A program made the translations under genes and the position numbers. A stretch of 64,000 bases of DNA from Taibaiella helva (lineage in GTDB: Bacteria; Bacteroidota; Bacteroidia; Chitinophagales; Chitinophagaceae). Under the pieces are notes generated by a model, which had not been told where the DNA came from, did no database searches, and worked only from the letters and a program-made list of their open reading frames with translations. The stretch spans positions 1 to 64,000 of the forward strand of contig NZ_QUZZ01000018.1 of assembly GCF_003545695.1 (NCBI RefSeq). Reading direction: 5' to 3'. Shown piece by piece: positions 1 through 64,000 of the stretch (positions are counted from its first letter, which is position 1; each line of letters begins with the position of its first letter).

Positions 1-745
1 TTGTATATATTATATACAGCTGTGCTGGTTATCCGGCCCTGCAGGCGGGCTTTTTACAGGATAGGCGCCTGTAAGCATTCCGGCAGCCGCCGTTCAGACC
101 GCTGACGCGTCCCGACCGGCAAAATGCTTTCTACCTGATCGTAAAGATCTCATACCCTATCTTGGGTTCATGACATTCCGTTTTCATCTTCCTTTATCGC
201 CTTTCTTTTGCTGCTGCTGGTAGAGATTTGGGTTAGCACACGCGTCTCGCGTGTGCTTGTATATATTATAGATAGCTGTGCTGGTTATCCGGCCCTGCAG
301 GCGGGCTTTTTACAGGATAGGCGCCTGTAAGCATTCCGGCAGCCGCCGTTCAGGCCGCTGACGCGTCCCGACCGACAGAATGTTTTCTACCTGATCGTAA
401 AGATCTCATACCTTATCTTGGGCTCATGACATTCCGTTTTCATCTTCCTTTATCGCCTTTCTTTTGCTGCTGCTGGTAGAGATTTGGGTTAGCACACGCG
501 TCTCGCGTGTGCTTGTATATATTATAGATAGCTGTGCTGGTTACCCGGCCCTGCAGGCGGGCTTTTTACAGGATAGGCGCCTGTAAGCATTCCGGCAGCC
601 GCCGTTCAGGCCGCTGTCGCGTCCCGACCAACAGAATGCTTTCTACCTGATCGTAAAGATCTCACACCCTATCTTTGGCCCATGACATTCCGCTTCCACC
701 TTCCTGCCTTTATCGCCTTTCTTTTGCTGCTGCTGGCAGAGGTCC
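1..745 (+). repeat. Three tandem 256-bp direct repeats carrying a gene 5' end
   Basis: Seen directly: copies start at 1, 257 and 513, each with the same start TTGTATATATTATA and an exact 256-bp offset for landmarks (ATGACATTCCG at 170, 426 and 682). Each unit holds an upstream region plus the first ~70 bases of a DUF2809 gene. Only the third copy continues into the rest of that gene. Copies 1 and 2 lack 4 bases (GCCT) in the coding part and run into a short palindromic link (ACACGCGTCTCGCGTGTG) before the next copy. The array may extend left of the window. Confidence 0.9.
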
Positions 746-1072
746 CTCATAGCACTATATGTACACGATCGCCTGGTGAGGCCCTATGGCGGTGATCTGC
801 TCGTGGTCGTGCTCATCTATTATTTCGTCAAAGCCTTTGTTGGGGTCAAGCCTGTACCCCTGGTGATTGCCGTTTTTCTTTTCGCCTGCGCAGTAGAGGC
901 GGCACAATATTTTAACCTGGTACAACATCTCGGCCTGCAAAAGAGCCGCTTCTGGACCATTGTTATAGGTAACTCCTTTCATTGGCTCGATATTCTTTGC
1001 TATGCTTTGGGTGCTGTGGTTGTACTGATCATCGAACTGGCGCTGTCTAAAGCGAGAGTATGGCACAGCTGA
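682..1072 (+). pseudogene. DUF2809 family membrane protein, frameshifted
   Basis: Reading from ATG 682 gives MTFRFHLPAFIAFLLLLLAE and then goes out of frame at about 742-746. Skipping one C at 745 restores a continuous DUF2809-like protein (LIALYVHDRLVRPYGGDLLV...) that ends at the TGA at 1070-1072. DUF2809 proteins are small, roughly 120-130 residue integral membrane proteins, and the restored length and hydrophobic segments fit. The function of the family is unknown. Either the gene is broken by a +1 insertion in the GTCCCTC run or the base is a sequencing error. A shorter product could start at GTG 776 but would lack the first membrane helix. The promoter and 5' end are present three times upstream. 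Confidence 0.75.
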
Positions 1073-1099
1073 AGCCGCTAATCTTAGCCTGCTATAAAT

Positions 1100-1137
1100 G
1101 CAAAGCCTTCTGTCTTTCCCGACAGAAGGCTTTGTGC
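1100..1137. terminator. Bidirectional intrinsic terminator
   Basis: A perfect 14-bp stem (CAAAGCCTTCTGTC at 1101-1114 with its complement at 1121-1134) closes a 6-base loop. It lies between the convergent DUF2809 gene and the cysteine protease gene and ends transcription from both sides. Confidence 0.8.
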
Positions 1138-1164
1138 TTTTTGCGCATTGGCGGAAGGGCGCTG

Positions 1165-2079
1165 CTATTGAATGCTTACCCGCTGGCGCAGCGGTGTGCC
1201 GTTCAGCTGCAGGAAATACACACCCCTGGCCCAGGAAGAAACATCGATGCTCAGGGTGTTTTTGCCGCTGACCAGCGCAGCGCTGTACACCTGCCTGCCT
1301 GTAGCATCGCAAAGGCTCAGGATACCTTGCTGGCCCCGGGGCAGGTTGACAATGGTATTGAGCCGGCTGCTGGCAGGATTGGGATAGCAGTTCAGGCTGG
1401 GCTCGGTTAAAGAGACAATGACATTACTGTTGTCCTCCGGCGCCGTGCCCCTGTTGTATATGGTGCCATATGCCGCGCTGTTGTCCATGCGCAGGGTATG
1501 TGTCCAGGTAGCGCTGCCGTAGGAGGTGCTGAAGTTGGCATAGCTCCAGATATAAGCGCTGCTCGACAGGGGATTGTTGAAATAGACATTGCCATCTTTG
1601 TAGCGGTTGATCACCACAAAGTGACCGCCGCCGCTGTTCCAGCCCCAGCGGGCCACCATATGCTTGCGGGAGGCCGTAGCCGTGGCCACCTGGCTGGCCG
1701 AGAAAGCATAGCCATAGCCGGTAGAAGGAATGCCATAATTGTCGAGGATACTTTCTATCGAACCATCGCAGCCATAGATGCTTTGCGGTGAGTTGAAGGT
1801 AGCCGGACTGGTGCAGGGGCTGGCTGTGCTGCTGCTCAGGTTGCCGCAGCCGCCGAAGATATTGCCGTTCTCCTTATCGCGCGATACACCTACCAGGGTA
1901 CACTGGCTTTGTGTGCCTGAGCCGTAAGCCCAGTAGAGCATCGCGCTGCAAGCCGCCCAGCACCATTGGGTTTGTTCCTGTACATATACCGGTACATAGG
2001 AGCCGGTGGTTTGCGCGTTTACCGCGCCGCTCAGGGGCAGCAATACCGCCCCGAAGAAATAAGTATAGATCCTTTTCAT
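1165..2079 (-). CDS. Secreted papain-like (C70/AvrRpt2-type) cysteine protease with T9SS type A tail
   Basis: 304 aa from the ATG at 2079, chosen because a signal peptide (MKRIYTYFFGAVLLPLSGAVNA) starts there; a longer reading from 2124 overlaps the upstream gene and lacks a signal. The catalytic motif QTQWCWAACS places the nucleophile at Cys40, and GGHFVVINRY gives His153, followed by NNP (about 168-170) where many relatives have DP. This is the layout of papain-fold peptidases of the C70/C39-like clan. The last ~75 residues (CYPNP... to the end) match T9SS type A sorting domains, so export across the outer membrane is expected. It is the second gene of a pair with the secreted protein 31 bp upstream. 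The substrate is unknown. Confidence 0.85.
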   Translation of the reverse strand: MKRIYTYFFGAVLLPLSGAVNAQTTGSYVPVYVQEQTQWCWAACSAMLYWAYGSGTQSQCTLVGVSRDKENGNIFGGCGNLSSSTASPCTSPATFNSPQSIYGCDGSIESILDNYGIPSTGYGYAFSASQVATATASRKHMVARWGWNSGGGHFVVINRYKDGNVYFNNPLSSSAYIWSYANFSTSYGSATWTHTLRMDNSAAYGTIYNRGTAPEDNSNVIVSLTEPSLNCYPNPASSRLNTIVNLPRGQQGILSLCDATGRQVYSAALVSGKNTLSIDVSSWARGVYFLQLNGTPLRQRVSIQ

Positions 2080-2110
2080 GTTTGGAATAATTTGGGTGAA
2101 AATGAATGAA

Positions 2111-2758
2111 TCAGCTGCCCGCATCTTCTTTTACGGTAGCCCGTGCCTCGGCAGCAATGCGTACCGCCTCACGGAAAGCCTGATCGGGCTGCAATACCTG
2201 CCCGTTCTGGTGGCCGGGGCCTACGCTGATGTCCTGCCAGCGTTGTGCTTCCGGCTGCCACAGGTAGTCGGCATTGTTTTGCGGGATATGCAGCAGCGTA
2301 AAGTAGCCGGCTGTGGTGGCTTCTTTACCCTTCATTATCGCATCCCAATTCATGGCTTCGTTGTGGCCGCCAAGACCCGCGGTGATCCATTGGCCTTCTT
2401 CGTTGGCGCTGAGGTACATGAAGCAGCGGGCAGTACCCTTCAATACCAGGGGCAGCATCACCATTTGTGTGCGTGTGGCAGGGTTGTTGCCGCTGATCAC
2501 CGACTCGTCGGAGAAGGCGGTTACATACAAAGGGGCGCCGATGCTGATGGCAGAGAAATCGTCCTGGTCGGAGAAGCCGTATACTTCCAGGTGATCGGGG
2601 GGCAGCCATTCCAGCACCCTGGTCAGGTTGTGCGCGGCAATGTCGTGGGCTTGCATGGGATGAATGGGCAAGGCGGCTGACTGGGCCATGGCCCCTAGCG
2701 GCAGCGCCAGGCCAAGGCCCAGCAGCAGCGCTTTCCAGCGGGGAAATTGTTGTTGCAT
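2111..2758 (-). CDS. Secreted protein of unknown function, companion of the cysteine protease
   Basis: 215 aa with a clear signal peptide (MQQQFPRWKALLLGLGLALPLGAMAQ), so periplasmic or exported. No T9SS tail. The middle reads IGAPLYVTAFSDESVIS ... MVMLPLVLKGTARCFMYLSA ... GQWITAGLGG, a beta-rich pattern resembling, from memory, small proteins encoded beside papain-like peptidases. I cannot name the family firmly. It ends 31 bp before the protease start on the same strand, so the two are probably co-transcribed. A role as propeptide-like chaperone, inhibitor or partner of the protease is an inference from position only. Confidence 0.7.
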   Translation of the reverse strand: MQQQFPRWKALLLGLGLALPLGAMAQSAALPIHPMQAHDIAAHNLTRVLEWLPPDHLEVYGFSDQDDFSAISIGAPLYVTAFSDESVISGNNPATRTQMVMLPLVLKGTARCFMYLSANEEGQWITAGLGGHNEAMNWDAIMKGKEATTAGYFTLLHIPQNNADYLWQPEAQRWQDISVGPGHQNGQVLQPDQAFREAVRIAAEARATVKEDAGS

Positions 2759-3165
2759 TTTGCAGGTGTTTAGTGTAGCTTAAAGATATACCGCGCACAG
2801 GCCCTTGCACCCCGTGCCTGGCTACTTTAACAGAGCCTTCCGTTTTGGGTCGTCCTTTCAAAGCCCCTGCAGGACTGGATCCTGGCCCGTTAAGCTTTTA
2901 TAAATCAGTGCGCAAGCAGTTATACCCGGAGGCTGCCGGGGGGTAATTGCCGGGAAAAATGGGTGGTGATCGACGGGGGTAAAATCGCGTAGGTTTTTTA
3001 CCCCGGAATAGCTCCGGAAGCGTGAAGGTAACAGCGAAACAGCGGCTTTTGCATCGGTCGCCCTATCCTACACCGGTCTTCTCTATGCCCAAAAATACCG
3101 AGCGGTAGGGATACCCGCGCTGCCGGGAAAAGCCAACCTTTACAACCTGTCCCTATACCGAACCC
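2759..3165. other. Intergenic region, divergent promoters
   Basis: Lies between the leftward protease pair and the rightward small lipoprotein gene. No convincing gene or RNA seen. It must hold the promoters for both sides, but I see no clear -33/-7 Bacteroidota boxes. Confidence 0.5.
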
Positions 3166-3384
3166 ATGACCCGCAACTTGCTCTTCCTGCTGCTGCTTTG
3201 CTACCTCTGTGCCTGTAACGGGAACAGTGCCGACATTTCGATAACGGTGGTGGAAGAAGATAAAGAACCGGTACCCTATTATGGCGGCCGCTGTACCGGC
3301 AGCAAGCCTTGCACGGCCTGTAAGAATTGTAAGTATTGTAAGCACTGCAGCAAGCAGGGCGGCACCTGCGGGGTATGTCAATAG
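3166..3384 (+). CDS. Small cysteine-rich lipoprotein
   Basis: 72 aa. The N-terminus is a lipoprotein signal (MTRNLLFLLLLCYLCAC) with the lipidated Cys at about residue 17. The mature part is acidic, then ends in a dense Cys cluster (CTGSKPCTACKNCKYCKH followed by CSKQGGTCGVC) with eight Cys in about 30 residues, suggesting a metal site or several disulfides. I recall similar short Cys-tailed proteins in Bacteroidota but know no assigned function. Flanked by an intergenic region and a 21-bp repeat array, with no operon partner. Confidence 0.7.
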   Translation: MTRNLLFLLLLCYLCACNGNSADISITVVEEDKEPVPYYGGRCTGSKPCTACKNCKYCKHCSKQGGTCGVCQ

Positions 3385-3502
3385 ATATTGCGGGCGGGCA
3401 AGGGCAGCTGCAACGGAAGCGCTTCAGCTAATGGTGTGCCGGGTCGGATATCCGGCGAAGGGTATGCCTTATGGAGGGAACAACATTTCCTATCGCTGAG
3501 TG

Positions 3503-3922
3503 CAGCTGCTTTGTTGCTCACCTGACATGCTTTGTTGCTCACCTGACATGCTTTGTTGCTCGCCCGACATGCTTTGTTGCTCGCCCGACATGCGTTGTCG
3601 GAAACAAAACATTCGTTCTTGCAAACATGACATGCGTTGTTGAAAACATGCGGGTAGGCTTTTCAGTATTTGACATGCATTGTAGAAAACAAAACATGCG
3701 TTAATGCTAACGCGACATGCGTTGTCGTCAACACAACATGCGTTGTTGAAAACATAACTTTCGTTCTCGTAAAGTGAACCTCGTTTATCGATGCCAGGAC
3801 CAAGGTTTACGACATGACCACATGCCTTATCGAAGGGCATGCTCCGGCTTTCGAAGCGAAGGGCTGGTTTATCGACCGGAGGGGTAAGCTTTTTTACAAG
3901 AGGAGCAGGCTTGCAGCAGATG
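3503..3922. repeat. Degenerate 21-bp tandem repeat (about 20 units)
   Basis: Units of the form TGCTTTGTTGCTCACCTGACA repeat from about 3507. The first four are nearly perfect (3507-3590) and later units (TGCGTTGTNGNNAACNNAACA) decay gradually to about 3920. The register slips by one base near 3640-3665, yet the lower strand stays open in the new frame, its heptapeptides changing from xxxNACx to QQRMSGE. That argues for repeat structure at the DNA level rather than a coding sequence. Confidence 0.85.
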
Positions 3923-4198
3923 CTGTACCGGACAGCGCGGCCCCGGCTTTCTTTATGGTAAGCAGGGACAGGATATGAAGCCGGTAACAGCAACTTTTGC
4001 AGCGAGACAAAGGACGTGGGGAACAGGGGCGGCGTAGCGTGGTATACAACGTAGCGGAACAGGGAGCGCGGTCTTTTAACAGAGCGTGGGTATGGCCCCT
4101 AATATAAGCCTCCGGAGGCTTGTAGCAGGCAATGTAGCGATACAGGACAACAGGGAGAGAGAAGAGCCGGCCGGCACAGGTGTGAAGCGTATAAGGGC
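3923..4198. other. Intergenic stretch
   Basis: No gene, RNA or strong hairpin recognised between the 21-bp repeat and the end of the leftward gene at 4199. Confidence 0.4.
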
Positions 4199-4953
4199 TT
4201 AGCTGCGCTGGGTAAAGCTGAGGCCGGCTATATGCTTGTATTGGCCCGAGCCGGCGCCGTACACGCTCTTTACATAAGCTTTTACCGCTTTTACGTTAAC
4301 GATAATGCCTTTGAGCGGATGAAAGAACAGCCGGTTGCGCTCGTCGCGCACCTCCTGCAGGGCTGCCAGGGCTGCGGATACGGTGCGGTGGCATTGGCGC
4401 ATATTATCCAGCTTTGCCTCGAGGGCGGCCAGGTTAAGGTGGATCTCGTTAGGCCGGTAGCAGGCTTCGGGCCTCAGGGTTTCGATCAGGAGAGCAAAGT
4501 TGTCGATGCGGTTGGCGTAGCTCATTTGTGTGGTCGATACGGTGGTGGCTTGCGCGGTTGCATCGGGTGTTGCCCCGGCATCTGCCGGTGCGGTACCGGC
4601 CGCCTTTGGCTTGACAGTGCGCTGGCCTTTTACCCTGCGCGATACGGACTGGAGCGTAGCCAACGCCTGGTCCGAAGCGCCGCAGGCCTTAAAGGCATAG
4701 CCTACACTGGTGGTGAGGCGGGAAAGATCGGCAAACTCGATCTCCTGCTGGTCTACCGCGAGGCTGTAGGCCGACTTGCGCTGGTTGAGCAGATCCTGGA
4801 TATCGAGGCCTTGCTGCAACTGCGCCTGCAGGGCGGGCAGTGTCAGCTGGAGATTGGCCGGCTGATAAGAGGGCCAAAGCTCTGCAGCAGGTCGAGGAGG
4901 GCGGAGAAATGGGTGAGGTTTTTGGCATAGGTACTTTCTGAATGCTTTGCCAT
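4199..4953 (-). pseudogene. Helical hypothetical protein, probably frameshifted near codon 28
   Basis: The natural start is the ATG at 4953: MAKHSESTYAKNLTHFSALL, then DLLQSFGP. At about 4868-4872 the frame must change by one base for the downstream reading to continue (SYQPANLQLTLPALQAQLQQ...). A single missing base in the CCC run would repair it. The rest is mostly helical, with an Ala/Pro/Thr-rich linker in the middle and a basic C-terminus ending in a YVKSVYGAGSGQYKHIAG segment, which I associate with a Bacteroidota-specific hypothetical family. An unshifted reading from 5044 has an implausible N-terminus. Function unknown; could be a sequencing error. Confidence 0.65.
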
Positions 4954-5199
4954 GATGCTTGATTTTAAAGAATGAACAATACTCAAAGCGGATCAAGCGC
5001 TGTGCCAAAAACAGGAAAGATGTGTGAAAGCGGGGAAAAATCACCTGTTAGGGTGATTGTGGCGAGGGGACGATTGTGGGGTTGTGGAAGTGAGGGAGAA
5101 TTTTAATCTTTGGTGAGATTTAAAGTAAAGTTGTTGGTGATAACATCAACGGATTTCTTCAGTATTTAGTAAACCGGCGTTTAGATGCTAATCATTAGA

Positions 5200-5230
5200 T
5201 TGATAATAAGAAAAAAGAATACTACTTTCG
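5200..5230 (+). promoter_or_regulatory. Putative Bacteroidota promoter of the DUF262 operon
   Basis: TTG at 5200-5202, a 20-bp spacer, then TACTTTCG at 5223-5230, one mismatch from the Bacteroidota -7 box TAnnTTTG. It sits 28 bp before the first gene of the A+T-rich operon. Confidence 0.4.
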
Positions 5231-5258
5231 AATAAGAATAGTAAAATAATGTATTAAA

Positions 5259-6629
5259 ATGAACTTAGAATTTGACGTAAAAAATGGTAACTCTATAATA
5301 TTAGTAGTTCAGAAACAAGCTAATGATGAAAATAAATATAATCTAATCGATAGCGATAAAGCTGTCTGGATGGAGTTACGATTTACTGGGAAAAACCTTG
5401 ATATTATAAGTCAATCGACAGATATTATTGATGATGCGGAAACAATAGATTCAAAGTTGGATTTGTTACTTCACTCTATTATCGAAGCCGAACGCTCAGG
5501 TACTGATGAATATAGCGAAGCAGGAGATAGTACAGAACTTAATCCATACGACCCAGATAAAATAAAAGTTCGTAGTGATAAAATATCTGTAACCCTTATT
5601 AGCAACATGATAGAAAGCGGAGATATTGACATGAATCCTGATTTTCAAAGAAATTTGGTTTGGAACAACTTTCAGAAGTCCAGACTTATCGAATCAATTC
5701 TCCTACGAATTCCCCTTCCAATGTTCTATTTCGCTGAAGACGATGAAGGGAAACTTTCTGTAGTTGATGGATTACAGCGACTTACAGCTATCAAGGAATT
5801 TATGGATAATAAATTTTCTCTGAGGGACCTACAGTATTTAACGGATTCTTGTTATGGGAAATATTATGAACACGAAGGGATAAAAAAAGGGTTAGATCCA
5901 AAGTATTTTAGGTGGTTTAACCTTACTACAATATCTGCCAACATTATAGATCCTACGTCTCCGTATAAAGTTAAATATGATATTTTTCGCAGAATAAATA
6001 CCGGAGGTAGGCCTTTAAATAACCAAGAAATCAGGAATTGTTTGACAGGACAGGGTTTACGCGATATTTTAAAGGAAATGACTGCATTACCAGAATTTAA
6101 ATCTGCAACGGATAATAGTATAAAAAGTACAAGAATGGATGATCAGGAAATAGCTTTGAGATTCCTTGTTTTTTTTATTATGTATGAGAAAAATAGAAAT
6201 ATAAATAGTTATAATGGTTATATGGATGCCACACTCGACGAATTTACTGAACTAAACATAAAGACAAAAAAGGAGGACTTAGAACATTATGTTGTACTTT
6301 TTTCTAATGCTATGAAAAACGCGGAATATCTTTTTGGTAAACGTCATGCTTTTAGAAAGATACTTCCAAAAGATATATCTCCTAATGCTCATAAACAGTT
6401 AATCAATAAGTCACTTTTTGTTTGCACCTCGGTACTTTTAGCTGAGTTCGGCCATGAAACTATTGTGGATTTTAATGAACGAGATTCTTTGCGATCTGAA
6501 ATTGCAATGATGATAGAAGAAGATGATGAGCTTTTTGCATATCTATCATATGGGACAAATGCTAAAGCTAACCTATTGTATACTTTCAAATCATTAAAAG
6601 AACTTTTTAATAAGAACATCGATTATTAA
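5259..6629 (+). CDS. DUF262 (GmrSD N-terminal, ParB-like NTPase) protein
   Basis: 456 aa. Residues ~100-300 carry the DUF262 signature: DFQRNLVW, then KSRLIESILLRIPLP, then the active-site motif VVDGLQRLTAI (about 168-178; family form DGQQR) and later FRRINTGGRPLNNQEIRNCL. In GmrSD and SspE this domain is a nucleotide-fuelled sensor or regulator joined to a DUF1524 HNH nuclease. Here no HNH or HxxP-type C-terminal nuclease is visible, so any effector must be elsewhere. The gene is A+T-rich compared with its surroundings and is followed after 2 bp by the ATPase gene, so this is one operon. A role in defence is inferred from the family and from the tight three-gene layout. Confidence 0.88.
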   Translation: MNLEFDVKNGNSIILVVQKQANDENKYNLIDSDKAVWMELRFTGKNLDIISQSTDIIDDAETIDSKLDLLLHSIIEAERSGTDEYSEAGDSTELNPYDPDKIKVRSDKISVTLISNMIESGDIDMNPDFQRNLVWNNFQKSRLIESILLRIPLPMFYFAEDDEGKLSVVDGLQRLTAIKEFMDNKFSLRDLQYLTDSCYGKYYEHEGIKKGLDPKYFRWFNLTTISANIIDPTSPYKVKYDIFRRINTGGRPLNNQEIRNCLTGQGLRDILKEMTALPEFKSATDNSIKSTRMDDQEIALRFLVFFIMYEKNRNINSYNGYMDATLDEFTELNIKTKKEDLEHYVVLFSNAMKNAEYLFGKRHAFRKILPKDISPNAHKQLINKSLFVCTSVLLAEFGHETIVDFNERDSLRSEIAMMIEEDDELFAYLSYGTNAKANLLYTFKSLKELFNKNIDY

Positions 6630-6631
6630 TC

Positions 6632-7774
6632 ATGATTAATCTAATCATTAAAAACTTCAAATGCTTTCGTGCAACTAGTATACCAGTCAATCAGCTTACT
6701 GTTTTGACAGGTGCCAATGGTAATGGTAAGAGTACTGCAATTCAATCTTTGTTATTGTTGAGAAGAACAATTGAACATTGTGGCAGTTGGGAAGACACAA
6801 GATATACTTATAACAAAATAAATGGATTAAGTGTCGAATTAAATGGTGTGTATTGTTTAAATCTCGGTAATAGTGAAAATATATTACCTACGGATTATGA
6901 TGAACCTAAAATCATATTGGGGATTTCGGTTAATGAAGGAAATTTTCAAATTGATTTCAGTACAAATACTGGACAAGAATTAGGGATTACACCGGAAAAT
7001 ATCATTAACGAATTAAAAGATAACCCACTTTTTTATCAAGAATTTTATTATTTAAATGCTGAAAGAATCGGACCAAGAATTACACAAACTATTAAATTTT
7101 ATGATTATCCCAATGTTGGCGCTAAAGGAGAGAACACAGCACAAATAATTTCAGATATAGATTCTAATTATCATTACCGCGTAGACGAAAAGCGTCAATT
7201 GAAGGATCCAACATATTTAAAAGGAAGCAGATTTCAGCATCAAATTAATGCTTGGCTTTCTTACATAATTGACGGAGCCACCATTATCCCTTATCGAGAT
7301 GATCACACACACACGTCAAGAATTGTAGTTGAAAGTAAATTCTCAAAAGGTAAGTCTACATTTCCAACCAATACGGGTTTCGGGATCAGTTATGTTTTGC
7401 CAATAATTGTTTCAGCACTTATTGCAGAAGAAGATCGTTTTTTAATAGTAGAGAATCCAGAAGCTCATTTGCATCCTTCTGCCCAATCACGTATGGGTTA
7501 TTTTCTTGCCGTTATTGCAAATGCAGGAGTTAAGATAATAATAGAGACTCATAGTGATCATATTATCAATGGGATACAATTAGCAGTTGCAAGAAAAAAT
7601 ATTGATTTTGAGAAGTGTACTATTAATTTCTTTTGTCAGGGAGATCAAGATCGTCAGCCAGAAGTAAAAACAATTCCCATTAATGAAAAAGGCGAGTTGC
7701 AAAGTTGGCCTAAAGGATTTTTTGATCAAAGTCAAATAGATTTGACCGAATTATTTAAAATGAGGAGGGAATAA
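6632..7774 (+). CDS. AAA family ATPase with DUF3696 C-terminus (SMC/OLD-like)
   Basis: 380 aa. Walker A is GANGNGKST (27-35) after the usual INLIIKNFKCF start of RecF/OLD-type ATPases. The Walker B region is FLIVENPEAHLHP (about 270-282), followed by IIIETHSDHIINGIQLAV, as in AAA_15/AAA_21 ATPases. The end (GELQSWPKGFFDQSQIDLTE) matches DUF3696. ATPases of this type act as sensors or motors in defence systems such as Septu, PARIS and Gabija, but here no TOPRIM or HNH partner is fused. It is separated by 2 bp from the DUF262 gene and abuts the next gene with no gap, so the three are probably translated together. The A+T-rich composition is shared across the operon. Confidence 0.9.
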   Translation: MINLIIKNFKCFRATSIPVNQLTVLTGANGNGKSTAIQSLLLLRRTIEHCGSWEDTRYTYNKINGLSVELNGVYCLNLGNSENILPTDYDEPKIILGISVNEGNFQIDFSTNTGQELGITPENIINELKDNPLFYQEFYYLNAERIGPRITQTIKFYDYPNVGAKGENTAQIISDIDSNYHYRVDEKRQLKDPTYLKGSRFQHQINAWLSYIIDGATIIPYRDDHTHTSRIVVESKFSKGKSTFPTNTGFGISYVLPIIVSALIAEEDRFLIVENPEAHLHPSAQSRMGYFLAVIANAGVKIIIETHSDHIINGIQLAVARKNIDFEKCTINFFCQGDQDRQPEVKTIPINEKGELQSWPKGFFDQSQIDLTELFKMRRE

Positions 7775-8470
7775 ATGGGGCAATTATTTTTACTTAATGA
7801 AGCTATCGTAGCTAAAGATGAACAGAACTTTAAGGAGGGAATGCTTCGCCTAATGGGAATAAATAAATATGAAAATCATAGATTTTTGAAACATAATTCC
7901 ATTTACGAAATTTCAGTTTTTGATGAGTTTATATATACTAAATTTAATGGACAGCTGGAACAGGAAATTTTGCGTTATATAGAGCAATTGACCTCCTATT
8001 CAGAGGATTATGTAGATAATGAAAGTAAAGCTAATGACTATTGTCATTCAACGTTTAACGGATTTTTAGGATTTGATTTTTCAAATAGTAAAATTAATAT
8101 TAATAAGCAAGTTGACTGTGAGCTAAAGTATAGAGACTGGTGCTTCAGATACTCACCTGATAAAGAATATTTGCTTACTGAGACTTTAATACATCCTAAC
8201 GAGAAAGAAAATCATTTTGCAGATCATCACGGAAAAAAAGAGTTGAGCGAATTTTGGGATATTATTAAATTTTGTCCATTTATTAGAAAAGGAAGATCTG
8301 ATAGGTTTGGTGGTAAAAACTTCATCCGTAAGATTCACGATGATGGCAAAATAGAAGTAGTGCTATATAAGACAAGTAAACAATATGCCATTATGCTTGA
8401 AACCACAGGAACTAATTTTCAGGAAACTCAAGCTATCGCTAATATAGTTGAAAGAGACTATAATCGTTAA
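7775..8470 (+). CDS. Unknown third protein of the DUF262-DUF3696 operon
   Basis: 231 aa, not recognised. It starts directly after the ATPase stop, with AGGAGGG a few bases upstream inside the ATPase end, an unusually strong Shine-Dalgarno-like site for this phylum. The protein is charged and soluble, without signal or membrane segments. A conserved-looking core is HPNEKENHFADHHGKKELSE (about 145-165), rich in His/Asp, followed by FWDIIKFCPFIRKG; the end (IMLETTGTNFQETQAIANIV) looks like a small helical cap. The His/Asp/Glu cluster could be catalytic or metal-binding, but no known nuclease motif is evident. By position it is the likely effector or regulator of the system, which is inference. 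Confidence 0.75.
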   Translation: MGQLFLLNEAIVAKDEQNFKEGMLRLMGINKYENHRFLKHNSIYEISVFDEFIYTKFNGQLEQEILRYIEQLTSYSEDYVDNESKANDYCHSTFNGFLGFDFSNSKININKQVDCELKYRDWCFRYSPDKEYLLTETLIHPNEKENHFADHHGKKELSEFWDIIKFCPFIRKGRSDRFGGKNFIRKIHDDGKIEVVLYKTSKQYAIMLETTGTNFQETQAIANIVERDYNR

Positions 8471-8533
8471 ACTAATATTTTTAGATTTCGGCTGCATTAT
8501 AGGTTTAATAATGCTCTAGAAATAGCTCATTGC

Positions 8534-8556
8534 AAAAGCCCCAACCGGGGCTTTTT
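8534..8556 (+). terminator. Intrinsic terminator of the DUF262 operon
   Basis: A 9-bp stem (AAAAGCCCC / GGGGCTTTT) with loop AACC followed by T-rich sequence, 63 bp after the last gene. It marks the right edge of the A+T-rich block. Confidence 0.8.
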
Positions 8557-8579
8557 CTATTTAAGATCACTTCTCCTTT

Positions 8580-10015
8580 ATCAACCGTTCCAGCTTCTCT
8601 ATCATCTCGGCCTGCTTATCGGGATCCTTCACTCCGCTTCGCTGCGTTCAGGATGACAGCGTGGTGTTTTTGGTGGCTAACGCACCCGGGCTTTTGGATA
8701 GGGATGGGGCTGTGGGAAGTGTACTTTGGGGCTATTTATCGGGATCCTTCACTCCGCTTCGCTGCGTTCAGGATGACAGCGTGGTGTTTACAGGTACGGC
8801 TGGCTCGAAACCTTATATACCCCATTGTCATGCTGAGGTCTGCGGAGCAACCGAAGCATCTTGATCGTATATTTTGCTGGTGCTGAAGTAAGGTTGATGA
8901 CCATTTGTCACTTTTTTGCTTCTCCAAAAAAGTAACCCAAAAAGGAGCCCAAAAACAATCGCTCCGCGTGTTTTTGGTGGCCATCGCACCCAGGCTTTTG
9001 CATAGGGATGGGGCTGTGGGAAGTGTACTTTGGGCTTTTGGTCCGCTACGTAACAGTGTAAACAGAAGATGTTCCTGTACGATCGGGATCCTTCACTCCG
9101 CTTCGCTATGTTCAGGATGACTGTGTGATGTTTTTAGGTGGGCCGGCTCGAAGCCTTATACTCCCTATTGTCATGCTGAGGTCTGCGGAGCAACCGAAGC
9201 ATCTTGATCGTATATTTTGCTGGTGCTGAAGTAAGGTCGATGATCTTTTGTCACTTTTTTGCTGCTCCAAAAAAGTAACCAAAAAAGGAGCCCAAAAACA
9301 AATCGCTCCGCGTGTTTGGTGGCCAGCGCACCCGGGCTTTTGGATAGGGATGGGGCTGTGGGAAGTGTACTTTGGGCTTTGGTCTGCTATGTAATAGTGT
9401 AAACAGAAGATGTTGCTGTACGATCGGGATCCTTCACTCGCTTCGCTGCGTTCAGGATGACTGTGTGGTGTTTTTGGTGGGCTGGCTCGAAGCCTTATAC
9501 ACCCCATTGTCATGCTGAGGTCTGCAGAGCAACCGAAGCATCTTGATCGTTATATTTTGCGGATGCTGAAGTAAGGTTGATGATCTTTTGTCACTTTTTG
9601 CGTCTCCAAAAAAGTAACCAAAAAAGGAGCCCAAAAACAAATCGCTCCGCGTGTTTTTGGTGGCCAGCGCACCCGGGCTTGTGGATAGGGATGGGGCTGT
9701 GGGAAGTGTACTTTGGGCTTTTGGTCCGCTATGTAACAGTGTAAACAGAAGATGTTCCTGTACGATCGGGATCCTTCACTCCGCTTCGCTGCGTTCAGGA
9801 TGACAGTGTGGTGTTTTTGGTGGCCATCGCACCCGGGCTTTTGGAATAGGGATGGGGCTGAGGCAAGTGTACTTTGGGGCTATTTATCGGGATCCTTCAC
9901 TCGCTTCGCTATGTTCAGGATGACTGTGTGATGTTTTTAGGTGGGTTGGCTCGAAACCTTATACACCCCATTGTCATGCTGAGGTCTGCGGAGCAACCGA
10001 AGCATCTCCCAAAAA
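8580..10015. repeat. ~340-bp direct-repeat array with REP-like palindromes
   Basis: A landmark (TGCTGAGGTCTGC) recurs at 8831, 9174, 9513 and 9977, i.e. spacings of 343, 339 and 464. Each unit holds CGGGATCCTTCACTCCGC followed by TTCGCTGCGTTCAGGATGAC (an imperfect palindrome widespread in Bacteroidota), then ATTGTCATGCTGAGG...CCGAAGCATC, then CACTTTTT...AAAAAGTAACC and AAAAGGAGCCCAAAAACA, then GCACCCGGGCTTTTGG. Short open frames inside differ between copies and look non-coding. No spacers of CRISPR size are present. Confidence 0.88.
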
Positions 10016-10041
10016 TCACTTTGAGCTAAGGGACTCTTCGA

Positions 10042-10176
10042 CTATTGCTCTTTTTCTTTCTTCTCCTTCCCCTGTTTACAAGCTATGCGCAAATGCTCCT
10101 GTCCCTTGTCGCTGTGGCGGGGCGGTATGCTGCGGCTCTTGAGGGCTTTACGGTACTTGCGGCATTTTTGTCCCAT
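10042..10176 (-). CDS. Possible small basic protein (44 aa)
   Basis: An ATG at 10176 opens a frame ending with TAG at 10042. The product begins MGQKCRKYRKALKSRS and ends in a Lys/Glu tail (KQGKEKKEKEQ), giving a strongly basic small protein. The opposite strand in the same stretch reads like a signal peptide (LLLFFFLLLPLFTSYAQ), so which strand codes, if either, is unclear. It lies between the repeat array and a terminator. Weak evidence. Confidence 0.25.
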   Translation of the reverse strand: MGQKCRKYRKALKSRSIPPRHSDKGQEHLRIACKQGKEKKEKEQ

Positions 10177-10310
10177 AATTTGATAACGCAGAGCAAGGGA
10201 TTAAGTTGCGGTAACTGAAAGAGCTGGGTAGAAAAAAACCGCAAAGAGCGCAAAGGATTACGCAATGGGCGCAAAAGGCAGACCGCGAAGGATACAAGGT
10301 ACTAAGCAAC

Positions 10311-10349
10311 AAAAGCCGGAGCAGGCCTTAACCCGTCTCCGGCTTTTTT
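10311..10349. terminator. Bidirectional intrinsic terminator
   Basis: Stem AAAAGCCGGAG (10311-10321) with CTCCGGCTTTT (10337-10347), 15-base loop and T-run. It lies downstream of the leftward 747-755-aa gene. Confidence 0.75.
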
Positions 10350-10393
10350 ACATCGGGTAATCCCCGGGTCCAGATGCTTAGCCTTTGGACTTA

Positions 10394-10431
10394 TCTAACA
10401 TCTAACATCTAACATCTAACATCTAACATCT
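10394..10431. repeat. Heptanucleotide microsatellite TAACATC
   Basis: Five tandem TAACATC units end a few bases from the stop codon (10435-10437) of the leftward gene. A related TTAGATGTTAG stretch is at 20440-20460, beside another gene. Confidence 0.85.
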
Positions 10432-10434
10432 CCA

Positions 10435-12678
10435 CTAGGGTTCATTACCGTTGATGATCTTCACGGGGAAGTAGTAATTGCCGTTGTTGTGGTTGGTGTA
10501 TTCGCTTACGATGGTCTTGTCCTGTACGTAGAGGATAAAGTTGTAATTGCAGCTGGTACCTTCGGCGAGCAATTGATCCATGGGCCATCCGGCGGGATTG
10601 GTAGCCATATCGAGGTTGGCCAGGTTGAAGCTGGTAAGGGTGCCTTCGGCGGGTACCAGCGCCGGCCTGGCGGGCACGGGACTGGTGCTGTGCACCAGCT
10701 GCGGCGCTGCGGATACAGAGCTCTGCTTCTGGATCACCATACGATAGAAATCAAAGTTGTCGCTGGTGGGGGCGGTGAAATCGGCAGGGATGATGAGCGG
10801 GTCGAAGGCGATGCCCTTGATGTCGATGGTCTTGAAATTGCCGCTGCTGTCGCGCATATAGAGGTCGGTGCAGGGCGGCTGATCGCCGATCTTGGTGATG
10901 ATGCCGGTAATGTTCTCGTTATCGACCCACACTTTCTGAATGTCATAGTAGTAAGTACCTTCGGTATCGACCACTTCGAGCAGCACGCTGTAGCGCCCGC
11001 TGGCGCCGGTACCCCAGGAAGATGGATTGAGCTTGGGCGTGGGGATATAGATGAAGGTATGCAGCAGGGGAATGTAGACGGGCATCTGGTAGGTGTAGAA
11101 GCCGTTGTTGGTGAGGCGCGACAAGGGGCCGGGCAGCTCGTTGTTGCTGATGATCTCGGCGGGTGTAAAGGTCGAATAGCTGCTGTAATCGGCGCGGCAG
11201 ATCTGCGTCCAGCCGTTGGCCGGGGCATTGTATTGCGGGCCGGTGGGCGGCTGCGCGCTGCTGAAGTCGTCGTGCTTGTAGTAGAGGGTGTACTCTTTGA
11301 TCTGCTCGCTGCTGCAGCCGTATACCCTGGCGGCGCCATAGACGCCCACCGTGCCGCCGATAGTGCCCAATGCAGAGGCGGCGCTGTCGCTGAGGTGCAA
11401 TTGTTCGTTGGGGTCGAGCACATCGGGTGCGGTACGCCCGCCTATATTTTTGATATAGACTTCGGCGGTGTCCAGCTGGAAGCTGATCCAGGCGTCGGCG
11501 GTGCTGCCGTTGCCGCTGTACACGCGCAGGTGCACGGTAAAGCTGGTGGAGGTGGCCACGCGTGCGCCGGCATTCTCGATGGCCTGCTGCACGTCGATAA
11601 AGCCCAGCGGGCCGTTGAAGACACTGTGATCGCCCTGGCTGAGCCCGGTATCGGGATTGCCTGCGGTATTGGCGTAGACGATGCTGTTGGCGATGGTATC
11701 TGTGCCGTTCCACAATAAGGATAGCTCGTAACGCTCGAGGCCGCAGCCGCTGGCGGTACCGGTAATGGGGATATACTTGCCGCTGAGCAGTTGGAAGCTG
11801 CCGTCGTAGCAGCCGGCAGGGGCTGTAAGGCCGGCCGACAGCGAGCCTTTGGGACACTCCACGCAAAAGTCGATGCAGAAGCAGTTGGACAGGTTGGAAC
11901 GGTCGCGGTCGTGCCCGCGCTGCCGGTTCTCATTCAGCAGCAGGGTGCCGTCGGCGGCTTCGATACGGAAATACACATCGGGACCGGCAGGCCATTCTAC
12001 ATTGAGCCAGCTGAAGATGGTATGGCTGTAATCGGCTACGGTATAGTAAATCTTGAAATGCCCGTCGTTGGCGGTAATGCCGTAGCCCAGGGGATCGTCC
12101 TGGATGAGGTCGACATCGAAGGCCAGCACTTTAACACCGCCTACCGGCTGCTTGCCTTTACAGTCGTGCACATGGCCGCAGATCACGTGAAGGCCAAACA
12201 GGCGGAGGATATTGCACCAGAAGCGATGCGGGATGGCGTATTCCCAATAAGCTGTTGCCGGGGCCTGCTGCTCGCGGATGCCGCCTTTCCATGCGGGCTG
12301 CAGCGTAGTGATGTGAAACTGCAAGGGGCCTTCTGCTTTGGGCTTCAGCGTCTCTCTTTGCTTAATGTCGAGGGGCAGGGTGTCGCAGGCAAAATCGATC
12401 TCCAGCGGACCACCTTTGTAGCCGGTTTTTTCGGCGTCGAATACAAAGGAGAAGTTACCTTGATCATCGGTCTCGGCTTCGGCGATCAGGCGTTTATCCA
12501 AAGCCTTTAATTCTTCTTCGCTGCGCTGGTGAAAGGTATCTTTTTCGCTGGCGACAGCCAGCACGGTGACTTCGGCCCTGGGGTCGGCCTGGTACAGCTT
12601 TACTTTGGCATGATAAAGCGGGTCGGAGCAATCGCCGCAATAATAGGCTTTAAGATTGCCTCTGAATTGGTGTTTCAT
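10435..12678 (-). CDS. Large hypothetical protein with carboxypeptidase-regulatory-like N-terminal domains
   Basis: 747 aa from the ATG at 12678 (MKHQFRGNLKAYYCGDCSDP); an in-frame ATG at 12702 would add 8 residues. No signal peptide or membrane segment is seen, and no T9SS tail. The first ~270 residues contain two stretches typical of transthyretin/carboxypeptidase-regulatory-like folds (PLYHAKVKLYQ...TDDQGNFSFVFD; then CGHVHDCKGKQPVGGVKVLAFD...ITANDGHFKIYY). Several Cys cluster around 285-310 (NCFCIDFCVECPKG). The rest is beta-rich and unrecognised. It is divergently placed (572 bp) from the GrpE/Hsp70 operon, which may be coincidence or a functional link. A structural or contractile-system-like role is only speculation. 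Confidence 0.75.
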   Translation of the reverse strand: MKHQFRGNLKAYYCGDCSDPLYHAKVKLYQADPRAEVTVLAVASEKDTFHQRSEEELKALDKRLIAEAETDDQGNFSFVFDAEKTGYKGGPLEIDFACDTLPLDIKQRETLKPKAEGPLQFHITTLQPAWKGGIREQQAPATAYWEYAIPHRFWCNILRLFGLHVICGHVHDCKGKQPVGGVKVLAFDVDLIQDDPLGYGITANDGHFKIYYTVADYSHTIFSWLNVEWPAGPDVYFRIEAADGTLLLNENRQRGHDRDRSNLSNCFCIDFCVECPKGSLSAGLTAPAGCYDGSFQLLSGKYIPITGTASGCGLERYELSLLWNGTDTIANSIVYANTAGNPDTGLSQGDHSVFNGPLGFIDVQQAIENAGARVATSTSFTVHLRVYSGNGSTADAWISFQLDTAEVYIKNIGGRTAPDVLDPNEQLHLSDSAASALGTIGGTVGVYGAARVYGCSSEQIKEYTLYYKHDDFSSAQPPTGPQYNAPANGWTQICRADYSSYSTFTPAEIISNNELPGPLSRLTNNGFYTYQMPVYIPLLHTFIYIPTPKLNPSSWGTGASGRYSVLLEVVDTEGTYYYDIQKVWVDNENITGIITKIGDQPPCTDLYMRDSSGNFKTIDIKGIAFDPLIIPADFTAPTSDNFDFYRMVIQKQSSVSAAPQLVHSTSPVPARPALVPAEGTLTSFNLANLDMATNPAGWPMDQLLAEGTSCNYNFILYVQDKTIVSEYTNHNNGNYYFPVKIINGNEP

Positions 12679-13250
12679 AGGATGGGTAAATTTGAAACGC
12701 ATGCCTACTCTGTTCCCTTTTCGGCTTCCGGGCGCTTACTCTTTTAAAGGATTTTGGGCTTCCTCCTGGTGGATGATGAAAGGCATAACCGGGTAAGGAC
12801 GGGTAACGGATACCTCGTCGCGGACAGGAAAAGATTTCCTGCCTGCGGGCCTCAAACGCAGTATCGTTTGGGAAAGATTAAGTCCGGTAATGCGTGCGGG
12901 AGTGGGACAGGAGAGCGCGTGCGTTCGTTAAGGGTTTACAGGTAGGGATCAGATAGGGGCGTTTTTTCTCCCGGTGATGAGGAAAGCGGAGAAGGATAGC
13001 ACAAAGGTAGCGCTGTATGCTACCGCGCCAATACGTTTTAAGGCGTATTTATGGCGCTGTACGTGGTGCATTAAGCTAAAGCGGGGGCTCCGGACGCTGT
13101 TATCCACAGGCTGTTTTTTTGTATTTTCAAAACGGATATCTGCAATTTTGCGCTATGCTGCACCGGCTGAAAATAACGGTCTTATCGTTTTTCCCGGCCC
13201 CGGTGATCGTATTTCGGAGACACACAATATCTTTACCAAAATTCTACACC
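12679..13250. other. Divergent intergenic region
   Basis: 572 bp between the leftward large hypothetical gene and the rightward GrpE-like gene. Open frames here have no protein-like character. I see no RNA gene, repeat or clear promoter box. Confidence 0.5.
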
Positions 13251-13565
13251 ATGGATGCCCTGATCGCAGTGATGAACCAGGTATTCGAGATCAGCCGGAA
13301 GCTGGAAGAGGAGCACCTTTCATCACGCTTTGAACGCAATTTCAACAAGCTGAACAATATCTTCGAGGAAGAAGGTTTTATCTGCAACAACCCGCTCGGT
13401 GAAAAATACACCGATGCCCGTACCGACTGCACTGCCAGCATCGCCGGGGCCGAAGGCCGCGATATGGTGATCACACAGGTGATCAAGCCGGTGATCTATC
13501 AAAAGAAGGATGGCGCCCTCAGCCTGGTGCAAAAGGGTATCGTGATCGTGGAAAGAAAAAAATAA
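13251..13565 (+). CDS. Short GrpE-like nucleotide exchange factor
   Basis: 104 aa from the ATG at 13251 (MDALIAVMNQVFEISRKLEE); a longer frame from 13119 has no plausible N-terminus. A helical N-terminal half is followed by a beta-rich half, GFICNNPLGEKYTDARTDCT and then VITQVIKPVIYQKKDGALSL...GIVIVE, which parallels the GrpE beta-wing (G...P.GE...DP...). It lacks the long coiled-coil dimerisation helix of housekeeping GrpE (usually ~180-200 aa). It is 6 bp upstream of an Hsp70 gene, so it probably serves that Hsp70 specifically as ADP/ATP exchange factor. Confidence 0.75.
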   Translation: MDALIAVMNQVFEISRKLEEEHLSSRFERNFNKLNNIFEEEGFICNNPLGEKYTDARTDCTASIAGAEGRDMVITQVIKPVIYQKKDGALSLVQKGIVIVERKK

Positions 13566-13571
13566 AAAGAG

Positions 13572-16115
13572 ATGAGACCTGTAAATTTCGGTATCGACCT
13601 GGGCACGACCAATTCGCTGATCGGCCGGTTCGATAACGGTAGCGTGACCGTGTACCAAAATCCCATCGGGCATAAAGAGACGCTGGCTTCGGTGGTCGCC
13701 TTCCGCAGCGACCGCATTCTTGTCGGCGATAAGGCCCGTGAGTATATGCTTAAAGATGCGGTCAATGTGTTTGGCGGCTTTAAGCGTCGCATGGGCACCG
13801 ATGAAAAATATTATGTGGTGAACCTGGATGAGAACGTGACGCCGGTGCAGCTGTCGGCTTATGTGCTGCAGGAGCTGCAGCGTTTTGTGCATGGTGGGGA
13901 AAAGCCCGAAGCGGCGGTGATCACCATCCCGGCTTCTTTCGATACCATGCAGAGCAATGCTACGCATACGGCCGGCAGGGAAGCGGGTCTTAAGGAGGTC
14001 TTTTTACTGCAGGAACCCATCGCCGCCAGCCTGGCCTATTTCAACCAGGCGCCCGGCGAAGATCATGAAGGCTGCTGGATCGTGTACGACCTTGGCGGCG
14101 GCACTTTCGACGTGGCGCTGGTGCAGATCAAAGAGGGCGAAATGAAGGTGGTCGATCATGAGGGCAACAATTTCCTGGGCGGCCTGGACTTCGACCTGAT
14201 GATCGTAGAGCAGCTGATCGTGCCGGAGATCGTGCGCCAGACGGGTATAGCCGATTTTGAAACAGAGCTGAGCACCGCCTACGGTCCTTATGAGAAGCTG
14301 TACTACGAGCTGCTGTACAAAGCGGAGGAAGCCAAGAAGGAGCTGTCGTCGTATGAAGCGACGGAGATAGAGTTCAGCACGACAATAGGCGATCGCCGCT
14401 ATGATTTCAATGTGACGATTGACAGAGCGGCTTTTAACCAATTGCTGGAAAAGCGGGTGGAAGAGACGCTGAGCATGCTGCGGCAGGTGCTGGAGCGTAA
14501 CCAGCTGGCGGCTGCCGACATTCGCCAGCTGATCCTGGTCGGCGGCAGCACTTTTATCCCTTATGTGCAGGAAAGGCTGGAGCTGGGTACGGGTATACCG
14601 GTGAACAAAAGCGTAGACCCGACCACTGCGGTAGCGGTAGGTGCGGCTTACTATGCTGCGAACAAGTATTATACGCCATCGGTATCGCCGGTGGAGGAGC
14701 ATGCCGATATCGGATCGCTGCTCGATAACATCGTGGCGGCCCCGGAGCAGCCGGAGGAGCCTGAAGTGCAGCTGGTGCTGTCGTACAGCAAAATGAGCAA
14801 GGAACCGGAAGAGGTGTTGCTGGTAAAGGTGAATGGCAATGTATTCAACTACAGCTACCGTATTGTGCGTGCCGACGGAGGCTTCGATACCGGCTTTATG
14901 GCCCTGAAGGCCAAGTTCACGGAGTTCCTGCCGCTGTTGCCCGGTGTTGCTAATGTGTTTCGCCTGACACTGTATGATGGACAGAACCGTGAGCTGCCGG
15001 CGCTGGGACAGGAGCTGACGATCACGCACGGGCAATACAGCATAGCCGGTCAGCCGCTGCCCAAAGACATCTGCATAGAGGTGGACGACCGGGAAAACCA
15101 TACGACGAAGCTGGAGCTGGTGTTTGAGAAAAACAGCATTCTGCCGCTGAAGAAAACCTTGTACCGGGAAATATCCAAGACGATCAAGAAAGGCAGCGAC
15201 GATAAGGTGATCATCAATATACAGGAAGGCGACCGCTATGCCCGGCCTTTGTCCAACCTTACGATAGGCTGTATCGAAATACAGGGCAAGGACCTGAAGT
15301 CCGACCTGATCAAAGGTTCCGACATTGAGATACAGCTATTGCTTTCGGATAACCGCGAACTGAGCACCGAAGTGTACCTCGTAATGACCGGGCAGGAGTT
15401 TAAGAATGTCTTCGCGCTTTCGGAAAAGTGCATCAGCGTCGCCCGCCTGCGCGAGCAGTTCAACGACCTGGAAGCGGAAATACGGAAGACGGTAAAGGGC
15501 TTTAATTACGAAGAGAACGAGATATGGGCGATACAGGCCAACAGCCTGCTCGACGGGCTGCTAAGCCATAAAGCATCTTTGCACAAGCTGAAAGACAAGG
15601 AGCGCTCGGATAAGAAATATGTGATCGCGGAAGCCATAGGCCGCATCTCACAGGAATACGATAAGATCGGCGGTAACGAGCGCCTGCAGCAGCTGCAGGC
15701 CGAATACCTGCATGCGCGCGACTATGCCGAACAGCAGCTGCCGGCCTGCGATTTTGAGCAGGACCGGCTGAAGGCCAGATTTGCGCAGCTGGTACAAAAC
15801 GAAAGCCAGGTGTTGCGTACGCGCAACCCTTCTATATTGCAGAAAGCGATCGGCCAGCTGAACGACCTGATCTGGGAGATACTGACCAATACCACCAGCT
15901 ATCTTATCGTTTACTTTCACCGGCTGAAGGCGGCCGGGCCCGATGCCTTTACCAATTATGGCGCGGCGCAGAGCATCGTGCGTATGGCGGATAAGGCGCT
16001 GGAGCAGGAACGTTTCTTCGAGTTCCGGCAGCATGTCTACAATCTCTCCCATTTGCTGCACAACGCGCAATCCATGGCGGGTACTACTGACTTTAAAGGC
16101 ACGGGAATAGGATAA
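13572..16115 (+). CDS. Divergent Hsp70 family chaperone
   Basis: 847 aa, longer than DnaK (~640). The N-terminal ATPase domain is intact: phosphate-1 loop FGIDLGTTNSLIG (residues 4-16), then EAAVITIPASFD (~115-125), phosphate-2 WIVYDLGGGTFDVALVQI (~175-192) and adenosine motif LILVGGSTFIPYVQ (~318-331). From ~390 on it departs from DnaK: an acidic linker, two beta-rich parts (the second, SDDKVIINIQEGDRYARPLS onward, resembling a substrate-binding beta-sandwich) and a long helical C-terminus with no DnaK-type EEVD-like end. It lies between a short GrpE-like gene (6-bp gap) and a membrane-anchored protein gene (1-bp gap), so it appears to be a dedicated chaperone module, not the housekeeping DnaK. 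Its client is unknown. Confidence 0.9.
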   Translation: MRPVNFGIDLGTTNSLIGRFDNGSVTVYQNPIGHKETLASVVAFRSDRILVGDKAREYMLKDAVNVFGGFKRRMGTDEKYYVVNLDENVTPVQLSAYVLQELQRFVHGGEKPEAAVITIPASFDTMQSNATHTAGREAGLKEVFLLQEPIAASLAYFNQAPGEDHEGCWIVYDLGGGTFDVALVQIKEGEMKVVDHEGNNFLGGLDFDLMIVEQLIVPEIVRQTGIADFETELSTAYGPYEKLYYELLYKAEEAKKELSSYEATEIEFSTTIGDRRYDFNVTIDRAAFNQLLEKRVEETLSMLRQVLERNQLAAADIRQLILVGGSTFIPYVQERLELGTGIPVNKSVDPTTAVAVGAAYYAANKYYTPSVSPVEEHADIGSLLDNIVAAPEQPEEPEVQLVLSYSKMSKEPEEVLLVKVNGNVFNYSYRIVRADGGFDTGFMALKAKFTEFLPLLPGVANVFRLTLYDGQNRELPALGQELTITHGQYSIAGQPLPKDICIEVDDRENHTTKLELVFEKNSILPLKKTLYREISKTIKKGSDDKVIINIQEGDRYARPLSNLTIGCIEIQGKDLKSDLIKGSDIEIQLLLSDNRELSTEVYLVMTGQEFKNVFALSEKCISVARLREQFNDLEAEIRKTVKGFNYEENEIWAIQANSLLDGLLSHKASLHKLKDKERSDKKYVIAEAIGRISQEYDKIGGNERLQQLQAEYLHARDYAEQQLPACDFEQDRLKARFAQLVQNESQVLRTRNPSILQKAIGQLNDLIWEILTNTTSYLIVYFHRLKAAGPDAFTNYGAAQSIVRMADKALEQERFFEFRQHVYNLSHLLHNAQSMAGTTDFKGTGIG

Positions 16116-16116
16116 T

Positions 16117-17604
16117 ATGGCGTACCAATCATTGATCCGCTTTCTTGACTATGCGGGCGTAGCGCCGGAAGCCGTGGCTACGACGAGCATCACCCGGATG
16201 AAGAAGCTGGCCCAGGCTGAATTTGCCTTGCAGCCCGGCGGCATCATTACGCTGGAGGGCATCAGCTTTACCAGCAATGATGTGCTGCAGGAGCTGGACC
16301 ATCCCGATGTGCAGCAGCGGCTGCGCTGCCACCTCCTGCTGTGGGAACATAAAGATCTGCTGGAACTGCTGGAGCAGGATCATCTGAACATGGACCGTAT
16401 GGACCAGTGGCGCGGCCTGTGTTACGATGTGGGCTTCCGCAATTTTATATCGTCCTATTTTGCCACGGCTTTTCACAGCGCCATGACTTCTTTGCTGGGC
16501 AATAAGGATCTCTACAATGCGTCGATCTGGATCGATTACCTGGCCTTTGTACTGCCCGAAGATGAAGAGCGGGCCCTGCGCAGCGTACGGCTTTTCCTGG
16601 AAGATGCCCTGAAGCTGTTCCGCAACCTGAACGATACTTCTTACCGCGACCGGATGGAAGAGCTGAAGGTGTGGCGCGACGATTCCTGGAGCCTGTTTAT
16701 CGATAAGCTACCGCGTTCGCTGATGCCTTATGCGGATGAGCTGGCCAATGCTATCATCAATTTTACGGTGCGGATACAGAAGGCCGACCGAAAGCTGTGC
16801 TTTGAGCTGAGCTCGGGCCTGGTGGGCCTGCAGCAGGTGAATTATTCGCTGCGGGGACTGATAAGGAATAACCATGAGATCTATAGGAAGAAGCTGAACC
16901 GGGGGGTATTCAATATGCCGTCGCTCTACCCGGTTGTGGTAGGATTGATCATCCTGATCCGTGTGCTGTCCGGTATGGATTTTTCCAGCAGCAGTTCGGG
17001 AAACAATACGGAGGGTGAATACCAGGCAACGATGGAAGGCCTCGCCTACCAAGGCATCCGGCTTTTTTTTAATCACCAGTACGGGACTGGTCAACCGCCT
17101 GCCCGGGGGAGGAAACAAAGCCTGAGAAATGTCGTCTTCTCCGATAAGCCGGTCTATCTTTTTCTCGAAAACTGGCCCGGCGACGGCCTGTCTCCGGTAG
17201 CCCTGGTCAACAATACCCGGGAACGGATCAAGGTCGATCTGATCAGCGCAGGTAATGTATCCAATGTCACTGTAGGGTCTCATGATATATTGGGTATACA
17301 GCCCGAGCGGGAGCACAATATGGATATGATACTGACTTTTCACCAGGAAGATCCCAGGCTGACTGTCGTTCCGGAGACGAAATACCTGCAATTCCTGTTT
17401 GTCTCGGCTGAACCTGGAAGAGTACGGCATAACCTGAATTTCGCAAAAGAAGAGAGGGTAAGCCTGCCTTTGATACAGCCATCCTCGCTGAAAGACATAC
17501 CGCTGGTAATGACCATTGATGAAAGGGATAGTGGCTACGTCTTTTCGCTGAAAGGAAAGGCAGGGGCAGTCAATTACCGAACCTTACCTGCTGCAAAGAA
17601 ATGA
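16117..17604 (+). CDS. Membrane-anchored hypothetical protein of the Hsp70 operon
   Basis: 495 aa, not recognised. The first ~265 residues are helical and cytosolic in character (FLDYAGVAPEAVATTSI..., HLLLWEHKDLLELLEQDHLN). One hydrophobic segment follows at about 273-288 (LYPVVVGLIILIRVLS), then a Ser-rich linker (SSSSSG) and a beta-rich domain to the end. This suggests one membrane span with separate domains on either side. The start is 1 bp after the Hsp70 stop, so translation is coupled. It may present clients to, or be remodelled by, the Hsp70; this is inferred from gene order. The 3' end is the left boundary of a 480-bp duplicated segment. Confidence 0.75.
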   Translation: MAYQSLIRFLDYAGVAPEAVATTSITRMKKLAQAEFALQPGGIITLEGISFTSNDVLQELDHPDVQQRLRCHLLLWEHKDLLELLEQDHLNMDRMDQWRGLCYDVGFRNFISSYFATAFHSAMTSLLGNKDLYNASIWIDYLAFVLPEDEERALRSVRLFLEDALKLFRNLNDTSYRDRMEELKVWRDDSWSLFIDKLPRSLMPYADELANAIINFTVRIQKADRKLCFELSSGLVGLQQVNYSLRGLIRNNHEIYRKKLNRGVFNMPSLYPVVVGLIILIRVLSGMDFSSSSSGNNTEGEYQATMEGLAYQGIRLFFNHQYGTGQPPARGRKQSLRNVVFSDKPVYLFLENWPGDGLSPVALVNNTRERIKVDLISAGNVSNVTVGSHDILGIQPEREHNMDMILTFHQEDPRLTVVPETKYLQFLFVSAEPGRVRHNLNFAKEERVSLPLIQPSSLKDIPLVMTIDERDSGYVFSLKGKAGAVNYRTLPAAKK

Positions 17605-18320
17605 GCAGGTGATTGAATTATAAATTCCCTGCTGTCATTCTGACTGCAACTCGCGTAGCTTGTGGAATGAAGAATCCTGATCATACAGCTTACCCATTTT
17701 CGCCGCGGCGCTGCGTCGTTGCGAGACATATGTTTTGTCTTTGCCGTTCAGATCGCTACCGCGCTCCGACCGGCCCGTCGCGCTGTTGCGAGACATAAGC
17801 TCCGCACTCACCATTCAGACCGCTGGCGCGTTCCGACCGGTTAGTTGCGGCGTATGCTTTTTGAATAGCGATGAGCAAAAAAACTTCTCCTTCTTTTCTG
17901 CTTCGCCAACGGCGAAGCCCTCATTGAATCCAACAGAACAATAAACAAATACTGAAATAAAAAAGAAGCAAAAAGGCGACACAAATTCAAAAGCTCCGCT
18001 GAATTTGTGTAGCCGACGCACCCGGGCTTTATTTCATGACCGGGCTGTGGAACAGAAACATCGGCTTTATGTGCAAAGGAATGCGCAGGTGATTGAATTA
18101 TAAATTCCCTATTGTCATTCTGAATGCAACTTGCGTAGCTTGTGGAATGAAGAATCCTGATCATACAGCTTACACATTTTCGCCGCGGCGCTGCGTCGTT
18201 GCGAGACATATGTTTTGTCTTTGCCGTTCAGATCGCTACCGCGCTCCGACCGGCCCGTCGCGCTGTTGCGAGACATAAGCTCCGCACTCACCGTTCAGAC
18301 CGCTGGCGCGTTCCGACCGG
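17590..18320. repeat. 480-bp direct repeat pair
   Basis: The segment from about 17594 (GCAAAGAAATGAGCAGGTGA) to ~17840 recurs exactly 480 bp later (about 18074-18320) with few differences. Each copy contains GTCATTCTGA...GTGGAATGAAGAATCC, a Bacteroidota intergenic repeat, and two CCGTTCAGATCGCTACCGCG-type motifs ending in CCGACCGG. The spacer (17841-18073) carries GCACCCGGGCTTT and AAAAGCTCCGCTGAATTTGT, matching the logic of the 8.6-10 kb array. The first copy begins inside the last codons of the preceding gene. Confidence 0.88.
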
Positions 18321-18406
18321 CCAGTGGCAACATCGCATTGCCACGAGCAAATAAAAAATCCCGCTGTGGTATGACACCGCAGGGGACAGAAAGCAAAGAT
18401 ATCTGC

Positions 18407-20425
18407 CTATTTCAAGCCGGCGCGTTCCAGCAGCGCGTCCACAGAGGGTTTGCGGCCACGGAAGGCTACGTACAGCTCCATGGGATCTTCAGTACCGCCC
18501 TTGCTCAGCAGGGTCTTGAACTTAGCGGCCGTTTCCGGATTGAAGATGCCGGTCTCTTTGAAATAGGCGAAGGCGTCGGCATCCAGCACTTCCGACCATT
18601 TATAGCTGTAATATCCGGAGGAATAGCCGCCCGGGAAAATGTGGGAGAACGAAGGGCTTTGCGCGGTATGGTCGATGGTGGGGTAGAGCTGCGTTTCTTT
18701 CGTAGTCTGCTTTTCGAAGGCCTCTATCGTCTCGCCGGCCTGCAGCCTGCCGGTATGATAAGCCATGTCGAGCAGGCCGAAGGACAATTGGCGCATGGTT
18801 TGATAGCCTTCCATAAAATTAGCAGAAGCGACAATCTTATCGATCTTTTCTTCCGGCAGGACCTCGCCGGTCTGGTAATGACGCGCGAAGGCGGACAGGA
18901 ATTCTTTCTGGTAGCAATAATTCTCCATGAATTGCGAAGGCAGCTCAACGAAGTCCCAATACACATTGGTGCCGCTTAGTGTCTCATATACAGTATCGGC
19001 CAGCATGCCGTGCAGGGCATGGCCAAATTCATGGAACAGCGTGGTCACCTCGTTGAAAGTAAGCAGCGAAGGTACTTCGCCTGCAGGCCTGGAGAAGTTG
19101 CACACGATAGAGATATGCGGCCGGTGATCGGCGCCGTTGCTTTTGCTCTGCCCTTTGAAGGCCGTCATCCAGGCGCCGGCGCGCTTGCCTTCCCGCGGAT
19201 GCCAGTCGGTGTATAGCAAGGCCTTGTGCCGCCCGTTTTCCAGCACTTCATATACGGTTACTTCATCATGGTATTTTGCAATGTCGTTACGCTCCGTAAA
19301 GCTTAGGCCATACAGCTTACCTGCCGCATTAAAGGCAGCCTGCAATACCTGCTGCAGCGGGAAATAGGGCTTCAGCTCTTCTTCGGAGTAATCGTATTGC
19401 TGCTCGCGCAGGCGCTCGGCGTAGTAAGCATGGTCGTAGGGCATCAGGGTATCGATACCATCCTTTGCCGCCAGGGGTTTCAGCGCTTCCACATCCTTGC
19501 CGGCATGCGGCCTGGCTTTGTGCAGCAGGTCGTTCAGGAAATCGAATACGGTACCGGGCTGCGCAGCCATGCGCTCTTCCAGCACGAAGGCGGCATGGGA
19601 GGCGAAGCCCAGCAGCCTGGCTCTTTCGTCGCGCAGCTGTACAATGCGCCGTATGTTTTCTTCGTTATTGTATTCATTGGCCTTAAATGCCTTCTGGCCG
19701 TTGGCCAGGTGCAGCTCTTTCCTTCTTTCCCGGTTGGCGGCAAAGGTGAGGAAGGGCACCAGGCTGGGATATTGCAGGGTAATTACCCAGCCTTCCAGCT
19801 TGCGCCTTTCTGCCTCCTGCCGGGCTTGTGCTTTAATGGAATCCGGCAGCCCGGCAATGTCTGCTTCGCTGGTCAGGTGCAGCATGTAGGCATTGGTTTC
19901 CTGCAGCACGTTCTGCGAGAATTTCACCTTCAGCTGGGCCAGCTCCTTGTCGATCTCCCGTAGCTTTTCCTTGGCGGCATCATCCAGCAGGGCGCCATTG
20001 CGGGTGAAGCTTTTGTAGGTCTTGTCGAGGAGGCGGCGCTCTTCACCGCTCAGAGTGCTTTGATCGGTATGCTCCACCACGTATTTTACTTTCTGAAAAA
20101 GTCCTTCGTTGAGGGTGATGTCGTTGCCGAACGCTGCCAGCAGGGGCGATATTTCTTGCTGCACCTTTTCCAGGTATTCTGTCGTTTCAGCCGACGTAAG
20201 GTTGTGGAAGGCTTCCGTTACCCGGTTCAGCTGTTTGCCCGCGCCTTCCAGCGCAGCGATCGTATTGGCGAAGTCAGGAGCGGCCTTATTATCGACGATG
20301 GCCTGGATCTCCTGTTTTGCAGCGTCTATCAGCGTAATGATAGCAGGTTGAAAATCCTCTTCTTTCACCTGGTCAAAAGGGAAGCTCTCAAATGGCGTCT
20401 GAAAGGGATGCAGCAGTATATTCAT
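18407..20425 (-). CDS. M3 family metallopeptidase (peptidyl-dipeptidase / oligopeptidase type)
   Basis: 672 aa, cytoplasmic (no signal). The zinc motif FHEFGHALHG has HEFGH at residues 465-469, followed by SGTNVYWDFVELPSQFMENY, whose Glu is the third zinc ligand region of M3 peptidases. Length and layout match Dcp/OpdA-type enzymes, which trim short peptides released by proteases. The sequence mixes features of both (TLSGTN of Dcp; ELPSQFMEN of OpdA), so I do not assign a symbol. It is a single gene with repeats on both sides. A GTTAG/GGGTATT microsatellite-like stretch follows upstream of its start. Confidence 0.93.
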   Translation of the reverse strand: MNILLHPFQTPFESFPFDQVKEEDFQPAIITLIDAAKQEIQAIVDNKAAPDFANTIAALEGAGKQLNRVTEAFHNLTSAETTEYLEKVQQEISPLLAAFGNDITLNEGLFQKVKYVVEHTDQSTLSGEERRLLDKTYKSFTRNGALLDDAAKEKLREIDKELAQLKVKFSQNVLQETNAYMLHLTSEADIAGLPDSIKAQARQEAERRKLEGWVITLQYPSLVPFLTFAANRERRKELHLANGQKAFKANEYNNEENIRRIVQLRDERARLLGFASHAAFVLEERMAAQPGTVFDFLNDLLHKARPHAGKDVEALKPLAAKDGIDTLMPYDHAYYAERLREQQYDYSEEELKPYFPLQQVLQAAFNAAGKLYGLSFTERNDIAKYHDEVTVYEVLENGRHKALLYTDWHPREGKRAGAWMTAFKGQSKSNGADHRPHISIVCNFSRPAGEVPSLLTFNEVTTLFHEFGHALHGMLADTVYETLSGTNVYWDFVELPSQFMENYCYQKEFLSAFARHYQTGEVLPEEKIDKIVASANFMEGYQTMRQLSFGLLDMAYHTGRLQAGETIEAFEKQTTKETQLYPTIDHTAQSPSFSHIFPGGYSSGYYSYKWSEVLDADAFAYFKETGIFNPETAAKFKTLLSKGGTEDPMELYVAFRGRKPSVDALLERAGLK

Positions 20426-20439
20426 GTTTAGATTGTTAG

Positions 20440-20545
20440 ACTTTAGATATTAGATGTTAGAAATTGTAAGTATTGGGTATTGGGTATTGAGATTTGGTGC
20501 TTGGTACTTGGTTCCGGATACTTGGTACCTAATACCTGATACATA
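20440..20545. repeat. Low-complexity short-repeat spacer
   Basis: Intergenic run of near-repeats: TTAGATATTAGATGTTAG, then TATTGGGTATTGGGTATTG, then CTTGGTACTTGG and ACTTGGTACC. Typical slippage-type spacer; no gene. Confidence 0.7.
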
Positions 20546-20549
20546 AGAA

Positions 20550-21149
20550 TCAATGTTTAAAATGCTCCTTACGGTAGCGCTCCCCGGCTTTCACGGCAAT
20601 GGGCAGGCTGTTTTCCCTGGGGGGTATCGGGCAGTTGTAGCCGGTGGTAAAGGCGCAGTAAGGGTTGTAGGCTTTATTGAAATCGATCACCACTTTCCCG
20701 TCGTGGATATCCGACAGCTTCAGGTCGATATACCGGCCGCCGCCATAGCTTTCGTTGCCGCTGGTACGATCGACAAAAGGCAGGAACAGCTCGTCGGCGG
20801 TCTCCGCTTTTTCCTTGAGCGCCAATAGCTGGTAGGTGTAGAGTTGGTAAGGTTTGCCATTGAGCAAAAACCGGAGCAGGGCGTATTTCTGCGCTTCTTT
20901 TTTCTTGCCCGATGAGGTGGTCAGCTTAAAGGGCTGCTCGTTGTTCAGCCGCTCCACGGTGGCTGTGACGATCATTTGTTTGTTGGCCGGGAAAAAGGAA
21001 AGGTAGGCGGTATCGCCTTTAATGATGTCGTACAGATCGTGGGTGTATTGCCGGCGATGCTGCTTTAACGAAGCTTCGTAGTTTTGCTGCGCTGTAGCCT
21101 GCAGGCCGGTCAGGAAAAGTATGCCGAAAAGAATGCCTTTCATCCGCAT
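20550..21149 (-). CDS. DUF1684 domain-containing exported protein
   Basis: 199 aa with a signal peptide (MRMKGILFGILFLTGLQATA; a start at the second Met is also possible). DUF1684 hallmarks are present: GGGRYIDL near 137 and the C-terminal DFNKAYNPYCAF...YNCPIPPRENSLP...VKAGE. The family's function is not established; proteins are secreted or periplasmic and beta-rich. Single gene, followed on its upstream side by a long repeat region. Confidence 0.9.
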   Translation of the reverse strand: MRMKGILFGILFLTGLQATAQQNYEASLKQHRRQYTHDLYDIIKGDTAYLSFFPANKQMIVTATVERLNNEQPFKLTTSSGKKKEAQKYALLRFLLNGKPYQLYTYQLLALKEKAETADELFLPFVDRTSGNESYGGGRYIDLKLSDIHDGKVVIDFNKAYNPYCAFTTGYNCPIPPRENSLPIAVKAGERYRKEHFKH

Positions 21150-21239
21150 TTTATTTTGCTCAAAAATACGGATAGCGGGGGAAACGGGACGATTGAAATT
21201 GATGATGCCGGGATGGCGCGCCGGTGATGCAATCGAGGC

Positions 21240-21960
21240 GTCTACAAATGTTTTGCTCCTACGGAGCAGTTAAGGCCTTCTCCCAGATTCAATGTCAGCG
21301 GCCTGCTGCACCACCGTGCCGCGAGCGGCGTTACACATTGTAGCACTCTCTATGCCATACTGAGGTCTGCACCGCAACCGAAGTATCTCAAGTCGCGCCA
21401 ATAAAGCAATTGAGATGCTTCATACCGCATGCTGCGCAAGCTATATTCAGCATGATAATGGGGTGTATAGCATTGCAGCCGGTAAAAACACAGCCCTTGC
21501 CGGTGTGCTTGTATCATAAGGCTTGCCGTTCAGGTCGCTATCGCGCCCCGACCGGCGCTGCACATACTACGGCGCCATTACATGGATGGTCGCTTTGTTA
21601 CAAACCTTTTGCGCCTACGGAGCAGTTAAGGCCTTCTCCAGGTTCAATGTCAGCAGCTGGTTGCACCACCGTGCCGCGAGCGGCGCTACACATTGTAGCA
21701 CTCTCGATGTCGTACTGAGGTCTGCGCAGCAACCGAAGTATCTCAAGTCCCGCCAATAAAGCAATTGAGACGCTTCATACCGCATGCTGCGCAAGCTATA
21801 TTCAGCATGATAATGGGGTGTATAGCATTGCAGCCGGTAAAAACACAGCCCTTGCCGGTGTATGCTTGTATCATAAGGCTTACCGTTCAGGTCGCTATCG
21901 CGTCCCGACCGGCGCCGCCTGCGAGGATACATTCACAAAACAAGGACTTGGTGTCCTGGC
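21240..21960. repeat. 356-bp direct repeat pair
   Basis: CCTACGGAGCAGTTAAGGCC occurs at 21258 and 21614, and nearly the whole 356-bp unit is repeated (to about 21604 and 21930). Units include CATACTGAGGTCTGC...CAACCGAAGTATCTCAAG, related to the 8.8 kb landmark, and CCGTTCAGGTCGCTATCGCG followed by CCGACCGG, related to motifs at 1-620 and 17.7-18.3 kb. Confidence 0.88.
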
Positions 21961-22030
21961 GCCTTTGTGAGAAAAACATTAGGAGCAAAGACAGCGGGGT
22001 TATGCGGCGGCTTTTTGCCAGGCGACTATA

Positions 22031-23077
22031 TCAGATGGTGGCGCCAGCCTCCTTGGCTGCCAGGTCGCATGCAGGTGTTGGGCTAAGGCCTACCATTTGC
22101 TGCTGCTCCGGATCCCATATCTTCAGGCGCAGGCAGGCGGCGATATCTTTTACAGAAAGAGTGGTGATTGTAGCGTGCTGCAGCTCGGGCAGGGCTTGCA
22201 TCACCTCGGGTAAGCGGTAAAAGGGTATACGTGAATTGAGGTGGTGAATATGGTGGTAACCGATATTGGCGGTAACCCAGCGCCAGAAGCGGTTGGTCTT
22301 CATATAGCTCGACGATTGCAGCGCGGCGGTCTCGTAGGCCCAATCTTCGTTGGATTTGAAGATCACGCCGGGGAAGTTGTGCTGGGCATAGAACAGGTAA
22401 GCGCCTATGGCGGTGGAAATGAAGAAGGGGATCATAATGCCGGCCATCCAGGATTGCCATCCCAGGAATACAATCGTAAGGGTAATGAAGGCGGCATGCA
22501 GGATAAGGGACAGCAGGGAATCCAGGTGACGGCGCGGGCTGCTCAGCAGGGAATTGACGCACATGCCGAACATGAACATGGAGAAATAGCCGAGCAGGAT
22601 GGTGAACGGGTGCCGGATCATCAGGTACTCGCGGCGCTCTTTATTGCTCATGTTCTCAAACTTGCGGCGCGTGGCCACGGGATAGGAGCCGATGCTGGCG
22701 CTGAAGAGCTTGGAATTGTGGCTGTGGTGATAATCGTGCGAGCGTTTCCAGATACTTTTGGGCGCCAGGATATAGATGCCGAACGCGGTCATAATCGCAT
22801 TGGCCAACTTTGATTTCTGAAGAATAGTATGGTGCAGGTAATCGTGATAGATGACAAAAAAACGGACAATGATCAATCCCTGGGCGATACCGGCTGCCAA
22901 CTGCAGCCACAGCCAGGGCGCAAATAGCGCTGCCGCCATGGTTGCCAGCAGCAGGGCAAACGTGGACAACATATACCACCAGCTCTTCGGGCGGTCTTCT
23001 TTGGCAAATACCTTGGTGGCCAGGATCAATTCTTTCCCCTTACGAAAGGGCTTCACTTCCGTCGCTTCAGCTAACAT
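22031..23077 (-). CDS. Membrane fatty acid desaturase
   Basis: 348 aa with the three His boxes of the membrane di-iron desaturase superfamily: HDYLHH (78-83), HDYHHSH (114-120) and HHIHH (275-279). Hydrophobic pairs lie around 35-75, 155-175 and 195-230. It introduces double bonds into membrane acyl chains using O2 and an electron donor; regiospecificity cannot be told from sequence here. Single gene; the acyltransferase gene that follows upstream on the same strand also concerns membrane lipids but is 90 bp away. Confidence 0.93.
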   Translation of the reverse strand: MLAEATEVKPFRKGKELILATKVFAKEDRPKSWWYMLSTFALLLATMAAALFAPWLWLQLAAGIAQGLIIVRFFVIYHDYLHHTILQKSKLANAIMTAFGIYILAPKSIWKRSHDYHHSHNSKLFSASIGSYPVATRRKFENMSNKERREYLMIRHPFTILLGYFSMFMFGMCVNSLLSSPRRHLDSLLSLILHAAFITLTIVFLGWQSWMAGIMIPFFISTAIGAYLFYAQHNFPGVIFKSNEDWAYETAALQSSSYMKTNRFWRWVTANIGYHHIHHLNSRIPFYRLPEVMQALPELQHATITTLSVKDIAACLRLKIWDPEQQQMVGLSPTPACDLAAKEAGATI

Positions 23078-23167
23078 GATACTATTGTTATATTGGTCTA
23101 AACTGTATAAACGGTAAAGATGCTGTTTTTATTAGACAATTCACAGCTTAATTACCCTACATGAAAA

Positions 23168-24043
23168 TTATGGCCGTTTGTGTTTCCAGCGGCGGTGTGA
23201 CCAGAGCCAGGTTTCCGGCTGACCGATAATATCCTGCTCCAGGCGGTGTGTATGCCGCTCGGTGATCTCGCCATCGCCGGTAGCTGCGGGGTTTTCGACC
23301 AGCTTTTCTACGTGGATCTGGTAATAACCCCGCTTTATTTTTTTTACAAAGGCATACACAATCGGATATTTCAGCTTACGCGCAATACGCTCTGTGCCCA
23401 GGAATACCGGCGTGTCCTGGTGGAGAAAGGTCATCCAGTGGGCATGGTCGGGATGCGGCGTCTGATCGGCAATAAAGGCCGTAGTCGTTGTCTCGGCCCG
23501 GTGCGCCACCATCTCCTTGAAGGTATCTTTCATGGCGATCAGCCTGGTGCCGAAGCGCCGGCGCATCTTTGTGATCAGGCCGTTCATATAGGGATTGGCC
23601 AGCGGGTGGTAGATCACATACAATTGCGATCCCGGCACCTCGAGGCTGCAGGTATTGCCTGCCCATTCCCAGTTGCCCTGGTGTCCCATAACGAGGATCA
23701 CACTTTGTCCTTGTGCGGCAAAGTCGTTGAGCAATTGCTTCGACGCCGGTTCAAAGCTGCAATGACGCAGCATCGCCTGGGGGCTTATCGTCAATGTTTT
23801 GAAGGTTTCCAGGAACAGGTCGCAAAGGTGGCGGTAAAATTTCCGGCGGATCTGCTTCAGCTCTGTTTCTTCCTTTCCCGGGAAAGAACGGCGCAGGTTT
23901 AGCAGCACCAGCCCTTTACGGTAGCCGACCAGGTAGAACAGGATCAGGAAAAAAAGGTCGGAGAGGGCATACAGCAACGGGAAAGGCAATAGCGAAAGCA
24001 GGTAGAGAAAGGGCAGCGACAGATAATAAAAAACAGCTTTCAA
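23168..24043 (-). CDS. Lipid A-type lysophospholipid acyltransferase (LpxL/HtrB family)
   Basis: 291 aa. The catalytic HX4E motif is in VMGHQGNWEWAG (His121, Glu126). A hydrophobic N-terminus (residues 1-40) anchors it in the inner membrane. The family adds secondary acyl chains to lipid A or acylates other envelope lipids. The start is TTG at 24043: a TAG stop lies in frame two codons upstream and no ATG is nearby, so the rare start seems real. A leftward desaturase gene follows 90 bp downstream, so the two may be co-transcribed. Confidence 0.9.
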   Translation of the reverse strand: MKAVFYYLSLPFLYLLSLLPFPLLYALSDLFFLILFYLVGYRKGLVLLNLRRSFPGKEETELKQIRRKFYRHLCDLFLETFKTLTISPQAMLRHCSFEPASKQLLNDFAAQGQSVILVMGHQGNWEWAGNTCSLEVPGSQLYVIYHPLANPYMNGLITKMRRRFGTRLIAMKDTFKEMVAHRAETTTTAFIADQTPHPDHAHWMTFLHQDTPVFLGTERIARKLKYPIVYAFVKKIKRGYYQIHVEKLVENPAATGDGEITERHTHRLEQDIIGQPETWLWSHRRWKHKRP

Positions 24044-24114
24044 GGACTATTGCGGGTTGAGCGGACAAAAATAATAAAAAAAATGCTTTTGTTTCTCCCT
24101 AATGCGGCGCCGGC

Positions 24115-24831
24115 CTATTGCATGTCGATCTTCACGCCCAGCTGTACGACATAGTTGCTGAAATCTTTGCTGCTGCCGAAACGGGCGTTGCCGATAAAGA
24201 AATTGTAAGCCATGCTGCCTTCGATCAGCACATGGGAGTGCACGCGGTAGCGGAGCACGAAGGCAGGCGCTACGCGCAGGAAATAGTTGTTGTCGATGGG
24301 TAGCGGTTTTTCTCCTTCATAGGCAATGCCATATTCATCGTACCAGGTATAGGGCACCATGATCGACTTATCGGCCAGGTGAAATGCGGAAAAGCCGGTA
24401 TACAGCCTTAAGCCGGCTTCCAGCCGGTTCCACTGCTGCACTTTAAATTCGTTGAACAGACTGATGTCGTAGTAGGTGAGCTGCGATTGCCCGATCGCAT
24501 AGCCGAAGGTGGGGGTAACCTTACGGCCGGAAGCAGACAGGCTGATCCCTATCGAAAGATTGTCGGTATACCAGGCCTGCAGGTCGAGGCCGCCGCCATA
24601 GGACTGCTGCTGCATAAAGGGTGTCGTAAGCGCGAAAAAGCCCATCTGTCCTTTAAGGCTGTCCAGCGGGCGGAACATATTGTGCTGCTCGTAATCGGTA
24701 TACTCGTCCTCTGCCTGGTAGTCGTCGGCGTAGATGGCGGTATCGGTATAGGCGGCAGTATCGGTGGCCTGAGCATGGGCTGTGCTCAACAGCGCCAACA
24801 AAGACAAAAGGGTAAAGGTGAAGCGTTTCAT
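24115..24831 (-). CDS. Outer-membrane beta-barrel-like protein
   Basis: 238 aa from the ATG at 24831, where a signal peptide starts (MKRFTFTLLSLLALLSTAHA). An acidic Thr/Ala/Tyr/Asp segment follows (TDTAAYTDTAIYADDYQAED), then alternating beta strands rich in Tyr/Phe/Gly up to the end (FSNYVVQLGVKIDMQ), with a final strand typical of small barrels. Function unknown. Upstream is a divergent gene at 24984. Confidence 0.75.
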   Translation of the reverse strand: MKRFTFTLLSLLALLSTAHAQATDTAAYTDTAIYADDYQAEDEYTDYEQHNMFRPLDSLKGQMGFFALTTPFMQQQSYGGGLDLQAWYTDNLSIGISLSASGRKVTPTFGYAIGQSQLTYYDISLFNEFKVQQWNRLEAGLRLYTGFSAFHLADKSIMVPYTWYDEYGIAYEGEKPLPIDNNYFLRVAPAFVLRYRVHSHVLIEGSMAYNFFIGNARFGSSKDFSNYVVQLGVKIDMQ

Positions 24832-24983
24832 ATTATAGGGATAATTGGTCGTTGTTTTTTGGATCAATGCAATTAAAAAAAGTTTAACGGGCAGACAAAT
24901 ATCCCCCCTTTTGTGGTAGGCCGATGCTCCCGGTAATCCTGTAACCTTTTATGCCTGCCGGCGATACAGGCTAAAACTTTCCT

Positions 24984-27263
24984 ATGATCTGCGTTCGTTG
25001 CCTGCTGTTGTTGTCCTGGATTAGTGTTCTAGCTGTCCCTGTTTTTAGCCAGCAAAAGACATTGCGGGTGCAGGGTGTTGTTACCGATAGCGCCACCGCT
25101 GGTCCGCTGGAGGGTGTCAGCGTCACAGACCAGGAGGGCAATGGCACCCTTACCAACAGGGACGGCCGGTTTTCTCTTTACCTGCCGGCGACAACGGGTA
25201 CCCTTTACTACAGCATGCTGGGCTACGCATCGAAAAAGACGGCTATTTCCCTGCAGTCGGCTGGGCGGGAGCAGCAAATCGCGCTGGCAACCGATCCGGC
25301 TATGCTCACCGAAGTTGTGATCCAGGCGGAGAGTGCTTTATCCATCCTGAAGCGGGCAGTAAAGGGTATCCCGGAGCATTACCGTGCGCAGGGGCACGTG
25401 CAGCAGGGATTTTACCGGGTAGCCACACTGAGAGATGGCGACTGTATCCAACTATCCGAGGCGGTATTCGACATCTTTAATTATGGCTACGGTAAATCCA
25501 GGACCAGCCAGTTGCGGCTGGCCAGGATGCGGGCGCTCCGCGACGAACGGCAATCGCATGGCGTCGAGCTGGGGTTGAAGCCGGAGTCACTTTTTGGGTA
25601 CGATGCAGTAAAGTGTGTGGAAGAGCATCCGGTGCTGGGCCCGCAAGGGCTGCGCAAGCACCGGTTCACGCTCGAAGGCATTGTTTCGTACCAGGGGCAG
25701 GAAGCTTATAAGATCGATTTCGACCAGGTTGAAGGTTTGCACGAGTCGCTTTATCGCGGTACGATCTATGTACTGAAGCAGGACGATATCATTGTGGCTA
25801 TGGACTACGGGCTTAGCCCCAAAGGCTTGCCCTATGCACAATATGGCAACCTGGTGCAGCGGGCGCTGCTGAAGCTTATGGACCTGTCTGTCCGGATAAA
25901 AAAAGAAGAGCATCATATCGCCTACCGGCAATCGGGTGGCCAATGGGTATTGTCGGCGGTACGCAGCAATACGGTGCTGCGGCTGCGCAGCAAGCGCAAG
26001 CAGTTCGACTTTACTGCCGATGTCACTGTGGATTATGTGACTACGGGGATCGATACCGTCCGTAGCCGGCCTTTTGCCGGGACTGAGACCTTGGGCAATG
26101 CTAAGTTTATCGAGCACCAGAACCTGGAGCCGGATACGCAGTTCTGGAAAAATTATACGATTGTGCTGCCCGATTTCCCGGTGGAAGCGGTGATCAGGAA
26201 GATCAATGCGGCCAATGAAAGTCATAGCCTGAAAAAAAGAGCGGAGCAGCAGCTGAAACGCTGGCGGGGACAGCCCGGTTCGATCGATTCGCTCCTGTCG
26301 TTCTATGCACAGCAGGGACAGTTCAATGGAACGGCATGGATTGTAAGGGAGGGGCAGCCGGTGCTGGACAAAAGCTATGGCTATGCCGACCGTGAAAAAA
26401 AGATTGCGGCGGACAAGCATACCCGCTACCGTATCGGTTCGCTCTCCAAGCCGTTCACAGCGATCGTGATCCTGCAGCTGGCCAGGGAAGGGAGGCTGGC
26501 CCTGGATGCCCCGGTAGGACGCTATCTTCCGGGCTACAGGTACCCTGGCATTACCGTAGCGCAGCTGCTGACGCATACTTCAGGCCTGCCCAACTGCACG
26601 GTTAACACAGCATATCTGGCTGCGCTTACGGACAAACTTCTGCCACGGAAAGAGATCATTGATCGCTTCTGCAGCGATACTTTAGAGGCCGACAGTGTGC
26701 CCACACTACATTATTCCAACTCGGGATACATGCTGCTGGCTTACCTGGCGGAAACGCTGGAGCATAAGGATTTTGCAAGCATACTTAAAGAACGCATCTT
26801 CGATCCGCTGGGTATGAAAGATACGTACCTGGGCTGGCAGCCGCAGCAGGAGAACAGCGCGAAGGGCTATCTTTACGAAGTTGCGGAACATAGCTATCCT
26901 GTAACCAACCTGGCCGGCGCCGGCGGTGTGACCAGCACGGCATGGGACTTGTGGCTGTGGTACCAGGGCCTGAAGAATGGTAAGCTGCTTACTGCTGAGG
27001 AGCAGGCGATGATGTACGAGCCCAGGGCAAAGTATACGGATTGGCATGCGGGTTATGGTTATGGCTGGATGACGGACCAGGGCCTGTTCGCCTGTTCTCC
27101 GAACGAAACAGTGCGCTATCATCCCGGCACCGACCTCGGCTTCTACAGCATGTTTGCCCAGGTGGAGGGCAGGAGCGATCTGGTGATCCTGCTGAACAAC
27201 ACGGGCGATTTTCCCCGCTTCGATCTTACCGATCTTATTCTTACGCAGCTGGGCAGAAGATAA
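24984..27263 (+). CDS. Carboxypeptidase-regulatory-like domain fused to a class C beta-lactamase-like serine hydrolase
   Basis: 759 aa, with a signal peptide (residues 1-22, ending VFSQ). Residues ~26-110 form a CarboxypepD_reg-like beta-sandwich (VQGVVTDSATAGPLEGVSVT...GYASKKTAIS), as found in TonB-linked proteins. A ~300-residue beta-rich middle follows. From ~420 it is a beta-lactamase/esterase fold: SLSK (Ser486-Lys489) nucleophile motif, YSNSGY (YxN) and YHPGTDLG (HxG). The hydrolase may act on peptides or esters in the periplasm; antibiotic resistance should not be assumed. The fusion of these domains in one chain is the unusual feature. Single gene. Confidence 0.9.
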   Translation: MICVRCLLLLSWISVLAVPVFSQQKTLRVQGVVTDSATAGPLEGVSVTDQEGNGTLTNRDGRFSLYLPATTGTLYYSMLGYASKKTAISLQSAGREQQIALATDPAMLTEVVIQAESALSILKRAVKGIPEHYRAQGHVQQGFYRVATLRDGDCIQLSEAVFDIFNYGYGKSRTSQLRLARMRALRDERQSHGVELGLKPESLFGYDAVKCVEEHPVLGPQGLRKHRFTLEGIVSYQGQEAYKIDFDQVEGLHESLYRGTIYVLKQDDIIVAMDYGLSPKGLPYAQYGNLVQRALLKLMDLSVRIKKEEHHIAYRQSGGQWVLSAVRSNTVLRLRSKRKQFDFTADVTVDYVTTGIDTVRSRPFAGTETLGNAKFIEHQNLEPDTQFWKNYTIVLPDFPVEAVIRKINAANESHSLKKRAEQQLKRWRGQPGSIDSLLSFYAQQGQFNGTAWIVREGQPVLDKSYGYADREKKIAADKHTRYRIGSLSKPFTAIVILQLAREGRLALDAPVGRYLPGYRYPGITVAQLLTHTSGLPNCTVNTAYLAALTDKLLPRKEIIDRFCSDTLEADSVPTLHYSNSGYMLLAYLAETLEHKDFASILKERIFDPLGMKDTYLGWQPQQENSAKGYLYEVAEHSYPVTNLAGAGGVTSTAWDLWLWYQGLKNGKLLTAEEQAMMYEPRAKYTDWHAGYGYGWMTDQGLFACSPNETVRYHPGTDLGFYSMFAQVEGRSDLVILLNNTGDFPRFDLTDLILTQLGRR

Positions 27264-27292
27264 GGGCATTCGTTCCTGCATGTATGAGGCGG

Positions 27293-27634
27293 CTAGAAGC
27301 CGAGCTCCTGCAGCGGGTCCCAGAATTTGTTTTTGAAGTCGGCGATGCGGTTGCCGTTGATCACGATACCTTCGGCTTCCAGCTTCTTCTTCCGGTTACC
27401 TTGCTCATCGCCGTTGAGCAGACCCGAGGCGCTTACTACTCTTTGTACCGGCACGGCAGGTTTCAGGCCTGCGGTATAGCCCATGGCGCGGGCCACCATG
27501 CGGGCGCCCGATTTAAGGCCCATGGCTTTGGCAATGGCGCCGTATGTCGTCACGCGGCCTTTGGGAATGCGGCGCGCGATCTCGAAAATGCCTTTGTAGA
27601 TCTCTTCGTTGCCGGTTGGATTGCTGCTGGTCAT
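27293..27634 (-). CDS. Alkyltransferase-like protein (ATL, MGMT family without catalytic Cys)
   Basis: 113 aa from the ATG at 27634. The MGMT DNA-binding fold is clear (IPKGRVTTYGAIAKAMG, GARMVARAMG), but the active-site PCHRV is PVQRVV, with Val63 replacing the alkyl-accepting Cys. ATL proteins bind O6-alkylguanine and recruit nucleotide excision repair rather than removing the lesion. The gene converges with the hydrolase gene, 29 bp apart. Confidence 0.88.
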   Translation of the reverse strand: MTSSNPTGNEEIYKGIFEIARRIPKGRVTTYGAIAKAMGLKSGARMVARAMGYTAGLKPAVPVQRVVSASGLLNGDEQGNRKKKLEAEGIVINGNRIADFKNKFWDPLQELGF

Positions 27635-27737
27635 AGTGTGTTGTTCCTGCAGCAAGTTACGACAGTTCCGGCTGATAGCCATAACCTGGAAAGCGAATCC
27701 TGTGGCAATAAACAGGGTAGTATCCCGTTAATGGGTT

Positions 27738-28403
27738 ATGATCCTGTTCACCCGCATACTCAGCCTGGCCTTGTTATTGGTAAGTACAACACTTCATGCC
27801 CAATGGATGCACTTCGGCCTGGATGGTCTTCTTGGCGTGCATTACAATACGCTGGATGCAGCATCCTATAAAACGCCGGTAGGGAACGGTGGTGTGGGCG
27901 GGCATTTGACTATTGCCGATCCCGACGATCCCATGCGGGTCTATTTCAATGGCCGGCTGACATTTGAGAACGATTTTCAGACCTATACGGTATTCGGCAA
28001 CATTAAGCAGGACTTTGCTTTCCGGGACCTGGTCAGCTCTTTCCAGATGCATAAGCGGCTTAATGAAAGGCTTGCTGTTTATGCCGGCATTAATTTTTCG
28101 GTCAATGTCATCAACACGATATGGCTGCGCACAGAGGGCAGCGTGTTTACGCATTGGGGGCAACGTACGGAGACGCTTGAGGCGGAGGTGCGGCAACGTA
28201 TCCGTAAGCTGAACGCCGGTCTGGAAGCGGGTTTTGTATACCCTTTGGGTGGCGGCTTCAGCACCGGTCTGCACTTTACTTATTATATACTGAAGCGCCT
28301 GGAAAATGATCTTGAGCTGGGATCGCCTGGGGCTGTTGACGAAGCTTCTCTGAACTTTCGTCCGCTGGCCCTGAAATGGCTGCTGGCCTTTGATCTGGAC
28401 TAG
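27738..28403 (+). CDS. Exported beta-barrel-like hypothetical protein
   Basis: 221 aa with a signal peptide (MILFTRILSLALLLVSTTLHAQ). The mature part has alternating aromatic/Gly beta strands (WMHFGLDGLLGVHYNT, GGGFSTGLHFTYYILKRL) ending LKWLLAFDLD, suggesting an outer-membrane barrel. No family recognised. Divergent from the ATL gene, ~100 bp apart. Confidence 0.7.
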   Translation: MILFTRILSLALLLVSTTLHAQWMHFGLDGLLGVHYNTLDAASYKTPVGNGGVGGHLTIADPDDPMRVYFNGRLTFENDFQTYTVFGNIKQDFAFRDLVSSFQMHKRLNERLAVYAGINFSVNVINTIWLRTEGSVFTHWGQRTETLEAEVRQRIRKLNAGLEAGFVYPLGGGFSTGLHFTYYILKRLENDLELGSPGAVDEASLNFRPLALKWLLAFDLD

Positions 28404-28786
28404 CGCTAATCTGGCAAAATGCCTGTTTCTCTATCCCGGTCCTCAATGCGATACAAGCGTTTCCCGCGATATTATGGCCTGTGTCGTTCCTTTCTCTATT
28501 GCTTCCGGCATGAAAAAGCCCTTGTAGTTAAAGTGCTGTACTTTTTTATGCATAATGTGCTTTTTCCTGCGGGTTTCTCCGGCATATTGGTTTCTATTTT
28601 TGTTGTTATAAATATTGCAAATTATTAATTATCAATGAATTAACATTGTGTAATTTTTCATTTGCATATTTTATACTAATTTAGCACTTTGAAATATAAA
28701 TCATCTGCCACAACAAAATCATTCCATGTTACTGTTTTAATGTTCTGAATTTAAAACGAGGTTCGTTACCACCAAACTCAAAGCTT
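28404..28786. other. A+T-rich intergenic region with putative promoter
   Basis: Before the 28787 gene the sequence becomes A+T-rich. TTTG at 28661-28664 and ACTTTG ending at 28691, with a spacing of about 19 bp, could be a Bacteroidota promoter. No gene seen. Confidence 0.4.
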
Positions 28787-30772
28787 ATGAAGTTACTTTA
28801 CACATTCCTGATTACTGTTTTTTTACCACTCGTTGCTGTAGGGCAATCCGGTACCATATCCTGGCCGGTAGCTTGTCCCATCAACGACTGTCCCACTGCC
28901 TATACCGATCCTAATGGTGTGCAGGTCACTGTGACCAGGACCTACGGCACGGGAACGGGGACGCCGGTTAACCTGACCCAGGTACAAGGCACAACTGCCG
29001 GTGCGCTTGGCATCGCGATCAGCTCTACCGCCCCGGCGCCGACCCCGGGATTAGGGATAAGGTTGGATTACGGTACTAATTATACTGATGCTATTACTGG
29101 CAACCGGGTTGCCATTGCTTTCGACCGGGCAATCGGGGGAGTCAGTTTCCCCCTGTACGATCTGACCAGTCCGGCGCTCTCCTGCACCCAACTGGCGAAT
29201 ACTGCTGCCATCTATAACGATATGGTGGTGATTACCGGAACGGATGTCAATGGTAATGTCGTTAGTCCTGTGCTGGTCGAGCTGGCCAGGGGTACCAATA
29301 ATAATGGCGTCTACGATGCTGTCGATAACCCTTCTTACATTGTGGCCGATATCGTTTCCGTATCTGGCAACCAGGCGTATGTGACCGGCGGCTATATCAA
29401 TATTAACGGCAGTAATAACAATGTGACAACCAACCCGGGCCTCAATTTGGTGAGCCTGGACATCAAAGCAACTTTTTCTGTACCGGTAACCCGCATTACA
29501 ATCCTGTATAAGAATTATGATGGCGGCTACTTTTCTTATTACAAATTCAATAGCGTATGCCCGGCCGCCCTTAACACGTTCAATTTTAGCAACGGGAACC
29601 TGAATGACCAGGCAATTATGGTAGGGAATATCAATTACACCAGTATTCTTGTGCCCTTAAGCGGTGTCGTGAGACATGATCAGAATGGCGTTGCCGGCGG
29701 GGTTGACGGAGCTGCCATGCCGAATACGATCGTAACCCTGTATGATGCTGCCGGCACTACGGTTATTGCGACGGATACTACAGATGCGTCAGGAAACTAC
29801 TCTTTTTATGCCCCGACCAATGCCAGCTATGTGATCGGCGTTACTGCCCCTGCCGGATACCAGCATGTGAGCAGCACGGATGCCACACCCGCCGATGGCA
29901 GCACTACAACAGCTGTAAGCAGCACCGCCGTTACGGGCATAAACTTCGGCTTGAATGATCTGCCCCCTGTTGCAGTTAATGATACCGGCAGCACAATGAT
30001 GAACACGCCGCTCAGCAGCAGTGTAGCGGCCAATGATACCTGCCGTATGGGACCCTGCAGCTATAGCCTGCTGCCTTCCGGCACGCCTGGGCATGGCAGC
30101 GTTGCGGTGAGTGCGGACGGTAGTTATATTTATACACCTGATCCCGGTTATACCGGCGCTGATACTTTTAGCTATGTGCTCTGTGGCAGTGGTACACCGA
30201 TGCAATGCGATACGGCCCAAAGCAGAATCAGTATAGGCACCGACCTCCCGGTGGACCTGGTATCGCTGGAGGCCCGGGCAGAAACAGATTGCGAGGTAAT
30301 GCTCTCCTGGCTCACCGGAATTGAGCTTCAGTTCGATCATTTTGATGTCGAATGGAGCACTGATGGCGCAAGCTTTGTATCGCTGGCGTCAGTGGCCGCC
30401 AAAGGTGCGGGCAGCAGTTACAGCTACTGGTACCGCCACGGCGTAAAGGGCCTGAATTACTTCCGCCTGAAGATGATCGATCTTGATGGGGGCTATCGCT
30501 ATAGCCATATTGTATCGGCCAACCCGGGATGCGCTTCCCAGCGGAGTATCAAGGTGTACCCTACGGTGCATAACGGACAGATAACTATAGAAGGCTTGCT
30601 GGCGGAAGAGCTGGTGTCGGTGTATGATCTGAAAGGAGTGCTGGTACAGCAAGTGAAAGCAGCAGCGTTGATACTGCAGCTGGATTTGTCGCATACTGTC
30701 CCGGCTGGTTATGCCGTCGTGATCCAAACGCAAGCAGGAACGCGGATGCATTATAAAATTGTCAGGCAATAA
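28787..30772 (+). CDS. T9SS-exported surface protein with SdrD B-like and Ig-like domains
   Basis: 661 aa. Signal peptide MKLLYTFLITVFLPLVAVG. After an N-terminal beta-rich region (to ~285) comes an SdrD B-like repeat (GVVRHDQNGVAGGVDGAAMP ... TDASGNYSFYAPTNASYVIG), then an Ig/cadherin-like module (PPVAVNDTGSTMMNTPLSSS...PDPGYTGADTFSYVLC). The last ~75 residues (IKVYPTVHNGQITIEG...) are a T9SS type A sorting domain, somewhat divergent (YPTVHNG for YPNPxxx). The protein is probably released or attached to the cell surface. Function unknown; adhesion is a guess. It is followed by a bidirectional terminator. Confidence 0.82.
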   Translation: MKLLYTFLITVFLPLVAVGQSGTISWPVACPINDCPTAYTDPNGVQVTVTRTYGTGTGTPVNLTQVQGTTAGALGIAISSTAPAPTPGLGIRLDYGTNYTDAITGNRVAIAFDRAIGGVSFPLYDLTSPALSCTQLANTAAIYNDMVVITGTDVNGNVVSPVLVELARGTNNNGVYDAVDNPSYIVADIVSVSGNQAYVTGGYININGSNNNVTTNPGLNLVSLDIKATFSVPVTRITILYKNYDGGYFSYYKFNSVCPAALNTFNFSNGNLNDQAIMVGNINYTSILVPLSGVVRHDQNGVAGGVDGAAMPNTIVTLYDAAGTTVIATDTTDASGNYSFYAPTNASYVIGVTAPAGYQHVSSTDATPADGSTTTAVSSTAVTGINFGLNDLPPVAVNDTGSTMMNTPLSSSVAANDTCRMGPCSYSLLPSGTPGHGSVAVSADGSYIYTPDPGYTGADTFSYVLCGSGTPMQCDTAQSRISIGTDLPVDLVSLEARAETDCEVMLSWLTGIELQFDHFDVEWSTDGASFVSLASVAAKGAGSSYSYWYRHGVKGLNYFRLKMIDLDGGYRYSHIVSANPGCASQRSIKVYPTVHNGQITIEGLLAEELVSVYDLKGVLVQQVKAAALILQLDLSHTVPAGYAVVIQTQAGTRMHYKIVRQ

Positions 30773-30795
30773 GGCCTCTCAGGTCTTTAATGAAA

Positions 30796-30820
30796 TATGC
30801 CGGAGCGAAGTTCCGGCATA
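30796..30820. terminator. Bidirectional intrinsic terminator
   Basis: Stem TATGCCGGA / TCCGGCATA with a 7-base loop and a T-rich tail, between convergent genes. Confidence 0.75.
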
Positions 30821-30855
30821 TTCATTTTTCGTTGGCGCCTTCAACAGGCAGTTGC

Positions 30856-32466
30856 TTAACGTTTTGTCAGCTTCACATTTTCCAGCGGTAGCTTATCGCG
30901 GATGATGCGCAGCCAATACATACCATTGGGAAGATCGCTCATATCCACTTGTGTCACTGCATTGCTGGCGGCCGTGCTCTTCAGCGTTCTGCCGGTTATA
31001 TCTGCGATATAAAGCTGATCGCCGAAATGGGTTCCTGCTATGGTTATCTTGCTGTTCAGCGGATTGGGATAGACAAGGATGTCACCGGCGCTGATACAAT
31101 TCATGTTCAGGGAAAGCGTGCTGCTGTAGCTTTCTTTTCCATCCATCGATACAATGCGCAGGCGATAATAACGTTTTCCGCCAACGGCTTCGTGATCTGT
31201 ATAGGTGTAATGGCTGTTGCTACTTTGGATCGCAATCCTCGCTACCGGCTTGAAGGACGCCCCATCTATGCTTTTCTGTAAATCGAAATGGCTCATTCCG
31301 GATGTCCCGGCTGTCGTCCAGCTCAATAAAGCCGAACAGTCGATGGTCTGGCCGCTAAAGCTGATCAGGTCGAGGGGTAGCGGAGTAACCTGGTTACTGC
31401 TTTTGGTGTAATAAGCTTCCGGCGCACCTGATGCTGCAGCCAGCGTGGCATAGGAAAGACCACGTTCCGACGCCGTCGCAATCGTTGCGCCTGTAGTCAG
31501 CGTACCCGATCCGGTACCCGGTCCCGGGTTATTGCTCTGCCAGTTGCTTTGGGAAAGGTTTGTCTGGCCCGTGCTGTTGGGCGCTGTGGCGCTGTACCGG
31601 GTTACAAAGGAAATGGCATCATTATAACTGGCATTATTGGTGGCCATGTTGTGCTGAAGATTCAGCACAGCGCTGACGGCCGCATTATCAGCGTAAATAT
31701 TCCAGGTGCGGTTAATGCCATCTGCACCCGATTCGGCAGAAACCGAAACGACATAATTCTGGACCATGACATGGATGGTATTGGCTGCCGTATTGTTTAC
31801 GGAAGCGGGGGTATAGTCGCCCTGGGCAATACCTACCGGATAGATAAACAGGCCGGTATAATTAAGATGCACCAGGTGTCCTGTCCCGTTGGTAACAACA
31901 AACCTGTCGGGCTGGTAGCCGGTTAGCGTAGCCGTGGCAGCGGTTATCATGTCGTAGTTGCCCAGCACGGCATTTCCATTGGCAACAGCGAAATTAAATT
32001 CCTTGCTGATGGCCAGGTTAGCTTTGCCTGCAGAGTCGGTCCAGGATCCACCGGGACCTGCCAGGTCTGTCAGCACCAGGTTGGCTGCATTATGTAACGC
32101 AATGTTCACTGCAATGGATGCTGCGTTATTGTTCCCGTCTAGAAAGGTCGGGCCGGAAGCGCCGCCAGCTGCTGCCGGATTGAACAGGCTAATTGTGCCG
32201 GTTCCCGTAATCGTAGCCTCAGGGCTGATCCATATATTCTTGCTATAGATATTCCATTGACCGTCGATCTGGTAGTTTCCTGCGCCAATATATAAAGATT
32301 CAGATACCGAGGATGTCGTATCGCCCGCCACCATGCTCAGCGCACTGGAACCGGCTGTTCCTCCCATAGTCTCTGCCGAGCCCGGCGCCTGGGCCTGCGC
32401 TATCCCGCTCATGAGCAATGGTGCTGCAAGAGCAGAAAGGGCCCTTATTTTATAGGATCGTTTCAT
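30856..32466 (-). CDS. T9SS-exported protein of unknown function
   Basis: 536 aa from the ATG at 32466, where the signal peptide begins (MKRSYKIRALSALAAPLLMS). A beta-rich central part (NIWISPEATITGTGTISLFN...) is reminiscent of Bacteroidota surface proteins with repeated Asn/Thr motifs. Before the tail is a segment shared with the other T9SS cargo in this window (LSWTTAGTSGMSHFDLQKS ... YYRLRIVSMDG). The C-terminus (ILVYPNPLNSKITIAG...NVKLTKR) is a T9SS type A sorting domain. The next gene upstream on the same strand, 154 bp away, also encodes an exported protein, so they may form one transcription unit. Confidence 0.82.
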   Translation of the reverse strand: MKRSYKIRALSALAAPLLMSGIAQAQAPGSAETMGGTAGSSALSMVAGDTTSSVSESLYIGAGNYQIDGQWNIYSKNIWISPEATITGTGTISLFNPAAAGGASGPTFLDGNNNAASIAVNIALHNAANLVLTDLAGPGGSWTDSAGKANLAISKEFNFAVANGNAVLGNYDMITAATATLTGYQPDRFVVTNGTGHLVHLNYTGLFIYPVGIAQGDYTPASVNNTAANTIHVMVQNYVVSVSAESGADGINRTWNIYADNAAVSAVLNLQHNMATNNASYNDAISFVTRYSATAPNSTGQTNLSQSNWQSNNPGPGTGSGTLTTGATIATASERGLSYATLAAASGAPEAYYTKSSNQVTPLPLDLISFSGQTIDCSALLSWTTAGTSGMSHFDLQKSIDGASFKPVARIAIQSSNSHYTYTDHEAVGGKRYYRLRIVSMDGKESYSSTLSLNMNCISAGDILVYPNPLNSKITIAGTHFGDQLYIADITGRTLKSTAASNAVTQVDMSDLPNGMYWLRIIRDKLPLENVKLTKR

Positions 32467-32620
32467 AAATGGTTTTGGTTTGTTTGTGGAATTCGGGGAA
32501 GTCCCGCGGAGTGGCCACACCGTAATCACTTCTGCATTTATGCCGGGGCCGCTGCGATAACGTGCGGTGGAAAGTGCTGCAGTGATGCGCTGTGCTACTT
32601 CTGCTTTCTCCTCCGTTCTG

Positions 32621-33859
32621 CTAGTTCTGCACCTTCGTTGCCAATACATACACACTGGGGTTGCCTGCATCGCACTGGGCCGGGACCACGCCATTGGTCT
32701 TGCCGGCCAGTATGGGGTAGGTACCCGGATTCAGGAACAGCATGCGGCCCTGATCGCGGGGTACAATATAGACAGGCACAGAGGCCCCGCAATAAACGCG
32801 CCAGATATCAGCGGTGCCGCTTCCGGTATTGATATACATCCAGTAGTCATTACAGTCGGTGTTAAGGGTAAGCCCTGTTTCAAAATAATACCAGCCTGCA
32901 GATGGTATCGTAATGCTCAGACCCGTAGCCAGGCCCGCTCCTCCTGCTGCACCGTTAAAAGGACAGGTATACGTACCCGTAGCGGCTATCTTGGTGTTGC
33001 CGAAGGAAGTAGATGCCTGCCAGGTGGCATTTCCTGCATTGTCGGTAGTGAGCACTTTCCCGGCGACAGGTGTTCCGGCAGACGGGAACTTAAGGCTGCC
33101 ATCGACCTGGAGTGTGGCGCCGGGTGCGACGGAATTGATACCGACATTACCGTTGGGGAGGATATTGATGAATTCCTGTGTTCCTTCAGGGCCGCCTTCC
33201 TTATAAAACCGGAAGCGACCATCCGATACATCGATTACCCTGTTGCTCCAGGTAGTCGCGTTGTCTGTTTTCAGGTATACTCTCGGATTACCGTTATTGA
33301 TCGCAATATGTCCTTTGCGTTCTATCATCGCCACTTTATCGCCACCAGCGTCGTTGTTGGAACCCCAATAGGTCCACTCCGTCTGGGACGGCGCGGTGTA
33401 AGCAACCCAGCTTCCGCTGCTGCAGGTCCATTGCTGGCCGACGGTAGGACTGACCATGCTGGTATCCGTATATAAACCGGTGCCGGAGCAGGCTCCTGTG
33501 GGTGCACCGCTGCCATAGGAAAGGGTCTGTCCTTCAAAGGCGACTGCCAAGCGCACCCAGCGTGTACCGTCATTATAATACCAGCCCGGAGAGACATTGG
33601 CCGGTGCTGTTCCGGCCGTGGCTGTGTTGTACACGGTCATGCCGGCGATATGGGCCGTAAGCGGCGCGGGGTTATTCGTTGCCTGAAGCGGCAGACGGGG
33701 TAATAAAAAGCCGCGCTGTGTGCTTTCGAGCTCTAGAATAGCATCATTGTTCGGCAGCGTGGAGGAACCACCGACAGTTCCGTCCTTGATCTTGGTTTGT
33801 GCCATGGCGGTCCCGGCAATGAACGTGGAGGCGATCAGTGCGTAAATTCTGGTTTTCAT
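32621..33859 (-). CDS. Exported hypothetical protein, Bacteroidota surface type
   Basis: 412 aa; signal peptide MKTRIYALIASTFIAGTAMAQ. The sequence (AILELESTQRGFLLPRLPLQ ... GMTVYNTATAGTAPANVSPG, then NGNVGINSVAPGATLQVDGS) matches the pattern of Bacteroidota proteins related to phage tail-fibre or surface proteins, with a C-terminal beta-rich domain containing paired Cys. No T9SS tail, so the destination is unclear. Upstream partner of the T9SS protein ending at 30856. Confidence 0.75.
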   Translation of the reverse strand: MKTRIYALIASTFIAGTAMAQTKIKDGTVGGSSTLPNNDAILELESTQRGFLLPRLPLQATNNPAPLTAHIAGMTVYNTATAGTAPANVSPGWYYNDGTRWVRLAVAFEGQTLSYGSGAPTGACSGTGLYTDTSMVSPTVGQQWTCSSGSWVAYTAPSQTEWTYWGSNNDAGGDKVAMIERKGHIAINNGNPRVYLKTDNATTWSNRVIDVSDGRFRFYKEGGPEGTQEFINILPNGNVGINSVAPGATLQVDGSLKFPSAGTPVAGKVLTTDNAGNATWQASTSFGNTKIAATGTYTCPFNGAAGGAGLATGLSITIPSAGWYYFETGLTLNTDCNDYWMYINTGSGTADIWRVYCGASVPVYIVPRDQGRMLFLNPGTYPILAGKTNGVVPAQCDAGNPSVYVLATKVQN

Positions 33860-34508
33860 AAATCGGCTTGCTTTGGTTTGGTTTTGAAATTAAACTTGTC
33901 TGTAAGAGTCTTATATCGCTTTGATAATTGCTGCCGGGTTAATAGCTTTAAAATGTTCCGGACATTGTTAAATTGAACTGCTGCTCATCCGACCTGCCGG
34001 ATAAATCAAAAGGACGGACAGTCCAATGCGCAGCTGGCAGCGCAATTACCGCCAGCTTAGTGAATGTACTACTTCAATATCTTCATCTTCCCGGACATGA
34101 CAGGGTTAGGGGAAATATCAGGGAATGCCGTTAAAACTACGTAATCCGGATAATGGGATTGGTAATGGTTTAAGCGCCGACAGGATATTTTAAATTTACC
34201 TTATGCAAAAGAGGGGAGCTGAAGTCTGCTTTCAGCATGGCTGCAGATGTCCTGATTGAATTCAGTGTGCTGCAGCATACGTTTTTGGAAAAATAGCCTC
34301 AGAAGCCAATGTACATATTGTATTAAGCTTCCTGTAGGATCGGCGGAACCCGTGTTTCCTTTTCGTTAAATAAGGAGCATTCCCATTCATAAATTGGTGC
34401 AGGCCACCGCCGGGAAACCAGGTAGGCAGACAGCTGTTACACTTCTATATTTAATGCTATATTCGTTTCCGGAAAATTGTTCCTGACCAAACTTTGAAAA
34501 GATAACGA
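33860..34508. other. Divergent intergenic region
   Basis: 649 bp between the leftward surface-protein operon and the rightward serine hydrolase. No gene, RNA or repeat recognised. Promoters for both directions should lie here. Confidence 0.45.
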
Positions 34509-36014
34509 ATGAAAAAGATATGCGCACAGCTGGTGCTGCTGCCGGTATTATTACTGCCTTCATTATTGTATGCTCAAGGCAGCCAGGGCCTGAAAGGGGT
34601 GGAGGAGGAGATCGGGAATATCATGAAAGCCTATAAAGCTGTAGGCGCTTCTGTAGCCATAGTCGATAAGGGGCAGGTGATCTATACGAAAGGATTTGGT
34701 TACAGGGACTATGAGCAGAAGCTACCTGTTACTGGTGCAACAGTGTTTCCTATAGGCAGCAATACCAAATCTTTTACTGCTGCTTTGATCGGTATGCTGC
34801 AGGATGAACATAAAGTATCGGTTCAGGCGAAGCCTTCGGCTTATATTCCCCGCCTTCAGTTTTTCAACGACCGGATGAATGAGGTGGTTACGGTAGAAGA
34901 TCTGCTGGATCACAGGAGCGGCATCGGCGGCGCAGATGGTTCTTTTGTTCTTTTTCCTGCTGCCGACAGGATGGCGCTGATGAACCGGCTTCCGTTTCTA
35001 AAGCCGGGAGGAGCGCCTGAGAATAGCTGGATCTACAGCAATTTTGGCTATATTATCCTGGGAACGATAGCCGAACAGGTGTATGGCGACACCTGGGATC
35101 GCCTGGTAGCCGGCCGTATCTTTAAACCTTTGCAGATGGCCCATTCCAGCACATCGCTGGAAGCCCTGTTCCAGGCAAAGGAGTATTCCTTGCCCTATGG
35201 TGTTTACCAGGATAAGATTGAAAAGATTTTGTACCAGAAGCCGGATAATGACAAGCCGGGAGCGGCGGTAAACAGCACGGCCGAAGATATGGCACGCTGG
35301 ATGATGCTATGGCTGAATAAGGGTGTGTTCCGGCAGCAGAAGCTGCTCTCGGAAGATTTTGTAAAGAATGCTATGAGCATGAAGGCGATCATTAAAGGGA
35401 CACCGCCTGATGGGCCTCAGCAAAAGAGCTATCTCTTTGGTTATGGTTATGGCTGGAATACGAGCGTGTACAAAGGGCATTACAAGGTTGACCATGGCGG
35501 CGCGGTCTCCGGCTTCTCTTCCAACGTGGTTTTATTTCCCGTGGAGCAGTTTGGTATTGTTGTGCTGACGAACCAGCAAAACAGCAGCCTGCCTTATGTC
35601 ATTGCTAATATGATTGCTAACCGGATGCTTGGGGTCGATAGCGGCAAGGCTTATGCTTATGAGATGGAACGATACGATATCGTTAAGCCTGACAAAGTAA
35701 TTAAGCCGGTGAATGATGATAAGAAGCCGACGCATCCCCTGGAAGATTTTTGCGGGCGATACCATAACGAAGGCTATGGCACATTTGAAGTGGAAAAGGA
35801 AGGACAGCAGCTTTACGCGCTTTTCCCCGGCTTCCGGTTCCGCCTGGAGCACCGGCAGTACAATACTTTCCGGTTCCGGCTGACCGAAGATATCCCACAG
35901 CAGATGGATCCCGATTTCGAGCTCAATTTCCCGGTCGATAATAAAGGGTCAATAACGGAGGTTGACATGGATATACAAAAGAGCACCGTGTTTAAGAAAC
36001 TGGCAGCCCGATAG
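34509..36014 (+). CDS. Class C beta-lactamase-like serine hydrolase
   Basis: 501 aa with a signal peptide (MKKICAQLVLLPVLLLPSLL). Catalytic motifs of the beta-lactamase/transpeptidase-like fold: SNTK (Ser84-Lys87), YSNFGY (YxN) and DHGGAVSG (HxG). A C-terminal ~110-residue beta domain (HPLEDFCGRYHNEGYGTFEV...) follows, as in many periplasmic esterase/peptidase relatives. The second enzyme of this fold in the window. Substrate unknown. A DUF1801 gene follows 81 bp downstream on the same strand. Confidence 0.92.
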   Translation: MKKICAQLVLLPVLLLPSLLYAQGSQGLKGVEEEIGNIMKAYKAVGASVAIVDKGQVIYTKGFGYRDYEQKLPVTGATVFPIGSNTKSFTAALIGMLQDEHKVSVQAKPSAYIPRLQFFNDRMNEVVTVEDLLDHRSGIGGADGSFVLFPAADRMALMNRLPFLKPGGAPENSWIYSNFGYIILGTIAEQVYGDTWDRLVAGRIFKPLQMAHSSTSLEALFQAKEYSLPYGVYQDKIEKILYQKPDNDKPGAAVNSTAEDMARWMMLWLNKGVFRQQKLLSEDFVKNAMSMKAIIKGTPPDGPQQKSYLFGYGYGWNTSVYKGHYKVDHGGAVSGFSSNVVLFPVEQFGIVVLTNQQNSSLPYVIANMIANRMLGVDSGKAYAYEMERYDIVKPDKVIKPVNDDKKPTHPLEDFCGRYHNEGYGTFEVEKEGQQLYALFPGFRFRLEHRQYNTFRFRLTEDIPQQMDPDFELNFPVDNKGSITEVDMDIQKSTVFKKLAAR

Positions 36015-36095
36015 GTACAGCTCTTTCTACATTGAAAAGTAAACGAAGGTGAAGGAAAAGCGCTAGATTTGAAATGGCAGGGTAAACGATTCCTG

Positions 36096-36536
36096 ATGGA
36101 ATATATGAACATACCGGAGCAGATCAAACAGTATATAGCCGGCCAGGCCGAACCCAAACGCAAGGGGCTGGAGGCCTTGCACCTGCGCATCATTCACCTG
36201 TTCCCCATGGCTAAGCTGTGGTTCCTGGATGGTAAGGACAGCGATGGTAAAATTGTGGCCAACCCTAATGTCGGCTATGGATCTTACACTATTAAATATG
36301 CCGATGGCACCACCAGGGATTTCTACCAGGTTGGTTTGAGTGCGAACAAAACCGGGATATCCGTCTATATTCTTGGTATCAAGGATAAGACCTACTTAGC
36401 GCAGACTTATGGAAAAGCGCTGGGGAAGGCGAGCGTAACCGGTTATTGTATCCGGTTCAAAGCGTTGAAGGATATAAACATGGAGGTGCTAGAAGCGGCC
36501 ATACGTTACGGGTTTGAAGCCCATGATGAAAATTGA
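36096..36536 (+). CDS. DUF1801 domain protein
   Basis: 146 aa from ATG 36096 (MEYMNIPEQIKQYIAGQAEP); an ATG at 36105 is also possible. The family pattern is clear: FPMAKLWFLDGKDSDGKIVA, NVGYGSYTIKYADGTTRDFY, QVGLSANKTGISVYILGIKD and GKASVTGYCIRFKAL. DUF1801 proteins are small cytosolic YdhG-like folds of unknown function. Confidence 0.85.
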   Translation: MEYMNIPEQIKQYIAGQAEPKRKGLEALHLRIIHLFPMAKLWFLDGKDSDGKIVANPNVGYGSYTIKYADGTTRDFYQVGLSANKTGISVYILGIKDKTYLAQTYGKALGKASVTGYCIRFKALKDINMEVLEAAIRYGFEAHDEN

Positions 36537-36628
36537 GCTGATGAAATAATGTCTTTGCTGCAACCGTTTTGCTATGGCTAATTGCCGGTCCTTAATCCCT
36601 GTACTGCTTCGGGAAAAAACATTTCCTA

Positions 36629-37180
36629 TCACTGTTTCCGGTAATGGTGGGCCACACAGCCGGATTTGAATGTTATGGTATCGACCAGCTTCAGATTAAA
36701 GTTTTCCTGGAGGCTGCCGGCATCCAGTAATCGTCTTCCTTTCCCCACAAACACCGGGTGAACAACCAGGTGGAATTCATCAATGAGGCCTGCCGCGATC
36801 AGCTCCGGGAGCATGCTTACACTGTCCACCGATATTTTTTTGCCGGGTTGCTGCTTCAGCTTCGCCAGCGCTTCTGCTGGATGACTCCGAATAATCCGCG
36901 TATTTCCCGGCACTTGGTCCAATGTCCGGGAGACAACTACTTTATCGATGGCTGTCAGCCTTTCGGCAAACCTGTTCTCTTCTGCTGTGCCGGATTGATC
37001 CCTGGCGACATCGGCCCAATAGGGAAACATAAGCTGGTACATGATACGGCCGAAAAAAAGCAGGTCGACATCCTCCATCAGGTGTGTGAAGTAATCATGA
37101 AGCGCTTCACCGGGATTAAAAGTAGTATGGTCGCAATAGCCATCAATGCTGATATTCATACCAAATGTTACTGTTCTCAT
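36629..37180 (-). CDS. RibD C-terminal/dihydrofolate reductase-like protein
   Basis: 183 aa. N-terminus MRTVTFGMNISIDGYCD and the central LLFFGRIMYQLMFPYW are typical of the RibD_C reductase-like group; KISVDSVSMLPELIAAGLID and ELHL-like EFHLVVHPVFVGKGRRLL complete the fold. These small stand-alone proteins probably bind NADPH, but their substrate is unknown. It converges with the DUF1801 gene. Confidence 0.88.
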   Translation of the reverse strand: MRTVTFGMNISIDGYCDHTTFNPGEALHDYFTHLMEDVDLLFFGRIMYQLMFPYWADVARDQSGTAEENRFAERLTAIDKVVVSRTLDQVPGNTRIIRSHPAEALAKLKQQPGKKISVDSVSMLPELIAAGLIDEFHLVVHPVFVGKGRRLLDAGSLQENFNLKLVDTITFKSGCVAHHYRKQ

Positions 37181-37461
37181 TTTGATGATTTTTAGTTGTT
37201 CTTAAAAAGCTAAGTCAAAATTAGGTACTGGTATTAAATGTAATGAGGGCAACCTGCGACAAAAAGGGGGGCTTTTAAGTCAAAGCACTTGTTCACCTTC
37301 CCGTCTGGCTGGCAGGGTATTCCGGGAGTAGTGCTGGCAGAATACTTGTATTTAACATTCACCGGGCTATCCAAATGACCAAAAGCAATGTCTATCCTTA
37401 TTGATTGGATTATATCCATGCAAGCTATCGGGTCCATCCGTGTTGTTTAAATAACTGAAAT

Positions 37462-39162
37462 ATGAAACGAATCAAAACGATGTGCAGGGGTTTGATGGGT
37501 ATGGCGATGATTGTAGTCGGCCATACCGGCGCTTTCGGCCAATCGCTGGATTGGGCTAAACATTTCGGGGTAGCGGAAGGAGTCTCCATAGCGACAGATG
37601 CCAGCGGCAATATATACAGCGCTGCTAACTTCCCAGACACAGCAGATTTCGATCCTGGCCCGGGAATAGTCAACCTTGTTTCTGGCGGAGGTTATGACGT
37701 TGCCATAGTCAAACAGGATGGTGCCGGTAATCTTATCTGGGTAAAGCAGATAGGAGGCCCCGGCGACCAACGTTGCACGGCTATTGCTGTAGATGGCGAT
37801 GGCAATGTCTGTATCACTGGCAATTTCCTGGGAACTGCCGATTTTGATCCGGGGCCGATCGTTTTTAACCTGACCTCGTCACCGTCTCTCAATGCCTTCG
37901 TGTGCAAGCTTGACGCATCAGGCAATTTTGCCTGGGCGAAGAAATTCGGCGAGGCAGAAATAAGTCTTATGTATCCGTATCCGGTGATGTCGAATGCCAT
38001 TGCTGTTGATAAAGCTGGTAATGTCTGTATTACCGGCTCTTTCGATGGAAAGACTGACTTTGATCCTGGTATAGACACTTTTCATCTTAGTCCCGGGCGA
38101 GTAGGTATCTTTTACACAACGGATGCCTTTATTTGCAAGTTGGATGCGTCTGGTAATTTTGTTTGGGCCAGGCGATTGGGTGGACCCGATACCAGTTTTG
38201 AAGCAGGATATGCTATAACCGTTGATAACCTGGGCAATATTTATTCGACAGGATTTTTCAACGGGAAGGTAGATTTTGATCCCGGGCCAGGAACATTTAT
38301 GCTCAACGGACCTATGCCAATAGGATCTACGTCAATAACCGATCTAACAGATGTTTACGTGAGCAAGCTGGATGCATCGGGCAACTTCGTTTGGGCAACC
38401 CAAATAAAAGGGGCCCAGCAGGGAAACGGAATAGCTGTGGATAAGGGAGGCAATGTATATGCCTGTGGTAACTACATGAATGATAGTACGGTAATCTTCA
38501 AACTCGGCCCCACAGGAAGTCTTGTCTGGATAAAAGAAACCGGGGGCTTCTGGTGCTGGTCCGTTGCTGTGGACCCAGATAATAATGTCTATAATACCGG
38601 CCAGTTTTTCGGAACAAAAGATTTTGACCCGGGGGCAGGTGTTTTTAACCTGACCGGCGGCAATGCTGATTCTTATATCAGCAAGCTGGATTCAGCGGGC
38701 AATTTTATATGGGCAAAAAAACTTGGAGGAACACGGGAGGTTTGGAGTCAATCCCTGGCAGTGCGGGGTAATGATAATGTATGTACCATCGGTTATTTCA
38801 ACGACACGGCAGATTTCGACCCCGGACCCGCAAGTTTCAATCTCGTTGCCACCAAAGGAAGTTATGATGTTTTTATACAAAAATTGAAACCGGAACCTGT
38901 TGGTATTAGGGAATTCGTTTTTTTTGATATGTTTAAAGTCTATCCAAACCCGACAAATGGAAAGTTTGTTGTCGAACTTAAGAGCAAGTGTAGTGATTGT
39001 GTACTCGTCTTAAAAAATGTACTAGGTCAGATAACAGATAGACGACCTGTCCATAATGGCAGCCGGTTAGAAATGGAAATCCGTAATGCTCCTGGCATTT
39101 ACACGCTGGAAGTATACCAACACGACGACCGTATAAGTGTTAAGAAAATCCTGAAAAATTGA
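37462..39162 (+). CDS. T9SS-exported SBBP-repeat (beta-propeller) protein
   Basis: 566 aa. A hydrophobic signal segment (MKRIKTMCRGLMGMAMIVVG) precedes about seven SBBP units of the type GNVCITGNFLGTADFDPGP, each with a ...LDASGNFVWAKK partner strand. This forms a beta-propeller-like surface protein. The last ~75 residues (MFKVYPNPTNGKFVVELKSK...) are a T9SS type A tail. Ligand unknown. A hairpin terminator follows. Confidence 0.9.
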   Translation: MKRIKTMCRGLMGMAMIVVGHTGAFGQSLDWAKHFGVAEGVSIATDASGNIYSAANFPDTADFDPGPGIVNLVSGGGYDVAIVKQDGAGNLIWVKQIGGPGDQRCTAIAVDGDGNVCITGNFLGTADFDPGPIVFNLTSSPSLNAFVCKLDASGNFAWAKKFGEAEISLMYPYPVMSNAIAVDKAGNVCITGSFDGKTDFDPGIDTFHLSPGRVGIFYTTDAFICKLDASGNFVWARRLGGPDTSFEAGYAITVDNLGNIYSTGFFNGKVDFDPGPGTFMLNGPMPIGSTSITDLTDVYVSKLDASGNFVWATQIKGAQQGNGIAVDKGGNVYACGNYMNDSTVIFKLGPTGSLVWIKETGGFWCWSVAVDPDNNVYNTGQFFGTKDFDPGAGVFNLTGGNADSYISKLDSAGNFIWAKKLGGTREVWSQSLAVRGNDNVCTIGYFNDTADFDPGPASFNLVATKGSYDVFIQKLKPEPVGIREFVFFDMFKVYPNPTNGKFVVELKSKCSDCVLVLKNVLGQITDRRPVHNGSRLEMEIRNAPGIYTLEVYQHDDRISVKKILKN

Positions 39163-39259
39163 ACCGGCCCGGACGGTATCATGCCGGCTTGGTATTGGTG
39201 CCGGTCGCTGCGACAAGTTGATTTTGACCGGCACAAGCTATTGAATATGATAAATGACG

Positions 39260-39282
39260 GAACCCGCTACCAGAGCGGGTTC
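39260..39282. terminator. Bidirectional intrinsic terminator
   Basis: Stem GAACCCGCT / AGCGGGTTC with a 5-base loop, between the convergent SBBP and FG-GAP protein genes. Confidence 0.75.
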
Positions 39283-39345
39283 TGTCGTTTGTTGAAAAGG
39301 TAGGACGCAAATTGAATGAATTCCTACACTCAAATAGAAATCTGA

Positions 39346-41334
39346 TTACCGGTGCTGTAGCTGTACTGCATATCGTTTGCCGTTTTGAGTCAGGATGAGA
39401 TGGTAGCTGCCGGATGACAAGTTCGCCAGGGAAAGCCGAACAGCAGCGGAAAGGGCAAGGTTCCGGTACACCTCCTGTCCCATGTTGTTATAAATGACTA
39501 TCGTCCCAGCACCGCTTTCCGGAAGTCTTACGGTTACGTTATCCGCGGCCGGGTTGGGATATACGATAATACCCGCAGTCTTATTTATTTGCAACGACTG
39601 TACCGGACTGACCATCTGTAGCCCATCCCTATCTGTTTGTATCAGCCGGTAATAATTTTTTTCCTGAAGAACCTGGGGATCCCAAAACTGATAGTTAACG
39701 ACATGGTCGCTATTGCCGGCTGCCTTAACCTGGCCTATAGCCGTCCAGCTTTTACCATCGTTGCTGTACTGGATGGTAAAATCACGGCTATTGCGCTCGG
39801 TAACGGTTTGCCATTCCAGCAGCGCCTTTTCATTAGAGCATCTGACTGTAAATTGAGTTAATGTTACAGGTAAGGGTACTGCCGTGGTAAAGCGAAGAAA
39901 ATTATTTTGTGTGTAAGGCGCTCTTACGTTGTTCTTCCTGGTATCAATATAGCCGAATATCAATCCTTCATCAACGTCGGCAATAGCATCCTGGTCAAAA
40001 GTGATATAATAGGTTGTGTTCTGGGTAAGATCTGAAGGCGGATTTATCGTAATAGCGGCTGTTCCCGACCCCGCTACAGCGACGCTATTAGCCGCTATCG
40101 TCTGTACAGCAACGTTGTCGGAGAGCCGCCGGATGTAGATGTTACCAGCACCCGTTGCGACAGCTTCACTAAAGGTCAATACAATATTGCCATCGACGGC
40201 AAAATTGGTAGCATTATTGGCGGGCAAACTGGAGATCAGCCGGGGCGCTTCACCGGAATTTCCCAGGTAAACATCGCCGCCTGCACCATTGACGCGGCAC
40301 CATATATCGAGGTCTCCGTCGCCGTCATAATCAGCGACAGTGGTCCCGGCAGTGTTCAACGTAAATCCTGCGGGTGTGCTGGTAGTAAAGGCAGCAAACG
40401 GATGAGCGGCCGGCGTGCTGAAAGAGCCGGTACCATTGTTCTGCAAGTAGGTAATGCCGCCTGCAACGCCTGAGCCGACAGCAATATCCACATAGCCGTC
40501 TCCGTTGAAGTCGGCGACCTGCACCAGTGCAAACCCTGTACCGGCAAAGTCATAGAGGGGCGTCTGGCTGCTGTAAAGGCCATTGTCATTTCTCAGGTAA
40601 ACATCGCCACCTGCACCATTGACGCGGCACCATATATCGAGGTCTCCGTCTCCGTCATAATCAGCGACAGTGGTTCCGGCAGTATTCAATGTAAATCCTG
40701 CGGGTGTGCTGGCGGTAAAGGCAGCAAACGGATTAGCGGCCGGTGTGCTGAAAGAGCCGGTACCATTGTTCTGCAAGTAGGTAATGCCGCCTCCAACACC
40801 CGAACCGACGGCAATATCCACATAGCTGTCTCCATTGAAGTCTGCGACTTGCACCAGTGCAAACCCCGTACCGGCAAAGTCGTAGAGGGGCGTCTGGCTG
40901 CTGTAAAGGCCATTGTCATTTCTCAGGTAAACATCGCCACCTGCACCATTGACGCGGCACCATATATCGAGGTCTCCGTCGCCGTCATAATCAGCGACAG
41001 TGGTTCCGGCAGTATTCAATGTAAATCCTGCGGGTGTGCTGGTAGTAAAGGTAGCAAAAGGATTAGCGGCCGGTGTGCTGAAAGAGCCGGTACCATTGTT
41101 CTGCAGGTAGGTGATGCCGCCTCCAACGCCCGAGCCGACAGCAATATCCACATAGCCGTCTCCATTGAAGTCTGCGACTTGCACCAGTGCAAATCCTGTG
41201 CCGGCAAAGTCGTAGAGGGGTGTCTGGCTGCTGTAGGTTAACTGTCCGAAGGACATTGGGCCTAAGCAACCAACAGGCAATAAAAGTAAAGCGGACAAGC
41301 GAATTTTTCGCAAAAGCGTCAATGAACTGTTCAT
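39346..41334 (-). CDS. T9SS-exported FG-GAP/VCBS-repeat protein with Ig-like domain
   Basis: 662 aa from the ATG at 41334 (MNSSLTLLRKIRLSALLLLP, signal peptide). Three nearly identical 110-residue units follow, each with VADFNGDGYVDIAVGSGV and VADYDGDGDLDIWCRVNG, the Asp-rich calcium-binding loops of FG-GAP/VCBS propeller blades. Then an Ig-like (Big_5-type) domain (PANNATNFAVDGNIVLTFSE...TYYITFDQDAIADVD) and a T9SS type A tail (IIVYPNPAADNVTVRLPESG...). The repeats are also conserved at DNA level (330-bp period), pointing to recent duplication. Probably a calcium-stabilised adhesin-like surface protein; function is inference. Confidence 0.9.
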   Translation of the reverse strand: MNSSLTLLRKIRLSALLLLPVGCLGPMSFGQLTYSSQTPLYDFAGTGFALVQVADFNGDGYVDIAVGSGVGGGITYLQNNGTGSFSTPAANPFATFTTSTPAGFTLNTAGTTVADYDGDGDLDIWCRVNGAGGDVYLRNDNGLYSSQTPLYDFAGTGFALVQVADFNGDSYVDIAVGSGVGGGITYLQNNGTGSFSTPAANPFAAFTASTPAGFTLNTAGTTVADYDGDGDLDIWCRVNGAGGDVYLRNDNGLYSSQTPLYDFAGTGFALVQVADFNGDGYVDIAVGSGVAGGITYLQNNGTGSFSTPAAHPFAAFTTSTPAGFTLNTAGTTVADYDGDGDLDIWCRVNGAGGDVYLGNSGEAPRLISSLPANNATNFAVDGNIVLTFSEAVATGAGNIYIRRLSDNVAVQTIAANSVAVAGSGTAAITINPPSDLTQNTTYYITFDQDAIADVDEGLIFGYIDTRKNNVRAPYTQNNFLRFTTAVPLPVTLTQFTVRCSNEKALLEWQTVTERNSRDFTIQYSNDGKSWTAIGQVKAAGNSDHVVNYQFWDPQVLQEKNYYRLIQTDRDGLQMVSPVQSLQINKTAGIIVYPNPAADNVTVRLPESGAGTIVIYNNMGQEVYRNLALSAAVRLSLANLSSGSYHLILTQNGKRYAVQLQHR
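40255..41236 (-). repeat. Three 330-bp in-frame coding repeats
   Basis: GGTCTCCGTCGCCGTCATAA-type landmarks occur at 40311, 40641 and 40971, exactly 330 bp apart (110 codons), with only scattered substitutions between copies. Confidence 0.92.
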
Positions 41335-41715
41335 GGCTTGAAAAATATGCAGGATGCCTGCGCGGAAAAAATGGTTAATGGTTATCGCAGCAAAAGTAGA
41401 ACGAATTATATTATGTATTGAATGTTCCGGAATATTAATATTGACATGAACGTACAAGTTTGCACAGGATTTAATCGTTGCCGCAATGCGGGATTAGCTT
41501 CTGCGTCACTTTACATTCGCAAGAATTAACAATTACTTTTTTTAGCTTCGGTATCGTTATGACCAATAGCACCTGATCAATATGGAGTGCTCAGCTGAGG
41601 TAAAAAGCTATAACAATGAGGATGGCCTGGCGATATTTTATTGATCCGTAAACGAAGATGAATCACAACTGTCTACCGACACGATTGTACAGATGAAAAT
41701 TCAATACCAGATACT
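41335..41715. other. Divergent intergenic region
   Basis: 381 bp, A+T-rich around 41380-41450 and 41520-41545; expected to hold promoters for the FG-GAP gene (leftward) and the AraC gene (rightward). No gene seen. Confidence 0.45.
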
Positions 41716-42549
41716 ATGCAACAATTCTTTTTTGAGCCTCATCCGGCATTGAGGTCAATCATAAGCTCTATTGGCGTTATGGATGCCGACTTTGCCAGCG
41801 CCGGGCTTCCCTCTTCTTATCATTATCCGTGGTCGGCGCAGATACGGCTATGCTTCTATATCCAGGGCGACCTGATCGGCGTAAAGAAAAAAGCGCAGGA
41901 TCCTTTTACTACGCTGGGCTCCAGTTTCGTGGTAGGTCCGCAATTGACGGACACTTATCTGGACTTTGGAAAAGGAGCGCTCACAGTGGCGGTCAGCTTT
42001 CGGGCCGGCGGGCTGCAAAGGCTCACAGGTATTCCCATAGGTGAGCTTACCAATAAGGAGGTGGATGCCGTCGACATCTTCGGAACTGAAATTGCGCTTG
42101 TGGAACGGCAATTAAGAGACGCCTGGCAACCGGCGGCCCAGGCGGCGATCCTGGAGCAGTTCCTGCTGCAGCGCCTGTCCAGGGCCAAAGCTTTGCTCCC
42201 CTTCGACCAGGCGATCAACGAGCTGGTGAAGCACCATGGCAACTTAAGCGTCGAAAAAACGGCTGCCTTAAGCTGTCTGAGCAAGCGGCAATTTGAAAGG
42301 AAATGTATCGAGAGGCTGGGTATGTCTCCTAAATTATTTGCAAGGCTTATCCGTTTCTCCAAGGCGTATATGTATAAAGAAGGGCACCCGCAATTATCCT
42401 GGATAAAGATCGCGCATGAATTCGGTTACCACGACCAGATGCATCTCATCCATGAATTCAAGCAATTTACAGGACATAATCCTTCTGCCATCGACAAAGA
42501 ACTTCCCGGCTCTTTGAAATTGGTAAACCTCTTCGAGCGCGGCACCTGA
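41716..42549 (+). CDS. AraC family transcriptional regulator (DUF6597-type sensor domain)
   Basis: 277 aa. The N-terminal ~145 residues (MQQFFFEPHPALRSIISSIG ... VAVSFRAGGLQRLTGIPIGE) match the small DUF6597-like ligand domain found in Bacteroidota AraC regulators. Residues ~165-265 form a two-part HTH (VEKTAALSCLSKRQFERKCI; WIKIAHEFGYHDQMHLIHEF then KQFTGHNP). Ligand and targets unknown. A LytTR regulator gene follows 131 bp downstream. Confidence 0.92.
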   Translation: MQQFFFEPHPALRSIISSIGVMDADFASAGLPSSYHYPWSAQIRLCFYIQGDLIGVKKKAQDPFTTLGSSFVVGPQLTDTYLDFGKGALTVAVSFRAGGLQRLTGIPIGELTNKEVDAVDIFGTEIALVERQLRDAWQPAAQAAILEQFLLQRLSRAKALLPFDQAINELVKHHGNLSVEKTAALSCLSKRQFERKCIERLGMSPKLFARLIRFSKAYMYKEGHPQLSWIKIAHEFGYHDQMHLIHEFKQFTGHNPSAIDKELPGSLKLVNLFERGT

Positions 42550-42680
42550 AAAATGTCGCCTTTTTACTATACCTCCATTCCGTCGTGCTCCTATTTTTGA
42601 TACCGCATCTATTGCAGGCAATACCTCCGTAAGCTATTGCCTGGCAGGCTTTGCTGTATCTGAAACCGATCCCCCAAGCT

Positions 42681-43445
42681 ATGAAAAGCGCCATACTCAT
42701 TGATGAAAACGACACGGACATAAAATACCTCGAATCGCTTTTGCATACCTATTGCCCGGGTATCGCTATTGTTGCTGCTGCAGGAGATGCGGATTCTGGC
42801 CAAGCTGCCATTCAGGCTTTCAGGCCAGACATCGTATTCCTTGGTGCTGAGCTAAATGACAGGCGAAGCTTTAACATGGTACAAGAAATTAAGAATCCCT
42901 GTTTTGAGATCATTTTTACCTCGACTTGCAGTGAGTATGCCATGGACGCTTTCAGGCTGCAGGCCCTGGATTACTTGCTCAAACCAATAGGTATCAATGA
43001 GCTGCAAGCCGCCGTATACAAAGCTGAGCAAAGAATAGCGCTGAAACAGGCCAACACCCTGTTGCAGGAGCTGATGGACGGGAGTGATAAGAATAATAAC
43101 GAAGGGAAGATCGCTCTTCCGGTTCTGGAAGGCTATAAGTTTGTACGGCCGGGTGATATTGTCTATTGCAAAGCCTCGGGGAGCTATACGCTTCTCTTCT
43201 TTGCGGATGGCAGAAGCGACCTGGTAAGCATCCGGTTGGGCGCCTGCGAGCAGCTATTACCGGCGCCGGCATTCTTCAGGATACACCATTCCTATATTGT
43301 CAACCTATCCTATGTTGACCAGTATGTCAAAGGAAGAGGGGGGTACCTGATGCTGCACGACGGAGGGGCGATCGATGTTGCCGCTTCCCGGAAGGAAAGA
43401 TTTTTAGAAGCGATTGCCAGCCAGTGGCGGGATAACAGACGCTGA
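42681..43445 (+). CDS. LytTR-type response regulator with degenerate receiver
   Basis: 254 aa from ATG 42681. The N-terminal receiver domain keeps an acidic pocket (IDEND at 7-11) and the conserved Lys (YLLKPIG), but the phosphoryl-acceptor position reads PDIVFLGAEL, with Gly55 where Asp is expected. The C-terminal domain (IALPVLEGYKFVRPGDIVYC ... FFRIHHSYIVNLSYVDQYVK) is a LytTR DNA-binding domain. No histidine kinase is adjacent. It may act without phosphorylation or by another input. The partner AraC gene lies upstream. Confidence 0.9.
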   Translation: MKSAILIDENDTDIKYLESLLHTYCPGIAIVAAAGDADSGQAAIQAFRPDIVFLGAELNDRRSFNMVQEIKNPCFEIIFTSTCSEYAMDAFRLQALDYLLKPIGINELQAAVYKAEQRIALKQANTLLQELMDGSDKNNNEGKIALPVLEGYKFVRPGDIVYCKASGSYTLLFFADGRSDLVSIRLGACEQLLPAPAFFRIHHSYIVNLSYVDQYVKGRGGYLMLHDGGAIDVAASRKERFLEAIASQWRDNRR

Positions 43446-43615
43446 TATCCGGCATCGCCAACGCAGGGTGATTGTTGTCTGAACATGGATACAATAGTTT
43501 TACGGTTACCCCGCAACCGCTATTTTTCGCTTGATCCGCCATTGGCATCAAGGCGCAAAAAGAATAGGGGCTGCGGAATCGCTCGGCGGCATCTTCGTCG
43601 CGAGAGAAAAAACAA

Positions 43616-43643
43616 AAAGGCCTCACATTGCTGTGAGGCCTTT
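43616..43643 (-). terminator. Intrinsic terminator of tRNA-Asp copy 1
   Basis: Stem AAAGGCCTCACA / TGTGAGGCCTTT with loop TTGC directly after the tRNA 3' end on the lower strand; followed by a T-rich run on that strand. Confidence 0.85.
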
Positions 43644-43645
43644 CG

Positions 43646-43719
43646 CGGACTGGACGGGACTCGAACCCGCGACCTCCGCCGTGACAGGGCGGCATTCTAA
43701 CCAACTGAACTACCAATCC
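43646..43719 (-). tRNA. tRNA-Asp (GTC), copy 1
   Basis: 74 nt on the lower strand beginning GGATTGGTAGTTCAGTTGGT. Acceptor stem GGATTGG pairs with CCAGTCC before a G discriminator; anticodon loop CCTGTCACG gives GTC; T arm GCGGGTTCGAGTCCCG is intact. The CCA end is not encoded. Identical to the second copy at 54511-54584. It sits just before a glutamyl-Q-tRNA(Asp) synthetase gene, whose substrate this tRNA would be. Confidence 0.96.
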
Positions 43720-43848
43720 ATTCCCCTTTCGGGAGCGCAAAGGTAATATGTTTTCTGAAAAAGAACAAATATCGAAATAATTTTTTCTCGCGAGAGGTGC
43801 TTCACATAGGCCAGGCCCAAGCCGATTTTTCCCGACCTTTACTGCCGT

Positions 43849-44778
43849 ATGACCAGCAGCACAGAAGAGCAAACGCCGCACGCCGCATCGCTTACCAGGC
43901 CTCCGCTACGGTATAAGACCCGGATCGCGCCGACGCCGAGCGGCTTCCTGCACCTGGGCAATGTTCTTTCCTTTGCGCTGACAGCTTTGCTCGCCGAACG
44001 TTACCAGGCCACCATTGTATTGCGCATAGACGATATGGACCAACAGCGCGTACGTCCGGAATATGTACAGGATATCTTCGATACCCTCAATTTCCTGGAG
44101 TTGCCCTGGCACGAAGGCCCCCGCGATGCCGCTTCCTTTGCCGGCGAATATGCGCAGCGGCACCGCATGCCTTTATACAGGCAGGCATTAGAGCAGCTAA
44201 AGGACCGGGGCAAGGCATTTGCCTGCAACTGCTCCCGCAAGGACATCCTGCAGCTCGACATCTCAGGCCGGTACACCGGCGCCTGCCTGGATCGCAACCT
44301 GGATCCCGGTCAGCCCGGCCTTTCCTGGCGGCTCGATACCAGGAAGCCGGAACCGCTTATGATGAACACACTGCAAGGGGCCGTTGCTGTTGCTTTACCG
44401 GAAGATCAGCAATACTTTGTTGTACGGAAAAAGGACGGTTGTCCAGCCTATCAATTGTCGTCGGTAGTGGACGATGCCCATTTCGGCATCAACTTTATCG
44501 TAAGGGGACAGGACCTTTATGCGTCTACCATAGCGCAGCTTTACCTTGCATGTGTATTGGGTAATGATGCTTTTCAACGCAGCTTGTTTTACCATCACCC
44601 TTTGCTGATATTGCCCGATGGCAGCAAGCTATCCAAATCGGCCGGCGCCACTTCTGTGCGCTACCTGCGCCGGGAGGGGAAAACACCTTCGGCTGTCTTT
44701 ACCCTGATCGGCAACCAGCTGGGCATTCCGGGAGCGCTGAAGGACTGGCGGGGACTCAGTATGCTGCTGCCGACGTAA
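43849..44778 (+). CDS. gluQ: Glutamyl-Q tRNA(Asp) synthetase (GluQ-type)
   Basis: 309 aa, about 60-65% of a full glutamyl-tRNA synthetase and lacking the anticodon-binding domain. Class I motifs: HLGN (35-38, in PTPSGFLHLGNVLSF) and KLSKS (260-264). The zinc site expected of GluQ proteins is present: Cys126, Cys128, Tyr142 and Cys146 (CNCSRK ... YTGAC). These enzymes attach glutamate to queuosine-34 of tRNA-Asp. A tRNA-Asp(GTC) gene lies about 130 bp upstream on the other strand, which fits the function. A divergent short GluRS could look similar, but the zinc spacing favours GluQ. Confidence 0.85.
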   Translation: MTSSTEEQTPHAASLTRPPLRYKTRIAPTPSGFLHLGNVLSFALTALLAERYQATIVLRIDDMDQQRVRPEYVQDIFDTLNFLELPWHEGPRDAASFAGEYAQRHRMPLYRQALEQLKDRGKAFACNCSRKDILQLDISGRYTGACLDRNLDPGQPGLSWRLDTRKPEPLMMNTLQGAVAVALPEDQQYFVVRKKDGCPAYQLSSVVDDAHFGINFIVRGQDLYASTIAQLYLACVLGNDAFQRSLFYHHPLLILPDGSKLSKSAGATSVRYLRREGKTPSAVFTLIGNQLGIPGALKDWRGLSMLLPT

Positions 44779-44837
44779 TAATAAACTTCAGAGAGAAGAC
44801 CCGGCAGCGTACCGTTGTGAAGCACTTCCGGCTTGAC

Positions 44838-47219
44838 TTAGAAACGTATCCGCTGTATCCGCATTGCATTGAAGATGGCCAGCAGCGCCACACCAACATC
44901 GGCAAAGACGGCTTCCCACATCGTAGCCAGTCCGCCTGCGCCCAGGATAAGCACAATGCCTTTGACCAAGAAAGCCAGGATAATGTTTTGCCACACCACC
45001 CGGTTGGTCGCCTTGCCGATCCGGATAGCCTTCGGAATGCGGGAGGGCTGATCGGTCTGGATAATGACATCCGCTGTTTCGATAGCAGCATCGCTGCCCA
45101 GTCCGCCCATAGCCATACCCACATCGCTGAGGGCCAGTACGGGTGCATCGTTGATGCCATCGCCTACGAAGGCGATCACTTTACTTTTATCCTGCTGCTG
45201 CTCCGTTACCTTCTGCACTTTGCCATCGGGCAGCAGATCGCCGAAAGCCTTGTCGATATGCAATGCCCGGGCAACCTTATCAACGACCGATTGTTTGTCA
45301 CCGGAAAGCATCATCGTCGCGATCCCTTCCCGCTGCAGCTCTGCGATGGCCTGGAGACTATCTTCTTTGATCTCGTCGGCAATGGTAAGATAGCCGGCCA
45401 GCCGGCCGTCAACAGCAGCGATCACGATGGTATCGCTGATGTCGCGCAACGCATCTGTGTCGCCGATACCCATTTTATCCATCAGCTTGAGGTTGCCGGC
45501 CAGTACGGTCCTGCTGCCGATAAGGCCTTTGATGCCATGCCCGCCGATCTCTTCAAGCCCTTCGACGCGCAGTTCCCTGGCTGCATCGCCGGCATAGGCG
45601 ACCACGGCCCGGGCGACAGGGTGGGTGGATGCCGCTTCCAGCGCGGCGACCAGCGGCAGCCAGTCGGCTTCGGGCAGCACCAGGCTTTTGACTTCCTGCA
45701 CCTTGAAAACGCCTTTGGTCAACGTGCCGGTCTTATCCATAATGACCATATTGACCTTCTGCATCAGGTCGAGATAATTGGAGCCCTTGAAAAGAATGCC
45801 GTGGCGGGAAGCAGCGCCGATGCCGCCGAAGTAACCCAGGGGAATAGAGATCACGAGAGCGCAGGGACAGGAGATGACCAGGAAGATGAGCGCACGGTAC
45901 AGCCATTGGTTAACATTATAGGGCTGCACGAAAAAGTAGGGGAGCAGCACGATGCCGATCGCCAGGAAAACCACGACCGGCGTGTAGATGCGGGAGAACC
46001 TCCGGATAAATTGTTCCGTTCTGGCCTTACGCGTAGTGGCTTCCTGCACCATAGACAGGATGCGGGCCAGGGAGCTGTCGTTGTACAACTTGGTTACCCT
46101 CAGCTCCACTACCTTGTCCTGGTTAATCATGCCGGCCAATACGGTTTCTCCTTTGCTGATGCTGGCGGGCTTGCTTTCGCCTGTGAGCGCTGCGGTGTTA
46201 AAGACGCTGCCGGGACTCAGCATCTCGCCATCCAGCGGTACCTTGTCCCCGGCCCTGATCTGTACAATATCGCCGACCAACACGTTGTCCGGCGGCACTT
46301 CTTCAAAACTGCCGTTCCGCTGTACCCAGGCCGAGGCAGGCCGTATATCCAGCAGGGCCTTGATGCTGCGTTTGGCACGGTTTACCGCGGCATCCTGGAA
46401 CAATTCCCCGATCGCATAGAACAGCATGACAGCCACCCCTTCAGGATACTCGCCAATGAAAAAAGCGCCTACCGTGGCCAGGGTCATCAGCAGGAATTCG
46501 GTGAACACATCGCCCTTTACGATCAGTCTTACCCCTTGCCAGGCTACCGGCAGGCCGACAGGAAGATAGGCCAGTCCGTACCACAAGGGACGCGTCCAGC
46601 CTTTGAAAAAGCCAGGGTGTATAAAATTGTCGGCGGCAACGCCCAGCAGCAGCATAAGCAGGCTGACCGCCGTGGGCGCATATATTTTCCAGGCTGCCCT
46701 TTCGCCGGCAGCTGCCCCATGCTGGTGGCCGTCTTTATGGTCATGCCCTTCATGTCCATGGTCTTTACCTTTTGTAGAAAGAAGCGGGAATCCGCTTTGC
46801 TGTATGGCTTGCAAGATGCGACCTGCATCGGTCAGGGTCTTGTCGTATTCTATACGGGCATTGCCCGTGGCCGATACCGATATGTCGAGCACGCCCGGAT
46901 GTTTCCTGAGCAGGTTTTCCAACGCTGTGGCTTCGTTGATCTCTCTTATCCGTTGGACCTCGGTAAGCAGGTGGCCGTAACGTTGCGTGATCGCAGCGCC
47001 TTCTTTGAGGGCTATACCCCTGATCTGCTCCAGGCTGATGACCAAAGGATCGAAGTGGAAGCACAGCTGCGCGGGTTCTTTGTCCCCGCCTTTGGCAAGG
47101 TGTACTTTTTCAAGCCCTTTCCGCTCTTGCAGGGCTGTAACGAGCCGCCGGATACAAGCATCCTTTTCATCGGGAACACCAGGTAGTACCAGCTCCAGCG
47201 CTATTTTTATTTTTTGCAT
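44838..47219 (-). CDS. Zn/Cd/Co-type heavy-metal P1B ATPase
   Basis: 793 aa. CPC metal site in the membrane (451-453, SCPCALVISIPLG), phosphorylation motif DKTGTLTKG (Asp495), THPVARAVVAYA (HP motif) and GDGINDAPVLALSDVGMAMG. These identify a Zn/Cd/Co(/Pb)-exporting P1B ATPase (ZntA/CadA group). The N-terminus holds two ferredoxin-like halves that lack the CxxC metal site, then a His-rich linker (DHGHEGHDHKDGHQHG). The gene is followed upstream (same strand) by a DUF6660 gene, a partner often seen near metal efflux genes in Bacteroidota. Confidence 0.93.
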   Translation of the reverse strand: MQKIKIALELVLPGVPDEKDACIRRLVTALQERKGLEKVHLAKGGDKEPAQLCFHFDPLVISLEQIRGIALKEGAAITQRYGHLLTEVQRIREINEATALENLLRKHPGVLDISVSATGNARIEYDKTLTDAGRILQAIQQSGFPLLSTKGKDHGHEGHDHKDGHQHGAAAGERAAWKIYAPTAVSLLMLLLGVAADNFIHPGFFKGWTRPLWYGLAYLPVGLPVAWQGVRLIVKGDVFTEFLLMTLATVGAFFIGEYPEGVAVMLFYAIGELFQDAAVNRAKRSIKALLDIRPASAWVQRNGSFEEVPPDNVLVGDIVQIRAGDKVPLDGEMLSPGSVFNTAALTGESKPASISKGETVLAGMINQDKVVELRVTKLYNDSSLARILSMVQEATTRKARTEQFIRRFSRIYTPVVVFLAIGIVLLPYFFVQPYNVNQWLYRALIFLVISCPCALVISIPLGYFGGIGAASRHGILFKGSNYLDLMQKVNMVIMDKTGTLTKGVFKVQEVKSLVLPEADWLPLVAALEAASTHPVARAVVAYAGDAARELRVEGLEEIGGHGIKGLIGSRTVLAGNLKLMDKMGIGDTDALRDISDTIVIAAVDGRLAGYLTIADEIKEDSLQAIAELQREGIATMMLSGDKQSVVDKVARALHIDKAFGDLLPDGKVQKVTEQQQDKSKVIAFVGDGINDAPVLALSDVGMAMGGLGSDAAIETADVIIQTDQPSRIPKAIRIGKATNRVVWQNIILAFLVKGIVLILGAGGLATMWEAVFADVGVALLAIFNAMRIQRIRF

Positions 47220-47320
47220 GATTGTCTTGTAAAGAAATGAGAAAAGCAGGCATCACCGGCGAAAGGCCACTTTGGTGCGGGACTCTTTTCCGCAGGTCTG
47301 CCCGGTACCCTTAAAGCAGA

Positions 47321-47644
47321 TCAGGACAAGCGAGGCGGCTGCCATATGGACAGCATAATATTGTTGGGAAAGCGATCGCGGTGAAGAGGAAAAAGAATAT
47401 CCTGCTCTGGTGGCAGCCATAGAGCGCCGGGCAAAGCGGGCGCGGGGAGGGTAAAGGCGACAACGCAGCAGGCACACTGGCAAAGAGGAGAACAAGTATC
47501 GTTATGTGCGGCAGCATCCGGATGTCCGGTTATCCTGTGCAGCGGCTGCAGCTGCTGTTCCTGTCCCAGGGTCTGCCTGTCGCTGCAGGGAATGCAGCTT
47601 AAGGTCAGTACCAGTATTGCCAGGACCAGGGACAGCCATTTCAT
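47321..47644 (-). CDS. DUF6660 family protein
   Basis: 107 aa from the ATG at 47644 (MKWLSLVLAILVLTLSCIPC, signal/membrane segment). Family pattern: a His/Asp-rich middle, a Cys cluster (CSPLCQCACC), then the typical end SIWQPPRLS. Function unknown; such proteins often sit beside metal resistance genes in this phylum, here ~100 bp upstream of the P-type ATPase on the same strand, so co-regulation by metal is plausible (inference). Confidence 0.78.
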   Translation of the reverse strand: MKWLSLVLAILVLTLSCIPCSDRQTLGQEQQLQPLHRITGHPDAAAHNDTCSPLCQCACCVVAFTLPAPALPGALWLPPEQDILFPLHRDRFPNNIMLSIWQPPRLS

Positions 47645-47893
47645 GTAAACAAATATAAGCAATTATGGGCATAGCCTTTCCAGAGTACCAATACCGTACC
47701 CCTGTACGCTGCAATTTGTCTGATTCTGCCGTAGTTAAAATCTGTATTGCACCTTGCCGTACCGGCACTGACGATAGCTTTGTCGTATCAACCCGGCCTG
47801 TTCTGCTTTTGCGGGGTTGCGCAACTACCCGTAAGAGGGCTCGGTGCAGAAGAAAATCTTCATTTACTTTTGCAGGAAATCAGAGGAAGAAAT

Positions 47894-49567
47894 ATGGCCG
47901 ACAAGGTTATTTATTTTAAGGAAAACGACATTCGGGGCATAGCCATGCCGGAGCGTTTTACGTTTCCTTTTTATTATGAGCCCCACCCATTGGCCAAGAT
48001 AGCGGCTGAGGAGCTGAAGCACCTCCTGGAAACGCAGACCGGGCTTGATCATAATTTCGGTCTTGACAGGGATGCGCATGGCATGGCCATCGGCAAAATG
48101 TTTGGCATCCTGGTCGTGCAGGATGGCGGGGGAAGGTTGGGCTATTTATCTGCCTTTTCCGGGAAGCTGGGCAATTCGAACAGCCATCTTCGCTTTGTGC
48201 CGCCTGTTTTTGATATGCTGGCAGAAGATAGCTTCTTCCTTAAGGAGCAGTATATATTGAACGACATCAATCGCCAGGTTAAGGACATCGAGACCAGCGA
48301 AAGCTACACCGCCCTGCAGCAGGAGCTGAAAGGCCTGATCCTGCAGGTGGAAAAAGAAATATCCGGCTTTAAGACCTTGCTCAAAGCCAACAAGCTGGAT
48401 CGTAAAAGGCAACGCGAAGAGCAAAGAAACAGCCTGTCCCCGGAAGCGTACGCCGGATTTGAGGCCCTGATGATCAAGTCCAGCCTACACGATAAGCATC
48501 GCCTGGCGGTGCTCAATGCGGTATGTGAAGCGCGGTTAAGCCAGCTGCGCAGCCGTATGGCGCCGTATGACGGCCGCATAGCAGCATTAAAGAAAGCGCG
48601 TAAGGAAAAATCGGCAGCGTTGCAGCAGCAGCTTTTTGAGCAATATACTTTCCTCAATCAATACGGACACAGGCGGAGCCTGCAGGATATTTTCAGCGAA
48701 ACGGTTTTAGGCGTGCCTTCAGCTGCCGGGGAATGCGCTACGCCGAAGCTGCTGCAATATGCCTTCCTTAAGGGATACAAGCCTCTTGCGATGGCTGAGT
48801 TCTGGTGGGGCGCATCACCCAGATCGGAGATCAGGGTGCATGGGCAGTTTTATCCTGCATGTACCGGGAAATGCAAACCCATACTGAAGCATATGCTGGA
48901 AGGAATGGCGCTGGACGAGGACCCTTTGTTAATCAATCCTGGCGCGCTCAAGGCGCTCGATGTCCTCTTTGAAGACGATCATTTTGTGGTCGTTAACAAG
49001 CCGCATGGCCTGCTTTCGGTGCCCGGCATCCATATCCGCGATTCGGTTTACCTGCGGTTGAAGCAGGCTTTTAAAACCATCGAGCCGATGATGATCCACC
49101 GGCTCGACATGGCTACCTCGGGTTTGCTGGTCGTGGCCAAAACAAGGGCGGCGCACAAGCATATCCAGCAACAGTTCCTGAAGCGCACCGTGACCAAACG
49201 CTATACTGCATTGCTCAACTGCGAAGTGCAAAACCGGGAAGGCGAGATCAGCCTGCCCCTGCGTGGCGACCCGGACAACCGTCCGAGGCAGCTGGTCTGT
49301 TTTGAGATGGGTAAGAAAGCCGTAACCCGGTGGAAAGTGATAGAACATAAAGACGGCCGGACTAAGATCCACTTCTGGCCCCTTACCGGCCGCACGCACC
49401 AGCTGCGGATGCATGCCGCGCACGAGCTGGGTCTTAATGCGCCTATTGTGGGTGATGACCTGTATGGTACTGCCGCCGAAAGGCTGTACCTGCATGCCGC
49501 CTGTCTTGAATTTATACACCCGGTATCCGGAGCCAGGATGAGCTTCGAGCTGAAGGAGGCCTTCTGA
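47894..49567 (+). CDS. RluA-family pseudouridine synthase with long N-terminal extension
   Basis: 557 aa from ATG 47894 (MADKVIYFKENDIRGIAMPE); an upstream in-frame reading from 47747 has no sensible N-terminus. The catalytic domain is in the C-terminal ~200 residues: HRLDMATSGLLVVAKT holds the catalytic Asp (HRLD), followed by LKRTVTKRYTALLNCEV and GRTHQLRMHAAHELG. The N-terminal ~320 residues (helical, DUF-like) are not an S4 domain; similar extended forms exist in Bacteroidota. Uridine target in rRNA or tRNA unknown. Confidence 0.9.
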   Translation: MADKVIYFKENDIRGIAMPERFTFPFYYEPHPLAKIAAEELKHLLETQTGLDHNFGLDRDAHGMAIGKMFGILVVQDGGGRLGYLSAFSGKLGNSNSHLRFVPPVFDMLAEDSFFLKEQYILNDINRQVKDIETSESYTALQQELKGLILQVEKEISGFKTLLKANKLDRKRQREEQRNSLSPEAYAGFEALMIKSSLHDKHRLAVLNAVCEARLSQLRSRMAPYDGRIAALKKARKEKSAALQQQLFEQYTFLNQYGHRRSLQDIFSETVLGVPSAAGECATPKLLQYAFLKGYKPLAMAEFWWGASPRSEIRVHGQFYPACTGKCKPILKHMLEGMALDEDPLLINPGALKALDVLFEDDHFVVVNKPHGLLSVPGIHIRDSVYLRLKQAFKTIEPMMIHRLDMATSGLLVVAKTRAAHKHIQQQFLKRTVTKRYTALLNCEVQNREGEISLPLRGDPDNRPRQLVCFEMGKKAVTRWKVIEHKDGRTKIHFWPLTGRTHQLRMHAAHELGLNAPIVGDDLYGTAAERLYLHAACLEFIHPVSGARMSFELKEAF

Positions 49568-49773
49568 GACCATGCAATTCTGTAGGTGGCCGGTGAGTAT
49601 TCGGAAGGTTTCGAGGGATGCTCCTGAAGATACACTTCCTGGTAGCCGCCTTTCTGAAAATTACCGGTCGGCGCTTTCCTGGCCCCGCTCAGTATATTCA
49701 AAAAACGATAACACCAAAACTGGTTAAAAGGTATTTGAATTCCTTACTTTTCTATGAAATCAGAATCTGTATC

Positions 49774-50877
49774 GTGTTGAAAAAAGACAACCATCTGTGG
49801 GAATTGGCTAAGCTGTTCTTCAAGCTTGGCTGCATCGGCTTTGGCGGCCCTGCCGTCCATATAGCCATGATGGAAAAGGAAGTCGTCCGGAAAAAGAAAT
49901 GGATGAGCCCGGAACACTTTCTTGACCTGGTGGGCGCAACGAACCTGATACCGGGGCCTAATTCAACTGAAATGACCATGCATTGCGGGCAGGAACGTGC
50001 AGGATGGAAAGGACTTATTATAGCTGGTTTATGTTTTATACTTCCTGCAGTGATCATAACTGCTGTATTTGCCTGGGCATACCGTAAATACGGCAACTTA
50101 CCGGAAGTCGCCCCCTTCCTGTATGGCATCAAACCGGCAATAATTGCGGTAGTACTATCGGCCATGTATTCGCTCGGCAGGAAAGCATTCAAGACAACCG
50201 TATTATGGATTGTGGGTATTCTTTGCACGGTTGCCGTCTTGATGGGAGCTAATGAAATTGCCGTTCTGTTCGGCGCCGGTCTTGCTGGCATTTGTTTGCA
50301 CCTGGTACAGGCGAAAAATACTTTGAACAGTATCATGCCTATGATAATCGCACCCTTTACGAATACCCAGGTATTCTGGGTTTTTCTTAAGATCGGTTCA
50401 ATCTTATATGGCAGCGGTTATGTGCTGTTTGCCTTTCTTGACGCCGAGCTTGTCCGTAAAGGAATGATCACAAAACAAGTGCTGGCAGATGCTATAGCCG
50501 TCGGGCAGTTTACGCCTGGTCCTGTATTCTCCTCCGCAACCTTTATCGGCTGGCAGCTGTCAGGGATTGGCGGTGCTTTAGCGGCTACAGTCGGGATCTT
50601 CCTGCCTTCTTTTTTGTTTGTTGCATTAGTGAACCCTTTTATGCCGCGACTGCGCCAATCAAAAATAATGGCTGCCTTTCTGGACGCTGTAAATGCAGCA
50701 TCGGTAGCGATTGTTTTTGCTGTATGTGCAGAACTGTTCAACTATTCAATCCAGGATTGGCGTACCGTCTTAATTGCAGTCGTTAGCCTTGCTCTTATTT
50801 TTCTTTTCAAAAATCTTAATACAGCATATATTGTAGCTGGCGGCGCCGTGCTCGGGTATTTGCTTCACCTGATTTAA
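49774..50877 (+). CDS. Chromate transporter family (ChrA-like) protein
   Basis: 367 aa from a GTG at 49774 (TTG 49777 also possible). Two CHR halves with about ten membrane spans: first half LGCIGFGGPAVHIAMMEKEV...NLIPGPNSTEMTMHCG, second half LKIGSILYGSGYVLFAFLDA...AVGQFTPGPVFSSATFIGW. The duplicated PGP motif is typical. Members export chromate or other oxyanions. The start is uncertain: an ATG at 49754 in another frame reads MKSESVSC then stops, so a small frameshift near the AAAAAA run may have altered the natural N-terminus. Confidence 0.85.
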   Translation: MLKKDNHLWELAKLFFKLGCIGFGGPAVHIAMMEKEVVRKKKWMSPEHFLDLVGATNLIPGPNSTEMTMHCGQERAGWKGLIIAGLCFILPAVIITAVFAWAYRKYGNLPEVAPFLYGIKPAIIAVVLSAMYSLGRKAFKTTVLWIVGILCTVAVLMGANEIAVLFGAGLAGICLHLVQAKNTLNSIMPMIIAPFTNTQVFWVFLKIGSILYGSGYVLFAFLDAELVRKGMITKQVLADAIAVGQFTPGPVFSSATFIGWQLSGIGGALAATVGIFLPSFLFVALVNPFMPRLRQSKIMAAFLDAVNAASVAIVFAVCAELFNYSIQDWRTVLIAVVSLALIFLFKNLNTAYIVAGGAVLGYLLHLI

Positions 50878-51155
50878 AAAGGCCTTGCATTTTTAAATGG
50901 TTATCTGGGAACGGGGTCAGTCCTGTGTAGTCTGTTACGTTTCTTCACTATTTCAGTGCATTTTGAAAGTCTATAAGTTGGTAGTTCGCATCATGGTTCA
51001 TTATTGCCTGATCCTATCATGGTTGTTTGATCATTTCTTTTATGATCAGTGATACCTTCAAGATCCGGGATATACGCATCCGCATGTTCCGTTTTTGAAA
51101 GTTCCGACGTAATAATTTATCTTTCGTTTAAACAAATAAATAATAGTGTTCGTAA
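50878..51155. other. Intergenic region
   Basis: No gene recognised between the ChrA gene and the terminator hairpin. Sequence is A+T-rich near 50980-51140. Confidence 0.4.
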
Positions 51156-51189
51156 AAATGGACGAGGTGATCAATCACCTCGTCCATTT
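51156..51189. terminator. Strong bidirectional terminator
   Basis: Perfect 15-bp stem (AAATGGACGAGGTGA with its complement) closed by TCAA, between the ChrA gene and the leftward T9SS gene. Confidence 0.85.
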
Positions 51190-51242
51190 CATATTTGACA
51201 ATTAGTGAGCGCGTCCTTAGAAAGCTCAGATTCAGTGTAGGG

Positions 51243-52640
51243 TTACTTTTTCGTTACTTTCCTTACAACGGTAGTGTTGCCTGCCTGCAGATGGATTGTA
51301 TAATTGCCAGGTGAAAGCTTTGCTGCATCGATGGTTATGGAATTACCGCTGCCTGTGATAAGAGGATGTACTGCTTTGCCACTGAGATCATAAACGGTAA
51401 CCGCTGTTATGACATCTGTGGCACGGATCGAAAACCTGGTGGTCGAGGGATTAGGAAAAATGATCACATCGCTGTTGTCATTACTGAGGCTTATCTGCTG
51501 AACGGTGCTGTAGGCTGCAGCGCCGTCCTGGTCAACCATTTTAAGGCGATAATAATTCAGCCCTTTAGCAGGGTTTATATCGTCATAGCCGTACTCCTGC
51601 CATCCGTCTGCTTCGCGAAACGGAATGCTGACAATGCTTTCGAAATGCTTGTCGTCGGGAGCGCTGCGTTGTAATTCAAAATGAGAGAAGAGCCTGGCGC
51701 TTCCTGCCTTCCAGGCAAGGCGAACCGAGCTTCCCGACTTCCGGGCCGTAAAATCTATAAGGGTAACAGGAAGCACCACACCGGTATTGGCATTAAAGGA
51801 CGCCGTATTATAAGCCAGGAAAGCCTGATCGCTGTTTCCACTCAATTTATGTACAAAGCGGGCAACTGAACCGATATTGGCGCCGGTAATACCGAAATCA
51901 GCCAGATCGAAACCAACCATTCTCAGCGGCCGCAAGCCCTGGAGGCCTGCATTATAAGTTGGCGGATTTCCCGGGTCGTAGAATTTCCAGCTGCCATTAG
52001 CGACCACACTGATATTGGAGAGGCTTACAGCTATGGGATGGCCTACTACTACACCAGAGGCATTTTCGAAGGAGAAGGTATCGAGGCTGCCGGCTGCCGG
52101 CGGTTGTCCAACCTGTGTTACGATAATATCGGGTGTATTGTCACCAATAGAGCCTGTATTTAAGCTGGAAACATTATAATTCATCTTTGACGATGGGACG
52201 TTGAAAATAGCTGTCCCGAGGTCCAGGCCGTTGACGCCATCGCTGAGATATTGGCTGAGATTATTGGTAACAGGCAAAGGGAGTACATTGCCGCTGCCGC
52301 CGCCATATAAATTACCTACCCCAATAACCGTGCCGGTGCCAGGTGTAATGGAATTGTTGGCCAATGTAAACGAATTGAAAACTGCCGGTTGAAAAGCGAC
52401 AGCGTTATCGGTCAGAACAGCATTGCTGACGCCGGTAGCGAAAGTAGTTCCGTTGTACGTGAAAGCTAACAGCTGGTGACTGCTATCCGGTTGTACGGAA
52501 CTTACTGAAGCAGCGCTGGAAGACCAGAATCCGTGGTAATCTGTAAAAACGCCTGTGACGGGGGATTGTCCATACAATGTGCCTGTGATTGCAGATAAAG
52601 TGACAAAAATTGTCGCAGGAAAGATGATTTTCATAGTCAT
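51243..52640 (-). CDS. T9SS-exported hypothetical protein
   Basis: 465 aa from the ATG at 52640 (MTMKIIFPATIFVTLSAITG, signal peptide; ATG 52634 also possible). A beta-rich body (LLAFTYNGTTFATGVSNAVL ... VARFVHKLSGNSDQAFLAYN) has the look of PEP-CTERM-like surface proteins. A linker shared with other cargo (FSHFELQRSAPDDKHFESIV, NYYRLKMVDQDGAA) precedes the T9SS type A tail (IIFPNPSTTRFSIRATDVIT...). Function unknown. Confidence 0.82.
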   Translation of the reverse strand: MTMKIIFPATIFVTLSAITGTLYGQSPVTGVFTDYHGFWSSSAASVSSVQPDSSHQLLAFTYNGTTFATGVSNAVLTDNAVAFQPAVFNSFTLANNSITPGTGTVIGVGNLYGGGSGNVLPLPVTNNLSQYLSDGVNGLDLGTAIFNVPSSKMNYNVSSLNTGSIGDNTPDIIVTQVGQPPAAGSLDTFSFENASGVVVGHPIAVSLSNISVVANGSWKFYDPGNPPTYNAGLQGLRPLRMVGFDLADFGITGANIGSVARFVHKLSGNSDQAFLAYNTASFNANTGVVLPVTLIDFTARKSGSSVRLAWKAGSARLFSHFELQRSAPDDKHFESIVSIPFREADGWQEYGYDDINPAKGLNYYRLKMVDQDGAAAYSTVQQISLSNDNSDVIIFPNPSTTRFSIRATDVITAVTVYDLSGKAVHPLITGSGNSITIDAAKLSPGNYTIHLQAGNTTVVRKVTKK

Positions 52641-53191
52641 ATCATTTAATATCGGCGCAAAATTAGGTTGCACTAATCGATAAATTATGTGAAGTGGGAT
52701 TTGTCGAGGAAATACTACGGGGAAGTACAAGTTGTTGGGGTTGGTCTATCATGCCTTTATTACGCGCATTGAACTAGAGGATAGCGCGGCTTTAAGCAGA
52801 TCTAAGAGACCGTAATGGGTTGCATCCGCATACTTCGGTAATATCGGCTACGGCAGTGTCAGTTATCGCGATGATTACGACCAGAGCTTTCACATCTAAA
52901 TTGCAGACACTTATCTGTGAAGTATTTAATGAGCGCGCGGCAGAACCTCTGGGATTCCCTGGTTCAACATTTAATGTTCCCTTCATGGCCGATGACTTCT
53001 TCCGTAAAATGTTGATACTCTCGAATAAAAAAACAGATCTTTTTCCTTTTGGCCGTCTTATTGGAGCGTAGCCTTTCGGCCTGCCGTATTCAATACTTCA
53101 ATGTTGTTTTAGGGAATACTGGCGGGACAATTGTCCTGCCCAGGAGCGGGATTTTTTTTCAATTTTGTAGCATTCCCATAAAAATAGAGAC
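52641..53191. other. Divergent intergenic region with a GGACAATTGTCC palindrome
   Basis: 551 bp with short open frames on both strands that show no recognisable protein family. At 53117-53134 lies an inverted repeat centred on GGACAATTGTCC, just upstream of the rightward SDR gene; it could be an operator or part of a hairpin followed by TTTTTTTT. Confidence 0.4.
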
Positions 53192-54175
53192 ATGAAAGTT
53201 TTGGTAACTGGCAGCGCCGGGCATCTTGGAGAGGCGCTGGTACGCACATTAAGACAAAATTCTGCTGAAGTGATCGGGTTGGATATCCGGCCCTCTGCAT
53301 TTACGACTAATGTAGGCTCCATTACTGACCGCTCCTTTGTCAGCGATTGTATGAAAGGAGTAACCACCGTTTTACATGCGGCCACGCTGCATAAGCCCCA
53401 TGTGGCCACGCATACTATGCAGCAATTCGTAGAGACCAACATTACCGGCACGCTTAACCTCCTGCAGGAAGCAGTGGCTGCTGGCGTGCGGCGTTTTGTT
53501 TTTACCAGCACGACCAGTGTTTTTGGGGATGCTTTAGTGCCGCCTGCCGGAGCGCCTGCCGCCTGGATTACGGAAGAAGTAAAGCCACAACCCAAGAATA
53601 TTTACGGGGTGACCAAAAAAGCAGCGGAAGATCTTTGTCAGCTCTTCTACAGAAATTTCGGCCTGTCCTGCATCGTACTCCGCACTTCCCGTTTCTTTCC
53701 TGAAAAAGACGATGACAAATATATGCGGGAAACATTTCAGGACGAGAACCTGAAGGCCAACGAATTCTTGTTTCGCAGGGTAGAGCTGGAAGACGCGGTA
53801 AATGCACATTTGCTGGCGGCAGAAAAGGCTCCCTCCATAGGATGGGGCGTTTATATTATCAGCGCTACTACGCCGTTCAACCCTGCAGATCTGCATGGCC
53901 TGCGTCACAATGCGCCGGAGGTAGTACTGCGCACCGTACCGGCTTATACAACAGCGTATAGTCATCGCGGATGGAAGATGCACCAAAGCATAGACCGGAT
54001 ATATGTAAATGAGAAAGCGAGGAAAGAGCTAGGGTGGGAGCCAACATATGATTTCGCTTACGTAGTAGCACGTATAAACGCAGGAGAAAGTTTACACAGC
54101 CCACTTGCACAATTAACCGGCTCAAAAGGATATCATGCAGAGCGCTTTACGGACGGCCCCTACCCCATCAGCTAG
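53192..54175 (+). CDS. NAD-dependent epimerase/dehydratase (extended SDR)
   Basis: 327 aa. Rossmann motif TGSAGHLG (6-13), then HAATLHKPHVATHTMQQFVE and the catalytic YGVTKK (YxxxK) with a preceding FTSTTSVFG. This is the extended SDR layout of nucleotide-sugar epimerases and dehydratases; the substrate cannot be fixed. Single gene; about 330 bp from the second tRNA-Asp. Confidence 0.9.
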   Translation: MKVLVTGSAGHLGEALVRTLRQNSAEVIGLDIRPSAFTTNVGSITDRSFVSDCMKGVTTVLHAATLHKPHVATHTMQQFVETNITGTLNLLQEAVAAGVRRFVFTSTTSVFGDALVPPAGAPAAWITEEVKPQPKNIYGVTKKAAEDLCQLFYRNFGLSCIVLRTSRFFPEKDDDKYMRETFQDENLKANEFLFRRVELEDAVNAHLLAAEKAPSIGWGVYIISATTPFNPADLHGLRHNAPEVVLRTVPAYTTAYSHRGWKMHQSIDRIYVNEKARKELGWEPTYDFAYVVARINAGESLHSPLAQLTGSKGYHAERFTDGPYPIS

Positions 54176-54237
54176 TCTGTAAATAGTGTCCTAAATCTTG
54201 TAATTCATGGGCATAGTTAAGAATCCTATATTTTAAC

Positions 54238-54264
54238 CCCATTTAGCCCGGACGGCTAAATGGG
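54238..54264. terminator. Hairpin, possible terminator
   Basis: Stem CCCATTTAGCC / GGCTAAATGGG with a 5-base loop, downstream of the SDR gene. Lacks a long T-run, so termination is uncertain. Confidence 0.45.
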
Positions 54265-54272
54265 TAATTGTC

Positions 54273-54327
54273 ACTAGATTGAGATTCGAACCCCGTGACA
54301 GGTCGATAACTAACCAGCTATAAACCG
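54273..54327 (-). other. Possible degraded tRNA fragment (tRNA-Asp-like)
   Basis: On the lower strand, ATAGCTGGTTAGTTATCGAC then CTGTCACGGGGTTCGAATCT resembles parts of tRNA-Asp: a D-arm piece (TGGTTAG), the anticodon loop (CCTGTCACG) and a T-loop (GGTTCGAATC), but with internal deletions and no pairing acceptor stem. It lies about 190 bp from an intact tRNA-Asp. Could be coincidence for the shorter pieces, but three in the right order is suggestive. Confidence 0.5.
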
Positions 54328-54481
54328 GGAACAAATATTTTAGGTGCTAAGATTACATTCAGCCTCTTCCGAAGTACTTACGTTTTACGTTTGCCCCGCA
54401 ACCGCCATTGGCGTCAAGGCGCAAAGAATAGGGGCTGCGGATCGCTCTGCCGCATTTTCGCCGCGAGAGAAAAAAAACAAA

Positions 54482-54508
54482 AAGGCCTCACATTGCTGTG
54501 AGGCCTTT
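54482..54508 (-). terminator. Intrinsic terminator of tRNA-Asp copy 2
   Basis: Same hairpin as at the first tRNA copy (AAAGGCCTCACA / TGTGAGGCCTTT, loop TTGC). Confidence 0.85.
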
Positions 54509-54510
54509 CG

Positions 54511-54584
54511 CGGACTGGACGGGACTCGAACCCGCGACCTCCGCCGTGACAGGGCGGCATTCTAACCAACTGAACTACCAATCC
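54511..54584 (-). tRNA. tRNA-Asp (GTC), copy 2
   Basis: 74 nt, identical to the copy at 43646-43719, same strand. Flanking DNA on the 3' side of the tRNA is also related (GGGGCTGCGG, CGCGAGAGAAAAAA, terminator), with one copy carrying a ~20-24 bp deletion, so this is a duplicated locus rather than an independent tRNA. Confidence 0.96.
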
Positions 54585-54678
54585 AACGTTTCAATTATTC
54601 CCTTTCTCTGTCGAAAGGAGTGCAAAGATAAGGGGCTGTTTTTAATTCTCAAAATCTTTTCAAAAAAACGGGCAAAAA

Positions 54679-54704
54679 TAAGGCCTGCGCTGGTGGCAGG
54701 CCTT
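54679..54704 (-). terminator. Intrinsic terminator of the BNR-like lipoprotein gene
   Basis: Stem AAGGCCTGC / GCAGGCCTT, loop GCTGGTG-like, with a T-run (ATTTTTGCCC) on the lower strand. Confidence 0.75.
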
Positions 54705-54723
54705 TATCAGAAAAGATCTGGTT

Positions 54724-55767
54724 TTAATAGGCTGCTTTGTAGGAAGCGTCGAATGAGCCAAAAGTCATCTTATCCCAGGTGCGGCCGCTGTCCTCGCTGC
54801 GGTAAACACCCTTGTTGGTTGCAATGAACACATAGGAGCGTACCGCGTCATTCTTGTAAATATTCTTTTTCAATGCCATCCGGTACACGCTGGTGTTCTT
54901 TTCCAGGCCTACCGTAGCTGAAACAAAAGAGCCGTTCTCTACACGATAGACGCCCATAGTATCGGTACCCACCAGCAGGCTGTTGCCGCCATCAGGTGAG
55001 AGTGCGCAATTCCAGTGATGAAAGAAGGGCAGGGCGCCCTGGCCGATACGGGTCCAGTTCAGGCCTTCGTTGCTGCTGTACCATACACCGCCGCGTCCCA
55101 GGTAGTCGGTAAGGAAAAGGGTATTGGGATTGGAGGTCAGGAAAAATTCTGTGCCTTCTGTCCGCAGGAAGTCGCCTTCCATAACGACTGTTCTCCAGTT
55201 AGCGTCTGGAGCGTCTTTACGGAACATCAGGTTGTTGAGGTTGGAGTAGGCAAACACGGCATTGTTACCCAGCCCGGAAAAGCTGGAGATATTGAACACC
55301 GGCGGCGGGTTGTCTTCCCATGCGCGGTCTTCCTGCCAGGTCTTTCCGTTGTCCTTGCTTATGGAAATACCTCTTTCGGTATTGCTGCAGATAAAGACGG
55401 TATTCTGTCCCGGAAAATCGTAAGCCATGGTCTGCCAGGGAAAATGTTTCACATCGGAGAATACCGGATTGAAGTTCTTCCCGTTGTTGGCGCTGAGGTG
55501 CAGGTTCTGCTTCAGCATCAGCAGGTTGGTGCGCGAGGTGAGGATCAGGTTGGGCGCAAAGCCGTCAGGCGGAAATATGCTGGAAAAAGTGGTACCATCC
55601 GAGCTGTTCACCAGCCAGCCCTTATCGTCGGCAACGTAAAGACTGTAAGGCGTCTTCACCACCTTATCGTTATCTACACCGATCCCATTGTCTTTTTTAC
55701 ATCCTTGTAACGTAACTAAGGCAACGGCCGAGGCCAATAAAACGGAAGGTAGAAATCCTTTCTGCAT
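54724..55767 (-). CDS. BNR/Asp-box-repeat lipoprotein
   Basis: 347 aa from the ATG at 55767. Lipoprotein signal MQKGFLPSVLLASAVALVTLQGC gives a lipid-anchored protein at residue 23. Several Asp-box-like motifs (SKDNGKTW, SSNEGLNW, SEDSGRTW) of the S-x-D-x-G-x-x-W kind indicate a beta-propeller of the sialidase/photosynthesis-assembly type. Asp boxes are structural, so enzyme activity cannot be assumed. Single gene. Confidence 0.85.
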   Translation of the reverse strand: MQKGFLPSVLLASAVALVTLQGCKKDNGIGVDNDKVVKTPYSLYVADDKGWLVNSSDGTTFSSIFPPDGFAPNLILTSRTNLLMLKQNLHLSANNGKNFNPVFSDVKHFPWQTMAYDFPGQNTVFICSNTERGISISKDNGKTWQEDRAWEDNPPPVFNISSFSGLGNNAVFAYSNLNNLMFRKDAPDANWRTVVMEGDFLRTEGTEFFLTSNPNTLFLTDYLGRGGVWYSSNEGLNWTRIGQGALPFFHHWNCALSPDGGNSLLVGTDTMGVYRVENGSFVSATVGLEKNTSVYRMALKKNIYKNDAVRSYVFIATNKGVYRSEDSGRTWDKMTFGSFDASYKAAY

Positions 55768-55882
55768 GTACTGGAAAATTTTTCTCAAGATTATAAAAAA
55801 AAGTTTAAAGTACAAAGGAAGACGAGGAAAAATGTAGTGGTCGTTGGGTTTCCCGCAGCCTTTGTCCCGGGCGGTTTACAAA

Positions 55883-55914
55883 AGGAGCCGGCCTTTTTTG
55901 CCCGGCCGGCTCCT
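55883..55914. terminator. Strong bidirectional terminator
   Basis: 11-bp stem AGGAGCCGGCC / GGCCGGCTCCT with a T-rich loop, between the enoyl-CoA hydratase gene end and the next gene's start region. Confidence 0.8.
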
Positions 55915-55953
55915 GTAAGGATAAATAAGATATATAAGGGGCTATAGGCCGCT

Positions 55954-56733
55954 TTATTTACCGGTGAATACTGCCGTTCTCTTTTCGAGAAAAGCCGCAG
56001 TGCCTTCTTTTTTATCTTCCGTACCGAAGCATTCGCCGAAAGCCTTGATCTCGTTGCTGTAGCCGGTGCTGCTGGCAGTTGCCGCTTCATTGACCAAAGC
56101 AATGATCCTGGCTATAGCCAGGGGAGCTTTGCCCTGGATCTTCAGCAGCAGCTCGCGGGTTTTGGACAGCAGCTCTTCTGCGCCGAATACGTGGTTGACC
56201 AACCCCAGTTTTTTGGCTTCGTCGGCTTTGATCATATCGGCGGTCATCAGCAGCTCCATAGCCTTGCCTTTGCCGATAAGCTGCACCAGGCGCTGTGTGC
56301 CGCCGTAGCCGGGAATAAGGCCGAGGTTCACTTCCGGTTGGCCGAACCTGGCCATTTCGCTCGCCGTGCGGAAATGACAGGCCATCGCCAGCTCGCAGCC
56401 GCCGCCCAGGGCAAAGCCGTTTACAGCAGCCACCACGGGCTTGGGTGCGTTTTCGATCTTGCTGAATACTTTGTCCTGTCCCACCTGTGCCAGCGCTGAG
56501 CCACCCTGAGCATCCAGATCAGTGAATTCGGTAATATCGGCTCCGGCCACGAACGCCTTGGCGCCTTCGCCGGTAATAATGGCCGAGCGGATATCTGCAT
56601 TGGTATATACCTCTTCCAACGCTTGTCCCAGCTCGTTGATCACGTCTTTATTCAGGGCGTTCAGCTTGTCGGGGCGGTTGATCGTAATGATATAGATACC
56701 TTCGGCCAGTTCTGTCTTAAGGGTCTGATACAT
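55954..56733 (-). CDS. Enoyl-CoA hydratase/isomerase (crotonase family)
   Basis: 259 aa, the usual length. Motifs: ITINRPDKLNALN, oxyanion-hole region AFVAGADITEF, NGFALGGGCELAMACHFR and GQPEVNLGLIPGYGGTQRL, which holds the second catalytic Glu; the first lies in GGGCELAMAC. Catalyses addition of water to 2-enoyl-CoA in fatty acid or branched-chain breakdown. With the MCC-type carboxylase at 60.8 kb a role in leucine breakdown is possible, but the two genes are 4 kb apart and not in one operon. Confidence 0.93.
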   Translation of the reverse strand: MYQTLKTELAEGIYIITINRPDKLNALNKDVINELGQALEEVYTNADIRSAIITGEGAKAFVAGADITEFTDLDAQGGSALAQVGQDKVFSKIENAPKPVVAAVNGFALGGGCELAMACHFRTASEMARFGQPEVNLGLIPGYGGTQRLVQLIGKGKAMELLMTADMIKADEAKKLGLVNHVFGAEELLSKTRELLLKIQGKAPLAIARIIALVNEAATASSTGYSNEIKAFGECFGTEDKKEGTAAFLEKRTAVFTGK

Positions 56734-56970
56734 TTCTGCAATTAATTTTTTGAATGGAAATACAAAACGGCGTGCCGTTTTTTTAACGCCGTCAAATATA
56801 AGGCTATTGACTTAAAAAGAAAATTGAGGCCCTGCTCGGGGAATCATCTGTGAAGCGTTAGCAGCCTGCCCCTTACGGTGGCCGTAGGTTCCTGTATGCA
56901 GGTGGCAACAAAAGAAAAGCCCCACAGTCACACCGGGCTGCAGGGCAGTTCTCATGGCTTAATATCAGTT

Positions 56971-59268
56971 TTACCGGATCAGGGTCACATCGCCCCTGAA
57001 GGTTTCGACATAGTCGTCGGCATACCCGAGCCGGATATAGTAGTAGTACACGTCCTGGTTGGCAGGCTTGCCATTGATGGTGCCGTCCCAGCCTTTAGCA
57101 GGATTGGTGGTCTCAAACACCTGCTTGCCCCAGCGATCGAAGACGCGGAACTCAAGCAGCTTCTGGAATTTGAAATTCTGTACGCCGAACACATCATTAA
57201 GCCCGTCACCATTGGGTGAAAAAGCATTGGGTACCAGCACCGGGCTCCTGAAGTCTATCCGGATAAGCGACGTGTCCATCGCAAGGCAGCCAAATTCATT
57301 GGCGCCGGTAACCACATAAGCGGTCGTTTCCTTAGGTGTGGCCATAGGACTGGCAGATAAGCCGTCGCTGAGGGTACCGCTGGGCGTCCAGGTATAGAAG
57401 GTGCCGCCGAAAGCCTGCAGCGCAATGCTGCTGCCATATTTGATGGTGGTGTCGACAGGGAAAGATTCTATTGTCGGCTTGGGATTGACTGTGATCTCCG
57501 ATTTTAGCGTGTCTTTACACCCTTCGGAACTGGTGATCACGACATAGTAATTGTTGACACCCAGCGGGGGCAATGCCTGCGGGCCGGCGCAATCGTTACA
57601 GTTCAATGTGGACGGAACGCCGGTAAACCCTGGATTATCGTACCAGGCATACTGGCTGCCGCCTGAAGCATGTATCGTAAACGGATCATCCAGGCAGATC
57701 GCGGTTTTTTCCGGGTTGATCTGGCCGACGAACGGAGTTACGATCAGGTGTGCAGAATCCCGGAGATAACAGCCGTTGGCATCGATTGTCTCCAGCACAT
57801 AGAAGTTGCGCATGCCCGGCACGGTCAGCTGGGTATTGGGTGAGGAGGGGTCGGCAATGCCGGTAGCAGGCGTCCAATGATAGCTGAAGCCGCCGGCAGG
57901 CGCCGGACCATGATTGACAGAATACAGGTTTACCACATCGCCTATAGCGCAGGTCGTGCTGTCGGGATAGGCCTGCAGCACACCGTTGAAGGAGTTGACT
58001 TTGAAAGGCAGATCCTGTTGCGGGGGCAGAATGCGGCCGCAGGTATCGTTCAGGGTATTGCCGTCGGTCCCGATCTTTGAGCGGATCTTGTACAGGCCGT
58101 CGACAGCAATCGGCGCCGACAAGTTAAGCACCACGGAGGAGGTAAAGCCTCCCGGAACGCAACCCGGGCCTGCGGCAGATGCAATCACAACACTCGATGG
58201 ACCCAGGATGGTGAAGTCGGAGCCGTCGGCGGCAATAGAGTTGCAAGCTACCGGTGTGTTGAAATTGATCTTAAGGCGCTGGCAGGCGGGTGAATCGAGC
58301 GACACATAAGTAATCGGGTCGATGCCTACGTGGAAGTTGACGGAATCGGGCAGCTGGAGCGCTGCATTGCAGAGCCCCAGCAGGGTATTGCCGTCGGTCC
58401 CGGTTTTTGCATGGAGGGAATAATCCCCGTTGGGTAAGGGGCTGGTAAACGTAACTTTGATCTTATCGGTATAACCGGCAGTACCGGAGCAGTTGATACC
58501 GGTTACCGATTGGATGGTACCGGAGGGGGTAAGGAAAAAGTCGCTGCCATTGGGCGCTATAGAGCTGCACAGCACATTGGTGCTCAGCTTCAGGGTCACT
58601 TCCTGAGACATATCGCAGACGGGGAGCAGTTCGAGCATTTCAGGCGGGGCTGGCTGATTGAACACGGCAGTGCTGCCTGTAAAGTCAAGCAGGAAGCCCG
58701 ATCCGGGGCAGGTGCCGAAGCAGTCGTCGTGCCCGTAGTTGTTGAGCATGATGAGGTACACATCGCCTGCATTGGCGGTGATCTGCTGCAGGAAAGGCTG
58801 GCCGTATGCACCGCCGAAAACCGTGGTCAGCGTGGAGGTTGTATTCAGGCCTACAACGCCGCCATTGTAATAAGTATTGGGCTGGATATTGTTGTTGAAA
58901 TTGCAACGGATCACCTGCGACTGCTGGATGTTGGCGCAGTCGCCGCCGGTGATGTCGATCACGGCAAAGTCGTAGTCATCGGCGGTATCTACCGGAACGA
59001 TCTTAAATACGAGAATGCCGGGGCTGGTTACCTCGAGCCGGAACCAAACCGAATTCGCCTCGCCGTTACCGCAAGGGGTAAAGGGAAGGTCGCTCACAAG
59101 GCCTACGGTCTGGTAGCTGTAAGGAGAAAAGAAGTTACCGCAAAGCTGGAGCGCATTGCAGGCATCCTGTTCCGGCAGGTTGGGCGGAAGTAACTGGGCA
59201 CGCGAGGTGCCGGCAAGCAAAAGGGTACAAAAGGTCAGCAAAAAAGAAAATCGTAAACCTCTATTCAT
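56971..59268 (-). CDS. Large T9SS type B (gliding motility-associated C-terminal) surface protein
   Basis: 765 aa; signal peptide MNRGLRFSFLLTFCTLLLAG. The body is a series of beta-rich, paired-Cys segments (PACQRLKINFNTPVACNSIA repeated in variant form; PKPTIESFPVDTTIKYGSSI-type PKD-like stretch). The C-terminus, VLVPNAFSPNGDGLNDVFGV ... RVFDRWGKQVFETTN ... WDGTINGKPANQDVYYYYI, is the CHU_C / T9SS type B sorting domain. The only type B cargo in the window; the other cargo genes carry type A tails. Confidence 0.93.
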   Translation of the reverse strand: MNRGLRFSFLLTFCTLLLAGTSRAQLLPPNLPEQDACNALQLCGNFFSPYSYQTVGLVSDLPFTPCGNGEANSVWFRLEVTSPGILVFKIVPVDTADDYDFAVIDITGGDCANIQQSQVIRCNFNNNIQPNTYYNGGVVGLNTTSTLTTVFGGAYGQPFLQQITANAGDVYLIMLNNYGHDDCFGTCPGSGFLLDFTGSTAVFNQPAPPEMLELLPVCDMSQEVTLKLSTNVLCSSIAPNGSDFFLTPSGTIQSVTGINCSGTAGYTDKIKVTFTSPLPNGDYSLHAKTGTDGNTLLGLCNAALQLPDSVNFHVGIDPITYVSLDSPACQRLKINFNTPVACNSIAADGSDFTILGPSSVVIASAAGPGCVPGGFTSSVVLNLSAPIAVDGLYKIRSKIGTDGNTLNDTCGRILPPQQDLPFKVNSFNGVLQAYPDSTTCAIGDVVNLYSVNHGPAPAGGFSYHWTPATGIADPSSPNTQLTVPGMRNFYVLETIDANGCYLRDSAHLIVTPFVGQINPEKTAICLDDPFTIHASGGSQYAWYDNPGFTGVPSTLNCNDCAGPQALPPLGVNNYYVVITSSEGCKDTLKSEITVNPKPTIESFPVDTTIKYGSSIALQAFGGTFYTWTPSGTLSDGLSASPMATPKETTAYVVTGANEFGCLAMDTSLIRIDFRSPVLVPNAFSPNGDGLNDVFGVQNFKFQKLLEFRVFDRWGKQVFETTNPAKGWDGTINGKPANQDVYYYYIRLGYADDYVETFRGDVTLIR

Positions 59269-59500
59269 TGGAATGCTGGTTTTTGGGGTTAAAACAAAAA
59301 CAATCGATGAATCCCGGGCCCGACCTATGAGAACGAGTGGTGCAACAATTCTTTCAGGTATGGTCTGTTCTTACAGATAAGACTTTAGTAAATCTTTTTC
59401 CGTTGGGTTAAAGTTAATTTAAAAATGAAGTTTTTGGATGCATTGGCGCAGATAAAATTGTAAAAGGATGCCGGATGGTCTTCTTTCCCGCCGCTAAATG
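59269..59500. other. Intergenic region
   Basis: Separates the leftward type B protein gene from the endonuclease gene; no gene recognised. Contains the promoter for the 56971 gene. Confidence 0.4.
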
Positions 59501-59503
59501 TAA

Positions 59504-59528
59504 ACCCCCGGCGGAAAGGGCCGGGGGT
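59504..59528 (-). terminator. Intrinsic terminator of the endonuclease gene
   Basis: Stem ACCCCCGGC / GCCGGGGGT with a 7-base loop, 22 bp after the stop codon. Confidence 0.75.
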
Positions 59529-59550
59529 CGTGTAGCGACAATGGTTTCGT

Positions 59551-60636
59551 TTAGCGGATCACTATCTTCCTGATCCCCGTCGACCGGGCCGATTGCAGCC
59601 GGATCCAATAGAGGCCTTTGGCATAGCCGTTGAGGTCGATCGAAGCGATGCCGGTCTTGTCCAGGTTTTTGTGGTACACCAGCCGGCCTTGCGCGTTCAA
59701 CAGGTCCAGCGTCAGCGTTTCGGCAGGCTGCAGCTGCGACAGGTCGATCAGCAGGCGGTCGGTTGCCGGGTTGGGATACACTTTTACCTTGCCCGATACA
59801 TCGGCCGAAGCGATGGCTACCGGGGCCGTGGTGCAAGCCGAAGCGTCGCCCCAGATACAATCGGCAAAGCCGGGATCGTCGATAAAAGGATTGCGGTTGT
59901 GCTGCAGGGCATAGATCGCATTGTTGCGGTCGATCTCTTTCCGGCTTACCGGGTCCATATGGTGCCACTCGAGCAACATCGCCACTGTCCAGGTTTTCAG
60001 CTCGGCATGGTTGGCCATGGCCCAGTCTTTCCAGCTGCCATCCTCGGTATAGTAACGGGTAGCCATATAGAAATAAGTGCGGGCCAGGTCGCCTTTGAAA
60101 GAATCCAGCGGCTCAAACACCGTACCCGAATATCCGGGGTAGCGGTTCGTACCCGAGCGGCTGCCGTTCTGGCTTTGCCAGTAACTCACTGTCGTATCGA
60201 CCAGCCCATAGGGATCGTTGTCCCGCTTACCATTCACTGCGCCATCGGTAGGGTAGATATGGAACAGGTCGGAATTCATGGGCGCAGCTTCATTGAAATA
60301 GGTCCTGGGCCAGGAGTGCTCGCGGTTGTAGCACTGGCCTTCGCCGGTATAATTGCCGCACTGGTCGCTGCCGAAAGTATATTCATAAGGCGGCGTGCCG
60401 CCCGGCCGGTCGGAATAGATATCCCATACCTCGCCGTTCGCCTTCTTGTCCGTGCTTTGAAAAGCCGTCCACAGGTCATTATACGAGAGCGCATCGTGGT
60501 TCCTGATAATGTTGTGCAGGGCGGCTTTTAGGGGTACGCCATTGAGTGAGGCGGCGGCATCGTAATAGCCTGCCGGCGCTTGTCCGAAACTAAGCTGGCT
60601 GCAGGCCAGGCCCAGCAGCAGTAAATATTTGTGCAT
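59551..60636 (-). CDS. Secreted endonuclease I (EndA-like) with T9SS tail
   Basis: 361 aa; signal peptide MHKYLLLLGLACSQLSFGQ. The Endonuclease_1 core: YNREHSWPRTYF (catalytic His region) and DLFHIYPTDGAVNGKRDNDP, then VMLLEWHHMDPVSRKEIDRN and HNRNPFIDDPGFADCIWG. These Vvn/EndA-type enzymes cleave DNA outside the cell. The C-terminal ~75 residues (VKVYPNPATDRLLIDLSQLQ...) are a T9SS type A tail, so the nuclease is exported, likely to use or clear environmental DNA. Confidence 0.93.
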   Translation of the reverse strand: MHKYLLLLGLACSQLSFGQAPAGYYDAAASLNGVPLKAALHNIIRNHDALSYNDLWTAFQSTDKKANGEVWDIYSDRPGGTPPYEYTFGSDQCGNYTGEGQCYNREHSWPRTYFNEAAPMNSDLFHIYPTDGAVNGKRDNDPYGLVDTTVSYWQSQNGSRSGTNRYPGYSGTVFEPLDSFKGDLARTYFYMATRYYTEDGSWKDWAMANHAELKTWTVAMLLEWHHMDPVSRKEIDRNNAIYALQHNRNPFIDDPGFADCIWGDASACTTAPVAIASADVSGKVKVYPNPATDRLLIDLSQLQPAETLTLDLLNAQGRLVYHKNLDKTGIASIDLNGYAKGLYWIRLQSARSTGIRKIVIR

Positions 60637-60821
60637 ACAGCAGTAAATTGACCTGCGAAGGTAGCTTCAGGACCTTTGTTCTCACCGGGTTTCCGGCATT
60701 CTTAATCCTAAGGTAATATAGCGTGCCGGCATGCCTAACTTTAATTAACAGGCATTATACCCGTTTTTTACAGCGATGCTGTGATAAATCTATTATTTTT
60801 ACCGCTTTAAAAAGAGCATTG

Positions 60822-62450
60822 ATGAACCTGGAATTTAATAAAAACGATGATGCTATGCGCCTGGCGCTCAGCCAGCTCAGGCAAAGATTTGCCAAAATTG
60901 AGGAAGGCGGTGGCAAAAAGGCCATGGAAAAAGCCCGGGCCAAAAACAAAATGGCGCCCCGCGAGCGGATCCAGTACCTGATCGACAAGGACAGCACCTT
61001 TATCGAGATCGGCGCCTTCGCCGGATATGATATGTACAAAGAAGAAGGGGGCTGCCCTGCGGGCGGGACCGTCGGCGGTTTGGGCTATATCCAGGGACGT
61101 CAATGCGTGATCGTAGCCAATGACAATACGGTGAAAGCGGGCGCCTGGTTTCCCATCACCGGCAAAAAGAACCTGCGCCTGCAGGAGATCGCCATGGAAA
61201 ACCGGTTGCCGGTCGTGTATATCGTCGATAGCGCAGGGGTTTACCTGCCTATGCAGGACGAGATCTTTCCCGATAAGGAACACTTCGGCCGTATTTTCCG
61301 CAACAATGCGCAAATGAGCGCGATGGGCATTACACAGATCGCCGCAGTGATGGGCAGCTGTGTGGCCGGTGGCGCTTATCTTCCCATTATGAGCGATGAA
61401 ACGCTGATGGTAGAAGGTAACGGCTCCATCTTCCTGGCCGGGCCTTACCTGGTAAAAGCGGCCATAGGCGAAGATGCCGATGCGGAAGCCCTGGGCGGCG
61501 CCAAAATGCATACCGAGATCAGCGGTATTGCAGATTATAAATTTGAGACCGAACAGGAATGCCTCGACCAGGTACGCCGCATTATCGATAAGCTGGGCGA
61601 TCAGCCCCGCGCGGGTTTTGACCGGGGGCAGCCTGCCCTGCCCCAAAAGGATACCCGGGAGATCTACGGTATCGTTTCGCAGGACAATACCAAGCCCTAC
61701 GATGTGCTGGAAGTGATCGAACGACTGGTCGACAACTCCGAATTCGATCAGTTTAAAGAAGACTATGGCAAGACCATCGTTTGCGGCTATGGCCGTGTCG
61801 ATGGCTGGGCAGTGGGTATCGTAGCCAATCAGCGTACCATTGTCAAAAGCGGCAAGAAGGAAATGCAGCTGGGCGGCGTGATCTATAATGATAGCGCCGA
61901 TAAGGCTGCCCGCTTTATCCAGAACTGCAACCAGAAAAAAATTCCGCTGGTCTTCCTCCAGGATGTGAATGGCTTTATGGTGGGTACCCGCAGCGAGCAG
62001 TCAGGCATCATCAAGGATGGCGCCAAGCTGGTGAATGCAGTGGCCAATTCGGTGGTGCCCAAGATCACGATCGTTACCGGCAACAGCTACGGCGCCGGCA
62101 ATTACGCCATGTGCGGCAAAGCTTATGATCCACGCTTCATCTATGCCTGGCCCAATGCCAAGATCGCGGTAATGGGTGGTGAGCAGGCAGCCAAAACCCT
62201 GCTGCAGATACAGGTGGCGGCCCTCAAAGCGAAAGGTGAAGAGATCGATCCTGAAAAAGAAAAGGAATTGCTGAAAAAAATTACCGACCGTTACAACAAC
62301 CAGACCTCGGCTTACTATGCGGCGGCCCGGCTTTGGGTAGATGAGATCATCGACCCTGCCGATACGCGCAAAGTGATCTCGGAAGGTATTGCAGCGGCCA
62401 ACCATGCGCCCATAGAAAGGGAGTGGAAAGCCGGTGTGTTCCAGGTCTGA
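60822..62450 (+). CDS. Acyl-CoA carboxylase beta (carboxyltransferase) subunit, MCC type
   Basis: 542 aa from ATG 60822 (MNLEFNKNDDAMRLALSQLR). The two crotonase-like halves are clear; the stretch YLPMQDEIFPDKEHFGRIFR and QIAAVMGSCVAGGAYLPIMS with FLAGPYLVKAAIGEDADAEA matches methylcrotonoyl-CoA carboxylase beta closely, more so than propionyl-CoA carboxylase. It transfers CO2 from biotin to acyl-CoA; the biotin carboxylase/biotin carrier subunit is not in this window. A terminator follows at 62470-62502. Confidence 0.92.
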   Translation: MNLEFNKNDDAMRLALSQLRQRFAKIEEGGGKKAMEKARAKNKMAPRERIQYLIDKDSTFIEIGAFAGYDMYKEEGGCPAGGTVGGLGYIQGRQCVIVANDNTVKAGAWFPITGKKNLRLQEIAMENRLPVVYIVDSAGVYLPMQDEIFPDKEHFGRIFRNNAQMSAMGITQIAAVMGSCVAGGAYLPIMSDETLMVEGNGSIFLAGPYLVKAAIGEDADAEALGGAKMHTEISGIADYKFETEQECLDQVRRIIDKLGDQPRAGFDRGQPALPQKDTREIYGIVSQDNTKPYDVLEVIERLVDNSEFDQFKEDYGKTIVCGYGRVDGWAVGIVANQRTIVKSGKKEMQLGGVIYNDSADKAARFIQNCNQKKIPLVFLQDVNGFMVGTRSEQSGIIKDGAKLVNAVANSVVPKITIVTGNSYGAGNYAMCGKAYDPRFIYAWPNAKIAVMGGEQAAKTLLQIQVAALKAKGEEIDPEKEKELLKKITDRYNNQTSAYYAAARLWVDEIIDPADTRKVISEGIAAANHAPIEREWKAGVFQV

Positions 62451-62469
62451 GTGCTGTATGCTCCGGATA

Positions 62470-62502
62470 AAAGGCCCGCCATCATAATGATCGCGGGCCT
62501 TT
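62470..62502 (+). terminator. Intrinsic terminator of the carboxylase gene
   Basis: 10-bp stem AAAGGCCCGC / GCGGGCCTTT with a T-run (TTTGTGTTTTG) downstream. Confidence 0.8.
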
Positions 62503-62580
62503 GTGTTTTGCAGATGTTGTAAAGACGATTGCTTCATGAAGCGGGTATTGCTGCGTCGGTTTCGCTGCCGGGCCGCGATG

Positions 62581-63636
62581 CTACTCCGTATCAGCCTGCT
62601 CTTCCTGCCGCAGGATCACCTCGGTTTTCTTATTGGTTTTGAGCTCGGCAAGGGGGATGCCCTTCTGGTTGTCCATGGCCAGCACGGTAAGCTCGTGCCC
62701 CATATTAAGGTCGATAAACACCCTGCCGTCGATCAGCCAGCCGGTAGCTTTAAAGCCGTAGCCTTTCCGGGATAGCCCCGAAGACGTATAGATATCCTCG
62801 TCAAAGATGATCTTGACCAGGTCGCCATCGCTAAACTTGCGGGCATTTTCTATGTGGGCGCTGTAATAAGACAGCTTCACCTTCGCTGCCTTGGTGGTCT
62901 TGCTCATCACCTTCACCGACATGCTCCTGAACTCCTCATCATTATCGCTGCCGCCACCGGTATTTACGGGCCGTGCATCGGCGTTGAACACATTGTAGCC
63001 AAAGTCTTTCATGTACAGTTCGGGGTATTCAAACAGCTCTTTAACGGCAATGATCTTATATACGTATAGCGCGGTTTCGGGGTTGAGCTGCATGGAAAAA
63101 TAATTGCTGCCCTGCCGTTTGATCGCTTTCGAAATATTGCTGATGCCAAAATTGTAGCCTGCCAGCGTGAGCGCCCATACGCCTATCTGGCTGTAATAGG
63201 TCTTGAGCAGGCGGCAGGCAGCATCGGTAGACTTGGCGATATCGTTCCGCTCATCGATCACGTCGTTGACAGTAAGGCCCTGTCCGCGCGCCGTTTCGGG
63301 CATCAGCTGCCAGTAGCCGGCGGCGCCGGCATGTGATGTTGCATTGGTGAAGCCACTTTCCACCACAGGAATATACTTCAGATCCATAGGCAGGCCATGC
63401 CGGGAAAGATAGCGTTCAAATACAGGAAACCAGGTGTTGGCCTGCTGTCGCAGCCGGGGCAGGTTGACCACCGGTACCTGCTTGCGGATCACATTCATCA
63501 GTTTGGTTGCTACAAAATTATTGTCGACAGGTATGCGCTCCCCGCAGAAGATCACTTCGTGGAGGCGCGCCTGTGCGCTGCCGCATAATAACCATGCGCA
63601 GAAAAACAATACCGCTGTTTTGTGTCGTAGCCGCAT
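62581..63636 (-). CDS. Membrane-bound lytic murein transglycosylase (MltD-like) with LysM-type C-terminus
   Basis: 351 aa; signal peptide MRLRHKTAVLFFCAWLLCGSA. SLT domain: LKYIPVVESGFTNATSHAGA has the catalytic Glu (VVESGF), then GYWQLMPETARGQGLTVNDV and GVWALTLAGYNFG, matching the MltD/SLT family 1 pattern. The C-terminal half (RSMSVKVMSKTTKAAKVKLS...) is beta-rich and less certain. It cleaves peptidoglycan glycan strands to make 1,6-anhydro ends, acting in the periplasm. Confidence 0.85.
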   Translation of the reverse strand: MRLRHKTAVLFFCAWLLCGSAQARLHEVIFCGERIPVDNNFVATKLMNVIRKQVPVVNLPRLRQQANTWFPVFERYLSRHGLPMDLKYIPVVESGFTNATSHAGAAGYWQLMPETARGQGLTVNDVIDERNDIAKSTDAACRLLKTYYSQIGVWALTLAGYNFGISNISKAIKRQGSNYFSMQLNPETALYVYKIIAVKELFEYPELYMKDFGYNVFNADARPVNTGGGSDNDEEFRSMSVKVMSKTTKAAKVKLSYYSAHIENARKFSDGDLVKIIFDEDIYTSSGLSRKGYGFKATGWLIDGRVFIDLNMGHELTVLAMDNQKGIPLAELKTNKKTEVILRQEEQADTE

Positions 63637-63662
63637 AACAATTAGGATGACGCCGGTGATGG

Positions 63663-64000
63663 TTATTCCGCGCTGTTCGCCTCCTTTTCCTTTTTGCGCT
63701 TTTCTTTCCGCGCTTTCTTCTGCTCTTTTTTATGGTCATCATCCCGGACAGAGGCGCCGATCGGTTTTTCTACCCTGGCCAGCTCCCGGCGATACACAGC
63801 GCCGTCGAAGAAGAGCTCGAATCCCGGTGCTCCCTGCCTGCGCTCTTTAAGGGTGAAGACCAGCTTGTCGTCATCGTTGATATTGGCGGCCCGGGTAACG
63901 TAGATGTAGTCCTTCGTCTCCCCTGGTTTCACCAGTGGGAAAAAGCCGATATAGCTCAGGTAGCTGCATTTCAGGAAAACCTTGGGCGAGCTGTCGGGGT
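63663..64000 (-). CDS. Hypothetical protein, cut by the window edge
   Basis: Open to position 64000 in this frame, so the N-terminus lies outside the window. The visible C-terminal ~110 residues read SYLSYIGFFPLVKPGETKDY...DDDKLVFTLKERRQ...FELFFDGAVYRRELARV, then a strongly basic Lys/Glu tail (KKEQKKARKEKRKKEKEAN). No family recognised. The transglycosylase gene follows 26 bp downstream on the same strand, so they are probably in one operon. Confidence 0.7.
   Translation of the reverse strand, partial: PDSSPKVFLKCSYLSYIGFFPLVKPGETKDYIYVTRAANINDDDKLVFTLKERRQGAPGFELFFDGAVYRRELARVEKPIGASVRDDDHKKEQKKARKEKRKKEKEANSAE

Follow-up and report, generated by a model that had tools for sequence, protein, structure and literature searches.

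A conserved operon encoding a GrpE-fold protein, a divergent Hsp70 and a third protein with a predicted membrane span in Taibaiella helva

The operon and its setting

Three consecutive genes lie on the forward strand of the window, as we call the whole analysed stretch of 64,000 nucleotides from Taibaiella helva (contig NZ_QUZZ01000018.1, positions 1 to 64,000). The first (13251..13565, +; 104 aa) encodes a protein resembling nucleotide exchange factors of the GrpE fold, the second (13572..16115, +; 847 aa) an Hsp70 of a distinct subfamily, and the third (16117..17604, +; 495 aa) a single-span membrane protein, in the following p495. According to the ORFs of the window, 6 bp separate the GrpE-like from the Hsp70 gene and 1 bp the Hsp70 gene from the third, exactly as an earlier note, made from the sequence alone, had recorded. 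The Hsp70 is the sole protein of the three that Pfam recognizes, and the match is confined to its ATPase half. Since the GrpE-like gene is accompanied by an Hsp70 at all of its 71 loci in other genomes and by the third family at 58 of them, the operon is not a chance arrangement.

Housekeeping chaperones are encoded elsewhere in the genome, namely a full-length DnaK on C34 (657-aa frame, 4e-267) and a true GrpE on C21 (5.8e-38), which is followed by a DnaJ. Therefore, the two arguments by which the earlier note had set this locus apart from the housekeeping dnaK locus, i.e., the lack of an adjacent dnaJ and the atypical sizes of both factors, hold, and its reservation that this Hsp70 might be the only one of the genome falls away.

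Upstream of the triad, at a distance of 4.8 kb, PADLOC detects a Nantosuelta-type defence system of three genes (5259-8470, +; NsnA 9.8e-110, NsnB 2.9e-106, NsnC 2.5e-31). Divergently from the triad, a 755-aa protein is encoded (10435-12702, −), whose transthyretin-like match is weak (0.0011) and under the cut-off. The earlier note had given this neighbour 747 aa, which is the length of its relative in the sister species (L019); at L020 of the same genus no relative is present, and the protein was rejected as a part of the module. Downstream, two ORFs at 21410 and 21765 contain the near-identical peptide FIPHAAQAIFSMIMGCIALQPVKTQPLPV, which suggests that the DNA at 21410-21932 holds a direct repeat.

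The GrpE-fold protein and the Hsp70

The 104-aa protein had been described as a truncated GrpE, and its fold bears this out. An AlphaFold2 model built from 58 relatives (pLDDT 93.9) consists of a short helical arm (residues 2-40) and a beta-wing (residues 43-102), and the 12 best matches in a PDB fold search with this model are all GrpE or GrpEL1 (best E 2.2e-3, probability up to 1.00, query TM 0.46-0.62). Sequence libraries did not reveal this relationship: PF01025 matches neither the protein of the window nor appears among the families shown for the 58 relatives, and a PDB sequence search returned nothing significant. Aligned with 30 true Bacteroidota GrpEs using hhalign, however, the profile scores 23.0, whereas 150 column shuffles reach 20.0 at most, and the alignment is in the correct register where helix and beta-wing meet. 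The protein is shorter than GrpE, as most of the long helix is missing. Thus, as modelled, the 104-aa protein has a GrpE fold with helical arm and beta-wing, and we regard it as a putative nucleotide exchange factor of its Hsp70.

In the Hsp70, the Pfam family HSP70 (PF00012) matches with 1.1e-70 and is limited to residues 6-363, i.e., the ATPase domain. Against the NCBIfam DnaK equivalog TIGR02350, the protein reaches 236.9 bits at a cut-off of 822.55 and is, consequently, not a canonical DnaK; a tree against DnaK gives local support of 0.67 for the ingroup and of 0.87 for the subfamily clade. The earlier note had called its C-terminus divergent. It is divergent indeed, but an inserted domain, a recognizable substrate-binding beta domain (SBD-beta) and a long tail can be distinguished. 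The nucleotide-binding domain (NBD), as delimited in the residue tables, comprises residues 1-370 (13572..14681, +). Between it and the SBD-beta lies the subfamily-specific inserted domain (approximately residues 385-500; 14724..15071, +), which stands in place of the VLLLD linker and carries a conserved YRI.R.DGGFD.G motif. It has no match to the DnaK substrate-binding domain in hhalign, and a profile of residues 400-640 found no match in a PDB sequence search. The SBD-beta core follows at residues 514-609 (15111..15398, +) and scores 31.5 against the DnaK SBD-beta in hhalign, 100 shuffles reaching no more than 19.7. The remainder (15399..16112, +; taken from the family alignment) is a long C-terminal region with an FKGTGIG motif at its end; it is presumed to form a helical lid and matches the DnaK lid weakly in hhalign. 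With both an ATPase domain and a substrate-binding beta domain found, the protein can be assigned to the Hsp70 superfamily by sequence.

To compare functional residues, 75 subfamily members were tabulated against 25 DnaKs, the substituted positions being assigned by one alignment method. The intact ATPase motifs reported for the 847-aa protein proved to be a property of the subfamily: K70, P143, T199, D8 and the GTTNS/GGGT motifs are kept in 75/75 members (with one T12S), and E171 is kept in 74, the remaining one having the ambiguous letter X. The surface that receives J-domains in DnaK looks different. There, D35 of the HPD motif contacts R167 of the Hsp70 and H33 contacts L391, basic J-domain residues contact E206, D211 and E217, and D326 is part of the clamp between NBD and SBD (PMC8215388, PMC13012618). 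R167, N170 and E217 are invariant in the 25 DnaKs; in the Hsp70 of the window, these positions are F144, Q147 and K192, and E206 is replaced by Q185. Throughout the subfamily, hardly any of the 75 members retain R167 (mostly, V, F, L or I is found instead), N170 is Q in 70/75, E217 is K or R in 68/75, and position 206 is K or R in 43/75. Y145, R151, D326 and R345, too, are replaced in most or all members, and the VLLLD linker, invariant or nearly so in the 25 DnaKs, is absent or not alignable. Most of these losses also apply to more distant relatives, which are encoded in other genomes and on plasmids of Sinorhizobium, Vibrio and Haliscomenobacter. Judged computationally from these alignments, the subfamily keeps the checked catalytic residues and appears to have lost the canonical contacts by which DnaK docks J-domains.

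The third protein and its likeness to J-domains

p495 consists of a presumably cytosolic helical domain, one membrane span and a C-terminal beta domain predicted to be exported (16117..17604, +; AlphaFold2 model and family alignments). The model shows a confidently predicted, all-helical domain at residues 1-262 with a beta-hairpin at 43-52. The predicted span (residues 271-287; 16927..16977, +) coincides with a model helix at 271-285, and among the 70 relatives that are 270 aa or longer, 67 have a hydrophobic 17-mer. This agrees with the suggestion in the earlier note that the system acts at the membrane. Since positive charge around the span is higher on the N-terminal side in more family members than the reverse (42 vs. 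12), the helical domain is probably cytosolic, which would place the N-terminus of p495 in the cytosol and its C-terminal domain outside. The C-terminal domain (residues 339-490; 17131..17586, +) is rich in beta structure and modelled with moderate to low confidence; in relatives it is variable or absent, and 18 of 67 members stop within 40 aa of the span. Neither Pfam nor NCBIfam matches p495, in line with its description as a single-span protein of unknown family, but it does have relatives, which occur at 58 of the 71 loci.

The earlier note had stated that no dnaJ is adjacent. This is correct insofar as no J-domain with an HPD motif is present, but the N-terminus of p495 is itself probably a degenerate J-domain (residues 1-92; 16117..16392, +), the hairpin at 43-52 taking the place of the would-be HPD loop. 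The evidence is weak and transitive. Pooled N-termini of the third family score 15.5 against J-domains, a value reached by 2/150 shuffles. After the family was divided into subtypes, a sister subtype, encoded upstream in Flavobacterium and Chitinophaga, scored 24.9 in hhalign, which was reached by 0/150 shuffles (maximum 19.5), and this alignment spans J helices I-II. The subtype of the window has no match to J-domains on its own (25/150 shuffles reach its score); it is homologous to the sister subtype (4e-11). Because the split was made after the pooled profile had given 2/150, the evidence for J-domain descent is post hoc as well as transitive. HPD is absent from the relevant loop in all 74 members, and three HPD strings occur elsewhere in the proteins. 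No J-domain is found among the Pfam families shown for the third family, and a PDB sequence search with the third protein returned nothing significant.

Further support comes from sister operons, which are built around a distant Hsp70 of the same group and combine a J-like NPYRILGV protein or a similar one, a coiled-coil membrane protein, the Hsp70, a protein kinase-AAA fusion, a TerB-like protein and sometimes DUF6804 (L312, L313, L314, L315, L316, L269, L120). The NPYRILGV protein occupies a position comparable to that of the third protein and scores 24.6 against J-domains and 21.3 against the third family; neither value was reached in 100 shuffles. At two of these loci, proteins upstream of the Hsp70 match the GrpE-like profile weakly (4e-5 to 7e-5). 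L312 contains two tandem Hsp70 genes.

The earlier note had suggested a chaperone tied to one client. In a version of this idea, p495 would be a dedicated client or effector: Hsp70 and GrpE-like protein would keep it, as a sensor or effector in the membrane, in its folded or inactive state, and its likeness to J-domains would be a chance similarity of helical hairpins. Such a role would agree with the widely variable C-terminal domain, with the missing direct J-domain match of the window subtype, and with third-family paralogues that have no Hsp70 nearby; moreover, no J-domain is present among the 50 matches listed from a PDB fold search with the p495 model, all of which are poor. On the other hand, conservation of N-terminal domain and span combined with a variable C-terminus is the pattern expected of an adaptor that binds a partner. 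The match of the sister subtype to J helices I-II exceeds all 150 shuffles, and the sister operons hold a second J-like protein in a comparable position. We consider the client role somewhat unlikely; p495 looks more like an anchor with a degenerate J-domain than like a client.

Distribution and proposed function

A profile of the 104-aa protein was used to scan 84,980 GTDB species genomes. It detected 71 loci, mostly in Bacteroidota, with a few records labelled KSB1, Ignavibacteriae or beta-proteobacterium. The Hsp70 is present in 71/71. The distance from the GrpE-like to the Hsp70 gene could be measured at 62 loci and lies between −60 and +50 bp at 52 of them. The earlier note had proposed a survey for the three-gene order, which proved to vary: the third gene is located upstream on the same strand in 30 cases, downstream on the same strand in 14, downstream on the opposite strand in 11 and upstream on the opposite strand in 3. 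At the 13 of 71 loci where it was not detected, seven are at contig ends. Since membership remains constant while the order shifts, we take this as good evidence of joint function.

These findings bear on a further explanation, by which DnaK and GrpE were merely duplicated and the third gene is a chance neighbour. There are precedents for a DnaK paralogue that has a GrpE to itself: MxDnaK2 of Myxococcus is a second Hsp70 whose operon also encodes its nucleotide exchange factor (MXAN_6672), as in the triad, and interactions with membrane proteins are reported for it (PMC11019930). MxDnaK2, however, is counted among the DnaK homologues, works with J-proteins (PMC11019930) and has no third partner of the p495 family. 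An Hsp70 with an inserted domain but neither VLLLD linker nor J-domain contacts, a GrpE-like protein beyond the reach of the Pfam GrpE family and a neighbouring gene conserved in four arrangements make a mere duplicate very improbable.

Linkage was also assessed from the side of the third protein. With cut-offs of E<1e-10 for the third family and E<1e-50 for the Hsp70 subfamily, applied to the same 396 class-level genomes, 18 have both, 3 the third family only, 5 the Hsp70 only and 370 neither. The third family is, accordingly, not widespread without the Hsp70, a doubt that had been raised in the earlier note. At the Hsp70-only loci L301 and L303, and at L305, the start of a convergent neighbour resembles, by eye, a diverged third-family protein. 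Distance matrices correlate at 0.85-0.88, which in part reflects shared species history. Approximately 13 loci have a third-family gene and no adjacent Hsp70 or GrpE-like gene (L243, L245-L252, L255, L260, L261, L263, L264); a strong Hsp70 match was found in 6 of 16 genomes tested among these cases, and the complete genome G150 has a 444-aa third-family copy and no Hsp70 of this subfamily. Matches in G402 and G838 were weak, appeared GTPase-like by eye and were rejected as false positives.

The presence of the triad is patchy, the GrpE-like protein being found in 7 of 392 phylum genomes. Its spread outside Bacteroidota was seen from plasmid records and the named loci. On a conjugative Pseudomonas plasmid, third-family protein, GrpE-like protein and Hsp70 are encoded in one block, and this copy falls inside a clade dominated by Bacteroidota, grouping with a beta-proteobacterial MAG at a support of 1.0, which is consistent with horizontal transfer.

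Patchiness and transfer to a conjugative plasmid are also what an anti-phage or inter-element conflict system would show, with the Hsp70 cycle as the gate of its membrane effector. The Nantosuelta system upstream in the window, the kinase-AAA and TerB genes of the sister operons, one of which is plasmid-borne and adjoins BREX genes, and published conflict systems with HSP70, GrpE and DnaJ-domain proteins point in the same direction. In the latter, centred on GAP1-N2 GTPases, gene neighbourhoods contain HSP70 and GrpE, as the triad does, and some a DnaJ-domain protein; such neighbourhoods are reported chiefly from actinobacteria and firmicutes (PMC7159879). Beside the triad, however, neither GAP1-N2 nor a GTPase or FNIII component was seen, and no recognizable toxic domain is present within it. 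PADLOC 2.0.0 returned 0 families at E <= 0.01 for any of the three proteins. Downstream of some triads, TerB-like, DUF6804-like or M50-like genes are found, and a scan of 111 neighbouring proteins gave defence matches that are scattered, with housekeeping genes, among them RecA and thiolase, also there and no consistent defence partner. A defence function is possible but unsupported, and we rate this explanation as unlikely.

We favour, at slightly better than even confidence, a dedicated, membrane-tethered and rewired Hsp70 machine as the product of the operon. Such a machine would be self-contained and work beside the housekeeping DnaK, DnaJ and GrpE. The Hsp70 would bind and hydrolyse ATP in its canonical NBD and hold a client in its divergent SBD-beta, and the GrpE-fold protein would reset it through nucleotide exchange. 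The third protein would be a membrane-anchored co-chaperone with a cytosolic N-terminus of J-domain descent, a descent to which we attach moderate confidence given the alignments; it would position the Hsp70 on the cytosolic side of the cytoplasmic membrane, and specificity would probably come from the variable C-terminal domain of this third protein. We infer that the three proteins form a physical complex and that they function at the membrane.

J-proteins are generally taken to trigger Hsp70 through one universal switch, the contact between HPD and R167. Because the HPD loop and the matching surface of the Hsp70 (R167, N170, E206, E217 and VLLLD) are both lost here, coupling would proceed through a rewired contact, plausibly with the inserted domain, and not through the standard HPD trigger. 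The wider claim is more tentative, and we hold it at a little less than even confidence: this would be a lineage of machines in which Hsp70 and J-domain partner have together given up the HPD/R167 trigger, along with the VLLLD linker, and in which hydrolysis is coupled to a J-like partner, anchored in the membrane and devoid of HPD, through some other contact, possibly one that involves the inserted domain. If true, it would offer a direct way to find out by which other means ATP hydrolysis and client binding can be coupled, and it would provide names and a common logic for proteins that, in Bacteroidota and on plasmids, are annotated as “Hsp70 family protein” or “hypothetical protein”. The patchy distribution and the plasmid carriage would suit a conditional function, for example in envelope stress or defence.

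Compared to the DnaK-DnaJ-GrpE machine, the triad shares the ATPase domain, the SBD-beta and a GrpE-fold factor, so that all three component types are plausibly present. It differs by the inserted domain, the missing VLLLD linker, the lost J-domain contacts, the truncated GrpE, a J-like protein that is HPD-less and membrane-anchored, and its patchy distribution. In component types, it can be likened to the mitochondrial import motor, which comprises a membrane-tethered mtHsp70, the GrpE-type factor Mge1, Pam18 and the J-like, HPD-less Pam16/Tim16. That motor includes an active HPD protein as well, for which no counterpart was found in the operon. The cyanobacterial DnaK1-DnaJ3-GrpE system, compared by description, is likewise a specialised Hsp70 system at a membrane machine, being tied to the type IV pilus motor, but DnaJ3 is described as a DnaJ partner (PMC9239167). 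In open-licence papers, we found these related systems and no description of the present combination, in agreement with the earlier note, which had deemed the system uncharacterised; such an absence is no proof of novelty.

Two observations concern individual loci. In Flavobacterium aurantiibacter, two contigs carry triads with identical gene sizes and identical downstream genes (L087 and L088), which suggests a recent duplication or a mobile copy. At Chitinophaga-type loci (L055, L056, L095, L097, L101, L109), genes for proteins of approximately 1061, 473 and 208 aa precede the triad on the same strand; judged from size alone, these are typical of an RND efflux pump.
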